DNA of 64,000 nt from Sutcliffiella horikoshii (GTDB taxonomy: Bacteria; Bacillota; Bacilli; Bacillales; Bacillaceae_I), in NCBI RefSeq assembly GCF_002157855.1, contig NZ_CP020880.1, positions 3,286,001 through 3,350,000 of the forward strand, read 5' to 3'. Positions 1 to 64,000 of the stretch are shown piece after piece. A program made the position numbers and the translations under genes. The notes under the pieces were generated by a model, which ran no database searches, had not been told where the DNA came from, and saw nothing but the letters and a program-made list of their open reading frames with translations. The stretch's first letter is position 1. Every line of letters starts with the position of its first letter.

Positions 1-726
1 CAGTGGGACGTTGTTTACTTTTTGGCGACCAATTATTGCAACAAACAATAGCTTAATCAAGTGCAATAAAGGCTGTTGGAGCCATACAGTAGGGTGATCT
101 TTGTCTGTTAAAACGTCAAAATAATGATCGATATCCTGTCCAAGCTCACTTTTCAATGTTTCCCAGCGTTCATGCTGATATTTCTTGGGTATGGTCGCAC
201 CATAGAATAATTGCAATGATTTTACCATTTCCAAAGGAGTACTTGCCCTGTAGCCGTAAGACATCGCAACAAGCTGTGTGGTACGGATGTTTAGTGCTGC
301 AAAAGCTGGGATATCTATAGCGAGGGTGGATAGCTTCGCCGTTCCTGTCATGCTACCTTGGATCACAGAGTAAAGCTTTTGCTTGGCAATCTGCTGCTCG
401 GCGATAAATGCTTTTTGTGATAATGGCAGTTCTCGAATATCTTCTATTCTTTCGATATCTTCCCTATAGCTTCGGGCCATATTGACGATCCGTTCTTCTG
501 CTTGCTGTTGAAAGGAGGACTGCTGGATGATTCCATGCAAATGAAACAACCATGTGTCAATCTGGGCAAAAAATAAATCTTTTTTATCGTCTGACAATAA
601 ATCAAAAGCCTTGTCCACCCAATGGTCCAACGTGTCTGAAAACTGGGATGGTTCGTATGTATATAATTTTTCTTCCCATTGTGAAAGTTTATGTTTCCAT
701 TGTTCTTCCCTGCTTATATTGGACAC
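1..726 (-). CDS. EcsC-family protein, 3' end outside window
   Basis: The reverse strand is open from a GTG at 724-726 to the window edge (242 codons, no stop reached), so the C-terminus is missing. The GTG follows GAGGGG by 7 nt. The protein has a charged helical N-terminus (about residues 1-75, many Trp, Gln and Glu) and then a conserved core containing 'LAIDIPAFAALNIRTTQ' and 'MSYGYRASTPLEM', which I recognise as EcsC-type sequence. EcsC is the third protein of the B. subtilis Ecs ABC-transporter locus, but many bacilli have stand-alone paralogues of unknown role, and there is no ecsAB next to this one. A TATAAT lies 50 nt upstream. It is separated from ackA by a strong terminator. The family is fairly sure, the function unknown. 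Confidence 0.75.
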   Translation of the reverse strand, partial: MSNISREEQWKHKLSQWEEKLYTYEPSQFSDTLDHWVDKAFDLLSDDKKDLFFAQIDTWLFHLHGIIQQSSFQQQAEERIVNMARSYREDIERIEDIRELPLSQKAFIAEQQIAKQKLYSVIQGSMTGTAKLSTLAIDIPAFAALNIRTTQLVAMSYGYRASTPLEMVKSLQLFYGATIPKKYQHERWETLKSELGQDIDHYFDVLTDKDHPTVWLQQPLLHLIKLLFVAIIGRQKVNNVPL

Positions 727-769
727 AGTTCTTCCCCTCACTTTTTCATCTGCTAGTTTTCTCCATTAT

Positions 770-775
770 ACCATA
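770..775 (-). promoter_or_regulatory. Putative -10 box of the EcsC-family gene
   Basis: A perfect TATAAT (reverse strand) lies about 45 nt before the GTG start. The -35 region is poor (T-rich, 17 nt upstream) and overlaps the U-tract of the ackA terminator, so only the -10 is supported. Confidence 0.35.
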
Positions 776-786
776 GCAGTTCCGCA

Positions 787-833
787 CAAAAAAACAGTCC
801 CAGATCTGTTAAGTTAAACAGATCTGGGACTGT
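787..833 (-). terminator. Rho-independent terminator of ackA
   Basis: A 17-bp near-perfect stem (ACAGTCCCAGATCTGTT with its complement, 794-833) is followed on the reverse strand by a run of eight T (787-794), starting 4 nt after the ackA stop. Confidence 0.92.
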
Positions 834-836
834 AGC

Positions 837-2024
837 TTATAATGCTATTTTCATTACGTCTCTAGCAATCATTACTTCTTCATTCGTAGGAATTACGATG
901 ACTTTAACAGGAGAGTGCGGGTAGTTAATAAATGCTTCTTTACCACGAACCTTGTTCAATGCAGGATCCCAGTAAACACCCATAAACTCAAGTCCTTGAA
1001 GCACTCTTGCACGGATTACATCACTGTTCTCCCCGATACCTGCAGTAAAGATGATCGCGTCCACTCCGTACATTCTTGCGGCATAAGAACCAATATACTT
1101 ATGAATACGACCTGCGAATACTTCCAAAGCAAGTTCCGCGCGCTCGTTACCTTCAGTTGCAGCAGATTCAATATCACGAAGGTCACTGGAGAAACCGGAT
1201 ACTCCAAGGATACCACTGCGTTTGTTCAGGACTTCTAATACTTCGTCGGCTGTTTTGCCTGTTTTCTCCATGATGAATGGAATCAAAGCAGGGTCAATAT
1301 TACCAGAGCGAGTTCCCATTGCTACACCTGCAAGTGGTGTGAATCCCATGGAAGTATCAATGGATTTTCCGCCTTCGATTGCCGCAATACTTGCACCGTT
1401 TCCTAGGTGACATGAGATCAGGCGAAGTTGCTCAACCGGTCTGCCAAGTAATTCTGCAGCACGCTCAGAAACATATTTATGAGAGGTACCATGGAAACCG
1501 TATTTACGAATGCCATAGTCTTCATAGTACTCGTATGGCAAGCTGTAAAGGAAAGATTTTTCCGGCATGGATTGATGGAATGCTGTATCAAAAACAGCCA
1601 CTGCTGGTACATTCGGAAGGATTTCCTTGAATGCTTTAATTCCCACGATGTTTGCCGGGTTATGAAGTGGTGCAAGCTCTGAAAGTTCTTCTAATTGGCC
1701 TAAAATTTCATCCGTAATAAGGACGGAATCATTGAACTTTTCTCCACCATGTACGACACGGTGGCCAATTCCTGTGATTTCATCGAAGCTTTGGATGATG
1801 TCAAGATCGATCAGTTTTTTCAATAAGATTTTAACAGCTACCCCGTGCTCTGGAATGTCTGTGATTTCTGTTACTTTTTCGCCGTTCACAGAGATGGTGA
1901 AAACAGCATCGTTTAATCCGATACGTTCCACTAATCCTTTTGTAATAACATTTTCACTAGGCATTTCAAACAATTGGAATTTAAGAGAAGAGCTTCCTGC
2001 ATTTATTGCAATAACTTTTGACAT
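837..2024 (-). CDS. ackA: Acetate kinase
   Basis: AckA makes ATP and acetate from acetyl phosphate and ADP in the cytoplasm, the last step of overflow metabolism, and works in reverse in acetate uptake. The 395-aa length is normal. Family signatures are present: N-terminal '[16 protein letters not shown]', '[10 protein letters not shown]' (catalytic-site His/Arg region), '[11 protein letters not shown]', '[12 protein letters not shown]', and 'TAGIGENS' near the C-terminus. The ATG is preceded by AAAGGAG at a rather long distance (14 nt). Upstream are a cre-like and a CodY-like box, the arrangement known to activate ackA in B. subtilis, so growth on excess carbon should induce it. ytxK lies upstream on the same strand, as in B. 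subtilis, but a repeat element separates the two. Confidence 0.98.
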
Positions 2025-2113
2025 GACGATACGTACAACTCCTTTTATATGGTCACACTTGGATGGATGATTAAATGTTTTTACACTCTACCTATCTTGT
2101 GCAAAGTTCCGAT

Positions 2114-2119
2114 ATTATA
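2114..2119 (-). promoter_or_regulatory. Putative -10 box of ackA
   Basis: TATAAT on the reverse strand about 90 nt before the ackA start. No good -35 hexamer is visible 17 nt upstream, which fits a promoter that needs an activator. Confidence 0.45.
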
Positions 2120-2174
2120 TATACCTTTTTCATTTAAACACCGACATACTGCATTTGCAAGAGGCTTCCCTTTA

Positions 2175-2188
2175 TGGTAACGCTTACC
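2175..2188 (-). promoter_or_regulatory. cre site (CcpA) upstream of ackA
   Basis: The reverse strand reads GGTAAGCGTTACCA, which by my memory differs at 2 of 14 positions from the B. subtilis ackA cre. It lies about 55 bp upstream of the -10 box, an activating position. CcpA itself is encoded at about 40 kb. Confidence 0.7.
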
Positions 2189-2200
2189 TTATATATTCGT

Positions 2201-2215
2201 TATTTTCTGAAGAAT
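2201..2215 (-). promoter_or_regulatory. CodY-like box upstream of the ackA cre
   Basis: TATTTTCTGAAGAAT matches the 15-bp CodY consensus AATTTTCWGAAAATT at 12 positions. It lies 12 bp beyond the cre, the same order known for B. subtilis ackA, where CodY and CcpA both activate. Confidence 0.5.
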
Positions 2216-2252
2216 AGCATAGTTTTTTTAGACTATTAAATCTTCACTAACG

Positions 2253-2437
2253 GTTGATCTTCGTTGCAGGAGCTTCGCTTTCCGCGGGCGGTCCGGAAGC
2301 CTCCTCGGGCTGCGCCCTGCGGGGTCTTCCATGTCCCTTCCTCCCGCAGGACAAGGAAGGCTTCGGCAGCGAAGCATCGCACGAAGAAAATGCGCTAGCA
2401 TTTTCGAGGAGTCTCCGCTCCTTCCACTACGATCAAC
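2253..2437 (+). repeat. Palindromic repeat element, copy 1 (long form)
   Basis: Ends are the inverted pair GTTGATC (2253-2259) and GATCAAC (2431-2437). Conserved family blocks are CTTCGCTTTCCGCGGG, a CCTCCTC block, GGGGTCTTCC and CCCGCAGGA. The variable arm GGAGC near the left end pairs with GCTCC near the right end. The long form carries an extra module of about 58 bp with its own hairpin, GAAAATGC-loop-GCATTTTC. It lies between the ytxK stop and the ackA control region. Confidence 0.85.
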
Positions 2438-2452
2438 GAGGTTGTCTAATAA

Positions 2453-3448
2453 TTACTTTTTGTTTTTTTGCTCGGAAAACCAGTGGTTTATTTGGGCCAT
2501 GATTTTTTCCATTGCCTGCATGTTGGAGAAGCTTGGCAAGTTTACTAATAGAGCTTCTTTAGGAGGTTCAATGCCTATTCCTTTTTTCTGCAAAACAAGG
2601 ATGCTTTTTGCATGGTTTTTGTTTTGGAACATGGTTTCCGGAAGCTGAAGCATTCCTTGGATATACGCTTCGTCTTTTATTAAAGCGTTGACTCTTTTTG
2701 CTTCCTCTTCTTCAAACATGGAGTTAGGAACCAAGAATAAAAGGTGCCCGCCTGGTTTTGTGTAACGCAACCCTTGTTCGATGAACAGATAATGCGCATA
2801 GGAATGTCCTTCTTCCGCTTTTAGCTTGAAGTTGGCAGCATTGTTATCATCAGGATAATACCCTACTGGAAGGTCACTCACAACCACATCTACTGGTTCT
2901 ACAAAGAGGTTGCTTAAGCCATCTTGGTTGAATAAACTGATTGCCTGCTCTTGCAGATTGGCGTTATTATAAGCAAGTTTCACTAACAGGTCGTCCACAT
3001 CCACACCAAACGCCTCCAGCTTTTTGTTAGGCTGGTGGTTAAGGACAGCTGTAAGAAGATTTCCAGTACCGATAGCAGGATCAAGCATGGTCAGCTGTTG
3101 CAGATGTGAGGTGTATTTTCCGACGAGGTATCCCATAAACATGGCAATCGCATCTGGAGTCATTTGATGGTTAGCTTGAACTGCATCTTTCATTCCTTTT
3201 AGGATGGCAAGTTGAAATCCTTTTCTGATTTCTTCTTTTTGAAGGGAAGTGAGATTTTGTTTGCTGTATTCTTTTTCGAGTCTTCGTTTGGTTACTTCTG
3301 ATACTTCTTCTTGGATGACTGCTCCGTGGAAGAGGTTTTCTGCGGTTTCTGCTAGTGCTTCTAGGTATGTACAGTCTAGTTCTTCTTGTAGGATTTGTGC
3401 TGTTGTATCGAATAGGGAAAATGTATTTTCTAGTTTTGTAATGGACAT
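2453..3448 (-). CDS. ytxK: YtxK-type class I SAM-dependent methyltransferase
   Basis: 331 aa, start ATG with AAAGGAG 8 nt upstream. An N-terminal helical domain (about 1-105) precedes a Rossmann-type methyltransferase related to N6-adenine DNA methylases. Motif I is 'LDPAIGTGNLL' (about 120-130), followed by the acidic strand 'FGVDVDD'. At the motif IV position, where DNA/protein N6-methylases have (N/D)PPY, this protein has 'SDLPVGYYP'. The substrate is unknown. The ytxK-ackA neighbourhood is conserved in bacilli, and in streptococci a relative lies between the comG operon and ackA. Upstream tpx ends in a terminator, so ytxK probably has its own promoter. Confidence 0.88.
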   Translation of the reverse strand: MSITKLENTFSLFDTTAQILQEELDCTYLEALAETAENLFHGAVIQEEVSEVTKRRLEKEYSKQNLTSLQKEEIRKGFQLAILKGMKDAVQANHQMTPDAIAMFMGYLVGKYTSHLQQLTMLDPAIGTGNLLTAVLNHQPNKKLEAFGVDVDDLLVKLAYNNANLQEQAISLFNQDGLSNLFVEPVDVVVSDLPVGYYPDDNNAANFKLKAEEGHSYAHYLFIEQGLRYTKPGGHLLFLVPNSMFEEEEAKRVNALIKDEAYIQGMLQLPETMFQNKNHAKSILVLQKKGIGIEPPKEALLVNLPSFSNMQAMEKIMAQINHWFSEQKNKK

Positions 3449-3504
3449 TATGCCACTCCTTTTCTTTCTCCAATTTCAGTATTCCTATTTTACATGGAGT
3501 ACGG

Positions 3505-3540
3505 GCAAAAATAAAGCAGACTGCAATTATCACAGTCTGC
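3505..3540 (-). terminator. Terminator after tpx
   Basis: Stem GCAGACTG / CAGTCTGC (3516-3540) followed on the reverse strand by TTTATTTTT. Confidence 0.85.
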
Positions 3541-3571
3541 TCGTCTTGGTGTAATGGGTTTGAGTAGGGTA

Positions 3572-4072
3572 TTATTCTGCAGATTTAACTGCTTCGATTG
3601 CCGCTTCGTAGTTAGGGTGGTCCGTACCTTCCCCAACGTATTCAACGTATGTTACTTTGTCGTTGGAGTCCACAACAAATGTGGAGCGTGCAAGTAGACG
3701 TAGTTCTTGCATTAGTACGCCGTATGCTTCACCGAAAGAAGCGTCACGGTGGTCAGATACTACCTCAACATTGTCAAGTCCACTAGCAGCACACCAGCGT
3801 TTTTGAGCGAAAGGCAAGTCCATGCTGACAGTAATAACTTTTACGTTATCAAGCTTTGCTGCCTCTTCGTTAAATTTACGAGTTTGTTGGTCGCATACTC
3901 CTGTATCAATGGAAGGAACTACGCTGATTAGTTTCTTGAATCCTTTGTAGTTTTCCAATGTTACTGGAGATAGGTCATTTGCAAGAACGGAGAAGTTTGG
4001 AGCTTGGTCGCCCACTTGCACTTCGCTTCCGATTAGTGTCATTGGGTTGCCTTTAAATGTTACGTTTGCCAT
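3572..4072 (-). CDS. tpx: Thiol peroxidase Tpx (2-Cys peroxiredoxin)
   Basis: Reduces hydrogen and organic peroxides in the cytoplasm using thioredoxin. 166 aa from the ATG at 4072, with GAGGAGG 9 nt upstream; an ATG-type frame extends 6 codons further up but runs through the ribosome site. The peroxidatic cysteine is C60 in '[15 protein letters not shown]' and the resolving cysteine is C94 in 'RWCAASGL', matching the C60/C94-type spacing of atypical 2-Cys Tpx. A sigma-A promoter is visible, and the gene is monocistronic between a tandem array upstream and its own terminator downstream. Confidence 0.97.
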
Positions 4073-4108
4073 GATAATTTCCCTCCTCATATTGTATGTA
4101 CACTTGTA

Positions 4109-4137
4109 ATAATAGCTATGTTTTGGAAGTTTTGCAA
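4109..4137 (-). promoter_or_regulatory. Sigma-A type promoter of tpx
   Basis: Reverse strand: -35 TTGCAA (4132-4137), 17-bp spacer, -10 TATTAT (4109-4114), about 37 nt before the start codon. Confidence 0.5.
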
Positions 4138-4212
4138 TTAATCAAACTTTATTGTTGTGGAGTGGGAAGAGGTGGTTTCCCTTTACGGTCAAAGTTTGTC
4201 GAAGCGTGTAGA

Positions 4213-4327
4213 TTTCTTGATATATCTCGAATTTTCTTGATATCCACCTTAGTTTTCTTGATATATCTTAATATTTCTTGATATCTCCCCTGAATTTCTT
4301 GATATATCGCAAAATTTCTTGATATCC
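4213..4327. repeat. Tandem array 1: six TTTCTTGATAT units, period 20.5 bp, alternating A/B
   Basis: TTTCTTGATAT begins at 4213, 4233, 4254, 4274, 4295 and 4315, so steps are 20, 21, 20, 21, 20. Units 1, 3 and 5 continue to GATATATC with A/T-rich tails; units 2, 4 and 6 stop at GATATC and have C-rich tails. Both are palindromic cores (8 and 6 bp). The 41-bp superperiod is not a multiple of 3, so it is not a coding repeat. The array fills most of the 325-bp gap between ytfJ and tpx. Confidence 0.9.
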
Positions 4328-4397
4328 GCCGCCTAGCCTAGTTCCCCCTCCACCTGTAGCCAAATAAAAAAGCCAACTGCTGTGCAGCCGGCGTTTT

Positions 4398-4877
4398 TTA
4401 GAAGTCCAAGTCCTGCTTATTTTCATTGTAGGAATGATCAGAGTGATTCGCTCTGTTATGTTTATTGTTATTCAGCATATGTTGCACTTTCTCAACCGCC
4501 TGTGGAGCCAAATCCAGTAGTCTTTCATAGATACTCGTGCTTTCATCAAGATGGAGCATTTTCACTCCCTGTGAATTCACAATCAAGAAAGCGATAGGAG
4601 TGATGGACACGCCACCTCCACTACCTCCGCCAAACGGAAGCTTTTGCCCTTGGCTCTGGTGGTTGCCACCACCATCATTCCTCTCCGGACCTGATGAGCC
4701 TCCGCCTTGAAACTCACTTCCACCTGCTGCAAAACCAAAGCCGACTTTGGAAACAGTCAAAATAACACTTCCATCCGGTGTTTCTACCGGGTCGCCGATG
4801 ATCGTATTAACATCAATCATATCTTTTAAATTTTCCATAGCTGTTGTCATTAGACTTTTAATTGGATGTTCAGACAT
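4398..4877 (-). CDS. ytfJ: GerW-family sporulation protein YtfJ
   Basis: 159 aa. Residues 1-55 carry the family block 'MSEHPIKSLM', 'IGDPVETPDGSVILTVSKVGFGF'. The middle (about 58-90) is a Gly/Ser/Asn-rich segment, and residues 91-125 resume a conserved fold with 'SITPIAFLIVNSQGVKML'. YtfJ (GerW) is expressed in the forespore and in B. subtilis affects L-alanine germination. It is followed by tandem array 1 and preceded 20 nt upstream by ytfI on the same strand; the two form a conserved pair. I did not find a convincing sigma-F/G promoter directly before ytfJ, so it may be co-transcribed with ytfI. Confidence 0.93.
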   Translation of the reverse strand: MSEHPIKSLMTTAMENLKDMIDVNTIIGDPVETPDGSVILTVSKVGFGFAAGGSEFQGGGSSGPERNDGGGNHQSQGQKLPFGGGSGGGVSITPIAFLIVNSQGVKMLHLDESTSIYERLLDLAPQAVEKVQHMLNNNKHNRANHSDHSYNENKQDLDF

Positions 4878-4897
4878 ATTGATCCTCCTTATTGCTA

Positions 4898-5599
4898 TTA
4901 CATGGATTTGTGATTTTCCTCTTTGGACAACATGGATAAAGGACGGGTTTTAAACTTAGGTCTACCGCCCTTCCAATATTTAACGATTCTTATTCCTGCC
5001 AACATAGCATACCCGATTCGAAACCGAATCATACACTTAAACATGGTTTGGGAAACAGTATATTGAAAATAAGGGGTAATGGAGAGTTCCGGTTTAGCTC
5101 GGAAGTCTGTATAATTGCTTAAAAACCCTACAATTCCCCCTTTGATTGACCATCCTGCCCCAACAAACATCCCAGTATGTGCTGCATCTCCTAGCCCAAT
5201 ATTGCTATGCCATTCCAGGTGTTTCACTTCCATTCTTGAAAGCAATCTCCTGACTATCTCATGCATCCCGACAACATGACGCACCAGTTCATATGTATCT
5301 TCAAAACTCTGCCATATCTCTTTTGGAGAAAAATCTTTCTCTTTTTGTTTACCTTGAGAAGGATCTCCGCCTCCAACTTTGGTTTTTTCCTCGACATGAA
5401 TGGATGCTGTGTCTTTATCTACACTGATCAATGGAACATCAATGGTGTACCGCAACAATCCGTACCATGCACTTAGTTTCACTGTCATCTGATCATTATC
5501 TTGTTGATGATGGTAGTAAAAATGGATGGTAATTTTAGTGACGAGAACCATGACTAAGAGAAAAATTATAATGGCAAAGATTATTATGGCCCAGATCAC
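4898..5599 (-). CDS. ytfI: DUF2953 membrane protein YtfI
   Basis: 233 aa from a GTG at 5599 (AAAGGG then 7 nt); an ATG 14 codons earlier is open but has no ribosome site. A hydrophobic helix at residues 1-23 (Ile, Leu, Val, Phe) anchors a mostly extracytoplasmic or peripheral domain of unknown function. 'HTGMFVGAGWSIKGGIVGFL' (about 145-165) is a second hydrophobic stretch. It is the upstream partner of the germination gene ytfJ, and this pair is kept across bacilli, so a role in sporulation is inferred from context only. Confidence 0.85.
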   Translation of the reverse strand: MIWAIIIFAIIIFLLVMVLVTKITIHFYYHHQQDNDQMTVKLSAWYGLLRYTIDVPLISVDKDTASIHVEEKTKVGGGDPSQGKQKEKDFSPKEIWQSFEDTYELVRHVVGMHEIVRRLLSRMEVKHLEWHSNIGLGDAAHTGMFVGAGWSIKGGIVGFLSNYTDFRAKPELSITPYFQYTVSQTMFKCMIRFRIGYAMLAGIRIVKYWKGGRPKFKTRPLSMLSKEENHKSM

Positions 5600-5640
5600 A
5601 CTTTCACACCCTTTCTTTCCCCTTCCATTATCTCCTAGCA

Positions 5641-5683
5641 TAAAAAAAATAAACCTAAAGTCACGATGGACTTCAGGTTTATT
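5641..5683 (-). terminator. Terminator after yteJ
   Basis: Stem AATAAACCTGAAGTC / GACTTTAGGTTTATT followed by eight T on the reverse strand. Confidence 0.85.
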
Positions 5684-5685
5684 AC

Positions 5686-6231
5686 TTATTTTTCATGAAC
5701 CACTGTTGTGTCTGCAATAAAGTCGTGCACGCCTTGCTTTTTGCTCGTGAAAGCAGCAACAAGGAATACGATATATGTTATAGGCGCATAAACTAACGCT
5801 ATATATCGGCCTACACCTTCTCTAAAAAGAATCGTTTTCCATGAAAGGTCATTAGCTTTAAGGTCTACCACTCGTAATCCAAACACCATCTTACCCAATG
5901 TCTGTTTAAAATACTTCGTCATAAGAATAAAATACCCATATAGCACAATGGTTGTGGCAATGGTTGCAGGTGAGAACATAAAGCTTTGGCTAGTGGATAT
6001 CCCTAGTAGTCTAAAAATCGGATATATCACGATCGCTCCGATGCTCCAAATGATTAATAGGTCTAATAGAAATGCCCAAAGCCTCATCCAGAACCCTGCA
6101 TAGCGATATTCGATGACTCCTACTTCCTTCGCAGGCAACATCGTATCATTGCTGATCCTGTCTTCCCCTACGTTCACGTCCTCATGTATTACGTTTTCGT
6201 TTGTATACTCGCTATTCTGCTCATCTCTCAT
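5686..6231 (-). CDS. yteJ: RDD-family membrane protein YteJ (SppI)
   Basis: 181 aa. An acidic cytoplasmic N-terminus (about 1-42) leads into an RDD domain: 'YAGFWMRLWAFLLDLLI' carries the R and D signature in helix 1, with further membrane segments near 50-72, 85-107 and 145-165. The start follows AGGAGGAAGAAAAA. It is 12 nt downstream of sppA. In B. subtilis the sppA-yteJ pair confers lantibiotic resistance and YteJ (SppI) inhibits the SppA protease, so the same role is likely here. Confidence 0.9.
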   Translation of the reverse strand: MRDEQNSEYTNENVIHEDVNVGEDRISNDTMLPAKEVGVIEYRYAGFWMRLWAFLLDLLIIWSIGAIVIYPIFRLLGISTSQSFMFSPATIATTIVLYGYFILMTKYFKQTLGKMVFGLRVVDLKANDLSWKTILFREGVGRYIALVYAPITYIVFLVAAFTSKKQGVHDFIADTTVVHEK

Positions 6232-6243
6232 TTTTTCTTCCTC

Positions 6244-7254
6244 CTACTCTGCATACAAGTACATTAGTCTTGGAGAATTAGGTTGATTGATAAGCTTTGC
6301 TAACATCTGCATTTCAGACTCTGGCTTTAATAGTGATTGTACATTCATGCTGAATAAGGAACCCCAGCCCAGGTTTTCTGTATATTGAACAACTTGGACG
6401 TTCCCCATCTCATGGTCTTTTTTCATTGCCTCAATAACATCTTCAAAATACCCCAGCTCATCCACAATATTAATGTCTTTGGCTTGTTGGCCGTCATAGA
6501 TTCTTCCGTCAGCAATTCTTCTGACCTCTGATTCACTCATGCCCCGGCCATCTACAATCACTTTTACAAATTGATCATACATATTGTCTACCATTGATTG
6601 AAGAATTTGACGCTCTTCCTCAGACATGTCTTTCGTTGGAGACATAATATCTTTATATGGCCCACTCTTGATGGTATCGAATTTTACCCCATATTTTTCA
6701 GCAAGCTCACTGTAATTAATTCCCTGCATGATAACGCCGATAGAACCTGTGATTGTCTCAGGTGAAGCGAAAATTTTGTTCGCCGGTGCTGCAATATAGT
6801 AACCACCTGAAGCAGCCATAGTTCCCATAGAAATATAAATCGGTTTTTCTGTTTCTTCTTTAATTTCCACCAGTCTTTTATGTATCTCGGCACTTTCTGA
6901 TACACCGCCACCTGGTGTATTGACGCGAACAATAATTCCTTGAACAGTATCATCCTCTTTTGCTTGATCTAGCATTCTTAAAAATTGACGATGATTATAA
7001 CCTGGTGATTGGAACACAGATGTTACATCGCTTCCTGTGTCCTGAATAACACCGTTAACTTCTAGAACTAGAATCTTACGGTTTGGGCTACCGTCTTCAA
7101 TTACTTCCTCAATAAACTCTTCTTCCCCTCCAAAAATATCTGAAAAAGAATCAGATGTGGAGCTTTCTGCAGGCTTAGTTGCCAGACTTGTAATAATCGA
7201 CACAAAAAATAATAATGCCGCAATACCTAATGCGGCCCAACGCTTTCCACTCAT
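6244..7254 (-). CDS. sppA: Signal peptide peptidase SppA
   Basis: 336 aa, short bacillus-type SppA (single protease domain). A membrane anchor lies at about 7-26 and the active domain faces outward. The catalytic Ser149 is in 'MGTMAASGGYY' and the general-base Lys201 in 'IKSGPYKDIMSP', matching the Ser-Lys dyad of the B. subtilis enzyme. It degrades remnant signal peptides and membrane peptides and takes part in lantibiotic resistance. The start is set by AGGAGGTTTAGAT before the ATG. Operon with yteJ; divergent from nadK across 177 bp. Confidence 0.96.
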   Translation of the reverse strand: MSGKRWAALGIAALLFFVSIITSLATKPAESSTSDSFSDIFGGEEEFIEEVIEDGSPNRKILVLEVNGVIQDTGSDVTSVFQSPGYNHRQFLRMLDQAKEDDTVQGIIVRVNTPGGGVSESAEIHKRLVEIKEETEKPIYISMGTMAASGGYYIAAPANKIFASPETITGSIGVIMQGINYSELAEKYGVKFDTIKSGPYKDIMSPTKDMSEEERQILQSMVDNMYDQFVKVIVDGRGMSESEVRRIADGRIYDGQQAKDINIVDELGYFEDVIEAMKKDHEMGNVQVVQYTENLGWGSLFSMNVQSLLKPESEMQMLAKLINQPNSPRLMYLYAE

Positions 7255-7431
7255 ATCTAAACCTCCTAGTTGTTCGTACAGTACCTATACGTTAAATCGT
7301 TTCAAAAAGTTTCATCAAAATGGTAAACTTATCACAATATAGAATTGTACTAAATTTTTTTCCAAAAGGATAATGTTTTTGGATATTTTTTGTTTAAGTT
7401 CCAATTTTTATTATAAAGAGGAGGAAAAACA

Positions 7432-8232
7432 ATGACAGAACGTCGTAAAATATTTTTCTTTTATAAAAGGGAAGAAGAGCTAGTGTCAAAAGTTGAAAAA
7501 CTGGAGCAATTAGCAGTACAAAATAACTTTGAAATATTAAATGATCACCATAATGCCAACATTATCGTGGCAGTTGGAGGAGATGGTACATTCCTTCAAG
7601 CTGTTCAGAAAACAGGTTTCAAAGATGATTGCCTTTATGCAGGTATCAATGCTGGAGAAACTTCTAGTTTTTATTGCGACTTTCATATCGATGATACAGA
7701 GAAGATGGTCGAAGCGATGAAGTTTGAACAAATCGAGGTTAGGAAATACCCTACCATTGAAGTGACGATTGACGGCATTTCTTCTTTTCAATGTTTAAAC
7801 GAGTGCTCTATTCGCTCTGCTATCATAAAAACATTCGCGATAGATGTTTACATAGATGAGCTGCACTTTGAAACATTCCGAGGAGATGGGATGATTGTTT
7901 CCACACCGACTGGTAGTACTGCCTACAATAAGTCAGTCCAGGGTGCTGTGGTAGATCCGATGCTCCCTTGTTTTCAGGTAAGTGAACTTGCTTCCATAAA
8001 TAATAACAGCTATCGTACGCTTGGATCTCCGTTTATTATGGCAGGCGCTAGGAAGTTGACGTTAAAAGTTATTCAGGATGGAAATGATTATCCGACGATT
8101 GGGATTGATAATGAAGCTTTAAGCATTAAGCATGTGGAGCGGTTGGATATTCAGCTTACTGATAGGAAGATTAAGACTGTTAAGTTGAAGGATAATTCGT
8201 TTTGGGAGAAGGTTAAACGGACATTTTTATAA
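7432..8232 (+). CDS. nadK: NAD kinase (second bacillus paralogue type)
   Basis: Phosphorylates NAD to NADP. 266 aa; ATG after AGAGGAGGAAAAAC. Signatures are 'VAVGGDGTFLQAVQ' (GGDG motif, about 38-51), 'LNECSIRSA' (NE-type motif, about 121-129) and 'GDGMIVSTPTGSTAYN' (about 150-165). Context (next to sppA and ytcJ) and length point to the B. subtilis YtdI/PpnKB type rather than YjbN. A -10 like TATAAA sits unusually close to the ribosome site, so the promoter is unclear. Ends at a strong terminator. Confidence 0.95.
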   Translation: MTERRKIFFFYKREEELVSKVEKLEQLAVQNNFEILNDHHNANIIVAVGGDGTFLQAVQKTGFKDDCLYAGINAGETSSFYCDFHIDDTEKMVEAMKFEQIEVRKYPTIEVTIDGISSFQCLNECSIRSAIIKTFAIDVYIDELHFETFRGDGMIVSTPTGSTAYNKSVQGAVVDPMLPCFQVSELASINNNSYRTLGSPFIMAGARKLTLKVIQDGNDYPTIGIDNEALSIKHVERLDIQLTDRKIKTVKLKDNSFWEKVKRTFL

Positions 8233-8254
8233 AATCCCTTGGTGCAACAACCAA

Positions 8255-8285
8255 AGGACACCGCATGAACGCGGTGTCCTTTTTG
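8255..8285 (+). terminator. Terminator after nadK
   Basis: Stem AGGACACCGC (8255-8264) / GCGGTGTCCT (8271-8280) with a TTTTT tail. Confidence 0.93.
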
Positions 8286-8301
8286 TATACTGTTTAACGC
8301 C

Positions 8302-8430
8302 GCTGTTGATTTCCGCAAATGGCTTCGCTTTCCGCGGGGCGACCTTGAGCCTCCTCACAACGCTTCAGGGGTCTCAACAATGTCGCTTCTTCCCCCGCAG
8401 GAGTCTTCGCCTTTTGCTCCAATCAACAGC
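8302..8430 (+). repeat. Palindromic repeat element, copy 2
   Basis: Perfect 10-bp terminal inverted repeat GCTGTTGATT (8302-8311) / AATCAACAGC (8421-8430). Inside lie CTTCGCTTTCCGCGGGG, TTGAGCCTCCTC, GGGGTCTCAA and CCCCGCAGGAGTC. The arm GCAAATGGC faces GCCTTTTGC (one mismatch). Sits between the convergent nadK and ytcJ. Confidence 0.9.
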
Positions 8431-8458
8431 TATAGATCATCATTCACTGTAGCTATTC

Positions 8459-10051
8459 TTAATCTCTTTCATACACTACCGTACCGTCGACGATTGTCTT
8501 TAGTACGTTTGTTTCTAGGATATCATCTTCTGTTGCTGTAAATAGGTCAGTGTCTAGTACTGTGAAGTCTGCGTAGTAACCTGTATCGATGACCCCTTGT
8601 TTATCCTCTTCGAAAATAGCTTGAGCACTACCTTTTGTGAACAGCCCGATTGCTTCATAAATGGAAAGACATTGTTCTGGTTGATAGACGATTTTATCCT
8701 CATCACCAGGGATTTGTCTTGTAACGGCAGCATGAATTCCTAAAATGGGGTCAACCGGCTCAATCGGAGCATCCGATCCTCCTGCACATATCAACCCTTC
8801 ATCGAGGAGGGTTTTCCAAGCATACGAATAGTTCAGTCTTTCTTCTCCAAGGCGTTCAATAATCCAAGGAAAGTCTGTTGCCACAAAACGCGGCTGGATA
8901 TCTAATATAAGTGGCAGTTTTTTGGCGCGATCAATAAGATCCTTGGTTAAAATTTGAGCGTGAATGAGCCTGTCTCTTTCCCCTTTTGGAGCAGGATGTT
9001 TTTCAAGGGCATCTAACATATATTCAAATGCACGATCACCTATTGTATGAACCGCAACCGTCATCCCATAGTCTCTTGCTTTTTTTACTAGACTGTCCAA
9101 TTGTTCTTGTGTATGAATGGCCACCCCGGATGTTTCAGGAGCATCATTATAAGGTCGGCTTAACAGAGCAGTTCTTCCTCCGAGTGCACCATCAGCAAAA
9201 ATCTTCATGGCGCCAAGGGTGATAAAGCCAGTTGTCTCCTTAAATGTATGTCCCTCTTCATGCATATCATCCACAACTTCATGATGTACCAGCAAATGCG
9301 CGCGATATTTTAACTTATCCCGTTCAATCACATTTTCAAATGCTCCAAATGTTTTCGTAAAACTGCCATAATAACTTAGGTCTTCACTATGACTTCCGAC
9401 CAACCCAAGGCGCAAGCAATCCTCAATAGAAGTTTTCAAAGCATTGTACAAGTAACTTTCACTCGCTTTTGGTATCTTCCTTTTTACTAATTCCTGCGCT
9501 TGGTCAAGTAAGAATCCAGTCGGTTCATCATCGATATCTTTTACAATAACGCCTCCTGGAGGGTTTTCTGTTTCTTTTGTAATACCGGCAAGTTCCAATG
9601 CTTTACTGTTGACCAGTACGGCATGGCGACAAACTCTTGACAGGATCATCGGATGATTTGATGTGATTTCATCAAGTTCTGTTCTATGGAATATCTTTCG
9701 ATCGACAAAATTATTTTCATTCCATCCCTCCCCGAAGATCCATTCTCCTTCAGGCGTTTCTTGAACTTTTCTCATCAATGCCTGTTTCACATCTTGGGGA
9801 GATGTAAAATTTGACAAGTCCAGTCGCAGCAGTTTCTCTCCATGTCCAATCAGGTGCATATGACTGTCTGTAAAGCCTGGATACATGACTGCCCCTTGTA
9901 AGTCTTGCTTCCGTGCATTGGGATATGTAAAGAAAAGGTCTTCTTGAAGTCCCATATCTTTAATGATTCCATCTTCCGTATAAACAGCTTCCACTGTTTC
10001 CGTTTCTGCTTTCATCGTATAAATCTTTCCGCCGTACCAAATTTCTCCCAT
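8459..10051 (-). CDS. ytcJ: Amidohydrolase-family metal hydrolase YtcJ
   Basis: 530 aa, amidohydrolase_3 type, cytoplasmic. The metal-binding HxH is 'GFTDSHMHLIGHG' (H64, H66); later signatures are 'MTVAVHTIGDRAFE' (metal His), 'LIHAQIL' and 'GGSDAPIEPVDP' (catalytic Asp region). The C-terminal 'DFTVLDTDL' strand belongs to the small composite beta domain of this superfamily. Substrate unknown; relatives act on N-substituted amides. The ATG follows AGAAGGAG. In B. subtilis ytcJ also lies between nadK2 and ytcI. The ytcI terminator precedes it, so it has its own promoter. Confidence 0.9.
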   Translation of the reverse strand: MGEIWYGGKIYTMKAETETVEAVYTEDGIIKDMGLQEDLFFTYPNARKQDLQGAVMYPGFTDSHMHLIGHGEKLLRLDLSNFTSPQDVKQALMRKVQETPEGEWIFGEGWNENNFVDRKIFHRTELDEITSNHPMILSRVCRHAVLVNSKALELAGITKETENPPGGVIVKDIDDEPTGFLLDQAQELVKRKIPKASESYLYNALKTSIEDCLRLGLVGSHSEDLSYYGSFTKTFGAFENVIERDKLKYRAHLLVHHEVVDDMHEEGHTFKETTGFITLGAMKIFADGALGGRTALLSRPYNDAPETSGVAIHTQEQLDSLVKKARDYGMTVAVHTIGDRAFEYMLDALEKHPAPKGERDRLIHAQILTKDLIDRAKKLPLILDIQPRFVATDFPWIIERLGEERLNYSYAWKTLLDEGLICAGGSDAPIEPVDPILGIHAAVTRQIPGDEDKIVYQPEQCLSIYEAIGLFTKGSAQAIFEEDKQGVIDTGYYADFTVLDTDLFTATEDDILETNVLKTIVDGTVVYERD

Positions 10052-10127
10052 GGTGATCTTTCTCCTTCTTTTTGTAAAATTACATTTAGATTATCATTTG
10101 TGCAGGCCAGGCACAAAAAAATCGCAT

Positions 10128-10180
10128 TAAAAAAGACAGTATAGGTGGGGTCAAGGAATCTGATCCCCACCCATACTGCC
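10128..10180 (-). terminator. Terminator after ytcI
   Basis: Long stem GGCAGTATGGGTGGGG / CCCCACCTATACTGTC (one G-T and a few wobble pairs) with TTTTTT on the reverse strand. Confidence 0.9.
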
Positions 10181-10203
10181 TTACCTTTGTAAATTTTTCT
10201 TTA

Positions 10204-11793
10204 TCAGGATTGTGCCGCTTGAGCCAATTCTTGTTGCCTTAGCTCTATTCTTCTTATTTTTCCAGAAGTAGTTTTCGGAAGCTCGGCAACATACTCGATT
10301 TTTCGAGGGTACTTATATGGGGCCGTCAATTCCTTAACATGCTCTTGAAGCATTTTAGTAACCTTATCTTCTTCCTGATCTACCCCGTCCTGTAACACAA
10401 CAAAGGCTTTAACGATGTTTCCTCTTATTTCATCAGGACTAGCCACCACGGCGCATTCACGTACCATCGGGTGCTTTACCAACGCATCTTCTACTTCAAA
10501 CGGTCCAATGGTGTAACCTGAGCTGATGATAATATCATCGCTTCTGCCTTCAAACCAAAAGTAACCGTCTTCGTCCTTTTTGGCTTTATCACCTGTAATA
10601 TAGTAGTCCCCTCTAAATTGTCTGGAAGTACGTTCAGGATCTTTGTAATAGTGTTTGAAAAGTGCCGGCGTTTCTACATGTACTGCGATGTCCCCGACTT
10701 CCCCCACTGCACATTCTTCAGCATCCTCATTGATGATTGTTACCCTATTGCCAGGTGTCGGTTTTCCCATGGAACCAGATTTAATTTCCATTCCTTTTAA
10801 TACTCCAAGTAACAGGGTGTTTTCCGTTTGACCATAGCCGTCTCGAACATCAACTTGGAAATGTTTCCGGAAGGTATCTATTACTTCACGATTTAATGGT
10901 TCCCCGGCTGATACTGCACTGTGAAGATGCGGTAGCTGATAAGCGTTCAAATTATCCACTTTCGCCATCAGACGATACTCTGTCGGTGTACAGCAGAGGA
11001 CGTTCACTTCATGTTTCTCAAGAAGTTTCAGGTATGTGTTAGGATCGAACTTGCCATGATAGACAAATCCTGTCGCCCCAGAACCGAGTGTCGATAAGAA
11101 CGGACTCCATATCCACTTCTGCCAACCAGGGCTTGCAGTTGCCCATACTACATCATTGTCTTCGATTCCTAGCCAGTTCTTGGAGGTCGTACGTAGATGC
11201 GCATAAGCCCATCCGTGAGTATGAACCACTCCTTTTGGATTGCCGGTTGTCCCTGATGTGTAGGATAGAAATGCCATGTCATCTTTTGAGGTGTTGGCAA
11301 AATCAAGTTGATCTGATTGTTTTTCCATCGCTTCGTGCAGGTTTGTCCAGCCCTTTTCTGCTAGTCCACCAACACTGAATCTTACCAGGTTGCCCACTTC
11401 CTCCAATTTATCTGCCTGTTCCACAAATGGTTGATATGTAATGATCCCTTTTACATCTCCGTGTTCAATTCGGTATGCAAGGTCTTTTTCTCTTAACATT
11501 TCAGAACATGGAATGACGACTATACCCGCTTTCAGTGCTCCAAGATACACCTGATAACTGTCAATCAGCCTTGGCATCATGACCAGGACCACATCTCCTT
11601 TTTGCAGCCCTTCCGAAAGTAAAGCGTTTCCAATTTTATTTGCAGCTTTCATTAATTGTTGATATGTTACTTGTTCTTTCTCCCCTTGCTCGCTTTCCCA
11701 AATAAGTGCGAGCCTTTCGCTGTCTTGTGCGTACTTTTCAACTTCTTCAACCAGATTGTACTTTTGCGGTGCTAAAAGTTCTTCTCTTTTCAT
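10204..11793 (-). CDS. ytcI: AMP-forming acyl-CoA synthetase YtcI
   Basis: 529 aa, ANL superfamily: makes acyl-CoA from a short or medium carboxylic acid, ATP and CoA. Motif A3 is 'LSYTSGTTGNPKGVVHTHG' (about 174-192), A5 'DGYGQTEN', A7 'YYITGDKAKKDEDGY', A8 'FEGRSDDIIISSGYTIGPFEVE', and the catalytic lysine sits in 'KTTSGKIRRIELR' near the C-terminus. This lysine context resembles that of AcsA, so AcuA-type acetylation is possible (inference). Relatives are named MbcS, a methylbutyryl-CoA synthetase feeding branched fatty acids; the substrate cannot be read from sequence. Start ATG after AAGGGG. Confidence 0.88.
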   Translation of the reverse strand: MKREELLAPQKYNLVEEVEKYAQDSERLALIWESEQGEKEQVTYQQLMKAANKIGNALLSEGLQKGDVVLVMMPRLIDSYQVYLGALKAGIVVIPCSEMLREKDLAYRIEHGDVKGIITYQPFVEQADKLEEVGNLVRFSVGGLAEKGWTNLHEAMEKQSDQLDFANTSKDDMAFLSYTSGTTGNPKGVVHTHGWAYAHLRTTSKNWLGIEDNDVVWATASPGWQKWIWSPFLSTLGSGATGFVYHGKFDPNTYLKLLEKHEVNVLCCTPTEYRLMAKVDNLNAYQLPHLHSAVSAGEPLNREVIDTFRKHFQVDVRDGYGQTENTLLLGVLKGMEIKSGSMGKPTPGNRVTIINEDAEECAVGEVGDIAVHVETPALFKHYYKDPERTSRQFRGDYYITGDKAKKDEDGYFWFEGRSDDIIISSGYTIGPFEVEDALVKHPMVRECAVVASPDEIRGNIVKAFVVLQDGVDQEEDKVTKMLQEHVKELTAPYKYPRKIEYVAELPKTTSGKIRRIELRQQELAQAAQS

Positions 11794-11884
11794 ATGAAGT
11801 CATCCCCTTTGTAATAGTACTATCTCTATATTACAAAATTTTTTAAATAATTTGAATTATTTTGCGGAAATTTATATAAAAATA

Positions 11885-11920
11885 AAACACCTTCCCAAAA
11901 GAAGGTGCCTCTAACAATAG
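11885..11920 (-). terminator. Terminator after the 31-aa ORF
   Basis: Reverse strand GGCACCTTC-loop-GAAGGTG followed by TTTTATTTTT, directly after the stop at 11921. Confidence 0.8.
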
Positions 11921-12016
11921 TTATTGCTCATTCGATTTAACCGCATGTTTTGGTTCGTTGCGGCGTTTTCTTCCTTGTTTCTTCTGTTGTTTTTCCACTT
12001 GATTTTGCTCCTTCAT
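11921..12016 (-). CDS. Small very basic 31-aa protein, unknown
   Basis: ATG at 12016, preceded by TTGGAGGTG 7 nt upstream, an excellent ribosome site, and ending in TAA just before a terminator. The peptide begins MKEQNQVEKQQKKQG and continues RKRRNEPKH; about a third of its residues are Lys or Arg and there is no hydrophobic segment. It lies downstream of sspA on the same strand, past a weaker stem-loop. The composition (Gln, Lys, Arg, Asn) is like small acid-soluble or nucleic-acid-binding spore peptides, so a spore role is a guess. I do not recognise the family. The ribosome site and terminator make it a likely real gene. Confidence 0.7.
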   Translation of the reverse strand: MKEQNQVEKQQKKQGRKRRNEPKHAVKSNEQ

Positions 12017-12040
12017 AAAAAAGCACCTCCAAGATTAGAA

Positions 12041-12068
12041 TAGAAGAAAGGTGGGGTTTCCCCCACCT
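12041..12068 (-). terminator. Terminator after sspA
   Basis: Perfect 8-bp stem AGGTGGGG / CCCCACCT with a 4-nt loop, then TTTCTTCT on the reverse strand. The weak tail may allow readthrough into the 31-aa ORF. Confidence 0.75.
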
Positions 12069-12085
12069 CGTAGCCATTTTATATA

Positions 12086-12289
12086 TTATTTTTGGTAACC
12101 GCCACTGAAGCTTTGTTCAGCCATTTGAACTAAGCGTTTAGTGATTTCTCCACCAACGGAACCGTTAGCGCGAGCAGTTGCATCAGGACCAAGTTGAACT
12201 CCGAATTCAGAAGCGATTTCGTATTTCATTTGGTCAAGAGCTTGTTGTACACCAGGTACAACTAGTTGGTTTGAACTGTTGTTTGCCAT
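12086..12289 (-). CDS. sspA: Small acid-soluble spore protein, alpha/beta type
   Basis: 67 aa. Coats and protects spore DNA and is degraded at germination by the protease GPR. The GPR cleavage region is '[19 protein letters not shown]' and the DNA-binding family block '[18 protein letters not shown]' follows. ATG after AAGGAGGTG. The position beside thiI matches B. subtilis sspA. A sigma-G promoter is visible upstream. Confidence 0.96.
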
Positions 12290-12312
12290 GTGTTTTCACC
12301 TCCTTGTGAATA

Positions 12313-12343
12313 TAGAATGTGTAAAAACACATGGCATCATTCA
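12313..12343 (-). promoter_or_regulatory. Sigma-G type promoter of sspA
   Basis: Reverse strand TGAATG (12338-12343), 18-bp spacer, CATTCTA (12313-12319), close to the forespore consensus TGAATA / CATACTA, about 25 nt before the sspA start. Confidence 0.7.
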
Positions 12344-12380
12344 TGTTTTAAATATGGTAATTCTTCACAGTATCCATCAG

Positions 12381-13589
12381 TTAAAATAAATCGTTGATGA
12401 CACTATCTTCTTCTTGCTTTTTCCCTGTTATTAGTAGCTTTTCAGTGCGATCGACTGCATCGTTCACCATCTTATCTATATCAAAAAAGCTTTCATAAAA
12501 ATTGATTTTTTCCTTTTTCGGCTTCGTTTTAGGTGCAGAAGGAGTGAAAATGGTACAACAGTCTTCATAAGGACGGTTGGAAATTTCCAACGTATCAATA
12601 TGTTTGGCAATATCCATAATTTCTATTTTGTCCATCGTAATGAGCGGACGAATGATCGGTGTGGAAGTAACCTCATTAATCGTTGACATGCTTTGCAAAG
12701 TCTGACTGGCCACTTGTCCCAAGCTTTCTCCAGTTATAATTGCAAGCCCTTGCTCTTTTTCACAAATTTTGTCGGCTATCTTCAGCATAAATCTTCTGGT
12801 GGATGTCATCGTATAGTTTTCAGGCACTTGCTTTTGAATCGCTACTTGGATATCTGTAAAGGGAACGATATGCAGATTAATGGAGTGTCCGAAATCTGTC
12901 AGTCTTTCTGTCAGTTCCACTACTTTCTGTTTCGCACGTTCACTAGTGTACGGAGGGCTGAAGAAGTGGACAACTTCTAATCTAATTCCACGTTTCATTG
13001 CCAAATATCCTGCTACAGGACTGTCAATCCCGCCAGATAGCATGAGCACACCCGTTCCACTTGTCCCAACCGGAAGACCTCCTGCGCCTGGAATATCCTT
13101 ACAAGTAATGTAGGTAGCATCCTCTCTCACTTCAACCCTGACATTAATATCAGGCTGTTTTACATTCACCGTTAAATCTTCGGTATTACGTAATAGATGC
13201 GATCCAATTGCATGGTTTAATCCATTGGTATCAAGTTCAAAGTTTTTATAAGCCCGCTTGGCCGTCACTTTAAACGTCTTTCCTTTGTAAGGTAGTGCCT
13301 CGAGAGCAAATAATGCTCCATTTTTCATTTCTTCTAACTCTGTTTTCGTTTTTACTGCAAGGCTGAACGAGTGGATGCCAAAAATGCTTTGAAGTCTATC
13401 CAAAATCTGTTCATGAGGCTCTCCATTTAATTTAATGAACATTCTATCTCTGCTTTTTTCAATAGCGACCTTTGGGAAGTCTTTAATTTTTTCTAAAATA
13501 TTGAAACTAAGACGTTGGACAAACTGCTTTCGGTTTCTCCCTTTAGTAGACAGTTCACCAAATCGGATTAATATGTGATCATAGTTCAT
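12381..13589 (-). CDS. thiI: tRNA 4-thiouridine synthase ThiI
   Basis: 402 aa. An N-terminal ferredoxin-like plus THUMP RNA-binding region (about 1-165) precedes a PP-loop ATP pyrophosphatase domain with 'LMLSGGIDSPVAGYLAMKRG' (about 183-202), then 'GESLGQVASQTLQSM'. It transfers sulfur to U8 of tRNA and to thiamine precursors. As in other bacilli there is no C-terminal rhodanese domain. It lies 6 nt downstream of the cysteine desulfurase NifZ, its known sulfur donor in B. subtilis, so they form an operon. Confidence 0.97.
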   Translation of the reverse strand: MNYDHILIRFGELSTKGRNRKQFVQRLSFNILEKIKDFPKVAIEKSRDRMFIKLNGEPHEQILDRLQSIFGIHSFSLAVKTKTELEEMKNGALFALEALPYKGKTFKVTAKRAYKNFELDTNGLNHAIGSHLLRNTEDLTVNVKQPDINVRVEVREDATYITCKDIPGAGGLPVGTSGTGVLMLSGGIDSPVAGYLAMKRGIRLEVVHFFSPPYTSERAKQKVVELTERLTDFGHSINLHIVPFTDIQVAIQKQVPENYTMTSTRRFMLKIADKICEKEQGLAIITGESLGQVASQTLQSMSTINEVTSTPIIRPLITMDKIEIMDIAKHIDTLEISNRPYEDCCTIFTPSAPKTKPKKEKINFYESFFDIDKMVNDAVDRTEKLLITGKKQEEDSVINDLF

Positions 13590-13595
13590 GTTCTT

Positions 13596-14732
13596 TTACC
13601 TCGTTACTTCTTTTATAGTGGTGATGGCTTGGATAAACTCTTGTAAAAATAATCGTATCTCTTCTTTTGTTGTACTGTATGTCATACTTATTCGGATGGC
13701 ACTTTCCGCCTGTGCCCTCGTCACTCCCATTGCCGTTAATGTCTTGCTGGGTGCTTTTCGCTTGGAAGAGCAGGCAGAGGTTGTAGAGACATAAATATTT
13801 TTTGTGCCTAATGCATGGACAAGAACTTCTGACTTTATGCCCGGAACGGAAAAATTGACAATATGCGGAGCGCTTTGATTTCTGTAAGAGTGGATAAAAA
13901 CTCCCTTTATCTGCTCCAACTCATCAAGAAGATAGTGCTTTAATTGAAGTAAATTAGATAAGTGATTTTCACTTTTCTCCAAGGTCATTCGGAGCGCTTT
14001 CGTCATGGAAACAATTCCCGCTACGTTCTCTGTTCCAGATCGTAACGTCCATTCCTGGTCTCCTCCGCTGAGTATTGGATGAAGTTTGACACCATTTTTT
14101 GCAATCAGGATCCCGTTTCCTTTTAATCCGTGAAACTTATGAGCCGAAAGAGAACAAAGGTCTATTGTGTCCATTCGTAATGGAACCTTGCCAATTCCTT
14201 GTATATGGTCAACATGAAAGCTTGCATTTAGGTGGTTCTTGAGCATTTCGCCGATTTCTTCTACAGGTTGGATTGCCCCGGTTTCATTATTTACATGAAT
14301 GATGGAAACCAACACCGTTTCTTTTGTCAACGCTTCTTCTACTTGTTTTTTCGTAATTCTTCCTTCCTTATTAACAGGAAGAACTGTCACTTCAAATCCT
14401 TCCTTTTCCAAATCCTTTATCGCATTCGTTACAGAAGGATGTTCAATAGAAGTTGTAATGATATGGTTGCCTATATTTTTTTTACTCAGAGCACATCCTT
14501 TTACTGCCAAGTTGTTACTTTCTGTTCCACCTGAAGTGAAAATGACTTCCTTATGATGGACATGCAGCAAGGATGCAATTGTCTCCCTTGAACGGTTAAG
14601 CAGCATTTCTGCCTCGCCGCCAAGCGAATGAAGCGAAGATGGGTTTCCAAAATATTCTGTGGACACCTTAAGAAAAGAATCCACCACTTCTTTATATGGT
14701 TTAGTTGTGGCGCTGTTGTCTAAATAAATCAT
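13596..14732 (-). CDS. nifZ: Cysteine desulfurase NifZ (ThiI partner)
   Basis: 378 aa, class V PLP aminotransferase fold. Takes sulfur from cysteine as a persulfide for ThiI. The PLP lysine is in 'LCSLSAHKFHGLKGNG' and the persulfide cysteine in the loop 'YVSTTSACSSKRKAPS'. An earlier in-frame ATG (14738) touches GGAGG directly; the ATG at 14732 is 6 nt from it and is preferred. The paralogue IscS-type enzymes share the fold, but pairing with thiI identifies it. Confidence 0.94.
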   Translation of the reverse strand: MIYLDNSATTKPYKEVVDSFLKVSTEYFGNPSSLHSLGGEAEMLLNRSRETIASLLHVHHKEVIFTSGGTESNNLAVKGCALSKKNIGNHIITTSIEHPSVTNAIKDLEKEGFEVTVLPVNKEGRITKKQVEEALTKETVLVSIIHVNNETGAIQPVEEIGEMLKNHLNASFHVDHIQGIGKVPLRMDTIDLCSLSAHKFHGLKGNGILIAKNGVKLHPILSGGDQEWTLRSGTENVAGIVSMTKALRMTLEKSENHLSNLLQLKHYLLDELEQIKGVFIHSYRNQSAPHIVNFSVPGIKSEVLVHALGTKNIYVSTTSACSSKRKAPSKTLTAMGVTRAQAESAIRISMTYSTTKEEIRLFLQEFIQAITTIKEVTR

Positions 14733-14901
14733 GGTCATCCTCCATAGTTCTGATGAGGAATTTATATCATCAATTAATATAGATAATATTTTCTTCTAAG
14801 CGAATATTAATGTTAGCACATTTTATAACCTTGGAAAAGAAATCCCGTCCTTTATATGACCATGAAAGAGGTATTTATTAGAAATATTACCTTTTCCCTT
14901 T

Positions 14902-14915
14902 CTATACATGTATAG
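14902..14915. promoter_or_regulatory. Perfect 14-bp palindrome between nifZ and brnQ
   Basis: CTATACATGTATAG is fully self-complementary and sits in the 312-bp divergent gap between nifZ and brnQ. Its regulator is unknown; it could also be chance in A/T-rich sequence. Confidence 0.35.
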
Positions 14916-14979
14916 ACATGTTACACTAATAATTGTTTTTCTAATATATTGAATTGTTGAACTTTTATGTTATTCGACA

Positions 14980-14994
14980 AATTTCATCAAAATT
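14980..14994 (+). promoter_or_regulatory. CodY-like box upstream of brnQ
   Basis: AATTTCATCAAAATT matches AATTTTCWGAAAATT at 12 of 15 positions, 50 nt before the brnQ start. CodY control of branched-chain amino acid carriers is known in bacilli. Confidence 0.4.
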
Positions 14995-15044
14995 ATGGTA
15001 GGATGAAAACGTATTCATTTCATTTTCTCATCAGGAGGATTTTC

Positions 15045-16379
15045 ATGCATAAAAAAATATATACAAATAAGGATATATTGGTATTGGGACTAATGTTGTT
15101 TGCCTTATTTTTAGGTGCCGGGAATATGATTTTCCCTCCATTACTTGGACAAGCAGCCGGTGATAACGTTGGAATATCTGTTATAGGTTTCTTGATTACA
15201 GGAGTTGGCCTTCCACTACTTGGAGTAATGGCCATTGCTTACACAGGTGGCGACCTTCAAACACTAGCTAATCGTGTACACCCAATTTTCGGAATTATTT
15301 TTACTATTATTATGTATTTAGCGATTGGGCCATTCTTTGGAATACCGCGTACAGGTACTGTAGCCTTTGAAATCGGTGCAACACCTTTCTTACCTGAATC
15401 CGTTAACCCACAAGGTTGGGCACTCTTTCTGTTTACTTTAGTATTCTTTGCTATTACGTATTATCTTGCATTAAATCCAGCAAAACTTGTTGATCGAATT
15501 GGGAAAATCCTGACCCCCCTTTTGTTACTTGTTATTGGCATTCTTGTTGTGAAGAGTATCGTCACTCCGATGGGTGCTATTGGTGCTCCAACCGAGCCTT
15601 ACCAAGAATCACCTTTCTTTAAGGGCTTCCTTGAAGGCTATCTGACAATGGACACCATTGCAGCTTTAGTTTTCGGAATTGTTGTAATATCTGCAATAAA
15701 GGATAAAGGTGTAACAGATAAAAAAACGATTACTTCTCTTTGTTTAAAAGCAGGATTTATTGCCGCAATAGGTCTTACTATCGTTTACGGTGGGTTATCT
15801 TACCTTGGCGCAACAAGTCTTGATGCAGTCGGAGCTGCAGGAAATGGTGGACAAATATTATCAGGCTCAGCCAATTATCTTTTTGGTTCTATCGGAGCTG
15901 TTATTTTAGGTCTTGCCATCACGTTTGCATGTTTGACGACATCTGTGGGACTTGTATCTGCCACAAGCAAATTCTTTTCTAAAATCATGCCATCTGTATC
16001 TTATAAGGTATTTGTTGCAATCTTATCCATCTTTAGTTTGGTTGTGTCTAATGCCGGGCTTGAGCAATTGATTACCATTTCTTTACCTATATTGATTATG
16101 ATTTATCCATTAGCAATTGTACTGATTGTCCTTTCGTTCTATCGTTGGAGAAATGAATCATTTGTATATGGGTTTGCCTTACTATTCACAGGCATTGTAA
16201 GTTTTGTGGATGGATTGGCTGTGGCTGAAATCAATATCACATTTCTACAGAATATCTTCAGCATACTTCCTTTCTATAATGAAGGTGTAGGTTGGTTGGT
16301 ACCGGCCGTGATTGGTGTGATTATCGGACTTGTCGTTGGGGCAGTAACAGCCAAGCAATCTAATGAAAGTATTGCTTAA
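15045..16379 (+). CDS. brnQ: Branched-chain amino acid carrier, BrnQ/BraB family
   Basis: 444 aa from the ATG at 15045, which follows CAGGAGGATTTTC; the frame is open 26 codons further up without a ribosome site. About 12 hydrophobic segments; the family start 'LVLGLMLFALFLGAGNMIFPPLLG' holds the conserved GAGN-IFPP. It imports Ile, Leu and Val with Na+ or H+. B. subtilis has braB at the equivalent place beside nifZ. A CodY-like box precedes it, and it ends at a strong bidirectional stem-loop. Confidence 0.95.
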   Translation: MHKKIYTNKDILVLGLMLFALFLGAGNMIFPPLLGQAAGDNVGISVIGFLITGVGLPLLGVMAIAYTGGDLQTLANRVHPIFGIIFTIIMYLAIGPFFGIPRTGTVAFEIGATPFLPESVNPQGWALFLFTLVFFAITYYLALNPAKLVDRIGKILTPLLLLVIGILVVKSIVTPMGAIGAPTEPYQESPFFKGFLEGYLTMDTIAALVFGIVVISAIKDKGVTDKKTITSLCLKAGFIAAIGLTIVYGGLSYLGATSLDAVGAAGNGGQILSGSANYLFGSIGAVILGLAITFACLTTSVGLVSATSKFFSKIMPSVSYKVFVAILSIFSLVVSNAGLEQLITISLPILIMIYPLAIVLIVLSFYRWRNESFVYGFALLFTGIVSFVDGLAVAEINITFLQNIFSILPFYNEGVGWLVPAVIGVIIGLVVGAVTAKQSNESIA

Positions 16380-16387
16380 TATCTATA

Positions 16388-16425
16388 AAGAAAAGGCTTG
16401 GATGTGAGTATCCAAGCCTTTTCTT
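16388..16425. terminator. Bidirectional terminator between brnQ and the ezrA operon
   Basis: Perfect 16-bp stem AAGAAAAGGCTTGGAT / ATCCAAGCCTTTTCTT with A and T runs on both flanks; it overlaps the stop codon of the reverse-strand small gene. Confidence 0.9.
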
Positions 16426-16729
16426 ATGGTTTGTTTTTTTCTAGAAGGGAAAGCAATTGGTCGATGCCAATGCGCTCATCCTCAATGTTCCACTCTTTGA
16501 CCATTTGTTGAGTGAGCCCGTCTTGATGAAACTGTGGGATCATAATTTTCTCTTCCCTTACTTGGTCTACAGTAGGAAGAGCGTCTGTTTCTTCTTCCTG
16601 GGAAGGGAAAGAGATTGCAGGTTGTGCAGTCTCTTCTTTCTTTTCCTGAAAAGATGCGTAAAAACTGTACCATATAAAGGTCCCGCTGATGAGCAGGATG
16701 GCTACAAGGAAAGTTTGCGCGTACTTCAC
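16424..16729 (-). CDS. Small single-pass membrane protein after ezrA, unknown
   Basis: 101 aa. Residues 5-27 are a hydrophobic helix (FLVAILLISGTFIWYSFY) with a short positive N-terminus, followed by an acidic, Gln/Glu-rich region (28-60) and a small C-terminal part with 'VKEWNIEDERIGIDQLLSLLEKN'. It begins 3 nt after the ezrA stop and ends in a terminator, so it is the last gene of the ezrA operon. I do not recognise a family. Co-transcription with ezrA suggests an envelope or division link (inference). Confidence 0.7.
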   Translation of the reverse strand: MKYAQTFLVAILLISGTFIWYSFYASFQEKKEETAQPAISFPSQEEETDALPTVDQVREEKIMIPQFHQDGLTQQMVKEWNIEDERIGIDQLLSLLEKNKP

Positions 16730-16732
16730 TTG

Positions 16733-18424
16733 TTAACTTTCCTTTTCCAGTACTTTTTCAATTTTCTTCAATACACCTGGTTCTACCTTTTCTAACGAAG
16801 TAGCTGCTTCTTCCAAAGCATTCTTATATTCATAATTTCTAAATAACTGCTCAGCCTCTACCAAGCTTTCATGAATGGAAGGATGTTTGCTTCGATATCT
16901 ATTTCCATACTGGATGACACTTTCCGCCAAGTAGGCATGATCAAGGATTTCCAGTGCTTCTTCATGACATTTTTCAACACTTGTCACAGCTTCATAAAGC
17001 ACCGTATTCACTTCCACGATATTTAACGGTTTTTCTTCCAATTTCCCCGTTACAGCCTTCAGCTGATCATTCGCCAAAGAAAGCTCTTGATACACGCTTT
17101 TCGGCAACCCAGGTATGTTACTTTTTTCGATAGAACGCTTTACTTCAAATAACATTTTTCTTAAAGAATTCAACTGCTCCCTTGCAGCCATTTCATCCTT
17201 ACGCAATGCCATCAAACTTTCTGTATATTGTTGATGGATCTCCTGAAGAGAGTTGATTTGCTCACAGATGTCCTCTAGCTCCTCTTTCAATATGCTGAAG
17301 GCAATGGTCTGATCAAGAAGGTGGCCACTGAGTTTCTCATACCTGTCATTCAGTGCGAGCATAGATTCTTCTATTCTCTGTTGTGTTTGAATGTCTTCCT
17401 GTTGAAGCTGATAGCTCTCTTGCACCACATAGGTTTCTTGTTTTGTCTTCTCACTTGCAGAAGACAAGGCAATCAGGATAGCTTCAACAGATGGAAGTTC
17501 TTTTACGACATAGTGTTTTGCCAAGACTTCTTTTTCAATCAGGTCATACAGCTCATCCATTTCTGTTTTAATGAGCTCGATTCCTTCTTTTGCTTCTAAA
17601 GCTTTTGTTTCCATAAGCAACTTCGTAGACTGCTTCAGCTTATCTTGAAGGCTAGCAATGCTTTTTTCCAGATTTACATGATCAAGGATGTACCCTTCAG
17701 CAAGCATTTCCTTATAGCCCGTTTCCACTTCGGCAAGTTGACTAGGAATGACAGACTGACATTCAATCAAAAGTCCTGGAATATGTTCTAGTTTGATTTC
17801 AAAACCTTCTAATTCTTTCTCAATTTTCGTAATCAACTCTCTGGCAACTAAATAATCTCCATTGGAAATAGATTGATTAAATTCTGCGAAAAGCTGATGA
17901 ATCTGTTCCAGTTCTTTCTCCAATAAAGGGGTTGTGCTTCCATACTGATGGCGTTGGTTCAGCAGCTGCTTTTTAAAATTAGAATATTTTCCTTCCAATT
18001 TTTCATTTTCCTCTGCACTTTTTGCTTGGCTGCCGATCAGTTCATCTAACTCATCGTAAATAGCTTTAATTTTCAATTCAATATCCTGAAGTTTGCTGTC
18101 AGCAATCGACAATACATCTTTTGCTTTTTTGAAACGATACTTATCTACAAAATCTTCTGCATCAAAGAGGTATTCTTCGATATTGATAAGTTCTGTTGAT
18201 AAAATATTGTCCCATTGATAACGCCAGTTCTCAAAAAGTTGTTCTGTCTGACCAGTCATGTTCAAATCTTTCACTTTGGAAAGTTCTTCTGATACTGGTT
18301 TGTTCATGATCGACATTTTCCAGTTTTCCAATCGGTCCACTTCTGTATAGATTTTCTTTCTCCTAACAAAACTAATGCTGATAAAAATAACTACTAGTCC
18401 TAAAATCCCAATAATATATTCCAT
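16733..18424 (-). CDS. ezrA: Septation ring formation regulator EzrA
   Basis: 564 aa from the ATG at 18424 (AGAAGGGG, 7 nt), giving the normal N-terminus 'MEYIIGILGLVVIFISISF', one membrane helix with the rest in the cytoplasm. The remainder is almost entirely helical with long coiled coils (spectrin-like repeats). EzrA prevents extra FtsZ rings and helps shuttle PBP1 to the septum. A 16-codon upstream extension is open but lacks a ribosome site. Confidence 0.97.
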   Translation of the reverse strand: MEYIIGILGLVVIFISISFVRRKKIYTEVDRLENWKMSIMNKPVSEELSKVKDLNMTGQTEQLFENWRYQWDNILSTELINIEEYLFDAEDFVDKYRFKKAKDVLSIADSKLQDIELKIKAIYDELDELIGSQAKSAEENEKLEGKYSNFKKQLLNQRHQYGSTTPLLEKELEQIHQLFAEFNQSISNGDYLVARELITKIEKELEGFEIKLEHIPGLLIECQSVIPSQLAEVETGYKEMLAEGYILDHVNLEKSIASLQDKLKQSTKLLMETKALEAKEGIELIKTEMDELYDLIEKEVLAKHYVVKELPSVEAILIALSSASEKTKQETYVVQESYQLQQEDIQTQQRIEESMLALNDRYEKLSGHLLDQTIAFSILKEELEDICEQINSLQEIHQQYTESLMALRKDEMAAREQLNSLRKMLFEVKRSIEKSNIPGLPKSVYQELSLANDQLKAVTGKLEEKPLNIVEVNTVLYEAVTSVEKCHEEALEILDHAYLAESVIQYGNRYRSKHPSIHESLVEAEQLFRNYEYKNALEEAATSLEKVEPGVLKKIEKVLEKES

Positions 18425-18495
18425 ACCTAGTCCCCTTCTACCCGGATGGTGGTTCCTGTCTTCTATGTACATTTTTCATCTTAATCCATGATTCA

Positions 18496-18526
18496 TCTAT
18501 GTATAAAAAAGCTAAATGGGTCAATA
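18496..18526 (-). promoter_or_regulatory. Possible promoter of ezrA
   Basis: Reverse strand TTGACC, then 17 nt, then CATAGA, about 75 nt before the ezrA start. The -10 is weak. Confidence 0.3.
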
Positions 18527-18644
18527 TATATTCCACGCCCATTTTATTTATATTTCAATGTTTTTATGATACCATGTAAACGACATTTTTTGACCAATAT
18601 TTTTAATTTTTTTACATATTTCTTCTAGTATCGGAGGGTTTTTC

Positions 18645-19448
18645 TTGATTATCGACAAACATGTCCATACCCCCTATTGTCCGCATGGTAGCACAGATAC
18701 GATTGAAAAGTATATTAAACAAGCTTTACAACTAAAATACAAAGAAATTTCCTTTACAGAACATGCCCCACTACCGAAGTCTTTTATCGATCCAGCCCCT
18801 GACCGGGACAGTGCAATGGATTGGGTAAGCATTCCTGCCTATATGGAAGAATTGAATAAAATAAAATCCTATTACTCATCTACCATCAAAATCAATATCG
18901 GACTGGAAGTTGACTATATTGAGGGGTATGAAAAAGAAACACGTGATATTTTAGGAGAGCTGGGACCGCTTTTGGATGACAGCATATTGTCTGTTCACTT
19001 TCTGAAAAAAGACGAGGCGTATTATTGCTTGGATTTCAGTGAAGAGGAGTTTGAAAGAATTGTTGGGGTTTTCGGTGGCCTTCCATCTGTTTATGAATCT
19101 TATTTTTCAACTCTCTTAACATCCATTAACAGCGACTTAGGCCCATATAAACCGAAAAGAATCGGCCATATCACCTTGGTGGAAAAGTTTAAAAAACGCT
19201 TTCCTCACACGAGATCCATCCAGGAGTATACCGTCCCTATCTTAGATGCCATCGCTTTAAAAGGGTACGAACTGGACTACAATGGTGCAGGATTTGTCAA
19301 ACCTTTGTGTGAAGATTCCTATCCTCCGGTATCCGTTGCAAAAGAAGCACAAAAAAGAAAAATCCCCCTCGTGTACGGATCCGACGCACACACAGCAAAA
19401 GGACTCGGCCAAGGCTATGAATGGATTGATAAAGAATTGCTCTTTTAA
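18645..19448 (+). CDS. hisJ: Histidinol-phosphatase, PHP family
   Basis: 267 aa from a TTG start (GGAGGG then about 7 nt). Dephosphorylates histidinol phosphate in histidine synthesis. Metal ligands of the PHP fold are visible: 'DKHVHTPYCPHGS' (HxH), 'SFTEHAPLP', 'GLEVDYIEGY', 'LSVHFL', 'IGHITLV' and 'YGSDAHTAKGLG'. Stand-alone location beside ezrA, away from the his operon, as in B. subtilis. Confidence 0.94.
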   Translation: MIIDKHVHTPYCPHGSTDTIEKYIKQALQLKYKEISFTEHAPLPKSFIDPAPDRDSAMDWVSIPAYMEELNKIKSYYSSTIKINIGLEVDYIEGYEKETRDILGELGPLLDDSILSVHFLKKDEAYYCLDFSEEEFERIVGVFGGLPSVYESYFSTLLTSINSDLGPYKPKRIGHITLVEKFKKRFPHTRSIQEYTVPILDAIALKGYELDYNGAGFVKPLCEDSYPPVSVAKEAQKRKIPLVYGSDAHTAKGLGQGYEWIDKELLF

Positions 19449-19457
19449 TGAAGCATA

Positions 19458-19494
19458 AAACAGAGAGGGGTTTCCTCCCTCTCTATTATTGTGC
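19458..19494. terminator. Bidirectional terminator between hisJ and refZ
   Basis: Stem AGAGAGGG / CCCTCTCT between the convergent genes, with A/T-rich flanks. Confidence 0.75.
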
Positions 19495-20124
19495 AATTCT
19501 TTCCAGCTGCTGCTGCTGCTCCTGCTCCACAAACACAGACTGCTCCAACCACTTAACAATCACCTTCTCATACTGATCCACAGCAGACGTCTCATACGGC
19601 ATAATATGCCAAACCTCCGCCAAATACTGCGACTGCAAAAAAGGCGTACTGATCATGCTCTTCAATTGCATCACTGCCATCAGAACAGAAGGAACCTGAA
19701 ACTCCTTCTTTTTATGCCCCTTTTCCAGAATAGCTTTAAAGTAATACTTTTCCTTTGTCAAATACGTAGACATGATTTCCCTGACAAGAATAGAGTCAAA
19801 CGTAAGTTCCCGATAGACATACCTTGCCAATTGACGATTTTCTCGATGAAACTGCATGGACTTTTCCACACACTCCAAAAGGCATTCCTTTGCAGTGTAA
19901 GTGGACATTTTCTTGTAGACCTTTTCTAAAATGGACACGTACTGATCAAAGAAACTGGATAGAAGATGTTCTTGCAGACCTGCTTTATTATCAAAATAAT
20001 AGGAGATGTGCCCCACGTTCACATTCGCTTTCTTGGCAAGTTCCCGTACAGAGGTTCCATCAAACCCTTTCGTGTTAAAAAGAATGATTGCTGCATCAAT
20101 GATTCTCTGCTTTGTCTTTTCCAT
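19486..20124 (-). CDS. refZ: TetR-family regulator of FtsZ, RefZ
   Basis: 212 aa from the ATG at 20124 (AAAGGG, 8 nt); a GTG 3 codons earlier is less well placed. The N-terminal HTH reads 'FNTKGFDGTSVRELAKKANVNVGHISYYFDNKAGLQ' in parts, typical of TetR proteins; the C-terminal part is helical and ends in a Gln-run. B. subtilis RefZ (YttP) binds motifs near the origin and helps chromosome capture at polar division. Identification rests on context (hisJ-refZ-ytsP) and length. Confidence 0.88.
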   Translation of the reverse strand: MEKTKQRIIDAAIILFNTKGFDGTSVRELAKKANVNVGHISYYFDNKAGLQEHLLSSFFDQYVSILEKVYKKMSTYTAKECLLECVEKSMQFHRENRQLARYVYRELTFDSILVREIMSTYLTKEKYYFKAILEKGHKKKEFQVPSVLMAVMQLKSMISTPFLQSQYLAEVWHIMPYETSAVDQYEKVIVKWLEQSVFVEQEQQQQLERIAQ

Positions 20125-20276
20125 CTTCTTCACCCTTTCTGGTGATTTCGATTCTTAATTATTGATTTCGTGAAGATGAACGTATATCCTTTTATTAAAT
20201 GTCGACAACTTCATTAGGGATTCTACTTTTGTTGTTGTTTTTCCACAATTAGTCATGAAAATGCGAGGGGATTATG

Positions 20277-20765
20277 ATGTTTCAAGTCGAAAACTATAAA
20301 GGTACGAGAGAAGAAAATTACGAACTTGTGCTTAAACAATTGCAAGCACTTATTGCCGATGAGCCTAATTTCATTGCCAACCTTTCCAACGCGTCCGCAT
20401 TGTTAAATGTTTTTTTAACAGAAGTAAATTGGGTGGGCTTTTATTTAACAGATGAAACGAAACAAGACATGTTGGTATTAGGGCCGTTTCAAGGTTTACC
20501 TGCATGTGTAAGAATTCCATTTGGGCGTGGTGTGTGCGGAACAGCTGCATCTTCAATGGAAACACAGCTTGTGGCAGATGTGCATGCTTTCCCGGGGCAT
20601 ATCGCTTGTGATGCTGCATCACAGTCTGAGATTGTTGTTCCGATGGTAGTTGATGGTAAGATTATCGGGGTTCTTGATATTGATAGCCCAATCAAGAATC
20701 GTTTTGATGAGCTGGATAAAGTATATCTAGAGAAATTTGTTTCTATTTTGCTTGCTGATGCATGA
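20277..20765 (+). CDS. ytsP: Free methionine-(R)-sulfoxide reductase, GAF type
   Basis: 162 aa. A GAF domain with the three reactive cysteines of fRMsr: C77 in 'GLPACVRIPFGRGVCG', C87 in the same block and C111 in 'GHIACDAASQSEIVVPM', spaced 10 and 24 as in the E. coli enzyme. Repairs oxidised free methionine with thioredoxin. Two adjacent ATGs (20274, 20277) exist; the second is 6 nt from GAGGGG and preferred. Confidence 0.93.
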   Translation: MFQVENYKGTREENYELVLKQLQALIADEPNFIANLSNASALLNVFLTEVNWVGFYLTDETKQDMLVLGPFQGLPACVRIPFGRGVCGTAASSMETQLVADVHAFPGHIACDAASQSEIVVPMVVDGKIIGVLDIDSPIKNRFDELDKVYLEKFVSILLADA

Positions 20766-20766
20766 T

Positions 20767-20806
20767 AAAAAGCGTCTAACCTTAACCACAGGGTTAGACG
20801 CTTTTT
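20767..20806. terminator. Terminator after ytsP
   Basis: Stem AAAAAGCGTCTAACC / GGTTAGACGCTTTTT, directly after the stop; works in both directions. Confidence 0.92.
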
Positions 20807-20817
20807 CTAGTTAGACC

Positions 20818-20943
20818 GTTCCTTTTCGCTGCAGGCACTCGCTTTCCGCGGGGCGACCTTGAGCCTCCTCACTTCGTTGCGGGGTCTCAACATTGTCGCT
20901 ATTCCCCCGCTGGAGTCGAGTGCCTTCCGCTCCAATCCACTAA
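20818..20943 (+). repeat. Palindromic repeat element, copy 3
   Basis: Family blocks CTCGCTTTCCGCGGGG, TTGAGCCTCCTC, GGGGTCTCAA and CCCCGCTGGAGTCGAG. Its variable arms differ from the other copies but pair with each other: GGCACTCG on the left and CGAGTGCC on the right, a perfect 8-bp match. Lies between convergent ytsP and the methionine gamma-lyase-like gene. Confidence 0.9.
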
Positions 20944-20946
20944 TTC

Positions 20947-22134
20947 TTATAACCTATCTAGTGCTTGTTTGAGGTCCTGCCATATGTCTTCTTTGCTTTC
21001 TAGGCCGACTGAGAGGCGAAGTAGACTTTCTGTTATCCCCATCAGTTCTCGGTTTTCTTTTGGAATAACCGCATGGGTCATGGTAGCAGGATGTTGGATT
21101 AATGTCTCCGCATCTCCTAAACTTACGGCAATTTTAATCAGCTGCAATTCATTTAGTAGCCTTTGCGCTTCTTCTTTTCCACCTTTAATGGTAAAAGAAA
21201 TAAGCCCCCCGCCCTTTTTCATCTGCTTTTGCATGATCGGATATGCTTCACTTTTCTTATCACCTGGATAAAAAACCTTCTCTACCATTGGATGTACCTC
21301 TAATTGTTCAAAAATATATTCGGCATTATCACAATGGCGGTCCAAACGGACATGCAAAGTTTTCAGGCCACGAATTAGGAGCCACGCATCAAATGGTGAC
21401 ATGACGCCACCAATATCTTTTAATGTGGTCATGGAAATTTCAGAGATCATCTCTTTAGAACCTACAATCAGGCCAGCTATTACGTCCCCATGACCGCCGA
21501 TGTATTTAGTCGCACTGTGGATCACAATATCACAACCAAGATCTAGTGGCTTCTGCAAATATGGAGAGCAGAATGTATTATCCACGACTACCTTAATATT
21601 TTTTTCTTTTGCTATGGAAACAATAAGCTCCAAATCTATTAATGCCATCGTTGGATTGATTGGTGTTTCCACATAGATGCAAGTCGTCTCCGGTTGGATG
21701 GCTTCTCTGATTTCCGATTCTGTCTGCATGGTACAAAAACTGTGTGACACATTATATTTATCTTTCAATAATTGTAATAAGCCAAATGTACATCCATAAA
21801 TTCCTTGTGAACAAAGAATATGGTCGTTACTTTTCGTTAATGCAATTAATACAGCAGACACTGCTGCCATGCCCGATCCGAATGCAAGACCCGCTTCTCC
21901 GTTTTCGAGAGCCGCTATCCGTTCCTCCAGCATTTTCACCGTCGGGTTTCCAAGTCTTGAATAAATATAGCCTTCTTCTTCTCCAGCAAACCTGTTTTCC
22001 CCTTGCTGTGCCGTTTGAAAGGAAAAGGTAGAAGTTTGAAAGATTGGTGGTGCCAAGCTTCCCTGATAAATGGAACTATCATACCCATGGTGAATAACTT
22101 CCGTCTCAAACTGCTGTTTTTTCTGCTTATCCAT
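20947..22134 (-). CDS. megL: Cys/Met metabolism PLP enzyme, methionine gamma-lyase-like
   Basis: 395 aa from the ATG at 22134 (GGGAG, 9 nt); the open frame 16 codons upstream is not used. gamma-family PLP enzyme: 'YSRLGNPTVKMLEERIAALE', 'GSGMAAVSAVL', 'NPTMALIDLE', and the PLP lysine in 'VIHSATKYIGGHGDVIAG'. It could split methionine (methanethiol, 2-oxobutyrate, ammonia) or act as cystathionine gamma-lyase/synthase; length and the N-terminal 'ETEVIHHGYD' favour MegL, but this is not decisive. It is not part of the B. subtilis order here. A cre site lies in its promoter region, so CcpA control is likely. Confidence 0.8.
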   Translation of the reverse strand: MDKQKKQQFETEVIHHGYDSSIYQGSLAPPIFQTSTFSFQTAQQGENRFAGEEEGYIYSRLGNPTVKMLEERIAALENGEAGLAFGSGMAAVSAVLIALTKSNDHILCSQGIYGCTFGLLQLLKDKYNVSHSFCTMQTESEIREAIQPETTCIYVETPINPTMALIDLELIVSIAKEKNIKVVVDNTFCSPYLQKPLDLGCDIVIHSATKYIGGHGDVIAGLIVGSKEMISEISMTTLKDIGGVMSPFDAWLLIRGLKTLHVRLDRHCDNAEYIFEQLEVHPMVEKVFYPGDKKSEAYPIMQKQMKKGGGLISFTIKGGKEEAQRLLNELQLIKIAVSLGDAETLIQHPATMTHAVIPKENRELMGITESLLRLSVGLESKEDIWQDLKQALDRL

Positions 22135-22194
22135 AAAAAAATTCTCCCTTCCAATTTCCCATCCATTACTAGCATATGGCAAACACCAGAAAAA

Positions 22195-22208
22195 TGAAAG
22201 CGTTTTCT
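22195..22208 (-). promoter_or_regulatory. cre site upstream of the megL-like gene
   Basis: TGAAAGCGTTTTCT matches the cre consensus TGWAANCGNTNWCA at all but the last position. It is 61 nt before the start codon, in the promoter region, which suggests repression by CcpA. Confidence 0.65.
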
Positions 22209-22287
22209 TTGGAGGTCAATAAAATTAGTTATATAATAGAAAACCGTGCAACGCCAGGTCCTTTTTTTAGTTACTTGGTTATGCTCC

Positions 22288-22416
22288 GCTGTTCCTTTCC
22301 GCAAATGGCTGCGCTTTCCGCGGGACGGTGCTTGAGCCTCCTCGGCTTCGCCTGTAGGGTCTCAAGCTACCGTTATTCCCCCGCAGGAGTCTTCGCCATT
22401 TGCTCCAATCCACAGC
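22288..22416 (+). repeat. Palindromic repeat element, copy 4
   Basis: Ends GCTGT / ACAGC. Arms GCAAATGGC (left) and GCCATTTGC (right) are perfect complements; GCGGGA / CCCGC and TTGAG / CTCAA pair further in. Forms a head-to-head pair with copy 5. Confidence 0.9.
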
Positions 22417-22502
22417 TAGAAATTCCGTTAAAGAAACGTTAAATCAAATTCAGTTAATTCGTTTAGATATCTTTCTTTAACCTTTAGGTGATTGAAATTA
22501 CC

Positions 22503-22632
22503 TTGTTGATTGGAGTGGAAGGCGCGTAGACGCCCGTGGGAGGAAGGGACAGGTGAGACCCCGGAAGGCGAAGCCTGGGGAGACTCACGGACCGCCCGCA
22601 GGCAAGCGAAGCCCCTGGAACGGAATCAACAG
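22503..22632 (-). repeat. Palindromic repeat element, copy 5 (reverse orientation)
   Basis: Same family on the other strand: ends TTGTTGATT / AATCAACAGG, blocks GGGGTCTCACC and GGCTTCGC. Its GTGAG / CTCAC inner pair replaces TTGAG / CTCAA of other copies, another compensated change. Confidence 0.85.
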
Positions 22633-22656
22633 GATTTTATACTTTCTTAACTTTTA

Positions 22657-22690
22657 ATAAAAAACCCTTCATCTTTGACAGGTGAAGGGC
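22657..22690 (-). terminator. Terminator after dgcP
   Basis: Reverse strand GCCCTTCA-loop-TGAAGGG followed by TTTTTT. Confidence 0.85.
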
Positions 22691-22712
22691 ATGGTTATGG
22701 CATTAGCAATTA

Positions 22713-24518
22713 TCAGTTCTTCACTTTTTCACTTGATTCAGAAGCAGCTTCTATACATAATTGATCTTTCCCTTGATCCTTGGCTTTATAAAGGGCATAG
22801 TCTGCTCTGTGAAAGAGATCCCTCGGCGAATCCTGAGTATTCTTGTTCCAAAAGGAAAGGCCGCAAGAAACTGTTACACCCGGGTCAGTCTCTTCCCTGA
22901 TCTTTTCTATGATTCTAACGACAATACTCTCCCCTAGATTTAAATCCACTTTCGGTAGATATATTGCGAGCTCTTCTCCACCCCATCTTGCTCCAATATC
23001 GGTCTCTCTAATATTTGATTTGATAATATTGGCAACTTGGATGAGGATTTTATCCCCTACTTGATGACCATATGTATCGTTCACAATTTTAAAGTCATCA
23101 ATATCCAACAGGATGAATGTACCATAGGAATCATTTTTCATCGATTTCTTAATTTTATCATCCAAATATTTTCGAGAATAAAGTTTTGTGAGATAATCCG
23201 TAATCACATATTTCTCCAACTCTTCTCGTAACATGGAGTTATTAAAAGCCAAAGTCGAATGGTGAATAAGTGACTGCAACAGCTTAAATTGTTCAAAACT
23301 GAAAAAATACGGCAAGGGATGTGTCACGACACAAGCTCCTTTCCCACCATTCGGTATGAGCATGGGAATCACCATACAAGAACAAAACGGAAGGTCCGAT
23401 AAACGTTTATGTACTCGGAGATCTCCGATGAAAAGCGGCTCCCCGTCAGAAAATAAAAACTCCTTCATTTGCGTTAGATACTCTTTTATATCGCTTTGCT
23501 GGAAGAATTCTGTTGAACCTGGCAAAATTTCCATCCCTTTTTCTTGATAAAAGACAAATGCTACTTCTTTTGCATGAAAAGACTGGAGGATTTTTTTAAC
23601 CATAAAAGAGGTCACTTCGGTCAGCCTTAAGTTTGTATTTAATTGATGGGAAGTTTCATTGATCAGTTGTAAATCGGTTATTACCTGTTTGGATTGTTCA
23701 TACAGTTGCGTATTCTCCAGCGCTGCACCTGTTGCGTCTGCAAGCAGTTTTATAAATTTGATTTCTGCTTCAGGAAGGGTCGCAGCGTCTAAGGAAATGA
23801 TTTGCATGACACCATATACCCCTTGACCGCCTTTTATCGGAATATAGATATTCGCTCTTCTATCCTTAATAGAGTTTTCAAATTGCACCTCACCTGTCAC
23901 ATAAGCATTCATGGCACAAATATTGTTATCATCAAAATCCAATTTTTTAATGGGTAAATGTTTAAGATCATCATTATCTGAAGTTAATAAGAGTAGATAA
24001 GAAAAGTCCTCATACATTCTTTGTAACAGTTTGATCACTTCAGATAGAATTCCGTCCACAGACATTGCCGAATGAAATTTGGATGTAATGGCATACAGTT
24101 CTTCATATTGCTTTTCTTCGTATCTTTTAAATATGTATTGATTATAATGTTGAAAAATAATTGAGAGTTCTTTTGATATTTGATTGAAGCTATCTAATGG
24201 AAGAGGTACAGGAGAAAGAAAATGAAGGTCAATTTTGCCGATTGCATGTTCCTCATCAAAAAGAGGAATGACCACATTTTCCACATTACTACCTTCACTT
24301 GAAGAAATAGTATAGGAAACTGCCTGCTCACAAATAAGAGATTGATCTTGTGAAAGAAGATTCTCTTCCAACGTTACAATAGCCTGTTCTGCTTGGAGTT
24401 CTTCTTTCAATAACAGTTGCAACTGTGTGAGAAAGGTAGTTTGTGTTAGATTGGAAGACGAAAGGAAAAAATCAAATATTCTGCTTTTAATTTCGAGCAT
24501 TTTGTTATTAGATTCCAT
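22713..24518 (-). CDS. dgcP: Diguanylate cyclase with GAF domains (DgcP/YtrP)
   Basis: 601 aa from the ATG at 24518 (AAAAGG, 8 nt). No membrane segments. Two or three GAF-like regions fill residues 1-425, and a GGDEF domain occupies about 435-590 with the active-site loop 'RWGGEELAIYLP' (GGEEL, about 513-517) and 'LDIDDFKIVNDTYGHQVGDKIL'. It should make cyclic di-GMP from GTP. No RxxD inhibitory site is visible 5 residues before GGEEL (the sequence there is ETDIGARW). B. subtilis DgcP lies at the same place before rpsD. Confidence 0.93.
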   Translation of the reverse strand: MESNNKMLEIKSRIFDFFLSSSNLTQTTFLTQLQLLLKEELQAEQAIVTLEENLLSQDQSLICEQAVSYTISSSEGSNVENVVIPLFDEEHAIGKIDLHFLSPVPLPLDSFNQISKELSIIFQHYNQYIFKRYEEKQYEELYAITSKFHSAMSVDGILSEVIKLLQRMYEDFSYLLLLTSDNDDLKHLPIKKLDFDDNNICAMNAYVTGEVQFENSIKDRRANIYIPIKGGQGVYGVMQIISLDAATLPEAEIKFIKLLADATGAALENTQLYEQSKQVITDLQLINETSHQLNTNLRLTEVTSFMVKKILQSFHAKEVAFVFYQEKGMEILPGSTEFFQQSDIKEYLTQMKEFLFSDGEPLFIGDLRVHKRLSDLPFCSCMVIPMLIPNGGKGACVVTHPLPYFFSFEQFKLLQSLIHHSTLAFNNSMLREELEKYVITDYLTKLYSRKYLDDKIKKSMKNDSYGTFILLDIDDFKIVNDTYGHQVGDKILIQVANIIKSNIRETDIGARWGGEELAIYLPKVDLNLGESIVVRIIEKIREETDPGVTVSCGLSFWNKNTQDSPRDLFHRADYALYKAKDQGKDQLCIEAASESSEKVKN

Positions 24519-24588
24519 TTTTTTCACCTTTTATATTACTTATTACCTATATTATAACTTTAAAAGGTAACAATTTCCTAGTATTATT

Positions 24589-25209
24589 TTACGGAACTAA
24601 TAAAATCGTATTTTCATCAAACACAACAAACCAAAGATCATTCTGTTCAGAGAGTCGAACGACAGACAATGGTTCTTCATCAAGTTCCTTTTTTAGCACC
24701 GTACCATCTTCATTCTTAATTTGGAGTTCATACTGTTTAGAATCAACTTCGTTTATATCTACTGAAAATGTTGGCTGTTCCTTGCTGATATTTTTCTCTT
24801 CCCTTTTTACTTGCTCTAGCTCCCGATTATAATAAGTCCATTTGCTGTCTTCGGTCTTCAACCAAACTCCATCTGAGACTTCATCACGTTTTATATCGAT
24901 CGGAGCATCTGCTAGATTTATGGCGTATTGGGTTTCAAAGCGATAGTTGCTTTCAACGTCCACTTCGTAAATAATCAGCATAGGTTGATTTTCATGTTCT
25001 TTTACCATGGCTAGCTTTGGTGCATGATGTTCTTCATTGATTTCCTGGAGAACGACAGTCATTTGTTTTACCTGGTTCTGTTCTGGTTGAACAACGGCTG
25101 GATCGCTGGTTGGAGTATATTGACTCACAAATAGATAGAGCGTTACTGCAGCAATCGCTGAAATAATGCTGAATCGGATCATTTTTTCCTTGCCTGTTTC
25201 TTTATACAT
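24589..25209 (-). CDS. Membrane-anchored protein of unknown function
   Basis: 206 aa from the ATG at 25209, 7 nt after AAGGTGG; the ATG two codons earlier is too close to it. An N-terminal helix at about 11-28 (IRFSIISAIAAVTLYLFV) is followed by a charged, beta-rich outer domain with 'QMTVVLQEINEEHHAPKL', 'SDGVWLKTEDSKWTYYN' and 'NDLWFVVFDENTILLVP' at the very C-terminus. Probably an exported or membrane-tethered domain. I do not recognise the family. It stands alone between dgcP and rpsD. Confidence 0.75.
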   Translation of the reverse strand: MYKETGKEKMIRFSIISAIAAVTLYLFVSQYTPTSDPAVVQPEQNQVKQMTVVLQEINEEHHAPKLAMVKEHENQPMLIIYEVDVESNYRFETQYAINLADAPIDIKRDEVSDGVWLKTEDSKWTYYNRELEQVKREEKNISKEQPTFSVDINEVDSKQYELQIKNEDGTVLKKELDEEPLSVVRLSEQNDLWFVVFDENTILLVP

Positions 25210-25321
25210 CTTCATTCCACCTTGATATAATTCTGAAAAAATTATATCATAAACTTCTGCTACTTTATCCTATTTAATGGTCCGCAATTTTTTAAAGTCC
25301 CCAACCTTTTCTAAACTATCC

Positions 25322-25351
25322 TTGACTTCATATCCATTTTTCCGATATAAT
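25322..25351 (+). promoter_or_regulatory. Sigma-A promoter of rpsD
   Basis: TTGACT (25322-25327), 18-bp spacer, TATAAT (25346-25351). Confidence 0.75.
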
Positions 25352-25357
25352 AGCGTT

Positions 25358-25545
25358 TGTGTAAAATATTGCAGCCTATGTGGTATGCTATGTTGATTCA
25401 TTTTGTTCCCCGTAACTAGTTTTCGGAGGTGTATCGTGTAACTCTTTGCTGCAGAGCGAGGATACATGAAAACAAAATGGTCAAGTAGATGAGTCACATC
25501 TGTTATTATTTTACAACAAATAATAACACGAAGGAGGAGTCATTC
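25358..25545 (+). ncRNA. rpsD mRNA leader (S4 autoregulation region)
   Basis: The promoter leaves a leader of about 190 nt before rpsD, far longer than needed for translation. B. subtilis S4 represses its own gene through this leader. A perfect hairpin GTTATTATTT / AAATAATAAC (25502-25527) ends just before the AAGGAGGAG ribosome site. I did not derive the full pseudoknot. Confidence 0.6.
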
Positions 25546-26148
25546 ATGGCTCGTTATACAGGTCCAAGTTGGAAACTCTCTCGCCGTCTAGGCGTTTCAT
25601 TAAGCGGTACAGGTAAAGAATTAGAAAAGCGTCCTTACGCACCAGGACAACACGGTCCTAACCAACGTAGAAAGCTTTCTGAGTACGGCTTACAATTACA
25701 AGAAAAACAAAAATTACGTCACATGTACGGCGTAAATGAGCGTCAATTCCGTAGCATTTTCGATGCTGCTGGTAAAATGCAAGGTAAACACGGTGAAAAC
25801 TTCATGATTCTTTTAGAATCTCGTTTAGACAACCTAGTTTACCGTTTAGGTCTTGCTCGCACTCGTCGTGGAGCTCGTCAATTAGTTAACCACGGTCACA
25901 TCACGGTTGATGGATCTCGCGTAGACATCCCATCTTTCCGCGTGAAGCCTGGTCAAGTAATCGGTGTTCGCGAAAAGTCTCGCAACCTAAGCTCTGTTAA
26001 GGAATCTGTAGAAGTAAACAACTTCGTACCAGAATACCTAACTTTCACTGCTGACGCTTTAGAAGGTACGTTCACTCGTTTACCTGAGCGCTCTGAATTA
26101 GCTGCTGAAATCAATGAAGCACTAATCGTTGAGTTCTACTCTCGTTAA
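25546..26148 (+). CDS. rpsD: 30S ribosomal protein S4
   Basis: 200 aa; ATG after AAGGAGGAGTCATTC. N-terminal '[16 protein letters not shown]' and the S4 RNA-binding domain with '[29 protein letters not shown]' in parts. No zinc-type cysteines, as in the C-minus form. It nucleates the 30S body and represses its own synthesis. Strong codon bias fits high expression. Confidence 0.99.
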
Positions 26149-26161
26149 TAGTGATGACCTT

Positions 26162-26195
26162 AAAAACAGGACGGAATTTTCCGTCCTGTTTTTTT
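26162..26195. terminator. Terminator between rpsD and GNAT gene
   Basis: Stem AAAACAGGACGGA / TCCGTCCTGTTTT plus a T run; convergent genes share it. Confidence 0.92.
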
Positions 26196-26859
26196 ATTGC
26201 CTAAAAGGATTTTTCCATTCCATCAATGTGGCATAGTTACGTGAGTCTTCGTCTTCTAAGTAATTTTTGACCACTTTCACAGGGGTTCGTCCACAGTGTA
26301 AAAGGAACGTGAGGACGGGATCTTTGATATCGCCGTTAACCACTTTTTCCAGATAGTCTTCTGCTGACATTTCATCCTCATACTTATGGAAGCGCGGCAT
26401 CCTTCCGCCACCCAATAAACGTTCCATCCCATGTTGAATGACAATTTCATACATAGATTGCATGAGCCACTTTCCAAGTCCTAGTTTGCGGTATATTGGA
26501 CTTACGCTTATATCCACCACATACAAGGTGTTGCCTTCAGGTTCATGGTTTCTGATATAGCCATTATCCGTAATGTGTTCCCAGCTATGGTCTGGCTCAC
26601 CTGGAGTATAATTCACACGCAAACCCGTCATGGATCCAGCAATCCACCCGTCAATTTCTACACACAGAGCTCCTTCCGGAAACAAATCCACATGGTTCTT
26701 CAGCTGTTCCTCATTCCACCACAACTCTGACGGAAAAGGTGGCGGAAAACATTCCTGCTGCACGCGAATCAATTGCGCGAAGTCCTTTTCCTGATAGTTT
26801 CGGATAGTGGCTTTAACCGGCTTGTCTTGATTAAATACGTAAATTTCTTTTTTATACAA
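26194..26859 (-). CDS. GNAT-family N-acetyltransferase
   Basis: 221 aa from a TTG at 26859, 7 nt after GAGGGGGG; a GTG 6 codons upstream lies on the ribosome site. GNAT fold: 'ATIRNYQEKDFAQLIRVQQECFPPPFP' start, and acetyl-CoA motif A 'VVDISVSPIYRKLGLGKWLMQSMYEI' (R/Q-x-x-G-x-G/A, here RKLGLGKW). Substrate unknown. Not part of the B. subtilis order at rpsD-tyrS. It overlaps the rpsD terminator by 2 nt. Confidence 0.85.
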   Translation of the reverse strand: MYKKEIYVFNQDKPVKATIRNYQEKDFAQLIRVQQECFPPPFPSELWWNEEQLKNHVDLFPEGALCVEIDGWIAGSMTGLRVNYTPGEPDHSWEHITDNGYIRNHEPEGNTLYVVDISVSPIYRKLGLGKWLMQSMYEIVIQHGMERLLGGGRMPRFHKYEDEMSAEDYLEKVVNGDIKDPVLTFLLHCGRTPVKVVKNYLEDEDSRNYATLMEWKNPFRQ

Positions 26860-26936
26860 TACTAATCCCCCCCTCACTATACAATTAAGTCTACCATCTA
26901 TTAATCTTGCCTGTTAGCGATTACTGAAACCTTTTC

Positions 26937-27053
26937 TGAACTGCCCCCTGTCAAGTAGACACTTGAAATAATAAAACAAGACTAAGCTGTCTTAGCCCTG
27001 TATTCTAAAGGGCTAAGGCCGTTTATACGTTTTTGATAGCGGTCATGATTATT
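26937..27053 (-). mobile_element. Remnant of an IS3-family insertion sequence
   Basis: The reverse strand of 26982-27053 encodes the C-terminal end of an IS3-type OrfB transposase, ending 'RYQKRINGLSPLEYRAKTA' and a TAG, with 'NNH' before it. Beyond the stop is about 45 bp up to a TGAACTGCCCCCTGTCAAG end typical of IS3-group termini. Everything upstream of the last 24 codons is missing, and the break abuts the 52-bp tandem array. Not functional. Confidence 0.8.
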
Positions 27054-27232
27054 TCACTTCACGGACGTCTTCATACTGTCCATGAAGACATCTCTCACTC
27101 CATTTTCACGTCACTGAAGTCCTCATACCGTCTATGAAGACATCTCTCACTCCAATTTCACTTCACGCACGTCTTCATACCGTCCATGAAGACATCTCTC
27201 ACTCCATACCGCCTTCTCTGAGGTCCTCATCA
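27051..27232. repeat. Tandem array 2: 52-bp units, alternating A/B
   Basis: Units begin at 27067 (GTCTTCAT), 27119 (GTCCTCAT), 27171 (GTCTTCAT) and 27223 (GTCCTCAT, truncated), with exact 52-bp steps. The tail before the first unit matches that of the second. Units 1-3 contain the half-site pair GTCYTCAT / ATGAAGAC around a 7-nt centre and share ATCTCTCACTCCA. First and third units differ from second and fourth in the same way, an A-B-A-B order. Confidence 0.9.
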
Positions 27233-27263
27233 AGAAAGTTTGCGCTAATTTCCTACCACACCC

Positions 27264-27291
27264 AAAAAAAAGACTGCCCATACGGACAGCC
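27264..27291 (-). terminator. Terminator after tyrS
   Basis: Reverse strand GGCTGTCC / GGGCAGTC (wobble pairs) then eight T. Confidence 0.8.
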
Positions 27292-27302
27292 CTCACAAAG
27301 AA

Positions 27303-28815
<1,513 letters not shown>

Positions 28816-28949
28816 GCCTATTTGTACTACTTATTCCTGTCTTAGCACATTCTATAACTAATCAAAAATTTATATAAAGTCTTTTTACCATAAAAAAGCG
28901 TATCATGTCAACTGAAAGATTAAGAAAATTTTGGAAGAAAACAAAAAGT

Positions 28950-28980
28950 TTGTCGCTATAAAACCTCAATATGCTATAAT
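28950..28980 (+). promoter_or_regulatory. Probable promoter of the class A PBP gene
   Basis: TATAAT at 28975-28980; best -35 TTGTCG at 28950-28955 with a long 19-bp spacer. 30 nt before the ATG. Confidence 0.45.
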
Positions 28981-29010
28981 TAGTATGATTTGCCGGGGGG
29001 TAGATAAAAT

Positions 29011-31962
29011 ATGTCAAACTACGACAAGTTCAAAGAAAAATCACAGACCTTTTTTCAATTTTTTATAAATAATAGGACGAAAAAAGGCGCCAACATTACA
29101 TATTTAGTAGTGTGGAATCTCATTCTTGTTTTTCTCGTGATCGGCGTGATCGGCGTTTCATTCGCTGGCGGTGCAGGTGCAGGTTATTTCGCAGCACTCG
29201 TCAAAGAAGAACCTGTTCGTTCTTACGAAGATTTGAGAAAAAACATTTACAACTACGAAGAATCTACAGAAATGTATTTTGCAAACGACGTTTATTTAGG
29301 AAAATATCGAGCAGATCTACTTCGTGAAGAAGTGTCCCTAGATAACGTATCGGAGCATTTAATTAACGCACTTGTCTCTACAGAAGATGAGTACTTCTAT
29401 GAACACGAAGGAGTTGTACCAAAAGCGATTGTCCGTGCCGTTGTTCAAGAAGTAACAAACTCCGCCAACCAAACTGGTGGTAGTACGTTGACACAACAGT
29501 TGATAAAGAATCAATTGCTAACTAATGAAGTCTCCTTTGACCGTAAAGCAAAAGAGATTCTGCTTGCGTTACGCTTGGAAAATTACTTCTCCAAAGAAGA
29601 GATTCTGGAAGCGTATCTGAATGTATCACCATTTGGGAGAGATTCATCCGGTAGAAATATTGCTGGTGCAAGAACAGCCGCTGAAGGTATTTTCGGTGTG
29701 GATATTAGTGAACTATCTATACCTCAAGCAGCTTTTATCGCAGGCTTACCCCAGAGTCCATTCGCCTACACTCCTTTTACGAGAGCAGCTGAAGTGAAAA
29801 CTCCAGAAGGGCTTGAACCTGGCTTAGAAAGAATGCGATATGTACTTCACCGTATGCATGAAATGGGACATATTGATGATAAACAGTACGAAGAAGCACT
29901 TGCCTATGACATCACAAAAGATTTAGCAAAACCTGAAACATTTGCAGTAGAGCAATACCCTCATCTCACATTTGAAATTGAAGAACATGCACGTGATATC
30001 ATTGCAGTGCAGCTAGCTCTCAATGATGGCTATGAAAAAGATGAGTTAGAGAACAATGTAGAATTATATAACGAATATAATGAGATGGCCAACATCGCGT
30101 TAAGACAAAATGGGTATAAGATTCATACAACAATTGACAAAAACATCTATGATAATATGGAAAAAGTTAAAGATGATTTTGAGTTATATGGACCTACTTA
30201 TGATTACGAAGATAAAATTGACCCAGAAACTGGCGAGTTGAAAAAGAACAATGTAGAACAAGTGGGAGCAGTAATGATAGAGAATAAAACTGGTGCCATC
30301 AAGAGCTTTGTTGGAGGACGAGATTTCTCAATTTCACCTGTAAACTTCGCAATGGACACCTATCGTCATAATGGGTCTACGATGAAGCCCCTACTTGCAA
30401 TAGCACCAGGTTATGAGTGGGGAACCATACAGCCAGGATCAATGCTGGCAGACCTACCATACAGTGTTTCACTCCCTGGACAAGAGAATTGGGCGCCTAG
30501 CAACTGGAATAATGTTGTGAACGGTCTTGTAACTGTTCGTGATGCAGTTAGACTTTCCCACAATCTTTCTACAGCTCGTGCATATATGGAGATAATAGAC
30601 AGAAGACCAATAGAATTTTTATTCAAACAGGGCTTTTCCGAATTAACTGAAGCTGAGGGGGAATATCCTTCTTTAGTTCTTGGATCGCCTACACACGGAA
30701 TTAGAGTAGTAGAAAATACAGCTGGATATGTGACCTTTGCCAATGAGGGAAAATATGTAGAGCCGTATTTAATTGAGAAGATTGAAACTAAAGATGGACA
30801 AGTTATTTTTGAACATAAAGTGGAACCTGTTGAAATCTACTCACCACAGACCGCGTACCTCATGATTGATACGATGAGAGATGTATTCAAAAGAGGTACT
30901 GCCATGGAAGCAAACAAGAACCTGAAGTTCACTTCTGACTGGTCAGGAAAAACAGGTACTACTCAAAATACGGAAGATGTCTGGATGATGGGTTCAAATC
31001 CTAATATTACTTTCGGTTTATGGTTTGGGTATGATGAAAGAAAGCCGCTTAAGAGTCTAGGCGACTGGGGACAGCATACAGCTACAAAAAGAAGTCAAAA
31101 GCTATGGGCACAGCTATTGAATAGTGCTTATGATGTTAACCCTGAATTAATTGGACCTAGTGGCCAGTTCGAGATGCCAGGTGGAATAGTTCGCCGGAGT
31201 TATTGTAAGCTATCTGGTATGCTTCCATCAGATTTGTGCCAGAAAGCAGGTCTTGTTGGAGAAGATCTTTTCAATGCAAAATATGCTCCAACAAAAACAG
31301 ATGATAGCTTAACTACAGGAAAATATGTCAGAATTGGTGATATTGCCTATGCACCATTAAGTTCAACACCTTCCGAATTCGTAAAAGAAGGACCGATGAT
31401 TAAACCTGACTTTCTTAAAAAACTCCAAGTCGGCAGCCTAGAAGAACTTTCTAAATATATGACGGATAAGAATATTTTCGATGGATTAACAGTTCTTTCA
31501 AATGACCCTCTACCTGCTAACGGTTCGGCACCGAATCAAGTTGGGGGTGTGAACGTATCCGGTTCGACTTTAACGTGGGCCTCAAGCTCAGAAAAAGATG
31601 TGATTGGATATTACGTCTACTATAAAGCAAACAGCTCAAGTTCCGCTCGAAAAATTGCATCCGTGCAAGCTGGTGACAACATGAGCACGAAGCTCTCTCA
31701 AAAATCCGGTTTCTTCTATGTTACAGCTGTTAATGCTAGTGGAAAAGAATCATCTCCATCAAGCTCAGCAAAACTTGGAGATCCAGATAAAAAAGAGGCA
31801 CCAAAACCTAAGCCAAAGCCAGATCCTAAGCCACCTTCCAATGGTGGAGGTAATGGAAACGGCGGTGGAAACGATGGTGGAGGAAATGACGACGATGATG
31901 ACGGCGACGATAACTCTACAGATCCTCCACCAGATGATAGTGGAGACGACGGGGAAGATTGA
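29011..31962 (+). CDS. Class A penicillin-binding protein with FN3 and disordered tail
   Basis: 983 aa, bifunctional peptidoglycan synthase at the outer membrane face. A membrane helix lies at about 32-60. The GT51 domain shows 'LVSTEDEYFYEHEGVV' (catalytic Glu) and 'GGSTLTQQLIKNQLL' (about 157-171). The transpeptidase has SxxK 'STMK' at S456-K459, SxN 'SHNLSTA' and 'GKTGTTQNTED'. An FN3-type domain (about 842-925) follows, then a tail of PKPKPDPKP, Gly/Asn repeats and an Asp-rich end with net negative charge. Domain plan resembles PonA, but this gene is not beside recU; it sits between tyrS and acsA, absent there in B. subtilis. The ATG follows GGGGGG. Confidence 0.92.
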   Translation: MSNYDKFKEKSQTFFQFFINNRTKKGANITYLVVWNLILVFLVIGVIGVSFAGGAGAGYFAALVKEEPVRSYEDLRKNIYNYEESTEMYFANDVYLGKYRADLLREEVSLDNVSEHLINALVSTEDEYFYEHEGVVPKAIVRAVVQEVTNSANQTGGSTLTQQLIKNQLLTNEVSFDRKAKEILLALRLENYFSKEEILEAYLNVSPFGRDSSGRNIAGARTAAEGIFGVDISELSIPQAAFIAGLPQSPFAYTPFTRAAEVKTPEGLEPGLERMRYVLHRMHEMGHIDDKQYEEALAYDITKDLAKPETFAVEQYPHLTFEIEEHARDIIAVQLALNDGYEKDELENNVELYNEYNEMANIALRQNGYKIHTTIDKNIYDNMEKVKDDFELYGPTYDYEDKIDPETGELKKNNVEQVGAVMIENKTGAIKSFVGGRDFSISPVNFAMDTYRHNGSTMKPLLAIAPGYEWGTIQPGSMLADLPYSVSLPGQENWAPSNWNNVVNGLVTVRDAVRLSHNLSTARAYMEIIDRRPIEFLFKQGFSELTEAEGEYPSLVLGSPTHGIRVVENTAGYVTFANEGKYVEPYLIEKIETKDGQVIFEHKVEPVEIYSPQTAYLMIDTMRDVFKRGTAMEANKNLKFTSDWSGKTGTTQNTEDVWMMGSNPNITFGLWFGYDERKPLKSLGDWGQHTATKRSQKLWAQLLNSAYDVNPELIGPSGQFEMPGGIVRRSYCKLSGMLPSDLCQKAGLVGEDLFNAKYAPTKTDDSLTTGKYVRIGDIAYAPLSSTPSEFVKEGPMIKPDFLKKLQVGSLEELSKYMTDKNIFDGLTVLSNDPLPANGSAPNQVGGVNVSGSTLTWASSSEKDVIGYYVYYKANSSSSARKIASVQAGDNMSTKLSQKSGFFYVTAVNASGKESSPSSSAKLGDPDKKEAPKPKPKPDPKPPSNGGGNGNGGGNDGGGNDDDDDGDDNSTDPPPDDSGDDGED

Positions 31963-31982
31963 TTTTCTCTCATAAACCACTT

Positions 31983-32018
31983 AAAAGGCACTTGACCCGC
32001 GAAGGTCAAGTGCCTTTT
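31983..32018. terminator. Terminator between PBP and MFS genes
   Basis: Perfect 15-bp stem AAAAGGCACTTGACC / GGTCAAGTGCCTTTT between convergent genes. Confidence 0.93.
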
Positions 32019-32023
32019 ACATT

Positions 32024-33247
32024 TTACATCAATGCTTCTGCCTGCTTCTTTTTACTACTCCAAATGTTTGCCGCAATAAGCACAGTAAGTGAAGTTGTGA
32101 TAAGCGTCCCATGCAATATCCAAACCATCTGTGGCATAGTAAGAGCTTTTAACAGGATTGGGGCAACGATAAACCCAAGTGCAAAACCTAATGATTTCAG
32201 CAACATCCCCACCGCAAAAACTCTTCCTCTTATGTAATTGTCCGACTTCTGAAGTATGCTTGCATGTAAAGTGGTAAAACAAGCATCAAAAATTCCTGTT
32301 AAAAAAGCAAAAAATAAAATGATGCTAACAAATGTATTTGATAAAAAGATGATAAAGCCAAGTGACATGAACATGGCGGATATGAAAAATACAGAATAGA
32401 TTTTCTCACTTCTAATGATTTTAAGTTTTGGTATGGTGTAGGTCGCAAGGACGGAACCAATTCCCCAAACACCCCAAATCATTCCGTAATAGAAACTTTG
32501 ACGCTCCCCGTCAATCTGCTCAGCCAATAAAGGAATCCCCAAATTATGCGAACTACCTGCAAATGAACCAACCAGAAATACTACATTGATCATGAGAAGC
32601 ATTGGGGCTAATTTCAGGTAACGGTAAACTTCTCTTGTATCCGTGAAAACGGACAGAATATTATTTCTAAACCCGCTGCCTAGCTCTTTGTTTTTTTTAG
32701 CTGTTGTAGCATCCCACTTCATTCTCCAAAGCACAAAACCAGACAACAAATAGGTTCCAGCATCAATCATCAAGGTATATTTATATCCTAAAATTTCTGT
32801 AATAACCCCTGCACCAATAAATCCGGTCACAAGGCTGACGGATGTCAATCTCGCAATAAGTGAGTTCGTTTCAATTATTTTGTCCTGACCGAATATTTGC
32901 GGAACCTCCGCACTGAAACTTACCATAAAGAAACTGTTAATAAATCCGATTAATGCGGATACCACGAGGATCATGATCGGATCTGGAAAAGGTATCAATA
33001 AAAGAATTAGCCCCGCTCTTAAGATATCTGTCACAAGCATGATGGTTTTTCTGTTCCATTTATCTGCCGCAACACCACTCACTAAACTTGCCAGAACACC
33101 CCCGATTGTTCTAGCTGCCATCGTTGCAGCCAACCAGACAGGGCTCCCCGTTGCTGCATATACCACTACATTCAATACAATCAAGTCCATAAAAGAACCA
33201 AAGTCAGATAAAGCTTTTGTGTATAAAAATAATTTGTGTTTTCCCAT
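32024..33247 (-). CDS. MFS transporter, DHA3-like
   Basis: 407 aa with about 12 hydrophobic segments. The loop 2-3 signature reads 'VSGVAADKWNRKTIMLVTDILRAG' (G-x-x-x-D-R/K-x-x-R-K type), as in drug/H+ antiporters of the DHA3 (MFS_3) group. A second-half copy, 'NYIRGRVFAVGMLLKSLGFALG', lies near 340-360. Substrate unknown. Convergent with the PBP gene; not in the B. subtilis order here. Confidence 0.85.
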   Translation of the reverse strand: MGKHKLFLYTKALSDFGSFMDLIVLNVVVYAATGSPVWLAATMAARTIGGVLASLVSGVAADKWNRKTIMLVTDILRAGLILLLIPFPDPIMILVVSALIGFINSFFMVSFSAEVPQIFGQDKIIETNSLIARLTSVSLVTGFIGAGVITEILGYKYTLMIDAGTYLLSGFVLWRMKWDATTAKKNKELGSGFRNNILSVFTDTREVYRYLKLAPMLLMINVVFLVGSFAGSSHNLGIPLLAEQIDGERQSFYYGMIWGVWGIGSVLATYTIPKLKIIRSEKIYSVFFISAMFMSLGFIIFLSNTFVSIILFFAFLTGIFDACFTTLHASILQKSDNYIRGRVFAVGMLLKSLGFALGFIVAPILLKALTMPQMVWILHGTLITTSLTVLIAANIWSSKKKQAEALM

Positions 33248-33359
33248 CGCTATGTCCCCTACTCTCTATGTATGTATATATATTACTCTTGTAGGGTATT
33301 ATTTCGCAATACGAAATTTCGGAAAATTGTATATATTAATGTTCAATCTTTTATAGAGG

Positions 33360-33530
33360 AGCTTCCACCACTTTTAATTCGACTTTCTAGCTGAAATAGA
33401 TAACCTTCTACCACTTTTGTGCGACCTTCTACCTTTATATAGATGACCTTCTACCACTTTCACGCAACCTTCTACCTTTTAAACATAACCTTCTACCACT
33501 TTCACCCGACCTTCTACCTTTCAATAAAAT
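33360..33530. repeat. Tandem array 3: eight ACCTTCTACC-type units, period about 21 bp, alternating A/B
   Basis: Units start at 33360, 33382 (both degenerate), 33403, 33424, 33446, 33467, 33488 and 33509. Odd units are ACCTTCTACCACTTT with a G/C-rich tail (TGTGCG, CACGCA, CACCCG); even units are ACCTTCTACCTTT with an A/T-rich tail. Superperiod about 42.5 bp. It lies between the MFS gene start and the acsA terminator. Confidence 0.9.
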
Positions 33531-33577
33531 TCGAAATAACAAAACACCGCACCTCTCCAAAACATCCCCCCAAATAA

Positions 33578-33619
33578 AAAAACAACAACCCACCGCAAAT
33601 ACGGCAGATTGTTGTTTTT
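33578..33619 (-). terminator. Terminator after acsA
   Basis: Stem AAAACAACAA / TTGTTGTTTT with inner CTGCCG / CGGTGG pairing and seven T on the reverse strand. Confidence 0.85.
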
Positions 33620-33632
33620 AAGTCAAAACTCA

Positions 33633-35351
33633 TTAGTCTTCCATCGTAGACAAATCACCAGTAGGCAGATCCAGCTCCCACGCTTTTAACACGCGACGCA
33701 TAATTTTCCCGCTACGAGTTTTTGGAAGTTTATCACGGAATTCGATTTCACGAGGTGCAGCATGTGCTGCAAGCCCGCGTTTAACAAACTGACGAATCTC
33801 TTCTTTCAGTTCGTCACTTGCTGTATGACCATCACGAAGCGCAACGAAGGCTTTAATGATTTCGCCACGCACCGGGTCCGGCTTTCCAATTACTCCGGCT
33901 TCGGCAACAGCAGGGTGTTCCACAAGCTTGCTTTCCACTTCGAACGGTCCGACACGCTCACCTGATGTCATAATTACATCATCGATGCGGCCTTGGAACC
34001 AGAAGTAACCTTCTTCATCCATATAAGCAGAATCCCCTGAAACATACCAGTCACCTGGCATGAAGTAGGACTCATACTTTTCTTTGTTATTCCAGATTGT
34101 GTGCATCATGGACGGCCAGCCTTTTTTGATGGCAAGGTTACCCATGCGATATGGAGGGAGCTCGTTTCCTTGATCGTCCACAATTGCCGCCTCTACTCCC
34201 GGAATGGGTTTGCCCATGGAGCCAGGCTTGATTTCCAATGCTGGATAGTTACAAATCAATTGTGCTCCTGTCTCGGTCATCCACCATGTATCGTGGACGC
34301 GTAGATTGAAGACTTTCACACCCCAACGGATTACTTCTGGATTCAATGGTTCGCCGACACTCAGAATATGGCGAAGGGAAGATAAATCATACTTTTTCAC
34401 TACTTCATCCCCTGCTCCCATCAACATACGAAATGCTGTTGGTGCGCTGTACCATACAGATACGCCATAATCTTCAATTGTCTCGTACCAGGCTTCTGGT
34501 CTGAAACGGCCGCCAACGATTACATTGGAAGCTCCTACAAGCCAAGGACCGAAGATACCGTATGCTGTACCTGTTACCCAACCTGGGTCAGCCGTGCACC
34601 AGTACACATCTTCTTCCTTAAGATCCAAAACCCATTTAGCTGTTTGATAGTGCTGAATCATGGCATTATGGACATGCAGCACTCCTTTTGGCTTGCCAGT
34701 GGATCCGCTTGTATAATGAAGCACCAAGCCATCTGTCTTTTCCACCCATTCGACTTGAAGTTTTTTACTCGCTTCCTTCATACGGGAGTTGAAATCGATG
34801 TAAGGCCCTTCTTCTTTCACATTTTCCCCTACAAGTACAACATGCTTTAATGCCGGCAGGTCATCAAGTGGGATACGATTAAGCAGTGCTGGTGTTGTAA
34901 TGATTACTTTTGCTTCACTATCTTCTAGGCGGTCTTTTACAGCGCCTTCCATAAATGCCTCGAACAATGGTCCGACAATTGCTCCAAGCTTGATAGCTCC
35001 AAGTGCTGCAAAGTATAACTCAGGTGAACGTGGCATGAAAATAAAGACACGGTCTCCCTTTTCCACATCGCAAGTCTGTTTCAAGATGTTACCTGCTTTG
35101 TTGGACATATCTTTCATTTCCTTGAATGTATACTTTTCATCACGTTCTGAATCACGGTAATATAGTGCTACTTTATTTTTTCGTGCTGAGTCTGCGTGAC
35201 GGTCGATGGCTTCATGAGCAACATTCACTCTCCCCGTTTCGGAAAAACTGAAGTTCTTCTCTACCTCTGACCAGTCAAAATTTCGGTAGGTTTGTTCATA
35301 GTCTTCTAGATTGTAGTTCCCCTTCGTCACTGGTAACGCTTCCACTTTCAT
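33633..35351 (-). CDS. acsA: Acetyl-CoA synthetase AcsA
   Basis: 572 aa from the ATG at 35351 (AAGGGG, 9 nt); a second ATG two codons earlier is less likely. AMP-forming: acetate + ATP + CoA to acetyl-CoA. 'LHYTSGSTGKPKGVLHVHN' (A3), 'HDTWWMTETGAQ' (A5), 'YVSGDSAYMDEEGY' (A7) and the catalytic lysine in 'KTRSGKIMRRVLKAWE'. That lysine is K549, the residue AcuA acetylates in B. subtilis, and the protein length is identical. Divergent from acuABC; a clear sigma-A promoter and a shared cre lie in between. Confidence 0.97.
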   Translation of the reverse strand: MKVEALPVTKGNYNLEDYEQTYRNFDWSEVEKNFSFSETGRVNVAHEAIDRHADSARKNKVALYYRDSERDEKYTFKEMKDMSNKAGNILKQTCDVEKGDRVFIFMPRSPELYFAALGAIKLGAIVGPLFEAFMEGAVKDRLEDSEAKVIITTPALLNRIPLDDLPALKHVVLVGENVKEEGPYIDFNSRMKEASKKLQVEWVEKTDGLVLHYTSGSTGKPKGVLHVHNAMIQHYQTAKWVLDLKEEDVYWCTADPGWVTGTAYGIFGPWLVGASNVIVGGRFRPEAWYETIEDYGVSVWYSAPTAFRMLMGAGDEVVKKYDLSSLRHILSVGEPLNPEVIRWGVKVFNLRVHDTWWMTETGAQLICNYPALEIKPGSMGKPIPGVEAAIVDDQGNELPPYRMGNLAIKKGWPSMMHTIWNNKEKYESYFMPGDWYVSGDSAYMDEEGYFWFQGRIDDVIMTSGERVGPFEVESKLVEHPAVAEAGVIGKPDPVRGEIIKAFVALRDGHTASDELKEEIRQFVKRGLAAHAAPREIEFRDKLPKTRSGKIMRRVLKAWELDLPTGDLSTMED

Positions 35352-35386
35352 CCACAAACACCCCTTATGTATATTTCTACACTTCT

Positions 35387-35415
35387 ATTATAGTACAGAT
35401 AGAATTTTTTCTCAA
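35387..35415 (-). promoter_or_regulatory. Sigma-A promoter of acsA
   Basis: Reverse strand TTGAGA (35410-35415), 17-bp spacer, TATAAT (35387-35392); 36 nt before the start. Confidence 0.8.
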
Positions 35416-35483
35416 TTTTTTAAAAATTAATAGTATTGCATGAATAATTTTGTTTTTTCTAGTAGACTAGAGGTAGAGGGAGA

Positions 35484-35497
35484 TGAAAGCGTTTTAA
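35484..35497 (+). promoter_or_regulatory. cre site between acsA and acuA
   Basis: TGAAAGCGTTTTAA matches the cre consensus at 13 of 14 positions. It is centred about 52 bp upstream of the likely acuA start point and about 110 bp upstream of that of acsA. CcpA represses both in B. subtilis. Confidence 0.7.
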
Positions 35498-35529
35498 TTC
35501 GCTTGTGTTTTTCTAGTAAAATGAGAAAA

Positions 35530-35535
35530 TATAAT
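35530..35535 (+). promoter_or_regulatory. Putative -10 box of acuABC
   Basis: TATAAT 48 nt before the acuA ATG; the -35 region (GTTTTT, 17 nt up) is weak. Confidence 0.4.
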
Positions 35536-35582
35536 TAGAAGATTACTATTATTCTTGTAGGTAAAAGTAGGTGGAGAGTTAG

Positions 35583-36215
35583 ATGGAGCACAGAAAAACG
35601 TATAATGCAAAGGAAATTAGAACGAAAAATAGCCGCTTGATCATTGAAGGACCAGTAACACCAGAGAAACTGGCAAGCTATGAATTTCATAAAGACCTTG
35701 TTGCATTTAGACCTCCGGAACAACAGCGTAAGGCCTTGATTGAAATTGCGGGCCTTCCAGAGGGAAGAATCATCATCGCAAGAACACACGATACAATCGT
35801 TGGGTATGTTACCTATCTCTATCCTGATCCAATGGAAAGATGGTCAGAAGGGAAAATGGAAAACCTTATTGAACTTGGCGCCATTGAAGTAGTACCGGAA
35901 GTTCGCGGTTGTTCCGTTGGTAAATCCCTGCTTCAAGTTTCCATGATGGACGATATGATGGAAAATTATATTGTCATAACCACAGAATATTATTGGCACT
36001 GGGACTTAAAGGGCACTGGACTTAATGTTTGGGAGTATAGAAAGATAATGGAGAAAATGATGAATGCCGGCGGTTTGGAATACTATGCAACCGATGATCC
36101 AGAAATCAGTTCCCATCCTGCCAACTGTCTGATGGCCAGAATAGGCAAAAACATCGACCAGGAATCTATCCAGAGATTTGATCAACTGCGCTTTCACAAC
36201 CGCTTTATGTACTAG
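35583..36215 (+). CDS. acuA: Protein lysine acetyltransferase AcuA
   Basis: 210 aa; ATG after AGGTGGAG. GNAT-type enzyme: 'GRIIIARTHDTIVGYVTYLYPDP', and acetyl-CoA region 'IEVVPEVRGCSVGKSLLQVSMMDDMM' (R-G-x-x-V-G-K). It acetylates the catalytic lysine of AcsA and switches it off. First gene of acuABC, divergent from acsA. The substrate lysine is present in this window's AcsA. Confidence 0.96.
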   Translation: MEHRKTYNAKEIRTKNSRLIIEGPVTPEKLASYEFHKDLVAFRPPEQQRKALIEIAGLPEGRIIIARTHDTIVGYVTYLYPDPMERWSEGKMENLIELGAIEVVPEVRGCSVGKSLLQVSMMDDMMENYIVITTEYYWHWDLKGTGLNVWEYRKIMEKMMNAGGLEYYATDDPEISSHPANCLMARIGKNIDQESIQRFDQLRFHNRFMY

Positions 36216-36260
36216 CATATAATGTTTTAAACGGAACTTCTTTTACAAGGAGGAAAGACC

Positions 36261-36905
36261 ATGATTGTAGAAAGAATTATGAAGAAAAATGTCCATACAT
36301 TACTTCCAACAGATACTGTGGAGCATGCGCTTCATCTTATGGAAGAAAAGAACATCCGACACATTCCTATTGTAAACAATATGATGCAGTTGGTCGGAAT
36401 TATTTCTGATAGAGATGTACGTAACGGTTTGCAGGCAGCATTATATGAAAACAGTGCGCAAGAAGACTTGCAGCAGCCTCTTTCTAAAGTAATGAAAACA
36501 AATTTATTAACAGGACACCCCCTCGATTTTGTAGAGGAGGTCGCTGCGACTTTTTACGAATATAAGATTGGTTGCCTTCCGATTATACAGGACTCCAAAC
36601 TCGTTGGGATTGTTACAGAGACAGACCTTCTCTATACATTCGTACAGTTAACAGGAGCAAACCAACCCGCCTCACAATTTGAAGTGAAAGTCGAAAACAT
36701 TTCCGGCAAGCTTGCGGAAGTGACATCCATATTAAAAAAGCGAAAGTTAAATATACTCAGTGTGCTTGTCTACCCTCATCAAGACGAGCAGTTTAAAATA
36801 CTTGTCTTCCGGGTTCAAACGATGAATCCTACAGGTGTCATTCATGACCTCCAGGAGGAAGGCTATGAAGTATTATGGCCGAATTTGCCGGGTGTCACAT
36901 CATGA
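36261..36905 (+). CDS. acuB: AcuB, CBS-pair and ACT domain protein
   Basis: 214 aa; ATG after CAAGGAGGAAAGACC. Two CBS motifs (about 1-60 with 'MKKNVHTLLPTDTVEHALHL' in parts, and 75-130 with 'VGIVTETDLLYTF') are followed by an ACT-like domain (about 139-205). Probably senses adenine nucleotides or an amino acid. Its exact role in the AcuA/AcuC cycle is not established. Its stop overlaps the acuC start (ATGA). Confidence 0.94.
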   Translation: MIVERIMKKNVHTLLPTDTVEHALHLMEEKNIRHIPIVNNMMQLVGIISDRDVRNGLQAALYENSAQEDLQQPLSKVMKTNLLTGHPLDFVEEVAATFYEYKIGCLPIIQDSKLVGIVTETDLLYTFVQLTGANQPASQFEVKVENISGKLAEVTSILKKRKLNILSVLVYPHQDEQFKILVFRVQTMNPTGVIHDLQEEGYEVLWPNLPGVTS

Positions 36906-38080
36906 AAAAAGCAATCTTTGTGTATTCGGATGATTTTCAGACCTATAAGCTCAGTGAAAATCATCCATTCAATCAACTAAGAGTCAAGCTCACTTATGAT
37001 CTGCTTCATAAGAGCAATCTTCTTTCTGCTCAAGATATTGTTCCACCGAGAATGGCAACTGATGAGGAATTAGCGCTTATTCATGATCCGCGCTATATAG
37101 AGGCTGTTAAATTGGCTGGAAAAGGTTTATTGCCAAAAGAGAAAGCAAACAATTACGGACTTGGTACAGAAGATACGCCTATTTTTCCAAGTATGCACGA
37201 GGCAAGTGCCCTGCTCGTCGGTGGAACTTTAACAGCTGTTGACCAAGTAATGACAGGTAAATCTGAGCACGCTTTGAATTTAGGCGGAGGTCTGCATCAT
37301 GGTTTCCGAGGGAAAGCATCCGGATTTTGTATTTATAATGACACTGCTGTGGCAATTAAGTATCTTCAAGAAAAGTATGGTGCCCGGGTTCTATACGTCG
37401 ATACGGATGCCCATCATGGCGACGGTGTTCAGTGGGCTTTTTACGAGGATCCCAACGTCTGTACCTTATCTATACATGAAACGGGCAGGTATCTATTCCC
37501 TGGGACCGGCAATGTGAATGAACGGGGGCAGGGAGATGGATATGGTTATTCTTTCAATATTCCCATCGACGCCTTTACTGAGGATGACTCTTTCTTGGAG
37601 GTTTATGAACAGGCCCTTACAGAGGTGGCCAACTTCTTTAAACCAGATGTCATTTTAACGCAAAATGGTGCAGACGCCCATTACTATGACCCTCTCACCC
37701 ATCTGTCCACTTCCATTAAAGTGTATAGGGAGATTCCGAAGCTTGCTCATAAAATTGCCCATCAATATTGTAAAGGTCGCTGGATTGGTGTTGGAGGGGG
37801 AGGCTATGATATTTGGAGAGTCGTTCCACGGGCATGGTCTCATGTTTGGTTAGAAATGATAGAAAAGAACAATGTGCACGGTTCATTGTCAGAAGATTGG
37901 ATAAACGAATGGAAAGACAAGGCACCTGTGGAATTGCCTGCTGCATGGGAAGACCAACAGGACCTATATAAGCCTATTCCACGAAAACAGGAAATTACGG
38001 AGAAAAATAAACAGCTTCTCTCAAAAGCTTTATACCCTATTAGCCATCTGAGGACCGATAATAATTCACAGATTGGCTAA
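36902..38080 (+). CDS. acuC: Protein deacetylase AcuC
   Basis: 392 aa from the ATG at 36902, which overlaps the acuB stop; an upstream frame in acuB is not used. Class I/II histone deacetylase fold: 'NLGGGLHHGFRGKASGFCIYND' (HH), 'VLYVDTDAHHGDGVQWAFY' (zinc Asp/His), 'TQNGADAHYYDPLTHL' (zinc Asp) and 'GVGGGGYDIWRVVPRAW'. Removes acetyl from AcsA with zinc, reactivating it. Ends in a terminator shared with motS. Confidence 0.96.
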   Translation: MKKAIFVYSDDFQTYKLSENHPFNQLRVKLTYDLLHKSNLLSAQDIVPPRMATDEELALIHDPRYIEAVKLAGKGLLPKEKANNYGLGTEDTPIFPSMHEASALLVGGTLTAVDQVMTGKSEHALNLGGGLHHGFRGKASGFCIYNDTAVAIKYLQEKYGARVLYVDTDAHHGDGVQWAFYEDPNVCTLSIHETGRYLFPGTGNVNERGQGDGYGYSFNIPIDAFTEDDSFLEVYEQALTEVANFFKPDVILTQNGADAHYYDPLTHLSTSIKVYREIPKLAHKIAHQYCKGRWIGVGGGGYDIWRVVPRAWSHVWLEMIEKNNVHGSLSEDWINEWKDKAPVELPAAWEDQQDLYKPIPRKQEITEKNKQLLSKALYPISHLRTDNNSQIG

Positions 38081-38082
38081 AG

Positions 38083-38124
38083 AAAAACCAGCACTACGCC
38101 GTTTAGCGTGAAGAGCTGGTTTTT
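38083..38124. terminator. Terminator between acuC and motS
   Basis: AAAAACCAGC / GCTGGTTTTT outer stem with an inner CTACGC / GCGT hairpin; symmetrical, so serves both convergent operons. Confidence 0.88.
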
Positions 38125-38131
38125 CGCATTT

Positions 38132-38896
38132 TTAATTTACTGCGACTTCTTTTTGAGGATCAGAGATGACTATTTCTACTCTTCTATTTTTTTGATAATT
38201 AGTATCTGACGTATTGTCTACAATCGGCCTTGTATCACCATAACCTACTGCGCTGAAGCGCTCAGGATCCAATTCATGAGATTCAACAAGGTATCGAATC
38301 ACACTACTAGCCCGTGCTGCAGATAATTCCCAGTTGGAAGGAAACTTTTCTGTTGAGATTGGTCTGTTATCGGTATGTCCTTCTACTTTGACCAGGTTCG
38401 GGATTTTCGTTAATAATGTTCCGACTTTATCGAGAAAAGGATGTGCAATTGGAAGGATTCTGGCTTCAGCCGTCTCGTATAAAACCTTTTCTTCTAGCAC
38501 GAGAACGATGCCACGCTCTGTTCTGTTAGCAACCACTACATCCTCGAGGTCATTTTCTGCTAAAAATGTTTGTACCTCCACAAGCAGCTCTGCCAAACTA
38601 TCTTCATTCTCTTGCGTTTGTTCCTCGTTTTTCGCTACATCTTCTTGGTTATTGGTCGACTCCGTATTCACAGAGAAATCTGTCGGGTGCTCAAAAGGAA
38701 CAGCAGAAGGATTATAATCTAAGATATTTACTTGCTTAAACGATTCCGCTACCGCTTTAAACTTTACCAAGTCAATTTGAGACATAGAGAAAAGCAAGAT
38801 GAAGAAAACCAAAACCAGCATGAACAGATCCGAAAATGTTACCATCCAAATGGGTGCTCCTGGAGGTGTGCCCCTCTTTTTCTTTCTTAGCATCAT
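38132..38896 (-). CDS. motS: Flagellar stator protein MotS
   Basis: 254 aa. One membrane helix (about 17-40) with the ion-binding aspartate in 'PIWMVTFSDLFMLVLVFF', a linker rich in Gln, Glu and Asn (about 60-105), then an OmpA-like peptidoglycan-binding domain with 'VEGHTDNRPISTEKFPSNWELSAARA'. With MotP it forms the Na+-driven stator. ATGA overlap with motP. In B. subtilis motPS follows ccpA, as here. Confidence 0.94.
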   Translation of the reverse strand: MMLRKKKRGTPPGAPIWMVTFSDLFMLVLVFFILLFSMSQIDLVKFKAVAESFKQVNILDYNPSAVPFEHPTDFSVNTESTNNQEDVAKNEEQTQENEDSLAELLVEVQTFLAENDLEDVVVANRTERGIVLVLEEKVLYETAEARILPIAHPFLDKVGTLLTKIPNLVKVEGHTDNRPISTEKFPSNWELSAARASSVIRYLVESHELDPERFSAVGYGDTRPIVDNTSDTNYQKNRRVEIVISDPQKEVAVN

Positions 38897-39708
38897 CGCA
38901 CACTTTCCTCCAATGCCTCCATTTCCATTACTTCTTCTTGTACGCGGTCACGCGAAGTAAGGAATGCGGATAATTTCTCTTCCAGGATTTTAGGATTCTG
39001 GCCAGACTGCACCCCAATAACACCCTCTATAATAATTTGTTTGAGAAAAACTTCTTTTTCTGTTTTGTTTCCCAATTTATTGGCCATAGGAATGCAGATT
39101 AGATTGGCAATCAGGGACCCATATAATGTGGTCAAGATAGCGATGGCCATGTTTGGTCCCAAGGTAGTTGGATCATTCAGGTTGTTCAGCATTAAAACTA
39201 GTCCGATCAGGGTTCCAATCATTCCCCAAGCAGGTGCATATTCCCCTGCCTTGTCCAGGATGGTTTTCCCTTTTAAATGCCTCTCTTCCATTGCGCTTAT
39301 TTCTGCATTCATGATGTCATTGATGACTTCTGGCTCAACTCCGTCAACGGCGAGAAGTATCCCTTTTTTAATAAATTCATCATCCACATCTTCCAATTCT
39401 GCCTCTAAAGCAAGTAGGCCTTCTCTTCTTGCTCGATCAGCAAGGCGGACAAATGTGTTAATCAGAACAGGCAGTTCCATTTCCTTACGGGAAAATGCGG
39501 CTTTTACGACTACGGGTACAAGCTTCAATTCTTTCATATTAAAACTAATGAATAGTGCCCCTGCCGTTCCCCCTAATACAATGAACAAGGACGCAGGATC
39601 CAGGAAACTTGCTAATCCTGCAAGACCGTTTCCGCTTAATATTCCAAACATTATCATCGCCAAACCGAGAACGATACCTATTGGTGTTAACATATCAAAC
39701 TTTTTCAT
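38893..39708 (-). CDS. motP: Flagellar stator protein MotP
   Basis: 271 aa, MotA/TolQ/ExbB family with four membrane helices (about 8-27, 33-52, 155-175, 185-205) and a cytoplasmic loop 'LADRARREGLLALEAEL' that contacts FliG. 'AWGMIGTLIGLVLML' is helix 3. Start ATG after AGGGGAGAAAGT. Its distance to ccpA (351 bp) is filled by a terminator-like stem-loop and repeat copy 6. Confidence 0.95.
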   Translation of the reverse strand: MKKFDMLTPIGIVLGLAMIMFGILSGNGLAGLASFLDPASLFIVLGGTAGALFISFNMKELKLVPVVVKAAFSRKEMELPVLINTFVRLADRARREGLLALEAELEDVDDEFIKKGILLAVDGVEPEVINDIMNAEISAMEERHLKGKTILDKAGEYAPAWGMIGTLIGLVLMLNNLNDPTTLGPNMAIAILTTLYGSLIANLICIPMANKLGNKTEKEVFLKQIIIEGVIGVQSGQNPKILEEKLSAFLTSRDRVQEEVMEMEALEESVR

Positions 39709-39768
39709 ACTTTCTCCCCTGACCTTAAACGCTCTTGTTTGTTTTTAAATTGACTTACTACACTAACT

Positions 39769-39960
39769 CCCAGTTTCCTTTCGTTGCAGGTGGTCGCTTT
39801 CCGCGGGACGGTGCTTGAGCCTCCTCGGTTTCTCCTGTGGGGTCTCAATCTACCGTTACTCCCCCGCAGGACAAGGAAAGCTCCGCAGCAATTCATCGCA
39901 CGAAGAAAATGCGTTAGCATTTTCGAGGAGTCTCCCACCTTCCACGCCAGTCAACTGGGG
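39769..39960 (+). repeat. Palindromic repeat element, copy 6 (long form)
   Basis: Ends CCCAGTT (39769-39775) / AACTGGG (39953-39959). Arms GGTGG / CCACC. Has the extra hairpin module GAAAATGC-GTTA-GCATTTTC. Located between ccpA and motP. Confidence 0.9.
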
Positions 39961-39994
39961 ATAGTGGATTAATCAATTGATTGTCGTTTTTAGA

Positions 39995-40040
39995 TAAAGA
40001 AAGAGGACAAACGTTTTGGTGGTTGTCCTCTTCTTTTACT
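39995..40040 (-). terminator. Terminator-like stem-loop after ccpA
   Basis: Reverse strand AAGAGGACAA-loop-TTGTCCTCTT followed by TCTTTATCT, an incomplete T tract. In B. subtilis a stem-loop at this place limits readthrough from ccpA into motPS. Confidence 0.75.
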
Positions 40041-40059
40041 ATCTATATCGACAGTATTT

Positions 40060-41058
40060 TTATTTTGTTGAGCGTCTAAATTCAATTCTATGTGGAAGTA
40101 CGACAGTTTGGTCTTCTACTTTCTCTTTGTTCATAAATTTCGTTAATAGTCTCATGGCTACTGCCCCGATATCATACATCGGTTGTACAACTGTAGAGAG
40201 CTGCGGACGGACCATTGTTGCCAGTCTAGTGTTATCAAAACCGATTACTTCAATATCTTCTGGGATGTTTAGTCCGTTGTCCTGAGCACCATGAATGACT
40301 CCCAAAGCCATTTCATCCGTTCCAACAAAAATGGCTGTTGGACGATCCTTCATTCCGATAAGTTTTTCCACAGCTTCTATACCGGAATCGTAAGAATAGT
40401 CACCTTCTATCACGATCTCCTCATCATAAGAAAGACCTGCTTCTTCTAGTGCACGTTTATAGCCAGTCAATTTTTTCTCACCGTTGATTGGTTCTTCAAA
40501 AAGACCTGACACATAACCAACTCGTTTATGCCCTTTTTCAATTAATGCTGTTACAGCGTCAAAAGAGGCTTGAACATAATCAATGGTCACTGATGGCACT
40601 TTATTGTCCTTTTCAATCGATGCTGCTAATACAATAGGTACTGGTGATCTTTCAAATTCAGCAGCCAGTTCTTCTGTTATATTACCACTCATGAAAACAA
40701 TTCCATCTACTTGTTTGCCAAGCATCGTGTTTAACAGGTGTAATTCCTTGTCCACATTTTGATCGGAATTGCTTAAGATAATATTGTATTTATACATCGT
40801 TGCAATATCTTCAATTCCGCGAGCAAGCTCTGCATAGAAGATATTGGAGATATCAGGGATGATAACTCCTACTGTTGTTGTTTTTTTGCTTGCTAGCCCT
40901 CTGGCTACTGCATTGGGACGATAACCAAGACGTTCAATTGCTTCCAACACTTTTTTTCTTGTGGTTGGTTTTACATTCGGGTTTCCGTTTACTACTCGGG
41001 AAACCGTTGCCATGGAAACATTCGCTTCTCTTGCAACATCATAAATCGTTACATTCAT
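40060..41058 (-). CDS. ccpA: Catabolite control protein A
   Basis: 332 aa LacI-family regulator. HTH and hinge: '[22 protein letters not shown]' and '[14 protein letters not shown]'; the rest is a periplasmic-binding-protein-like core. With HPr-Ser46-P it binds cre sites. Four candidate targets in this window carry cre matches (ackA, megL-like, acsA, acuABC). ATG after AGAAGGAG. aroA lies upstream on the same strand behind a stem-loop. Confidence 0.98.
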
Positions 41059-41182
41059 TCACACACACTCTCCTTCTATATACATGCATCTATGTAAGGC
41101 AATATTTAATAAGATAAATTTGGCAAAATAACGCATTTATCTAATAATCATACGTTATTCTAAGCAGACAAGCAATGAATTT

Positions 41183-41211
41183 ACTATACTCCTGCTTATA
41201 TCTTTTGCTAA
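41183..41211 (-). promoter_or_regulatory. Probable promoter of ccpA
   Basis: Reverse strand TTAGCA (41206-41211), 17-bp spacer, TATAGT (41183-41188). Confidence 0.5.
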
Positions 41212-41237
41212 ATGTAAATTTTTTATGAAAACTTATG

Positions 41238-41276
41238 AAAACAGACAAAGACGAGCGTTCTGCCCGCTCGTCTTTG
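41238..41276 (-). terminator. Stem-loop terminator after aroA
   Basis: Perfect 12-bp stem CAAAGACGAGCG / CGCTCGTCTTTG; only a short T run follows. Confidence 0.75.
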
Positions 41277-41287
41277 GTGAAATCTTA

Positions 41288-42364
41288 TTATGATTTGTAT
41301 GCGTAGTGACTGCGCAATTCAGTGATGAACTCATTGAACTCATCGATGTCCATCTGCTGTGCCGCGTCGGAAAGTGCTACTGCCGGATCAGGATGAACTT
41401 CAGCCATCACTCCATCCGCACCGATTGCAAGTGCTGCCTTTGCTGTAGGCAATAGAAGATCTTTTCTACCTGTGGAATGTGTTACATCCACAAATACAGG
41501 TAAATGAGTTTCTTTCTTTAAAATTGGTACAGCAGAGATATCTAATGTATTACGTGTAGCTTTCTCATACGTTCTGATTCCACGCTCACACAAAATGATT
41601 TGGTCATTACCTTGAGAGATAATGTACTCAGCTGCATTGATGAACTCATCAATCGTAGCTGCAAGTCCTCTTTTTAGAAGAACTGGCTTTTTCACTGCAC
41701 CAGCAGCTTTCAATAGTTCAAAGTTTTGCATGTTACGTGCACCGATTTGGATAACATCTACATAATCGCATGCGACTTCAATATCAGCAGGGTTGATGAT
41801 TTCACTGATGATTGCCATATCGAACTCATCACCAACACGTTTTAATATCTTTAAACCTTCTAATCCCAGTCCTTGGAAGTCGTATGGAGATGTTCTTGGC
41901 TTGAATGCCCCACCACGCAGAAGTTTAATTCCTTGCGCTTTTGCTGCTTGGGCAACTTGGGCAACCTGTTCATAACTTTCAACTGCGCAAGGGCCGACGA
42001 TGAAGTTTTGAGATCCATCGCCAATTTTTACTCCTTTTACTTCAACAACCGTATCTTCCGGTTTTTTCTTACGGGATACCAGTAAAGCTTTTCTATGATC
42101 ATCTTTTTGCAGTTCAAGACCTGCTTTGAAAATCTCTTTGAATAAATGCTGTAAAGTGGAAGTTTCGAAAGGTCCATCGTTATGTTCCGTGATCAGGTCC
42201 AACATTTTTCTCTCACGGACAGGGTCATATCGATTTACACCTTGCGCCTCTTTAAGCTTTCCAATTTCTTGGACAAGCTCACCGCGCTTGTTAATAACCT
42301 CTAATAGTTGTAAGTTTAGTTCTTCGACTTGTTTTCGCAAGGCATCTAATTCGTTATGACTCAT
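41288..42364 (-). CDS. aroA: Bifunctional DAHP synthase / chorismate mutase
   Basis: 358 aa. Residues 1-90 are an AroQ chorismate mutase ('[33 protein letters not shown]' in parts); residues about 105-355 are a type Ibeta DAHP synthase ('[13 protein letters not shown]', '[20 protein letters not shown]', '[13 protein letters not shown]'). It makes the first committed shikimate intermediate; the mutase domain acts as the prephenate/chorismate sensor. Called AroA in B. subtilis (AroG in other species). Confidence 0.97.
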
Positions 42365-42427
42365 ATAATTTCATCCTTTCTGTATTTATAACAGTACCGA
42401 GTTGTGGTACATTTCTATTAATTAGTT

Positions 42428-42456
42428 ATTATAAACGATGACTTTCTGATTGTCAC
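42428..42456 (-). promoter_or_regulatory. Sigma-A promoter of aroA
   Basis: Reverse strand GTGACA (42451-42456), 17-bp spacer, TATAAT (42428-42433). Confidence 0.65.
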
Positions 42457-42503
42457 GGATTTTTTCTTTATTAATTAAACGCTTTTAAGCGGTAAAGTAT
42501 TAT

Positions 42504-44696
42504 ATGATGCTACATAGGGATGGTGAATCTTCTTTGATTTTCGCATTGGATATTGGAACAAGGTCAGTGGTAGGACTACTGTTAGAACAAGATAAGAGTA
42601 AGTTCCGCATCAAGGATATAGTAGTAAAAGAGCACGAAGAACGCGCCATGTTGGATGGTCAAATTCATGATATTTTGGCAGTTTCTAAAGTAATTACATA
42701 TGTGAAAGAAAAGTTAGAAGAAAAACATGGACCATTAAAAAAAGTATGTGTCGCTGCAGCAGGAAGAGCCTTAAAAACACAGACGGCCTATGCGATTCAA
42801 GATATTAAAGGGAAAGCACTTTTTACAGAAGACGATATATTTTTATTAGAACTTTCCGCTGTTCAGGAAGCGCAAAGGAAGTTACTCCAAGAAAGTGAGA
42901 TTGACTCAGCAAACCAATATTTCTGTGTAGGATACTCAGTTCTAAGGTATTACTTGGATGAAGAAGAGATTGGCAGCCTGCTCGATCAAAGAGGGGAAAA
43001 AGCATCTGTTGAGATTATTTCCACATTCTTACCTAAAATCGTAGTAGAATCATTGATTTCAGCCCTTCAACGGTCGAACCTTCAACTTGAAGCCCTGACA
43101 CTTGAACCGATTGCAGCGATTAATGCCCTCATTCCTCCTTCTATGCGAAGATTGAATATCGCCTTAGTAGACATTGGTGCTGGTACATCTGACGTGGCCA
43201 TCTCCATGGATGGGACTGTCACTGCATACGGAATGGTCCCTGTTGCTGGGGATGAAATTACAGAAGGTTTGAGTGATGCTTTTCTACTTGACTTCCCACA
43301 GGCCGAACAAGCAAAACGCGACTTGCTCCATAAGGAGGATATTACCTTTACCGATATTCTTGGCTTTGAACAAACTCTCTCCAAACAAGAAATGGTAGAT
43401 CAGATTTACTCCTCGATAGAGAAACTCGCTTCCTCTATCACAAAGGAGATTAAGAGGCAAAATAACCAAATAGCCCCTAAAGCTGTCATGCTTGTGGGAG
43501 GTGGAAGCCTTACCCCTTCTCTCCCTTTGCTCATTGCTGAAAAACTGGGCTTACCTGAAAATCGTGTAGCAATTCGAGGCGTAGACGCGATTGGGCAATT
43601 GGATCAAACAGACCTCCCTGTAAAAGGACCTGAATTTATCACGCCTATCGGGATTGCCATTGCTGCAAAGGAAAAACCAATCGAATACGTTTCTGTCACC
43701 GTCAATGAGCTTCCCGTTCGTTTATTTGATGTGAAAAAGCTGACCATTGGAGACAGCCTTTTAGCTGCGGGGATTAGCATCAACAAATTGGTTGGGAAGC
43801 CAGGCTTGGCATTAATGGTTGAGGTGAACGGGAAAGGAATTACATGTCCAGGAAGTTTTGGCGAAGCACCGAAGATTTTAAAAAATGGACAGCCAGCTCA
43901 AAGTTTTGATCCTATTGAAAATGGTGATGCCATTATGGTGGAAAAAGGCGTGGATGGAAAAGCAGCCGCGATTACTGTCCGTGAGGTTGTAGGAACAACG
44001 TTACCTATCGTTTCCGTAGCTGTAAACGGCAAAGCTGAAGCTATCAATCCAAGTATACTCCTTAACGGTCATCCAGTCTCATTGGACCAACAACTCGAAG
44101 ACCGCGATAAGGTTACATTCACCTACCCGGAAACCATAAGGGACCTTCTGTTGCAGAGCAATGAAATTGCAGAAAAGGATCTTGAGCCATTTCACTTATT
44201 CATAAACGACGAGAAAACCAACCTTTCACCATTTTCTGTCCAAGTGAAGAAGAATGGAAAACAAGTCACTTTACATGACCATTTTTCCAATGAAGACAGT
44301 ATTGTCTGGGAAAAAGGAAGCACACCTACAGTAAAAATGCTTGCTATCAATCAACAGTATGAAACCAAACAAGAAATAGCCGTCACTTATAAAGGGCAAA
44401 GAGTTGTCTTGAGTAAGGTGTTGCTTGAATTTTATCGCAATGGGAAGTTGCTTGAAGAGGAGGATATCCTACATAGAGGCGACCACCTGCAAGTGATGAT
44501 CAGGCGCAAGGAGCCATTCATTTTTCAAGATATGTTCCGCTTCGTCGATATAGACAGACCAAAAGGCGCTGGATCCTTTATGTTAAAGAAAAATGGCATG
44601 GAAGCCTCTTTCTACGACTTTATCGACCATGGGGATGAACTAGACATAGAGTGGAAAAGTAAAGTCCTAGAAGTCAACTTGGAAGATAAGGCTTGA
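42504..44696 (+). CDS. Large FtsA/PilM-like actin-fold protein
   Basis: 730 aa. Residues about 12-385 are an actin-like ATPase of the FtsA/PilM/MreB group: phosphate-1 'FALDIGTRSVVGLL', phosphate-2 'ALVDIGAGTSDVAI' and adenosine motif 'MLVGGGSLTPSLP'. The remaining 345 residues, absent from FtsA (about 440 aa), form several repeated beta-rich units, each with an 'NG' or 'NGK' turn and a 'GD' or 'RD' step (for example 'VAVNGKAEAINPS', 'IENGDAIMVEK', 'LEDRDKVTFTYP', 'LHRGDHLQVM', 'DHGDELDIEW'). Start uncertain: the ATG at 42504 has no ribosome site, while a TTG at 42534 follows GGTGA by 7 nt. Role in division or shape is inference; not in the B. subtilis order. Confidence 0.85.
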   Translation: MMLHRDGESSLIFALDIGTRSVVGLLLEQDKSKFRIKDIVVKEHEERAMLDGQIHDILAVSKVITYVKEKLEEKHGPLKKVCVAAAGRALKTQTAYAIQDIKGKALFTEDDIFLLELSAVQEAQRKLLQESEIDSANQYFCVGYSVLRYYLDEEEIGSLLDQRGEKASVEIISTFLPKIVVESLISALQRSNLQLEALTLEPIAAINALIPPSMRRLNIALVDIGAGTSDVAISMDGTVTAYGMVPVAGDEITEGLSDAFLLDFPQAEQAKRDLLHKEDITFTDILGFEQTLSKQEMVDQIYSSIEKLASSITKEIKRQNNQIAPKAVMLVGGGSLTPSLPLLIAEKLGLPENRVAIRGVDAIGQLDQTDLPVKGPEFITPIGIAIAAKEKPIEYVSVTVNELPVRLFDVKKLTIGDSLLAAGISINKLVGKPGLALMVEVNGKGITCPGSFGEAPKILKNGQPAQSFDPIENGDAIMVEKGVDGKAAAITVREVVGTTLPIVSVAVNGKAEAINPSILLNGHPVSLDQQLEDRDKVTFTYPETIRDLLLQSNEIAEKDLEPFHLFINDEKTNLSPFSVQVKKNGKQVTLHDHFSNEDSIVWEKGSTPTVKMLAINQQYETKQEIAVTYKGQRVVLSKVLLEFYRNGKLLEEEDILHRGDHLQVMIRRKEPFIFQDMFRFVDIDRPKGAGSFMLKKNGMEASFYDFIDHGDELDIEWKSKVLEVNLEDKA

Positions 44697-44700
44697 TCCA

Positions 44701-44741
44701 AAATAAAACGAACGTGCATAGTCGCACGTTCGTTTTATTTT
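44701..44741. terminator. Terminator between FtsA-like gene and ytxJ
   Basis: 17-bp stem AAATAAAACGAACGTGC / GCACGTTCGTTTTATTT; bidirectional; overlaps the ytxJ stop. Confidence 0.92.
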
Positions 44742-45061
44742 ACGTTCTCTTGAAGGGAAGAATGGGTAATCTTCCAGTGGGTTGCACTCCATGCAACTTT
44801 TCCATTTTTAAATAATAACGCTTGCGGAGATTCATGCTTTACATCAAATGTCTCCGCGATATGATTGGAGAGTGGTCTAGCTTCTTGGACATTTAGATAA
44901 AAACATGGAACCTGATCTTGGTCTGCTACAAAGTTTTCGAATTCTTCAAATGCTGCATGACTGATTGGACATGTTGTGCTGTTTTTGAAGAATAAAAAAG
45001 TATCATTTTCTTGAACGATCTGATCGAATTCTTCTACAGATTGTACGATAGTTTTGCTCAT
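44735..45061 (-). CDS. ytxJ: Monothiol bacilliredoxin YtxJ
   Basis: 108 aa from the ATG at 45061 (AAAGGG, 8 nt); the longer open frame upstream runs through a repeat element. Thioredoxin-like fold with a single active-site cysteine in 'FFKNSTTCPISHAAFEEF' (TCPIS, about residue 31) and cis-Pro region 'HESPQALLF'. Reduces bacillithiol-mixed disulfides. In B. subtilis it is the last gene of ytxGHJ; here a terminator and repeat copy 7 separate it from ytxH. Confidence 0.94.
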   Translation of the reverse strand: MSKTIVQSVEEFDQIVQENDTFLFFKNSTTCPISHAAFEEFENFVADQDQVPCFYLNVQEARPLSNHIAETFDVKHESPQALLFKNGKVAWSATHWKITHSSLQENVK

Positions 45062-45109
45062 ACTATTACACCCTTTTCTGCTTGTTTTAAGAATATGGCG
45101 GCTGACACC

Positions 45110-45236
45110 GCTGTTGATTTCCGCAAATGGCTTCGCTTTCCGCGGGGCGACCTTGAGCCTCCTCACAACGCTTCAGGGGTCTCAACATTGTCGCTACTCC
45201 CCCGCTGGAGTCTTCGCTTTTGCTCCAATCTACAGC
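45110..45236 (+). repeat. Palindromic repeat element, copy 7
   Basis: Nearly identical to copy 2: starts GCTGTTGATT, ends AATCTACAGC, blocks CTTCGCTTTCCGCGGGG, TTGAGCCTCCTC, GGGGTCTCAA, CCCCGCTGGAGTC. Sits between ytxH and ytxJ. Confidence 0.9.
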
Positions 45237-45251
45237 TATAAATCTCTCAGG

Positions 45252-45292
45252 AAATTAAAAACGGCGAAGTTATCATACCACTTCGCCGTTTT
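45252..45292 (-). terminator. Terminator after ytxH
   Basis: Perfect 12-bp stem AAAACGGCGAAG / CTTCGCCGTTTT with a T run on the reverse strand. Confidence 0.9.
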
Positions 45293-45313
45293 ATTCTCAA
45301 GTTATGAGATTGT

Positions 45314-45826
45314 TTATTTTTCTTCTTTGTCTTCTTCGTTTGCAGATAGCTTTTTCTCTACGTCTTCTAACGCAGCTTTTGTATCTTCAAGGCGCTTTTT
45401 CACTTCATCTGTCATTTCATCAGATTCCGTTTCAATAGCAGTAGCGGCTTCTGAAATGATATCTTGAACCTGCTCTTGCAGCTCCATGGATATATCGCCA
45501 TTTTTCTCGCGCAATTGTTTTACTTTATCCATCACTTGTTGTGTTTGATCCGTAATGGCTTTAGTCAATTGGTTTTTCTTATCTTTGGCAGTTTCAGCTA
45601 ACTCCGTTGTATATTCAGTAGCTTGAACCTTCCAGTTATCTGTTCGTTCTTTTAATTGAGTCGCCTGGTCCGTGATATCTTCACGAAGCTCTCTACCGGA
45701 TTTAGGAGCCAGGAACAATGCAGTTGTAGCTCCCACAATTCCACCAATTAATGTACCGATTAAAAAGTCTTTCGTGTTAATACCGTCAGTGTTCGTGTTC
45801 ATCTCTTTCTTGTTCTCTTCGCTCAT
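45314..45826 (-). CDS. ytxH: YtxH-family general stress protein
   Basis: 170 aa from the ATG at 45826 (GAGGAGG, 9 nt). A hydrophobic Gly-rich helix (about 20-38, 'FLIGTLIGGIVGATTALFLAPKSG') carries the YtxH signature; the rest is a charged amphipathic helix rich in Lys, Glu and Gln, LEA-like. Function unknown; part of the sigma-B stress regulon in B. subtilis. 13 nt downstream of ytxG. Confidence 0.93.
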   Translation of the reverse strand: MSEENKKEMNTNTDGINTKDFLIGTLIGGIVGATTALFLAPKSGRELREDITDQATQLKERTDNWKVQATEYTTELAETAKDKKNQLTKAITDQTQQVMDKVKQLREKNGDISMELQEQVQDIISEAATAIETESDEMTDEVKKRLEDTKAALEDVEKKLSANEEDKEEK

Positions 45827-45839
45827 TTCCGATTCCTCC

Positions 45840-46274
45840 TCAAATTTTGTTGATTTTGTTTTTCTGTTTTCTCTCATTCCATTTGTCGACAATTTCCATG
45901 GCCACATTAGACCATTGAACAACTTGCGACACCTTATCCTGGTTTTGATCTAGTTGATGTGCAACATTATTAGATAAACGTGAAACGGAATGATTAAATC
46001 CTTGAATGGAAGTTCCAACATCCTTTACAGCAGTTACAACCGTATTAAGTTGTTGCGACTTATCTTGAATGTCATCCATTAATACATTGGTTTTATGTAG
46101 GATCTGCTCTGTCTCGGATGTGATCCCTTGCATCTGTTTTTCAATTCCACCTAATGTACCGGCAACTTGATTTAAAGTGCCTTGCACGGAAAGAAGAGTT
46201 TTGGAAACAAATATAACCAATATTAAAAAAGCAATAGCTACAATAATTGCGCTAATGTAAAGCAATTCACTCAA
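45840..46274 (-). CDS. ytxG: DUF948 membrane protein YtxG
   Basis: 144 aa. N-terminal membrane helix (about 5-27) then a coiled-coil of 'LNQVAGTLGGIEKQMQGI'-type heptads resembling chemoreceptor helices. First gene of the ytxGH operon. The start ATG follows CAGGAGGTGTCGC. A perfect sigma-B promoter lies about 45 nt upstream. Confidence 0.93.
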   Translation of the reverse strand: MSELLYISAIIVAIAFLILVIFVSKTLLSVQGTLNQVAGTLGGIEKQMQGITSETEQILHKTNVLMDDIQDKSQQLNTVVTAVKDVGTSIQGFNHSVSRLSNNVAHQLDQNQDKVSQVVQWSNVAMEIVDKWNERKQKNKINKI

Positions 46275-46312
46275 AGCGACACCTCCTGGCTGCTGACGTA
46301 CATACTTACTAT

Positions 46313-46337
46313 TTACCCCACATACTATAGTTTAAAC
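46313..46337 (-). promoter_or_regulatory. Sigma-B promoter of ytxGH
   Basis: Reverse strand GTTTAA (46332-46337), 13-bp spacer, GGGTAA (46313-46318), an exact consensus match. Agrees with the known sigma-B control of ytxGHJ in B. subtilis. Confidence 0.85.
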
Positions 46338-46499
46338 ATTCTATACTCTGTTTTATTCTAGGACAAAGAGAAAATCCCTTCAAGAATTTAAAGAATTTTT
46401 AAAAATATTACTAATATTTTTAGACAAAAAATTCAACAAAATACGCGTAATCGGTTACAATAATGATGATACATAACCAATCTCTTAGGGGGCAATACA

Positions 46500-47615
46500 A
46501 TGAAGGATCCACGGATTCAAACTCTTGCAAAAAATTTAATCAACTATTCTGTTCGTCTTCAAAAAGGCGAAAAGGTATTAATCGAGAACTTCGGACTGCA
46601 AAGAGAACTTGTAGTAGCACTTGTCGATGAAGCTTATAAAGCTGGCGGATATCCATTCGTTTCATTAAAAGATGTTCAGGTAGACCGCGCCTTGTTAATG
46701 GGAGCTCAAGAAGAACAATATAGCATGAAAGCTGATTTTGAAGCAAATGTAATGAAAAACATGGACGCGTATATCGGGCTTCGTTCTGGCGACAACATCG
46801 CTGAATTATCCGATGTTCCGGATGACAAACAAAAAATCCAGGGCAGCACGGTTGGAAAGAAAGTTCACCGTGACATCCGTGTTCCAAAAACAAAGTGGGT
46901 GGTTCTGCGCTATCCGAATGCCAGCATGGCACAGCTTGCAAAAATGAGTACGGAAGGTTTTGAGAACTTCTATTTTGATGTATGTAATCTTGATTATGGG
47001 AAAATGAGCAATGCGATGGATGCTCTTGTTGAGCTGATGAATAAAACCGACAAGGTCCGTATTACAGGAGAAGGAACAGATCTAACATTCTCCATTAAAG
47101 ATATTCCTGCCATTAAATGCGCAGGGGAAATGAATATCCCTGACGGTGAAGTATACACAGCACCTGTGAAGGATTCTGTTAATGGTACGATTACGTATAA
47201 TACTCCATCTCCATACCAAGGCTTCACATATGAAAATGTGAAATTGACTTTCCGTGACGGTAAAATCGTGGAAGCAACAGCCAATGATTCTGACCGTATC
47301 AATAAGATTTTCGATACGGATGAAGGTGCACGTTTTATCGGGGAATTTGCAATCGGTGTTAACCCTTATATCCAACATCCGATGCAGGATATCCTATTTG
47401 ACGAAAAGATTGACGGAAGCTTCCACTTCACACCTGGCCAGGCTTACGAAGACGCTTGGAACGGTAACAACTCTGACATTCATTGGGATATGGTAATGAT
47501 TCAACGTCCTGAATATGGCGGAGGAGAAATCTATTTTGATGATGTATTGATCAGAAAAGATGGGAAGTTTGTGGTTTCAGAACTTGAGGGATTGAACCCG
47601 GAGAATTTGAAGTAA
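46500..47615 (+). CDS. M29-family aminopeptidase
   Basis: 371 aa; ATG after AGGGGGCAATACA. Thermophilic-type metallo-aminopeptidase: N-terminal 'KGEKVLIENFGLQRELVVALVDEAYKAGGYPFV' in parts, then the metal-ligand region with 'AGEMNIPDGEVYTAPV' (Glu), 'FIGEFAIGVN' (Glu), 'DEKIDGSFHFTPGQAY' (His), 'SDIHWDMVMI' (His, Asp) and 'GGGEIYFDDVLIRKDGKFV'. Shorter than AmpS (about 410 aa), so the short subgroup. Removes N-terminal residues from peptides. Inserted between ytxG and murC compared with B. subtilis. Confidence 0.92.
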   Translation: MKDPRIQTLAKNLINYSVRLQKGEKVLIENFGLQRELVVALVDEAYKAGGYPFVSLKDVQVDRALLMGAQEEQYSMKADFEANVMKNMDAYIGLRSGDNIAELSDVPDDKQKIQGSTVGKKVHRDIRVPKTKWVVLRYPNASMAQLAKMSTEGFENFYFDVCNLDYGKMSNAMDALVELMNKTDKVRITGEGTDLTFSIKDIPAIKCAGEMNIPDGEVYTAPVKDSVNGTITYNTPSPYQGFTYENVKLTFRDGKIVEATANDSDRINKIFDTDEGARFIGEFAIGVNPYIQHPMQDILFDEKIDGSFHFTPGQAYEDAWNGNNSDIHWDMVMIQRPEYGGGEIYFDDVLIRKDGKFVVSELEGLNPENLK

Positions 47616-47627
47616 GCATTTAACTTG

Positions 47628-47659
47628 GACCACTCACATGGGAATGTGGGTGGTTTTTG
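47628..47659 (+). terminator. Terminator after the aminopeptidase gene
   Basis: ACCACTCACAT / ATGTGGGTGGT stem and TTTTTG. Confidence 0.85.
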
Positions 47660-47760
47660 TGTTTCTAAGTTCTTTAAAACTTCATCAAGACTTTTAACTC
47701 TTCATTTTCTCGCAGCCGATGTCTTTATGACCACTATCAAGTAGTTAGTCGGTAATCCTC

Positions 47761-47946
47761 GCTGTTCCTTTCCGCGAATGGCTGCGCTTTCCACGGGGCG
47801 ACCTTGAGCCTCCTCGGCAAGCCTGCGGGGTCTCAACATTGCCGCTACTTCCCCGTAGGACAAGGAAGGCTTCGAAAGCGATACTTCGCACGAAGAAAAT
47901 GTGTAGCATTTTCGAGGAGTCTCCGCCATATGCTCCAATACACAGC
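47761..47946 (+). repeat. Palindromic repeat element, copy 8 (long form)
   Basis: Ends GCTGT / ACAGC. Has the extra module with GAAAATG / CATTTTC. Central blocks TTGAGCCTCCTC and GGGGTCTCAA. Head-to-head with copy 9. Confidence 0.88.
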
Positions 47947-48026
47947 TAGAAATTACGTTAAAGAAACGTTTTTGGTTTTTCAGTAACTCGGTTAGGTAGT
48001 TTTTTGACTTTAGGGTAAATGAAGTC

Positions 48027-48095
48027 TTGTTAATTGGAGTGGAAGGCGCGCAGACGCCCGCAGGCAAGCGAAGCGCCTGGAACGGAAATCAACAA
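48027..48095 (-). repeat. Palindromic repeat element, copy 9 (reverse, internally deleted)
   Basis: Only the two ends of the element remain (69 bp): TTGTTAATTGGAGTGG... and ...GGAACGGAAATCAACAA, with perfect arms AGGCGC / GCGCCT. The whole central GGGGTCTCAA region is missing. Confidence 0.85.
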
Positions 48096-48101
48096 AATTC
48101 T

Positions 48102-48141
48102 AAATAAAACCGGCTTCCCCTCTACCTGAAGGAAAGCCGGT
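48102..48141 (-). terminator. Terminator after murC
   Basis: ACCGGCTT / AAGCCGGT stem then TTTATTT on the reverse strand. Confidence 0.88.
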
Positions 48142-48147
48142 TCTTAT

Positions 48148-49458
48148 TTATTCCACTTCGTGTTGAAGGGACTTTTCATATGCTTCTTGGAACTTGGTGA
48201 CATCACCCGCACCCATGAAAATAATGACGCTATTTTCATGCTTCGCCAATAATGCAGTTCCTTCTTCTGACAAGATTTCTGCACGGTCTATTTTATCCAA
48301 CAAATCATTGATCGTAAGCTTTCCTTGATTTTCACGGGCAGAACCGAAAATATCGCATAGGTAAACATGATCAGCACCGCTTAAACTTTCCGCAAATTCA
48401 TTTAAGAATGTTTGAGTTCTTGTAAATGTATGCGGTTGGAATACAGCAATCACATCGCGATCTGGATACTTTTGGTTGGCTGCATCAATAGTCGCACGAA
48501 TCTCAGTAGGGTGATGCGCATAATCATCAATCAATACTTGAGAGCCTATTACTTTTTCAGAAAATCTTCGTTTAACTCCTTCAAATGTAAGCAACTGGCT
48601 TTGAATCACATCTACTGGAATCTCCTCATAGTGACACAATGCGATTACAGCCAAGGAGTTCATGATGTTGTGGTCTCCATATCCATTTATTTTAAAAGTA
48701 GCATAATGGTTGTTACGTACATATACATCAAATGTGGTACCTTCTGTCGATTTTTCCACATGTCGTGCTTGGAAATCATTTTCTTCGCCAAAGCCGTAAT
48801 AAATCACGGGAACTTTTGCTTGGATTTTTTGCAGATACTCATCATCTCCACAAGCGATGATACCCTTTTTCACTTGCATAGCCATCTCCTGGAATGCAGA
48901 AAACACATCATCGATACTGCCGAAATAATCCGGATGATCGAAGTCGATGTTTGTCATGATCGTATAATCTGGATAGTAAGACAAGAAATGTCTCTTATAC
49001 TCACATGCCTCGAATACAAAATATTCACTATCTTCTACTCCACGACCAGTGCCATCTCCAATAAGATAAGAAGTAGGCTTTGCTCCTTGTATGACATGGG
49101 AGAGCAATCCAGTAGTAGAAGTTTTTCCGTGTGCTCCCGTAACAGCAATACTGGTATATTTCTCCATAAACTGACCCAGGAATTGCGGGTAGCGAATAAC
49201 TGGTATATTAAGTTCTTTTGCCGCTTCTATCTCCTCATGCGTGTCAGGAAATGCATTACCGGCAATAACCGTCATATCTTCCGTTATGTTGTCCTTGTCA
49301 AAAGGAAGGATGGTGATTCCTTTTTCTTCGAGACCCTTTTGGGTAAAGAATCTCTTTTCAATATCTGAACCTTGTACTTGAAAGTGCATATCGTCCAATA
49401 TCCCGGCAAGGGCACTCATTCCTGAACCTTTAATACCAACAAAATGATAAATGGTCAT
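48148..49458 (-). CDS. murC: UDP-N-acetylmuramate--L-alanine ligase
   Basis: 436 aa. Adds L-Ala to UDP-MurNAc in peptidoglycan precursor synthesis. N-terminal Rossmann '[17 protein letters not shown]', ATP loop '[17 protein letters not shown]' (about 110-126), '[13 protein letters not shown]' and C-terminal '[13 protein letters not shown]'. ATG after TTGGAGG. Its own promoter is visible. As in B. subtilis it sits near sftA, but the pncB-like gene is in between. Confidence 0.98.
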
Positions 49459-49478
49459 GAAAAAACCTCCAACATTTA

Positions 49479-49507
49479 TCTATATATAATTCGCTTATTT
49501 TCTGCAA
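49479..49507 (-). promoter_or_regulatory. Possible promoter of murC
   Basis: Reverse strand TTGCAG (49502-49507), 17 nt, TATAGA (49479-49484), 21 nt before the start. Confidence 0.45.
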
Positions 49508-49508
49508 A

Positions 49509-49727
49509 CGAACTGAATAATAGTTTTATTTTTGTACCATACCAAACGTAGTTTTCTCCGCATAGATAATCCATTATATGATTAGCGTCTAAAAATGCTA
49601 ATTCCTTTATTCCCTTAAGTTTTAAGATTCAAACCATATGTAGAAAAGACTTTTCTTAACAACGACCTATTATAGCACTAATTCAACATTTCCTCTACCG
49701 TACCTTTATAAACCGGTAAATCACAGG
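49509..49727. other. Gap between murC and the pncB-like gene
   Basis: About 220 bp of A/T-rich sequence upstream of the murC promoter. No ORF with a ribosome site and no family repeat seen. Confidence 0.5.
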
Positions 49728-49756
49728 AAAAAACCGATAGATCTTTCTCCTACCAG
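49728..49756 (-). terminator. Weak terminator after the pncB-like gene
   Basis: CTGGTAG / CTATCGG stem (two G-T pairs) then TTTTTT on the reverse strand. Confidence 0.55.
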
Positions 49757-49785
49757 TTTCTCCATATACCACTTACTGCTATACT

Positions 49786-50871
49786 TCAATCCACTTTTTC
49801 TAGTCGTTCATTAAAACGGTATTTTCTTCCGGCCTTCGCTTGAGGTTCCCCGTTTAACACAACGTTATCTCCAGTAAACCCTATATGAATTTTCAACAGG
49901 CTTCCACCCACACCATAAATATCGACCGGTACGTGCTGCTCTTCGAATTCTCTGATGCGTTGCTCACTGAAACCACCGCTTACCACAATCTTGACATGTT
50001 GAAAACCTTCATTATCCAGTGCTTCACGAAGTGCGAAAACAAGCGGGGCATTTACCCCACGCGGATCAAAGGTTCCCAGTACATCTTGATGGCGGATGAA
50101 ATGCTGATCAATCATGGTTCTCGATGTATCAACACGGACTCCTTTTAGCTTGTCACCGAATTCTCTAGCCACTTTCAATGCATCTGTAATGACATCGTTG
50201 TTGTAGTCTACCAGCACCAACAGGTCATCCTCAGGGAATTTTGCATGGTAAGCTTTAGAAGCTTCTACAACGTCCCCATTAAATAGCTGGATGAGGGCAT
50301 GTGGCATGGTACCCATTCCTTTTTTCCCCCACCACTCATTCATCGCATGGGTTGCTTGCGCTGTGGAACCTCCAATATGCGCGGCATATCCGTCCCCAGC
50401 TTGTTGTGTATAATGATCATCACGATCTCCCATGAAAATGACTGGCTTTTGACCTGCAGCTTTCACTACATTATAAACATTCGTAGACACCGACGTTCTT
50501 CTGGCCAGAATGCCATCAATAACTCCTTCTAAGAATCCAAAATTCTGATATGGGCCTGTTATAGTTAAAACCGTTTCAAACGGCGCTATTTTATCCCCAT
50601 CTTTTAAGGAATAAATCTCCAGTGATTCCGGGTCATCAGCGAAAGTTTTGATCAATGCAATGACTTCATCTGTCCCGCATAAGACCGCATGATTTTTTTG
50701 AAAAAATTGCATCGTCACAATGTTATCTGGTTTAAACGCTCTCACGATTTCTCTAGTTTTTAAAAAATATACAGCTGAGAACCATCCTTCTTTTACACGC
50801 TCGTCAAATTTGAACGTGCGATTGGTCAGCCTTTTAATTTTCCCTTGCAGCTTCAACTCAATTTCTTTCAT
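49786..50871 (-). CDS. Nicotinate phosphoribosyltransferase (short form)
   Basis: 361 aa, quinolinate/nicotinate PRTase fold. Makes nicotinate mononucleotide from nicotinate and PRPP in NAD salvage. Signatures: 'FKPDNIVTMQFFQKNHAVLCG', 'HIGGSTAQATHAMNEWWGKKG' in parts, 'VLVDYNNDVI', 'GVRVDTSRTMIDQHFIRH' and 'IVVSGGFSEQRIREFEE'. It is shorter than PncB (about 490 aa), similar to the archaeal-type class. NAD supply link with nadK at 7.4 kb is thematic only. ATG after AAGGAG at 11 nt. Confidence 0.9.
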   Translation of the reverse strand: MKEIELKLQGKIKRLTNRTFKFDERVKEGWFSAVYFLKTREIVRAFKPDNIVTMQFFQKNHAVLCGTDEVIALIKTFADDPESLEIYSLKDGDKIAPFETVLTITGPYQNFGFLEGVIDGILARRTSVSTNVYNVVKAAGQKPVIFMGDRDDHYTQQAGDGYAAHIGGSTAQATHAMNEWWGKKGMGTMPHALIQLFNGDVVEASKAYHAKFPEDDLLVLVDYNNDVITDALKVAREFGDKLKGVRVDTSRTMIDQHFIRHQDVLGTFDPRGVNAPLVFALREALDNEGFQHVKIVVSGGFSEQRIREFEEQHVPVDIYGVGGSLLKIHIGFTGDNVVLNGEPQAKAGRKYRFNERLEKVD

Positions 50872-50954
50872 CCTCTTAAAAGCTCCTTAAGACCCTGTTT
50901 TCGGGTTACTGTCTTGCCGGATATGCCGACTCCTATTGTTTACTAGTATTAATA

Positions 50955-50984
50955 ATAATAGAAGATTGTATCCATTTACAACAA
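50955..50984 (-). promoter_or_regulatory. Possible promoter of the pncB-like gene
   Basis: Reverse strand TTGTTG (50979-50984), 18 nt, TATTAT (50955-50960). Confidence 0.4.
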
Positions 50985-51000
50985 CTTCAGTCTTGGAGCA

Positions 51001-53388
51001 TTAATAGTCAGAATCTTGCATACTTACAAGCTCCTCTTCTGAAACAAGTACATCTCTTGGTTTACTACCCTTTGGACCGGATATAACACCATGGTCCTCC
51101 ATCATTTCCATTAAGCGGGCAGCTCGGTTATAACCGATACGGAATCTTCTTTGCAAACTGGAGGTGGATGCCCCATTTTGATCAATTACATATTGGCATG
51201 CTTCTAAAAAGAGCTCATCTTCATCTTGTATGGTGCTCTCTTTTAGCAATTCACTCTGCTCAAACAAATAATTAGGTTTTTGCTCTTTTCGAACATGGTT
51301 AACCGCTCTCTCTATTTCTTCATCTGATACAAAGTTTCCTTGCACCCTGATAGGTTTTGGAGCACCATTTTCAAGTAACAGCATGTCACCACGCCCGAGA
51401 AGGCGCTCAGCCCCACCGATATCAATGATTGTTCTGGAATCGACTTGGGATGAAACAGAGAATGCAATCCGTGTAGGAATATTTGCCTTAATCAGTCCTG
51501 TAATAACATCAACGGACGGACGCTGTGTGGCAATCAGCAAATGCATCCCGCAGGCACGTGCTTTTTGAGCAATACGACAAATGGCCTCCTCTACATCACT
51601 AGGAGCAACCATCATCAGGTCAGCCAATTCATCAATGATGATGACCATATATGGCAAGGTTTCTTGGTTATGCTTTTTTGCCGTTTCATTGTACTTTCCA
51701 ATATCTCTAACACCTGCATGAACAAACAACTCATAACGGCGTTCCATCTCTTCCACTGCCCATTTCAACGCAGCGGTTGCTGCCTTTACATCTGTGATAA
51801 CCGGGCTTACCAGATGAGGAATATGATTGTATGGTGTAAGTTCCACCATTTTAGGATCAATCAATAAAAGTTTCACTTCATCTGGTGTACTTTTATACAA
51901 CAAACTCATAATGATAGAGTTTACACAAACACTTTTTCCGGATCCCGTTGCACCTGCAATCAATCCGTGCGGCATTTTCTGCAAATCCAACACGACAGGT
52001 TGACCTGAGATATCCAAACCTAAAGCTACCGTCAATGGAGAATTATTCTGGATAAAAGATGGATGTCGAATAATTTCTCTTATAAATACTGGCTTGCTTA
52101 CACGATTCGGTACTTCTATTCCTATCGTGTTTTTCCCTGGAATAGGCGCCTCCATCCGGATATCCCGGGCAGACAGACTCAATTTAATGTCGTCACTTAA
52201 ATTGGTGATTTTGTTTACCTTTACTCCAGGCTCAGGTTGTACTTCGAATTGGGTAACAGATGGACCTTGTGTTGCTTTTACCACTTTGGCACCGACCCTA
52301 AAATGGTGTAATGTCTCGTCCAGCAATTGCTTTTGCGCTTCTACCCAGTCCTGATCTCCCTGAGAATGCTGTGGTGGGATGGCAAGCATCGTAATTGGCG
52401 GTTTTCTGAAAAAAGGTTGTGTCGTTTCCTCTTTGGACATCATTTGCTGTTTTCTTTCTAATGAACGTTTATCCTGTTTAAGCATAATGACATTAAACGG
52501 TATATTCTGTTTGGAGGAAGAATCCTTTTTTTGAGTTACTTCAGCTTTAGGAGTTTCTATCCGCTCCTCTTTAGGCTCGCTGTAATCTAGAGTTGCTGCG
52601 GATTCCTGTTCATAAGCAGAAACATCCTCTTCCACTTCGTTAACTTCAACAATTTCTTCTTTTACATCAATTGCTTTTACTTCTTCTATTTCTTCTTCCA
52701 ATTGTTCTTCGTTAATAACTCTGTCTATCAATGAGGTTATTGGATTTTCACTTTCCAAGCTCTCTCCTGAAGATTCGTTTTCTTCTTCTAGTAACTCATC
52801 ACTAAAAGCCTGTACCTTTAATTCATCTTTGTTCGTAATTTCTTCAAAGTTTGCACTAGAGTATCCCTCAAGTGGGTTTAATTCCACTATCTCATTAGAA
52901 ATTGATTCTTTACTCAGCAGCTCGATCTCAGGTATATATTCTTCTTTCTTTTCCGGAAACGGACGTGGTTTGTATCCATAAATAGGGGACACCACTTCTG
53001 TAGGATGGAAAGGTTGTTTATTTTTATTGGTTACTTTTTCAAAAGCTCTAGGCGTGCTTTTCTTTATTGTAGGTTCTTGTTTTTTCACCGGCTCTTCTGT
53101 CGGTTTTTCTTTTTTTACTTTTATAGTTTCAGGCTTTTTTTGTTCTGTTGGTTTACTAGATTGATGGGCTTTTGACTGTTTTCTTTTTTCCTGTCTCAGC
53201 TGTTGTTCTTGTTTACCTTCATCTGGTATTAAGGGAAAGCGAAATTTCCCTGTAGGATACTGATAAGCCACTTTGGCTGTTGGTTGTTTTTGTTTATTTT
53301 CCGGTTTCTTAGCGTAATCTTGCTCAATGGTTGTTTCTTCCTCATCACTTAGCTGAGCAAACAGCTTTTTAAACCAGTTCACATTCAT
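51001..53388 (-). CDS. sftA: Soluble DNA translocase SftA (YtpT)
   Basis: 795 aa from the ATG at 53388. No N-terminal membrane helices, unlike SpoIIIE/FtsK. A low-complexity Lys/Glu/Pro region fills about 20-320. The FtsK motor (about 365-700) has '[20 protein letters not shown]' (Walker A), '[13 protein letters not shown]' (Walker B) and '[20 protein letters not shown]'. The C-terminal winged helix (gamma, about 720-785) includes '[22 protein letters not shown]'. It clears DNA from the closing septum. The ribosome site is weak (AGAAAG). Confidence 0.95.
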
Positions 53389-53411
53389 CACACACTTTCT
53401 TTGTTGTTCGT

Positions 53412-53432
53412 AACCTGTTCTATTAACAGGTT
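53412..53432. promoter_or_regulatory. Inverted repeat in the sftA 5' region
   Basis: AACCTGTT-CTATT-AACAGGTT, perfect 8-bp arms, 24 bp before the sftA start; possible operator or leader hairpin. Confidence 0.35.
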
Positions 53433-53439
53433 CAGTAGC

Positions 53440-53468
53440 CAAAAAACCACTAGAGATCGTCTAGTGGT
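53440..53468 (-). terminator. Terminator after ytpR
   Basis: ACCACTAGA / TCTAGTGGT stem with TTTTTT on the reverse strand. Confidence 0.9.
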
Positions 53469-53491
53469 GAAAATAAATAGGCATCTACGAG

Positions 53492-54109
53492 TTAACCTGA
53501 AAACGGTTGTCCCGCTTCATATTTCCCAGCTTCTAAAACAAGGATGCCTTTTTCAGTCGGGGCATTCGGAAGGTCGAGTTCTTTCGCAGAACAAATCATT
53601 CCGGAAGATTCAACGCCTCTCAGTTCTGCATCTCTAATGACAAGTCCACTAGGCATCACTGCTCCAACCTTTGCCACTACGACATATTGTCCACTATCTA
53701 CATTTGGGGCACCACAAACAATCTGAAGCACTTCTGTTCCTACATCCACTTTACATACGCTTAGTTTGTCTGCATTTGGATGTTTCTCTTTTTCCGTCAC
53801 ATGTCCTACGACAAATTTTGGGCTGAGGTCGGGATTAAGTGTTTCCTTTACGCCATTTTCGTTCAAAGCATTATTAAGTTCTGCAATCAGGTCTTCTGTC
53901 AGGTTGACTGGGCCTTTAAAGTCGTTGACTGCTACATATTTGGATGCGTTGAAAAGGTTGTATCCTGCTATTTCTTTTGTTTCTTTATCTATAATCTTCG
54001 CAATGTCTCCGTTTTTTTCTACCATTCGATTGTTTAAATTGATTTCTTTTATGTAGATTAGTAGTGTGTCGCCTATTCCTTCTTGGTTATAGTACACGTT
54101 AATGGTCAT
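53492..54109 (-). CDS. ytpR: YtpR-family tRNA-binding protein
   Basis: 205 aa. C-terminal EMAP/OB-fold tRNA-binding domain (about 100-200): '[25 protein letters not shown]' in parts, '[18 protein letters not shown]', '[15 protein letters not shown]'. This matches the N-terminal domain of bacterial PheT. The N-terminal half is a YtpR-specific region (DUF4479). Function unknown. Confidence 0.95.
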
Positions 54110-54153
54110 TTTTTTCTTCCTTTCTATTAGTAAGTTAAGAGTAGCTCTGACAT

Positions 54154-54283
54154 CCAGTTTCCTTGCGTTTCAGGTGTTCGCTTTCCGCGGGAAGGTGATT
54201 GAGCCTCCTCACAACACTTCAGGGGTCTCAACCAACCTTTTCTCCCCCGCTGGAGTCTCACACCTTGCACTTCAGTCAACTGG
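54154..54283 (+). repeat. Palindromic repeat element, copy 10
   Basis: Ends CCAGTT / AACTGG; arms GGTGT / ACACC; blocks TTCGCTTTCCGCGGG, TTGAGCCTCCTC (GATTGAG...), GGGGTCTCAA, CCCCGCTGGAGTC. Between ytpR and ytpQ; the termini match copy 6. Confidence 0.9.
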
Positions 54284-54293
54284 AGAAAATTTT

Positions 54294-55103
54294 TTATTTA
54301 TTTTTTTTGTTGTCTTTTCCCAGGATGAATATTGGTTCTAATTCGCCTTCTTCATATAAGAAGGAGAGCGCGGTGATTGGAATTTTTCCGTTTACGAAAA
54401 AGCTCATGGTCAGTTCGGCAAGAATATCATAGCCTACTTCGTTTTGAATATCTGAAAGTATCAACACATCCTGATGCGGAACTGATATAGTCATCGTCCC
54501 GGATACTTGTTTTTTAAACGAATCTAAGAAAGAGTCGTTTAATATTCTGCTTGCGTCGTACCCATCATTGGAACGGACAAAATAAAAGGTATTTCCCGCG
54601 ACCACATCTTCTTTCATAGTTGTCGGAAGCGATCTAACATTAAACATGGCCATTTCTTTGATGGTATTCTTCGTTAAATTCTCTCTTTGAAGAAGTTGCT
54701 CATCAATCAACTTATAGGACTTTCCTAAATCTACCGCGTAGTAAATCCTAGTTTCCGCTGTATGCTCATCATATACCAATGGAATGTCATTACTTGTCGT
54801 TGGAAATGAAGTAGAGCGAATAACAGGATAGATATGGCGTTCCGCACCATTCAATTGAACAGGCATTTTCATGCTTGTTAAAGCTTCTTTGACATAATAC
54901 ACATATTCTTCAATTGCATTTATATCATTTGTTTGTTCGTATTTCGATAGCACACCTTGTAGTGAGATAGAGATTCCCTTTTTTGTTTCCTTATCTTCAA
55001 CCCGTAAAGATTCATTTTCTCGGTCATATGTAAATACCCAGTTTGGATGGGATAATTTCTCTTCCAATAATCTTTTAATTTTAAGTACTGTCATTTTTCC
55101 CAT
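54294..55103 (-). CDS. ytpQ: DUF1444 protein YtpQ
   Basis: 269 aa from the ATG at 55103 (AAAGGA, 9 nt). DUF1444 family, cytoplasmic: '[17 protein letters not shown]', '[11 protein letters not shown]', '[14 protein letters not shown]'. Function unknown. In B. subtilis it follows ytpP directly; here a large protease gene lies between. Confidence 0.93.
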
Positions 55104-55760
55104 GAGGAACAATCCTTTCTCTCCATTGCTTACCCTTTATTGTACAACAAATCATTGAAAGAATGTAATTGTCGAAGTCTGTTTTATTAAAAGAAGTCTA
55201 ACATGTCATCTTCCAACTTCATTTTCACTACACATAGACTTCATACCCCTTTCTACCTTCCATTTATCCTCCAAAAGGCCTGACATGATTGGATAAAAGC
55301 TGAAACATTGTACTCAAATTGGCATCCTTTATTCTTTTAGGAATAGTGAGGCTAGTAGATTTTGCTTGTTTTTTCAAGGAGTGTCAAATATTGAAGCCTG
55401 CTAGGACATTTCCACTATTAACCACTACCTGTTAAATAATGACTATTTTTAACGATAAACCTTACTACATAGAATTATTTTACAATTTTACTTCGTTTTG
55501 TAACTTTTTATCCAACCTCTACCAATTCCCTATAATGAAAAACCTGTCTCAAACTAACGGACTATTTTTAGAATATTCTGATACTTTTCTTCTTATTTCG
55601 ACACTATTCTTCTACACACTTTATTAATCTTTAATTGTCACCGAGATACTCCTACATAGCGCAAGACCCTACCTCCCCTAGTGGCAGGTGGATACTTTCT
55701 AAATGAAAAGGGGGGAAATTCATCGGTTTTTTTGTATTTAATTTTAAAGGAGGATGTTGA
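55104..55760. other. 650-bp gap before the subtilase gene
   Basis: A/T-rich. 55215-55250 resembles one unit of the 52-bp array 2 (CATTTTCAC, then CTTCATACC). A TATAAT-like -10 occurs near 55540 without a good -35. The ribosome site AAAGGAGGATG lies at about 55747-55757. No other gene seen. Confidence 0.5.
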
Positions 55761-58700
55761 ATGAGTAGGAAGAACAAGCGTAATTTTGCTAGAGTATTCA
55801 GTATCATTATGTGTTTATTACTGATCGCCCCAAGCTTTATCCCTGGTACAGCTTCTGCACAAGGGAACAAAGCTTCCGTCTCTTTGGGTGAATCTAAAGA
55901 AGTGATGGCAAGTAAAATAACGGATCGCTTATCGACACAGTTTTCTAAAGATGGGGAAAAAGTTACCTTCCTTATCAAATTTAAAGAACAGGTAGATACG
56001 CAGGCAGTGGCTGCTAAAGCTGTGGAAACAGCAAAGGCTCAGAAAGCTTCTGCTGGACAAGAAAAACTGATGAAACGTAATGCTGTTGTCTCTGAGTTAA
56101 GAGCAACATCAATCGAAACCCAAGCAAATGTAAAAGAGTATCTTGAAAAAGCGGTAGCAGATGGAAAAGCAAAGGACATTCAATCCTTCTATGTAGTAAA
56201 CGGTATGGCCGTTACTGCTACGAAAGAAGTAATGGAAGAGCTTGCTAGATTCCCAGAAATTGAAAAGCTACTACCAAACGAAGTACGTCAGTTGGATCCG
56301 GCGGCAGAAGCAGCTGCTACAACTGAAATAGAAGTAGAAGAAAAGCCTGCTGCAGGTCTTGAAAACATCGAGTGGGGCGTTGCTCAAATCGGTGCACCTC
56401 AAGCATGGGAAATGGGTGTTGACGGTCAAGGGACTGTAGTGGCGAGCATTGATACTGGTGTTCAGTATGATCACCCGGCCTTAATGGAAAAATATCGCGG
56501 CTATAATAGTGGTAGTGTGGATCATGAGTACAACTGGTTTGATGCTACTCCTGCAAACCAATCCACTCCTTACGATGATGACGGTCACGGTACGCACGTA
56601 ACTGGTACGATGGTCGGTTCTGAGCCGAATGGATCTAACCAAGTAGGGGTTGCTCCTGGAGCAAAATGGATCGGAGTTAAAGCCTTTACTCCATCCGGTG
56701 GTACGGATGTTGCCCTTCTTGCAGCTGGTGAATGGATCCTAGCTCCAAAAGATGCTAGCGGAACTCCAAACCCTGCAATGGCTCCGGACGTTGTGAACAA
56801 CTCATGGGGCGGCGGACCTGGTTTAGATGAGTGGTATCGTCCAATGGTTCAAGCATGGGTCGCAGCGGATATTTTCCCTGCATTCGCAGCTGGAAATACG
56901 CGTATTGGAAACCCTGGTGGTCCTGGATCTGTTTCCACTCCTGGTAACTATCCAGAATCTTTTGCAACTGGTGCAACAGATGTAAATATGAACCTTGCAA
57001 GCTTCTCTTTACAAGGTCCATCTCCTTACGATGAAATCAAGCCTGAAGTGTCCGCACCTGGTGTTGGAATCCGTTCTTCCTTCCCTGGAAACGAGTATGG
57101 TGCTGCTAGCGGAACTTCCATGGCAAGCCCACATGTAGCCGGTGTGGTTGCGTTACTAAAGCAGGTTAACTCTAACCTGACTGTTTCAGACATTGAGGAA
57201 ATCTTGATGACAACTGCAACGGAAAGAACAGATTCCAATTTCCCTGATTCTCCAAACAACGGATATGGACACGGTATCGTCAATGCATTTGATGCTGTAT
57301 CTTCCATCATTTCCGGTCTTGGAAAAATCAAAGGGCAAGTTGCAAAGGATGGAGAAGATAGCGAAGCTCCAACTTTTGAGCATACAGCACCTGCTGAAAC
57401 TTATGCTGGCATGAATCTTCCTTTAAGCATTCATGTTCAGGATAATGTAAGTATTTCTTCTGTTACTCTTCAATACCAAAATGCTGATGGTGAGTGGGTA
57501 GACCTTGCTGCAGATCGTGCTTCTGGATCTTACAATGACGCTACTTATACAGCATCCATCCCTGGTGAAGATATTGCAGAACCTTCCGTATCTTATCGCT
57601 TTCACATTGTTGACTTCGGTGGCAACGAAGTCACATCTGATACGTACGAAGTAAGCGTTCAACCTGGTATTACACTTGGATACTCTACTGATTTTGAATC
57701 AGATCCAGTGGGCTGGTACTCTTTCGGAGCTAATGACGTTTGGGAATGGGGTGTACCAACAAGTGGCCCTGAATCCGCAAACTCAGGCGAGAAAGTATTT
57801 GCGACAAATCTGGCGGATAACTATGGTAACAGTGCAAACATGACACTAGTAATGCCTCCTGTTGATCTTCCTGCTGACAGCCCGGCATACTTGCAGTTCA
57901 TGAACTGGCATAACCTTGAAACTCGCTATGATTTTGGGCATGTGTTTGTATCGACAGACCAAGAAAACTGGACTCAGCTACTGCGCTTTGACGGTACAAC
58001 GACAGAATGGCAAGCACGTGAAGTCGATCTTTCCGAATATGCTGGACAGCGAATCTATATCGGCTTCAATGTAACAACTGACGGAAGCGTCGTACGACCT
58101 GGCTGGTACATTGACGATGTAGCATTATCTGCAGAATCTAATGCAACAGAGTCTGCTTCCACTCAACTTGAAGTAACGAAAGAAGAGAAAGTGGAAGCAA
58201 AAGCGGAGCAAGTAAATCCTGATAAAATTCATCCGGTTGCTACTCCTGAAAAAGAAGAAGCTGTGAAAGATGAGGTTAACCCGGCGGCACTTCCATTACA
58301 TGCACAAGTGACTGTATTGGAAACAAACCGCTCTGTTAACACAAATCCTGCGAACGGCTATTACGAGCTTTTACATGCAGCAGGCACATTCACAGTACAA
58401 GCGGAAGCTTATGGATATCATCCTGCACAACAAACAGTTGACATCCCTGCAGACGGTGAGGCGACTGCAAACTTCGTATTAGACGAAATTGCACAAGGAA
58501 CCGTTACTGGTACTGTAACTAACAGCGCTACAGGTGAACCTGTTGCCAACGCTACATTGATGCTTGTTGAGGATGCAGCTATTGCCCCTGTAACAACAGA
58601 TGAAAACGGAAACTTCTCTATCACTGCTTATGAAGGCGACTATACTCTACGTATCATGGCTCCTTCTTATTACAGTGAAACTATGGAGATATCCATTGAA

Positions 58701-60149
58701 GGAGATGCTACAACAGAACTTGACATCGAATTACGCCCATTCATCGGATACCCTGGTGAAATCGGCTATGACGATGGTACTGCTGAGAATGCTCGTGCAT
58801 TCTATGATGCTGGAAACGGTTGGGCAGTAAAAATGTCCTTACCTGAAGGTCAAAACAGTGCGCTTGTCACTGGTGGATTATTCCGATTCTGGGATACTAC
58901 ATGGCCAGATCCTGGTGGGACAGACTTTAAAGTAGAGGTTTGGGATGCATCTGGCGCTGATGGAGCACCTGGATCTAAGCTTGCTGGACCATTTGATGGA
59001 ACGGCTCTTCGCACAGGCGAATGGACAACAGTTGACTTAGCTGAGCATGGAATTATCGTAGAACAAGACTTCTACATGGTTTACATCCAGTCTCAACCAA
59101 ATCCGAATGCGCCTGGACTTGGAACTGATGAAGATGGACCAAACGCTGGCCGCAGCTGGCAATATGTAGGTGGTGCATGGTCTCCTGCTCCTGAAGAAGA
59201 AGGGAACTATATGATCCGTGCTTTGGTTAATTTTGAAGTAACAGCACCTACTATTACTTCACCTGCTGATGGAACTTACACAAATGAATCGACTGTAACG
59301 GTGGAAGGTAACGCATCCCCGACAACGACGGTTCATGTATTGAACAACGGCGAAGAAGTGGCAACTGCTACAGCTTCTGAAGAAGGAACATTTGCATTGG
59401 ATATTGAGCTTGCTAACGGAGAAAACGTGTTAACAGCTAAATCCTCTACTGAAACAGGCGAGACAGAAGAATCTGCACCTGTAACAGTTGTTCTTGATCA
59501 AGCTAAACCAGAGCTTGCCATTACAAGCCCTGAAGATGGTTCCAAAACGAACCGTGAAACGGTTACCGTAACAGGAACAGTAGCAGATGAAAACCTTGAT
59601 TTTGTAAAAGTCAATGGAAAGAAAGCTTCTGTTGAAGATGGCACTTACTCTCTAAGAGTAATGCTTGAAAATGGAGAAAATAACATTCGTGTTGTTGCTC
59701 AGGATTTAGCTGGCAACCGTAAAAGACAAGATGTAACGGTATATGCTAACTACGTTGCGCCTGAGATCTCTAACCTTAAGCCAGAAGAAGATAAGCACTT
59801 AAGTGCCGGTGAATCTGTGAAGATTGAATTTAACAGTGAAGAAGGCCTACGTGCAACATTCTCTATCCGTATGCCATTAACAAATGCTTCCATGATGATG
59901 CAAGGAAACGACGTAAACAATGCAGTCAGCAATGCAGTGGAACTTCCATTGATGGAACAATCTCCTGGCTATTATGTAGGATATTGGACTGCTACTTCTA
60001 GCGTCGTGGCAAGTGGAGCAGAAATCGAGGTTAAAGTAGCGGATGACTTCGGTAATGTGACTCGTGCTATTGCAGACGGTAAGCTGTTCATCAATGATGA
60101 AAATGATGGTAGTAAAAAAGGTAAAAAGAAAAAGAAAAAGAATAACTAG
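55761..60149 (+). CDS. Secreted multidomain subtilase, bacillopeptidase F-like
   Basis: 1462 aa. Signal peptide about 1-33 (cleavage near 'GTASAQG'), I9 propeptide about 60-180, S8 domain about 205-520 with D231 ('VVASIDTGVQYDHP'), H276 ('DDDGHGTHVTGT'), N379 ('FAAGNT') and S453 ('GTSMASPHVAGVVALL'). Downstream: a MAM/immune-inhibitor-A-like beta sandwich (about 635-785), two carboxypeptidase-regulatory-like domains (about 850-995), a second beta sandwich (about 996-1162), and two or three Ig-like units (about 1163-1440). It ends in 'KKGKKKKKKNN' with no LPXTG or SLH. ATG after GGAGGATGTTGA. Oriented against its conserved neighbours, so it looks inserted between ytpQ and ytpP. Confidence 0.93.
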   Translation: MSRKNKRNFARVFSIIMCLLLIAPSFIPGTASAQGNKASVSLGESKEVMASKITDRLSTQFSKDGEKVTFLIKFKEQVDTQAVAAKAVETAKAQKASAGQEKLMKRNAVVSELRATSIETQANVKEYLEKAVADGKAKDIQSFYVVNGMAVTATKEVMEELARFPEIEKLLPNEVRQLDPAAEAAATTEIEVEEKPAAGLENIEWGVAQIGAPQAWEMGVDGQGTVVASIDTGVQYDHPALMEKYRGYNSGSVDHEYNWFDATPANQSTPYDDDGHGTHVTGTMVGSEPNGSNQVGVAPGAKWIGVKAFTPSGGTDVALLAAGEWILAPKDASGTPNPAMAPDVVNNSWGGGPGLDEWYRPMVQAWVAADIFPAFAAGNTRIGNPGGPGSVSTPGNYPESFATGATDVNMNLASFSLQGPSPYDEIKPEVSAPGVGIRSSFPGNEYGAASGTSMASPHVAGVVALLKQVNSNLTVSDIEEILMTTATERTDSNFPDSPNNGYGHGIVNAFDAVSSIISGLGKIKGQVAKDGEDSEAPTFEHTAPAETYAGMNLPLSIHVQDNVSISSVTLQYQNADGEWVDLAADRASGSYNDATYTASIPGEDIAEPSVSYRFHIVDFGGNEVTSDTYEVSVQPGITLGYSTDFESDPVGWYSFGANDVWEWGVPTSGPESANSGEKVFATNLADNYGNSANMTLVMPPVDLPADSPAYLQFMNWHNLETRYDFGHVFVSTDQENWTQLLRFDGTTTEWQAREVDLSEYAGQRIYIGFNVTTDGSVVRPGWYIDDVALSAESNATESASTQLEVTKEEKVEAKAEQVNPDKIHPVATPEKEEAVKDEVNPAALPLHAQVTVLETNRSVNTNPANGYYELLHAAGTFTVQAEAYGYHPAQQTVDIPADGEATANFVLDEIAQGTVTGTVTNSATGEPVANATLMLVEDAAIAPVTTDENGNFSITAYEGDYTLRIMAPSYYSETMEISIEGDATTELDIELRPFIGYPGEIGYDDGTAENARAFYDAGNGWAVKMSLPEGQNSALVTGGLFRFWDTTWPDPGGTDFKVEVWDASGADGAPGSKLAGPFDGTALRTGEWTTVDLAEHGIIVEQDFYMVYIQSQPNPNAPGLGTDEDGPNAGRSWQYVGGAWSPAPEEEGNYMIRALVNFEVTAPTITSPADGTYTNESTVTVEGNASPTTTVHVLNNGEEVATATASEEGTFALDIELANGENVLTAKSSTETGETEESAPVTVVLDQAKPELAITSPEDGSKTNRETVTVTGTVADENLDFVKVNGKKASVEDGTYSLRVMLENGENNIRVVAQDLAGNRKRQDVTVYANYVAPEISNLKPEEDKHLSAGESVKIEFNSEEGLRATFSIRMPLTNASMMMQGNDVNNAVSNAVELPLMEQSPGYYVGYWTATSSVVASGAEIEVKVADDFGNVTRAIADGKLFINDENDGSKKGKKKKKKNN

Positions 60150-60158
60150 GTAAATGAG

Positions 60159-60200
60159 AAGGAGCAGGCATCCACGGGACACCGTGATTGCCTGCTCCTT
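60159..60200. terminator. Terminator between subtilase and ytpP
   Basis: AAGGAGCAGGCA / TGCCTGCTCCTT outer stem with inner CACGG / CCGTG; short T run. Confidence 0.85.
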
Positions 60201-60206
60201 TGTAAA

Positions 60207-60524
60207 TTATAACGAAGCAACAAATGCCTCAATCTCTTCTTGCGTTTTGCGGTCTTTGCTTACAAAACGACCTGCTTCTTCTCCATTTTTAAAACCAACA
60301 AAGCTTGGAATTCCAAATACGCTCAATTCAGCACAAAGATCAATAAACTCATCTCTATCCACGTAAATAAACGTATATTCCTTAAACTTTTCCATGATTT
60401 CAGGCAAGACTGGCTCGATGACGCGGCAGTCCGGACACCAATCTGCAGAAAACATAAACACCACATTTTTCTCACTTTTCAATTGGTTGAATTGCTCTAA
60501 GGATTGTAGCTTTTCCATCAACAT
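60207..60524 (-). CDS. ytpP: Thioredoxin-like protein YtpP
   Basis: 105 aa. Thioredoxin fold with the redox pair in 'FSADWCPDCRVIEPV' (C-P-D-C) and cis-Pro in 'FGIPSFVGF'. The ATG follows GGAGGGTGAT. Its ribosome site lies inside the end of the upstream EIIC gene, so they are co-transcribed. The specific partner is unknown. Confidence 0.92.
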   Translation of the reverse strand: MLMEKLQSLEQFNQLKSEKNVVFMFSADWCPDCRVIEPVLPEIMEKFKEYTFIYVDRDEFIDLCAELSVFGIPSFVGFKNGEEAGRFVSKDRKTQEEIEAFVASL

Positions 60525-60525
60525 A

Positions 60526-61539
60526 TCACCCTCCGATATTTATTTTCATATCGCCTTCTTTAATGAAAGCTTTCTTTCTCATCCATTCTGATATTGCTAA
60601 ACTTACCACAGCAGGACCTAAAATGTGAAGTAACAAGACTTTAATAAGAACAGAGACAGAGAACCCCATAGCCGTAAAAGTCATAATCTGACCAACCAAT
60701 CCACTCGTCCCCATACCAGCCCCTTCTTTAACATTCGTCATTTGAAAAATTGTCGTTCCAAGTGGAGCGAAAATCATACCGGCAATGGTAGGCGGTATAA
60801 TAATCATGGGATTTTTAATAACATTTGGCACTTGCAGCATGGAAGTACCTATTCCTAATGCCAGCAGTCCTGCCATTTTATTTTCACGATAACTGCTTAC
60901 AGCAAACCCGACCATTTGAGCTGCACAGCCAATTGTCGCTGCCCCCGCTGCAATTCCTTCAAGTCCCAGCATCAAAGCAATTGCTGCACTTGATATGGGC
61001 GCTGTCAAAGCCCACCCCATCAGAACCGCTACTAAAATTCCCATCACAATAGGCTGTTGTTCAGTAGCCCACATGATAATCGCTCCTAGTGAATTCATGC
61101 CAGCATTAATCGGCGGACCAATAAAAGTCGCAACAAGGAATCCCGTCAGTATCGTGACAAAAGGCGTAACCAGGATATCTACTTTCGTTTCTTTTGAAAC
61201 CATCTTCCCCACTTCTGTTGCCAATAAAGCTGCAACGAAACTACCTGCGGGTCCGCCTAATTGTGCACCGGCAGCTCCTGCAATAAGAGCTGAAAACAGC
61301 ACCAATGGAGGCGCCTTCAAACCATAGGCCACAGCTGCCCCTATCGCCGGACCCATCAAACTCATTGCCAGAATACCCATGTCTGTTAAGAATGTCCAAC
61401 CTGCTTGATCCCCGACCGTTTTGATAATCAGTCCGATTATCAGCGAGGAGAACAGTCCGAGCGCCATAAAGCTCAGACCATCAATAAAGTAAACCCTTGG
61501 CGATAATGATACTCCCTTTTTATGTAGAAAAGATTTCAT
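60526..61539 (-). CDS. EIIC-like (PTS_EIIC_2) membrane protein
   Basis: 337 aa with about 9-10 hydrophobic segments and many GxxG/GAP motifs, for example 'LMGPAIGAAVAYGLKAPPLVLFSALIAGAAGAQLGG' in parts. I assign it to the PTS_EIIC_2 family of stand-alone putative sugar-transport membrane subunits. No EIIA or EIIB gene is nearby, so phosphotransfer cannot be inferred. Its stop is 1 nt before the ytpP start codon. Confidence 0.8.
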   Translation of the reverse strand: MKSFLHKKGVSLSPRVYFIDGLSFMALGLFSSLIIGLIIKTVGDQAGWTFLTDMGILAMSLMGPAIGAAVAYGLKAPPLVLFSALIAGAAGAQLGGPAGSFVAALLATEVGKMVSKETKVDILVTPFVTILTGFLVATFIGPPINAGMNSLGAIIMWATEQQPIVMGILVAVLMGWALTAPISSAAIALMLGLEGIAAGAATIGCAAQMVGFAVSSYRENKMAGLLALGIGTSMLQVPNVIKNPMIIIPPTIAGMIFAPLGTTIFQMTNVKEGAGMGTSGLVGQIMTFTAMGFSVSVLIKVLLLHILGPAVVSLAISEWMRKKAFIKEGDMKINIGG

Positions 61540-61579
61540 ATTCTCACTCTTTCCTTATATATTTCCTACCAGCTTTACA

Positions 61580-61606
61580 TTAATAATACCGAATCATGGT
61601 CGATAT
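61580..61606 (+). promoter_or_regulatory. Sigma-D type promoter of the chemoreceptor gene
   Basis: TTAA (61580-61583), 15-bp spacer, GTCGATAT (61599-61606); the consensus is TAAA-N15-GCCGATAT. About 137 nt before the ATG. Confidence 0.5.
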
Positions 61607-61742
61607 ATACTAGTAGATATTCAAGCTTTTGTTAAAAGGTAGTTGTGAATTTTGTAGAATTATGTCTATAATTACTTTAAAATATCAGACTTTTAACAAA
61701 ACATATAAAATTCGAAAGTCTTTTATGTTTTAGGGGGGTAAC

Positions 61743-63908
61743 ATGAAAACAATTAGAGGTAGAGTTAGATTTATTTTATTGACTGCTATAACAGGACTCA
61801 TCATTGTACTATTATTCAATTTCTTTTTCTACTTTACGCAATCCGCGGAAAAAGAGCAAGAAGCAGCGTTGTTTGAAGCCGTAAATGGAAGTAAAGAAAT
61901 TAAGTTCGCTTTTTCAGATACTCGAAAGAACGAACAAGAGTTTTTAAGAATACCCAGTGACGAAACATCCGTTGCTATAAAAGAAAACTTGGAAAACATT
62001 AAGCAGGATGCATCTAGGTTGCAACAACAATTCGCAGAATATGAGGAGATTGCCACTCGATTTGAACAAATTGAAACGGCAGCTACTAACTATTTGAACG
62101 AATTTGTCCCACTTGAAGAATTATATAAAGAAATAGGATATACAGAGTTCACAGGACTTCAAGGAGATATGAACGGAAATGTTAGAAACTTGGTTATTAA
62201 TGTGCGCGGAGCCAATCGGGAAGAACTAAATGCAACATTGATGAACCTTCGCCTATATGAACAGCAATTCTTAGCCACAAAACAAGAAGCAAGATATAGA
62301 GATTTCATGAAAAGTGCCGAAACCTTCAAAGAGCAATTGGCTGAAACCGATTTGCCCGACTCACAAAAGAGTGGGCTGTTGGAGCTTTATAACCCTTATG
62401 TTCAAGCTATGACTGATTTATATAATAACTACAATTCTTCTTACGAATTTGTGAGGAATTTTGAAGAAATAAGCAATGGCGTTGAGCAAAGTGTGAATGA
62501 GGTAGAAGCTGCGGTAACAGATTTGCAGTCTACCATACAGACAGAAGCCAATCAAAAGTTGCAGACGATCATGTTGCTAACATTAATCATTAGCGTACTG
62601 TTATTAGTATTTTTAAGCACCACTGGCTATTTCTTAAATAGAAAAATAGCCTCCTCCATCCGTTCGTTAAAGGATGGTGCATCAAAAATCGGAGAAGGCA
62701 ATTTCGCCTACAGGGTACCTATCACAACGAAAGATGAAATGGCGGACTTAGCGGTCACTTTCAATGCGATGGCTGAAAAGGTTCAGGTTTCACTTTTAAA
62801 AGTAATGGAAGCGACAGATAAGTTGCAGTCTTCCTCACAAAACCTTGCCGCGATTTCAGAAGAGACGACTGCCCAATCTACAGAAGTGAACGAAGCCATA
62901 AAACAAGTGGCCATTGGGTCAAGTGAACAAGCACTTCATCTCGATGAAAGTACAGATATCCTGAAGCGCGTGAAAGCTGCAGTCGAACAGGCAAACCAAT
63001 TGAGTAAAGACATTAAGACAAAGGCCGATCACGCAAGAACAATGGGAGAAGATGGACTAACAGTAGTAAAGGATTTATATAATTCTTCCGAACAATTTCT
63101 TGAACTTGCCAACCATCTAACAGAACGAGTGCAACAAGCCACAAAGCAGTCACAACAAATTAACTCCATCGTCGGCACGATCCAGGAGATTGCAGAAAAC
63201 ACGGACCTACTAGCATTGAATGCTGCAATCGAATCTGCTCGTGCAGGTGAAGCCGGCAGAGGGTTTGCAGTGGTGGCACAAGAGGTTAGAAAATTGGCTG
63301 AACGCTCCAAACATGAAGCATTGTCCATTAAAAAGTTAGTAACAGAAATGGGCAAGCAAATGGGCAAGCTTTCAGACGATGCACTACAATTCAATGAATA
63401 CAGGGATCTCCAACAGGAATCCGTCAATCAAACGAAAACATCTTTTGAAAAAATTGCCGGAAATGTTATGGAAATAAACCATAAAGTAGATGATGTGCAA
63501 GAAGCAATTGGACATGTAACAGAATCAAACAAACAGCTTGAAGAAAAATTATCAGAAGTACATTATATTTCCGAAGAGGCAGCCGCAACTTCCGAACAGG
63601 TAAGTGCTTCGAGCGAACACCAAATACTTGCCATCGAACAAGTAAACGAAGCAGCAATTTCCCTATCAGATATTGCCAATGAACTTCAAGAAGAAGTCAG
63701 TCAGTTTACAGTAGAAGATGAGAACGCACTTCCTATAGAAGAAACAGATTATGTCGATGAACAACTTGATTCGGAAGAAATAGAAGATGAAACTTCATCC
63801 AACGATACCGATGACGAAGAAAAACTAAAAGAAAAATGGATACACGAAGAAGCTGCAGCCTCGATCGAACAAACCGCAGCAACGGGAGAACAAGAAAATA
63901 AGCAATAA
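61743..63908 (+). CDS. Methyl-accepting chemotaxis protein
   Basis: 721 aa; ATG after AGGGGGGTAAC. Membrane helices at about 10-29 and 272-296 enclose a helical (four-helix-bundle type) sensor of about 240 residues. HAMP at about 297-350 ('[20 protein letters not shown]'). The signalling domain has the tip '[38 protein letters not shown]' in parts (about 483-521). The last 60 residues are acidic and disordered (Glu, Asp, Thr, Ala) and end 'ATGEQENKQ'; no NWETF-like CheR pentapeptide. Ligand unknown. Confidence 0.95.
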
Positions 63909-63968
63909 AACGAATGAAAGGTTTGCCTACTTTATTAAAGAACAAAATCGCTAACGCTATCTAAAACC

Positions 63969-64000
63969 ACGTCCCAAGAACTTAATCTCTTGGGACGTTT
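63969..64000 (+). terminator. Terminator after the chemoreceptor gene
   Basis: ACGTCCCAAGA / TCTTGGGACGT stem, TTT at the window edge; cut off by the end of the window. Confidence 0.75.

Follow-up and report, generated by a model that had tools for sequence, protein, structure and literature searches.

A dispersed family of near-palindromic DNA hairpins with variable but complementary arms in Sutcliffiella horikoshii and other Bacillaceae

The window analysed here, a stretch of 64,000 nucleotides of Sutcliffiella horikoshii (contig NZ_CP020880.1, positions 3,286,001 to 3,350,000), contains ten places that are members of one repeat family, an almost self-complementary DNA hairpin of about 130 bp. 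A preliminary description of the window had proposed a ten-copy family with fixed sequence blocks, which is borne out here: the block CGCTTTCCGCGGG is present at eight of the ten places with at most one mismatch, against 0.02 expected in shuffled sequences, and the arm pairs named in that description can be read at the listed copies. On the plus strand lie copy 1 (2253–2437), copy 2 (8302–8430, type A), copy 3 (20816–20940, the copy cited at the outset, with arms GGCACTCG/CGAGTGCC), copy 4 (22288–22416), copy 6 (39769–39959), copy 7 (45110–45236, type A), copy 8 (47761–47946) and copy 10 (54154–54283, with arms GGTGT/ACACC), while copy 5 (22503–22633) and copy 9 (48027–48095) are found on the minus strand. 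Four parts of the initial account had to be amended. First, an element does lie at copy 3, but its tightest bounds are those given above and not 20818–20943. Second, the ten copies are not all alike, since copies 5 and 9 belong to subtype B and lack the exact block, copy 9 having moreover lost its middle by deletion. Third, they are not all separate, copies 4 and 5, as well as copies 8 and 9, being the A and B halves of convergent pairs rather than independent singles. Fourth, copies 1, 6 and 8 each hold an extra plus-strand insert of 58–59 nt, hereafter the D insert (2352–2410, 59 nt; 39872–39929, 58 nt; and 47861–47918, 58 nt, respectively). The location between genes also stands, in that the copies lie outside the main genes of the window (list of open reading frames, inspected by eye); some overlap short, spurious-looking ORFs and, in a wider set of 174 parsed copies, three fall inside an ORF call.

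The family extends far beyond the window. The union of several pattern and model searches gives at least 240 distinct places in the S. horikoshii genome (a lower bound, neighbours less than 150 bp apart being merged), of which the strict pattern recovers 50, while a covariance model (R1) returns at least 150 matches. All 18 genomes of a genus- and family-level sample, S. horikoshii included, have matches (51 to at least 150 each), and a cross-genus model (R2, E-value up to 1e-6) finds the family in 91 of the 120 genomes sampled from the order and in 56 of 73 genera, with a highest per-genome count of at least 28. A pattern scan retrieved at least 118 stretches, mostly from Bacillaceae genera (e.g., Neobacillus, Priestia, Halobacillus and Oceanobacillus), Pisciglobus being the outlier among the matches listed. 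With one copy as the query, three of 72,556 plasmid records matched, all from Priestia, and no phage did. At the gathering score, a scan of the window against Rfam returned only a T-box leader (28620–28852, minus strand, upstream of the ORF 27303–28607) and nothing for the hairpin family, whereas copies 3 to 5 gave chance-level matches only (E-value up to 10). As no curated model matched, a known Rfam structured RNA was rejected as the identity of the element.

Comparing insertion sites between relatives, as had been advised, revealed both empty sites and replacements by variants. Among the 12 relatives shown for copy 3, the syntenic place is without an element in four (G009, G010, G011, G017), five (G007, G008, G012, G014, G015) have a composite of an A and a B copy at a slightly shifted place, and three (G005, G006, G016) a single reversed copy. 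Among the eight relatives shown for copies 4 and 5, the whole composite is missing from G007, G009, G012, G014, G015 and G016, the site is filled in G008, and the apparent start of a reversed copy is visible in G010 at the edge of the printed stretch. Copies 1 and 7 are missing from G007, and copies 8 and 9 from both G009 and G007, their place being taken by a tandem array (in G009, a 52-bp unit repeated 4.8 times, L273 13865–14116; similar units in G007). Since counterparts of copies 1, 2, 6, 7 and 10 occupy the same sites in G009, many insertions are old. Altogether, the elements either move or can be replaced. At the compared sites, no target-site duplication was established for the element itself, and its edges are blurred by the divergence of the flanks, whose matches in G009 are about 84–99% alike. 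In a distant genus (G062, L395–L422), visual inspection suggests that the element is part of a longer unit bounded by outer inverted repeats (GGCTGTTTTCG...TTGTTGC).

Among the 174 parsed copies, 44 pairs are convergent A+B composites with a common linker, and the composite is one among the repeated units in this genus, oriented relative to replication. The genes dnaA and dnaN lie at the contig start (by eye), but a dif consensus had no match in the genome with three mismatches allowed, so that the boundary between replichores was fitted to the matches themselves, the switch falling near 2.01 Mb; when strands are shuffled, the same fit reaches at most 98 of 150 matches in the genome polarity, against 125 of 150 in the real data. 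All but one of the 44 composites have their A half directed towards the origin (43/44), irrespective of gene direction: in the 42 with both flanking genes called, this holds for 11/11 between convergent genes, 2/2 between divergent genes, 8/8 among lagging-strand genes and 20/21 among leading-strand genes. Solitary copies of subtypes A and C follow the genome polarity in 61 cases out of 85, and those between co-directional genes are opposite to the genes in 45 out of 60. The polarity of the best 150 matches recurs in G009 (121/150). In G062, which belongs to another family, it is absent (74/132 among the matches listed, for a shuffled mean of 75.6), which rejects replication polarity as a universal trait of the repeat; the polarity thus belongs to this lineage or to the composite and does not extend to the family at large. 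Finally, a hairpin resembling a terminator flanks the composite beyond B in 26 of the 44 cases and beyond A in eight, the corresponding counts being 0/44 and 1/44 in a control that consisted only of base-shuffled flanks.

Inverted doublets oriented relative to the replication fork recall REPIN/RAYT systems, and a single RAYT-like gene might mobilise the 44 composites. The genome does encode one Y1 transposase (L031 1273–1965, minus strand; gene at C1:4006055), which scores 77.8 bits against the NCBIfam model of the REP-associated tyrosine transposase, below the cut-off of 80. However, a fuzzy search for four element motifs in 3336 bp around this gene gave scattered weak matches and no copy, and the hairpins are several times the length of a REP. 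Across the sample of the order, the element is somewhat commoner in genomes with a Y1_Tnp domain (PF01797; 82/102) than in those without (9/18), yet the nine genomes that have the element but not the domain hold 15 to at least 28 matches each. The association is therefore weak and Y1_Tnp is not needed, which, together with the lack of an adjoining copy, weakens RAYT as the mobiliser. A true REPIN/RAYT system is accordingly unlikely in our eyes, and the RAYT-like transposase is a candidate mobiliser only.

On one strand, the element forms a long hairpin whose internal loops are fixed (TCC/TCC and TTCGCT versus TCT, plus a one-base bulge) and whose apex is a stem-loop. From the outside inwards, an outer stem is followed by the TCC/TCC loop, a middle arm, the large loop (TTCGCT versus TCT), the TCCGCGGG/CCCGC.GGA stem with its bulge, a variable core stem and, at the apex, the GAG.CTCC/GGGG.CTC stem with its loop. 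Five strands, including both strands of copy 3, were folded alongside 200 shuffles each. As DNA, four of them beat all the shuffles, whereas the B-type copy 5 showed no gain (z -0.48; 61 shuffles doing as well); as RNA, all five beat at least 199 of 200 (z -2.9 to -6.7). Column conservation is uneven along the hairpin: the middle arm (0.37–0.68 in most columns) and the outer stem (0.47–0.86) vary, the TCC loop is intermediate (0.75–0.89), and the unpaired bases of the large loop are constant (TCGCT, 0.97–1.0; TC, 0.97), level with the core and apical stems (0.94–1.0; core stem, 0.95–1.0); the unpaired core columns are variable. Such constancy of unpaired bases argues for selection on the folded form and points to recognition of a folded shape with its large loop, a step that we infer.

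The arms had been described as complementary within each copy, and this was recovered by three approaches, albeit weakly for subtype B in the first of them. When the 5' arms of 166 of the 174 parsed copies (eight being dropped for missing anchors) were paired either with their own 3' arms or with 3' arms swapped within the subtype, own arms paired better in subtype A (-21.56 versus -18.49 kcal/mol, n = 97, 0/10000 permutations) and in subtype C (-19.55 versus -11.75 kcal/mol, n = 25, 0/10000 permutations), while the difference was weak in subtype B (-18.09 versus -17.77 kcal/mol, n = 44, 266/10000 permutations); the 3' arm of one or more copies (L019 among them) is misplaced, which biases against this result. 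Some copies pair poorly (L002, L181, L186), one of which, L186 (near genome position 264799), has arms resembling two different subtypes and is a probable recombinant. In an alignment of 62 copies from 53 sources across genera, which was fitted to the structure and for which the shuffles ignore relatedness, both sides change at 30 of 40 pairs; cells with a double change number 401, for 108.6 in shuffles, and 93.1% of cells are paired, for 74.3% in shuffles (41–50% for slid structures). None of 500 shuffles reached any of these values. Covariation thus exceeds both shuffled and slid controls, and the arm-swap and ortholog tests are independent of the structure-fitted alignment.

For the ortholog test, 109 of the 174 copies had a flank match in the fetched part of G009, 94 of them on both flanks, and 85 could be aligned, the other nine comprising four empty-site entries and five rejected on identity (75%), gaps (12) or lookup. 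Over these 85 orthologous copies (91% mean identity between the two genomes), 93 double changes were counted among 3449 pairs, for 14.7 expected, and 66 of them keep a Watson–Crick pair (permutation mean 6.1, maximum 14), while pairing is lost through single changes in 190 cases and through double changes in 24. Of the 85 copies, 30 have one compensated pair or more. Within the window, the G007 ortholog of copy 2 differs by one compensated change in the outer arm and by one mismatch, and that of copy 10 reads GGGGT/ACCCC. Some changes are solitary, such as the outer-arm double changes of L174 (pair 23–109, six differences in total) and L020 (pair 18–110, nine in total). In L018, L175 and L182, by contrast, many pairs change jointly and the copy now resembles another variant, which is replacement or conversion by a whole variant. 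Compensation and exchange therefore both occur. This bears on the earlier suggestion that the fold is either under selection or copied as a unit, for both halves are partly true: the covariation above controls (weak for subtype B) and the constant loops speak for selection, while the wholesale swaps show that copying or conversion contributes.

We consider it probable that these repeats form a non-autonomous, mobile, REP/MITE-like family of near-palindromic DNA hairpins, for which an enzyme would be supplied in trans, and whose arms would be kept paired by selection on the hairpin form together with conversion. The substrate of this putative enzyme would be the hairpin itself, probably as single-stranded DNA at the replication fork or as an extruded cruciform, and selection on that substrate, along with conversion between copies, could let the arms drift in sequence while staying complementary. 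Three other accounts of the paired arms seem to us slightly less credible than the REPIN/RAYT system considered above. According to the first, variants arose once and were then redistributed by homologous recombination only; in several copies, identical core pairs do alternate between identical states, and entire arms were swapped at fixed sites (L018, L175 and L182), but the lone outer-arm changes of L174 and L020 lie among scattered single differences, and three outer-stem pairs show all six standard pair types across genera, which leaves this account little likelihood. According to the second, template-switch correction of quasi-palindromes during replication maintains complementarity without selection, in line with the 13 of 85 orthologous copies that have exactly one pairing-preserving double change; as such a process would yield perfect palindromes, the internal loops should vanish, yet the large loop stays non-complementary across genera (0.89–1.0 in most columns), so that mutation alone is quite improbable. 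According to the third, the element is a structured RNA (a regulator, an mRNA stabiliser or a processing site) selected copy by copy, its dispersal being incidental. The strong covariation, the constant internal-loop bases and the retention of two T–G pairs in 60/62 and 62/62 rows (a wobble on the written strand, an A–C mismatch on the other) would suit an RNA, but its many genomic places, its presence polymorphism between species, the absence of an Rfam match, the solitary A and C copies that oppose co-directional genes and an orientation of composites that tracks replication, not transcription, make this account rather implausible. As for simple arm correction or one recent burst, they explain the pattern poorly, the latter being incompatible with 85 orthologs at 91% mean identity and with matches in 56 of 73 genera.

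Read as a mobile DNA hairpin, the family has several counterparts. REP, BIME and REPIN elements are likewise high-copy extragenic palindromes that occur as inverted doublets, undergo compensatory changes and serve as targets for insertion sequences (IS): inverted doublets and compensatory changes are reported in PMC3116915, and REP elements are described as targets of five IS families, IS1182 not being among those named there, in PMC1525189. The present element differs from REPs, given as 20–40 bp long in PMC3733652, in being a hairpin of about 130 nt with fixed internal loops, in a sequence partly conserved across genera and in that no link to the RAYT gene was found. The 74-bp Bhal-1 repeat of B. 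halodurans (36 copies, intergenic, predicted to fold; PMC2267715) may be a fragment of this hairpin family, judging from its description only. Our search by sequence string returned unrelated papers only, and that by topic none recognisable as describing the hairpin family; as coverage was partial, we do not claim its absence from print. Other likenesses are also by description only. BOX elements of S. pneumoniae are modular, structured intergenic repeats, as is the present family. In Bacillaceae of the B. cereus group, bcr1 and further MITE-like repeats are intergenic, foldable and mobile, and are alike in these respects; bcr1 is named in PMC3733652 and PMC2267715. A structured repeat present in many copies in many Bacillaceae genera, for which neither an Rfam match nor a name was found, would be a Gram-positive counterpart of REP/BIME; it also supplies compensated natural variants of a single hairpin by the hundred.

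The hairpins are landing or docking sites for other mobile DNA. The insertion sequence of S. horikoshii, identified as a member of the IS1182 family (NF033551, 358.9 bits for a cut-off of 270), is present in five almost identical copies (L214, L215, L219, L227, L235), all of which sit in the apical loops of different elements, with about 8–9 bp of the loop duplicated. Upstream of its transposase, the IS contains an entire A-type element, and its ends are unlike those of the element, as seen when the latter was considered as a MITE of this IS. IS1272 belongs near IS1182. IS1272 picks stem-loops and replaces them, and a path that duplicates just the loop is drawn as well (PMC5678879), whereas the IS1182-family copies of S. 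horikoshii keep their target hairpin and duplicate part of its loop. At 58% identity or more, nine IS1182-family matches were found in the 18 genomes, six of which lie in an apical loop by their flanks (the five above and one in G010). Seven of eight matches at 34–35% identity (all but L433) were inspected, and none has an element motif. In addition, an IS1182-like end is found in an element loop at L323.

The second guest is the D insert, which is made of two hairpins and lies inside an element in all 23 pattern matches. Its left junction follows GGA in 22 of them, that side being deleted in the remaining one (L327), and its orientation follows the genome polarity in 21. Since the orthologs of copy 6 in G009 and G007 are without it, copy 6 probably acquired its D insert at its present site, the other reading being that the insert came by local conversion from another copy. 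Under the mobile-hairpin reading, the hairpins would act as gene-free landing pads for the IS1182-family IS (apical loop, for the copies of S. horikoshii) and for the D insert, found only inside hairpins. A bolder version, which we hold to be possible but too tentative to favour, is that the hairpin serves as an address for structure-guided transposition, pointing to the origin, spreading through single strands at the fork and hosting two site-specific parasites, i.e., a 58–59 nt insert that would home to one internal loop and be among the smallest mobile DNAs proposed, and an apical-loop IS1182-family IS with its own complete hairpin. The near-perfect orientation of composites in one genus, the nested insertions and the variants make mobility dependent on single strands or cruciforms testable in culturable bacteria. 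The three other IS1182-family matches at 58% identity or more lie elsewhere: two copies in G002 (L427, L431) occupy the 3' half of an element, not its apical loop, and the third, in G011 (L426), is bordered by a 9-bp repeat and sits in the loop of a hairpin that resembles a terminator.
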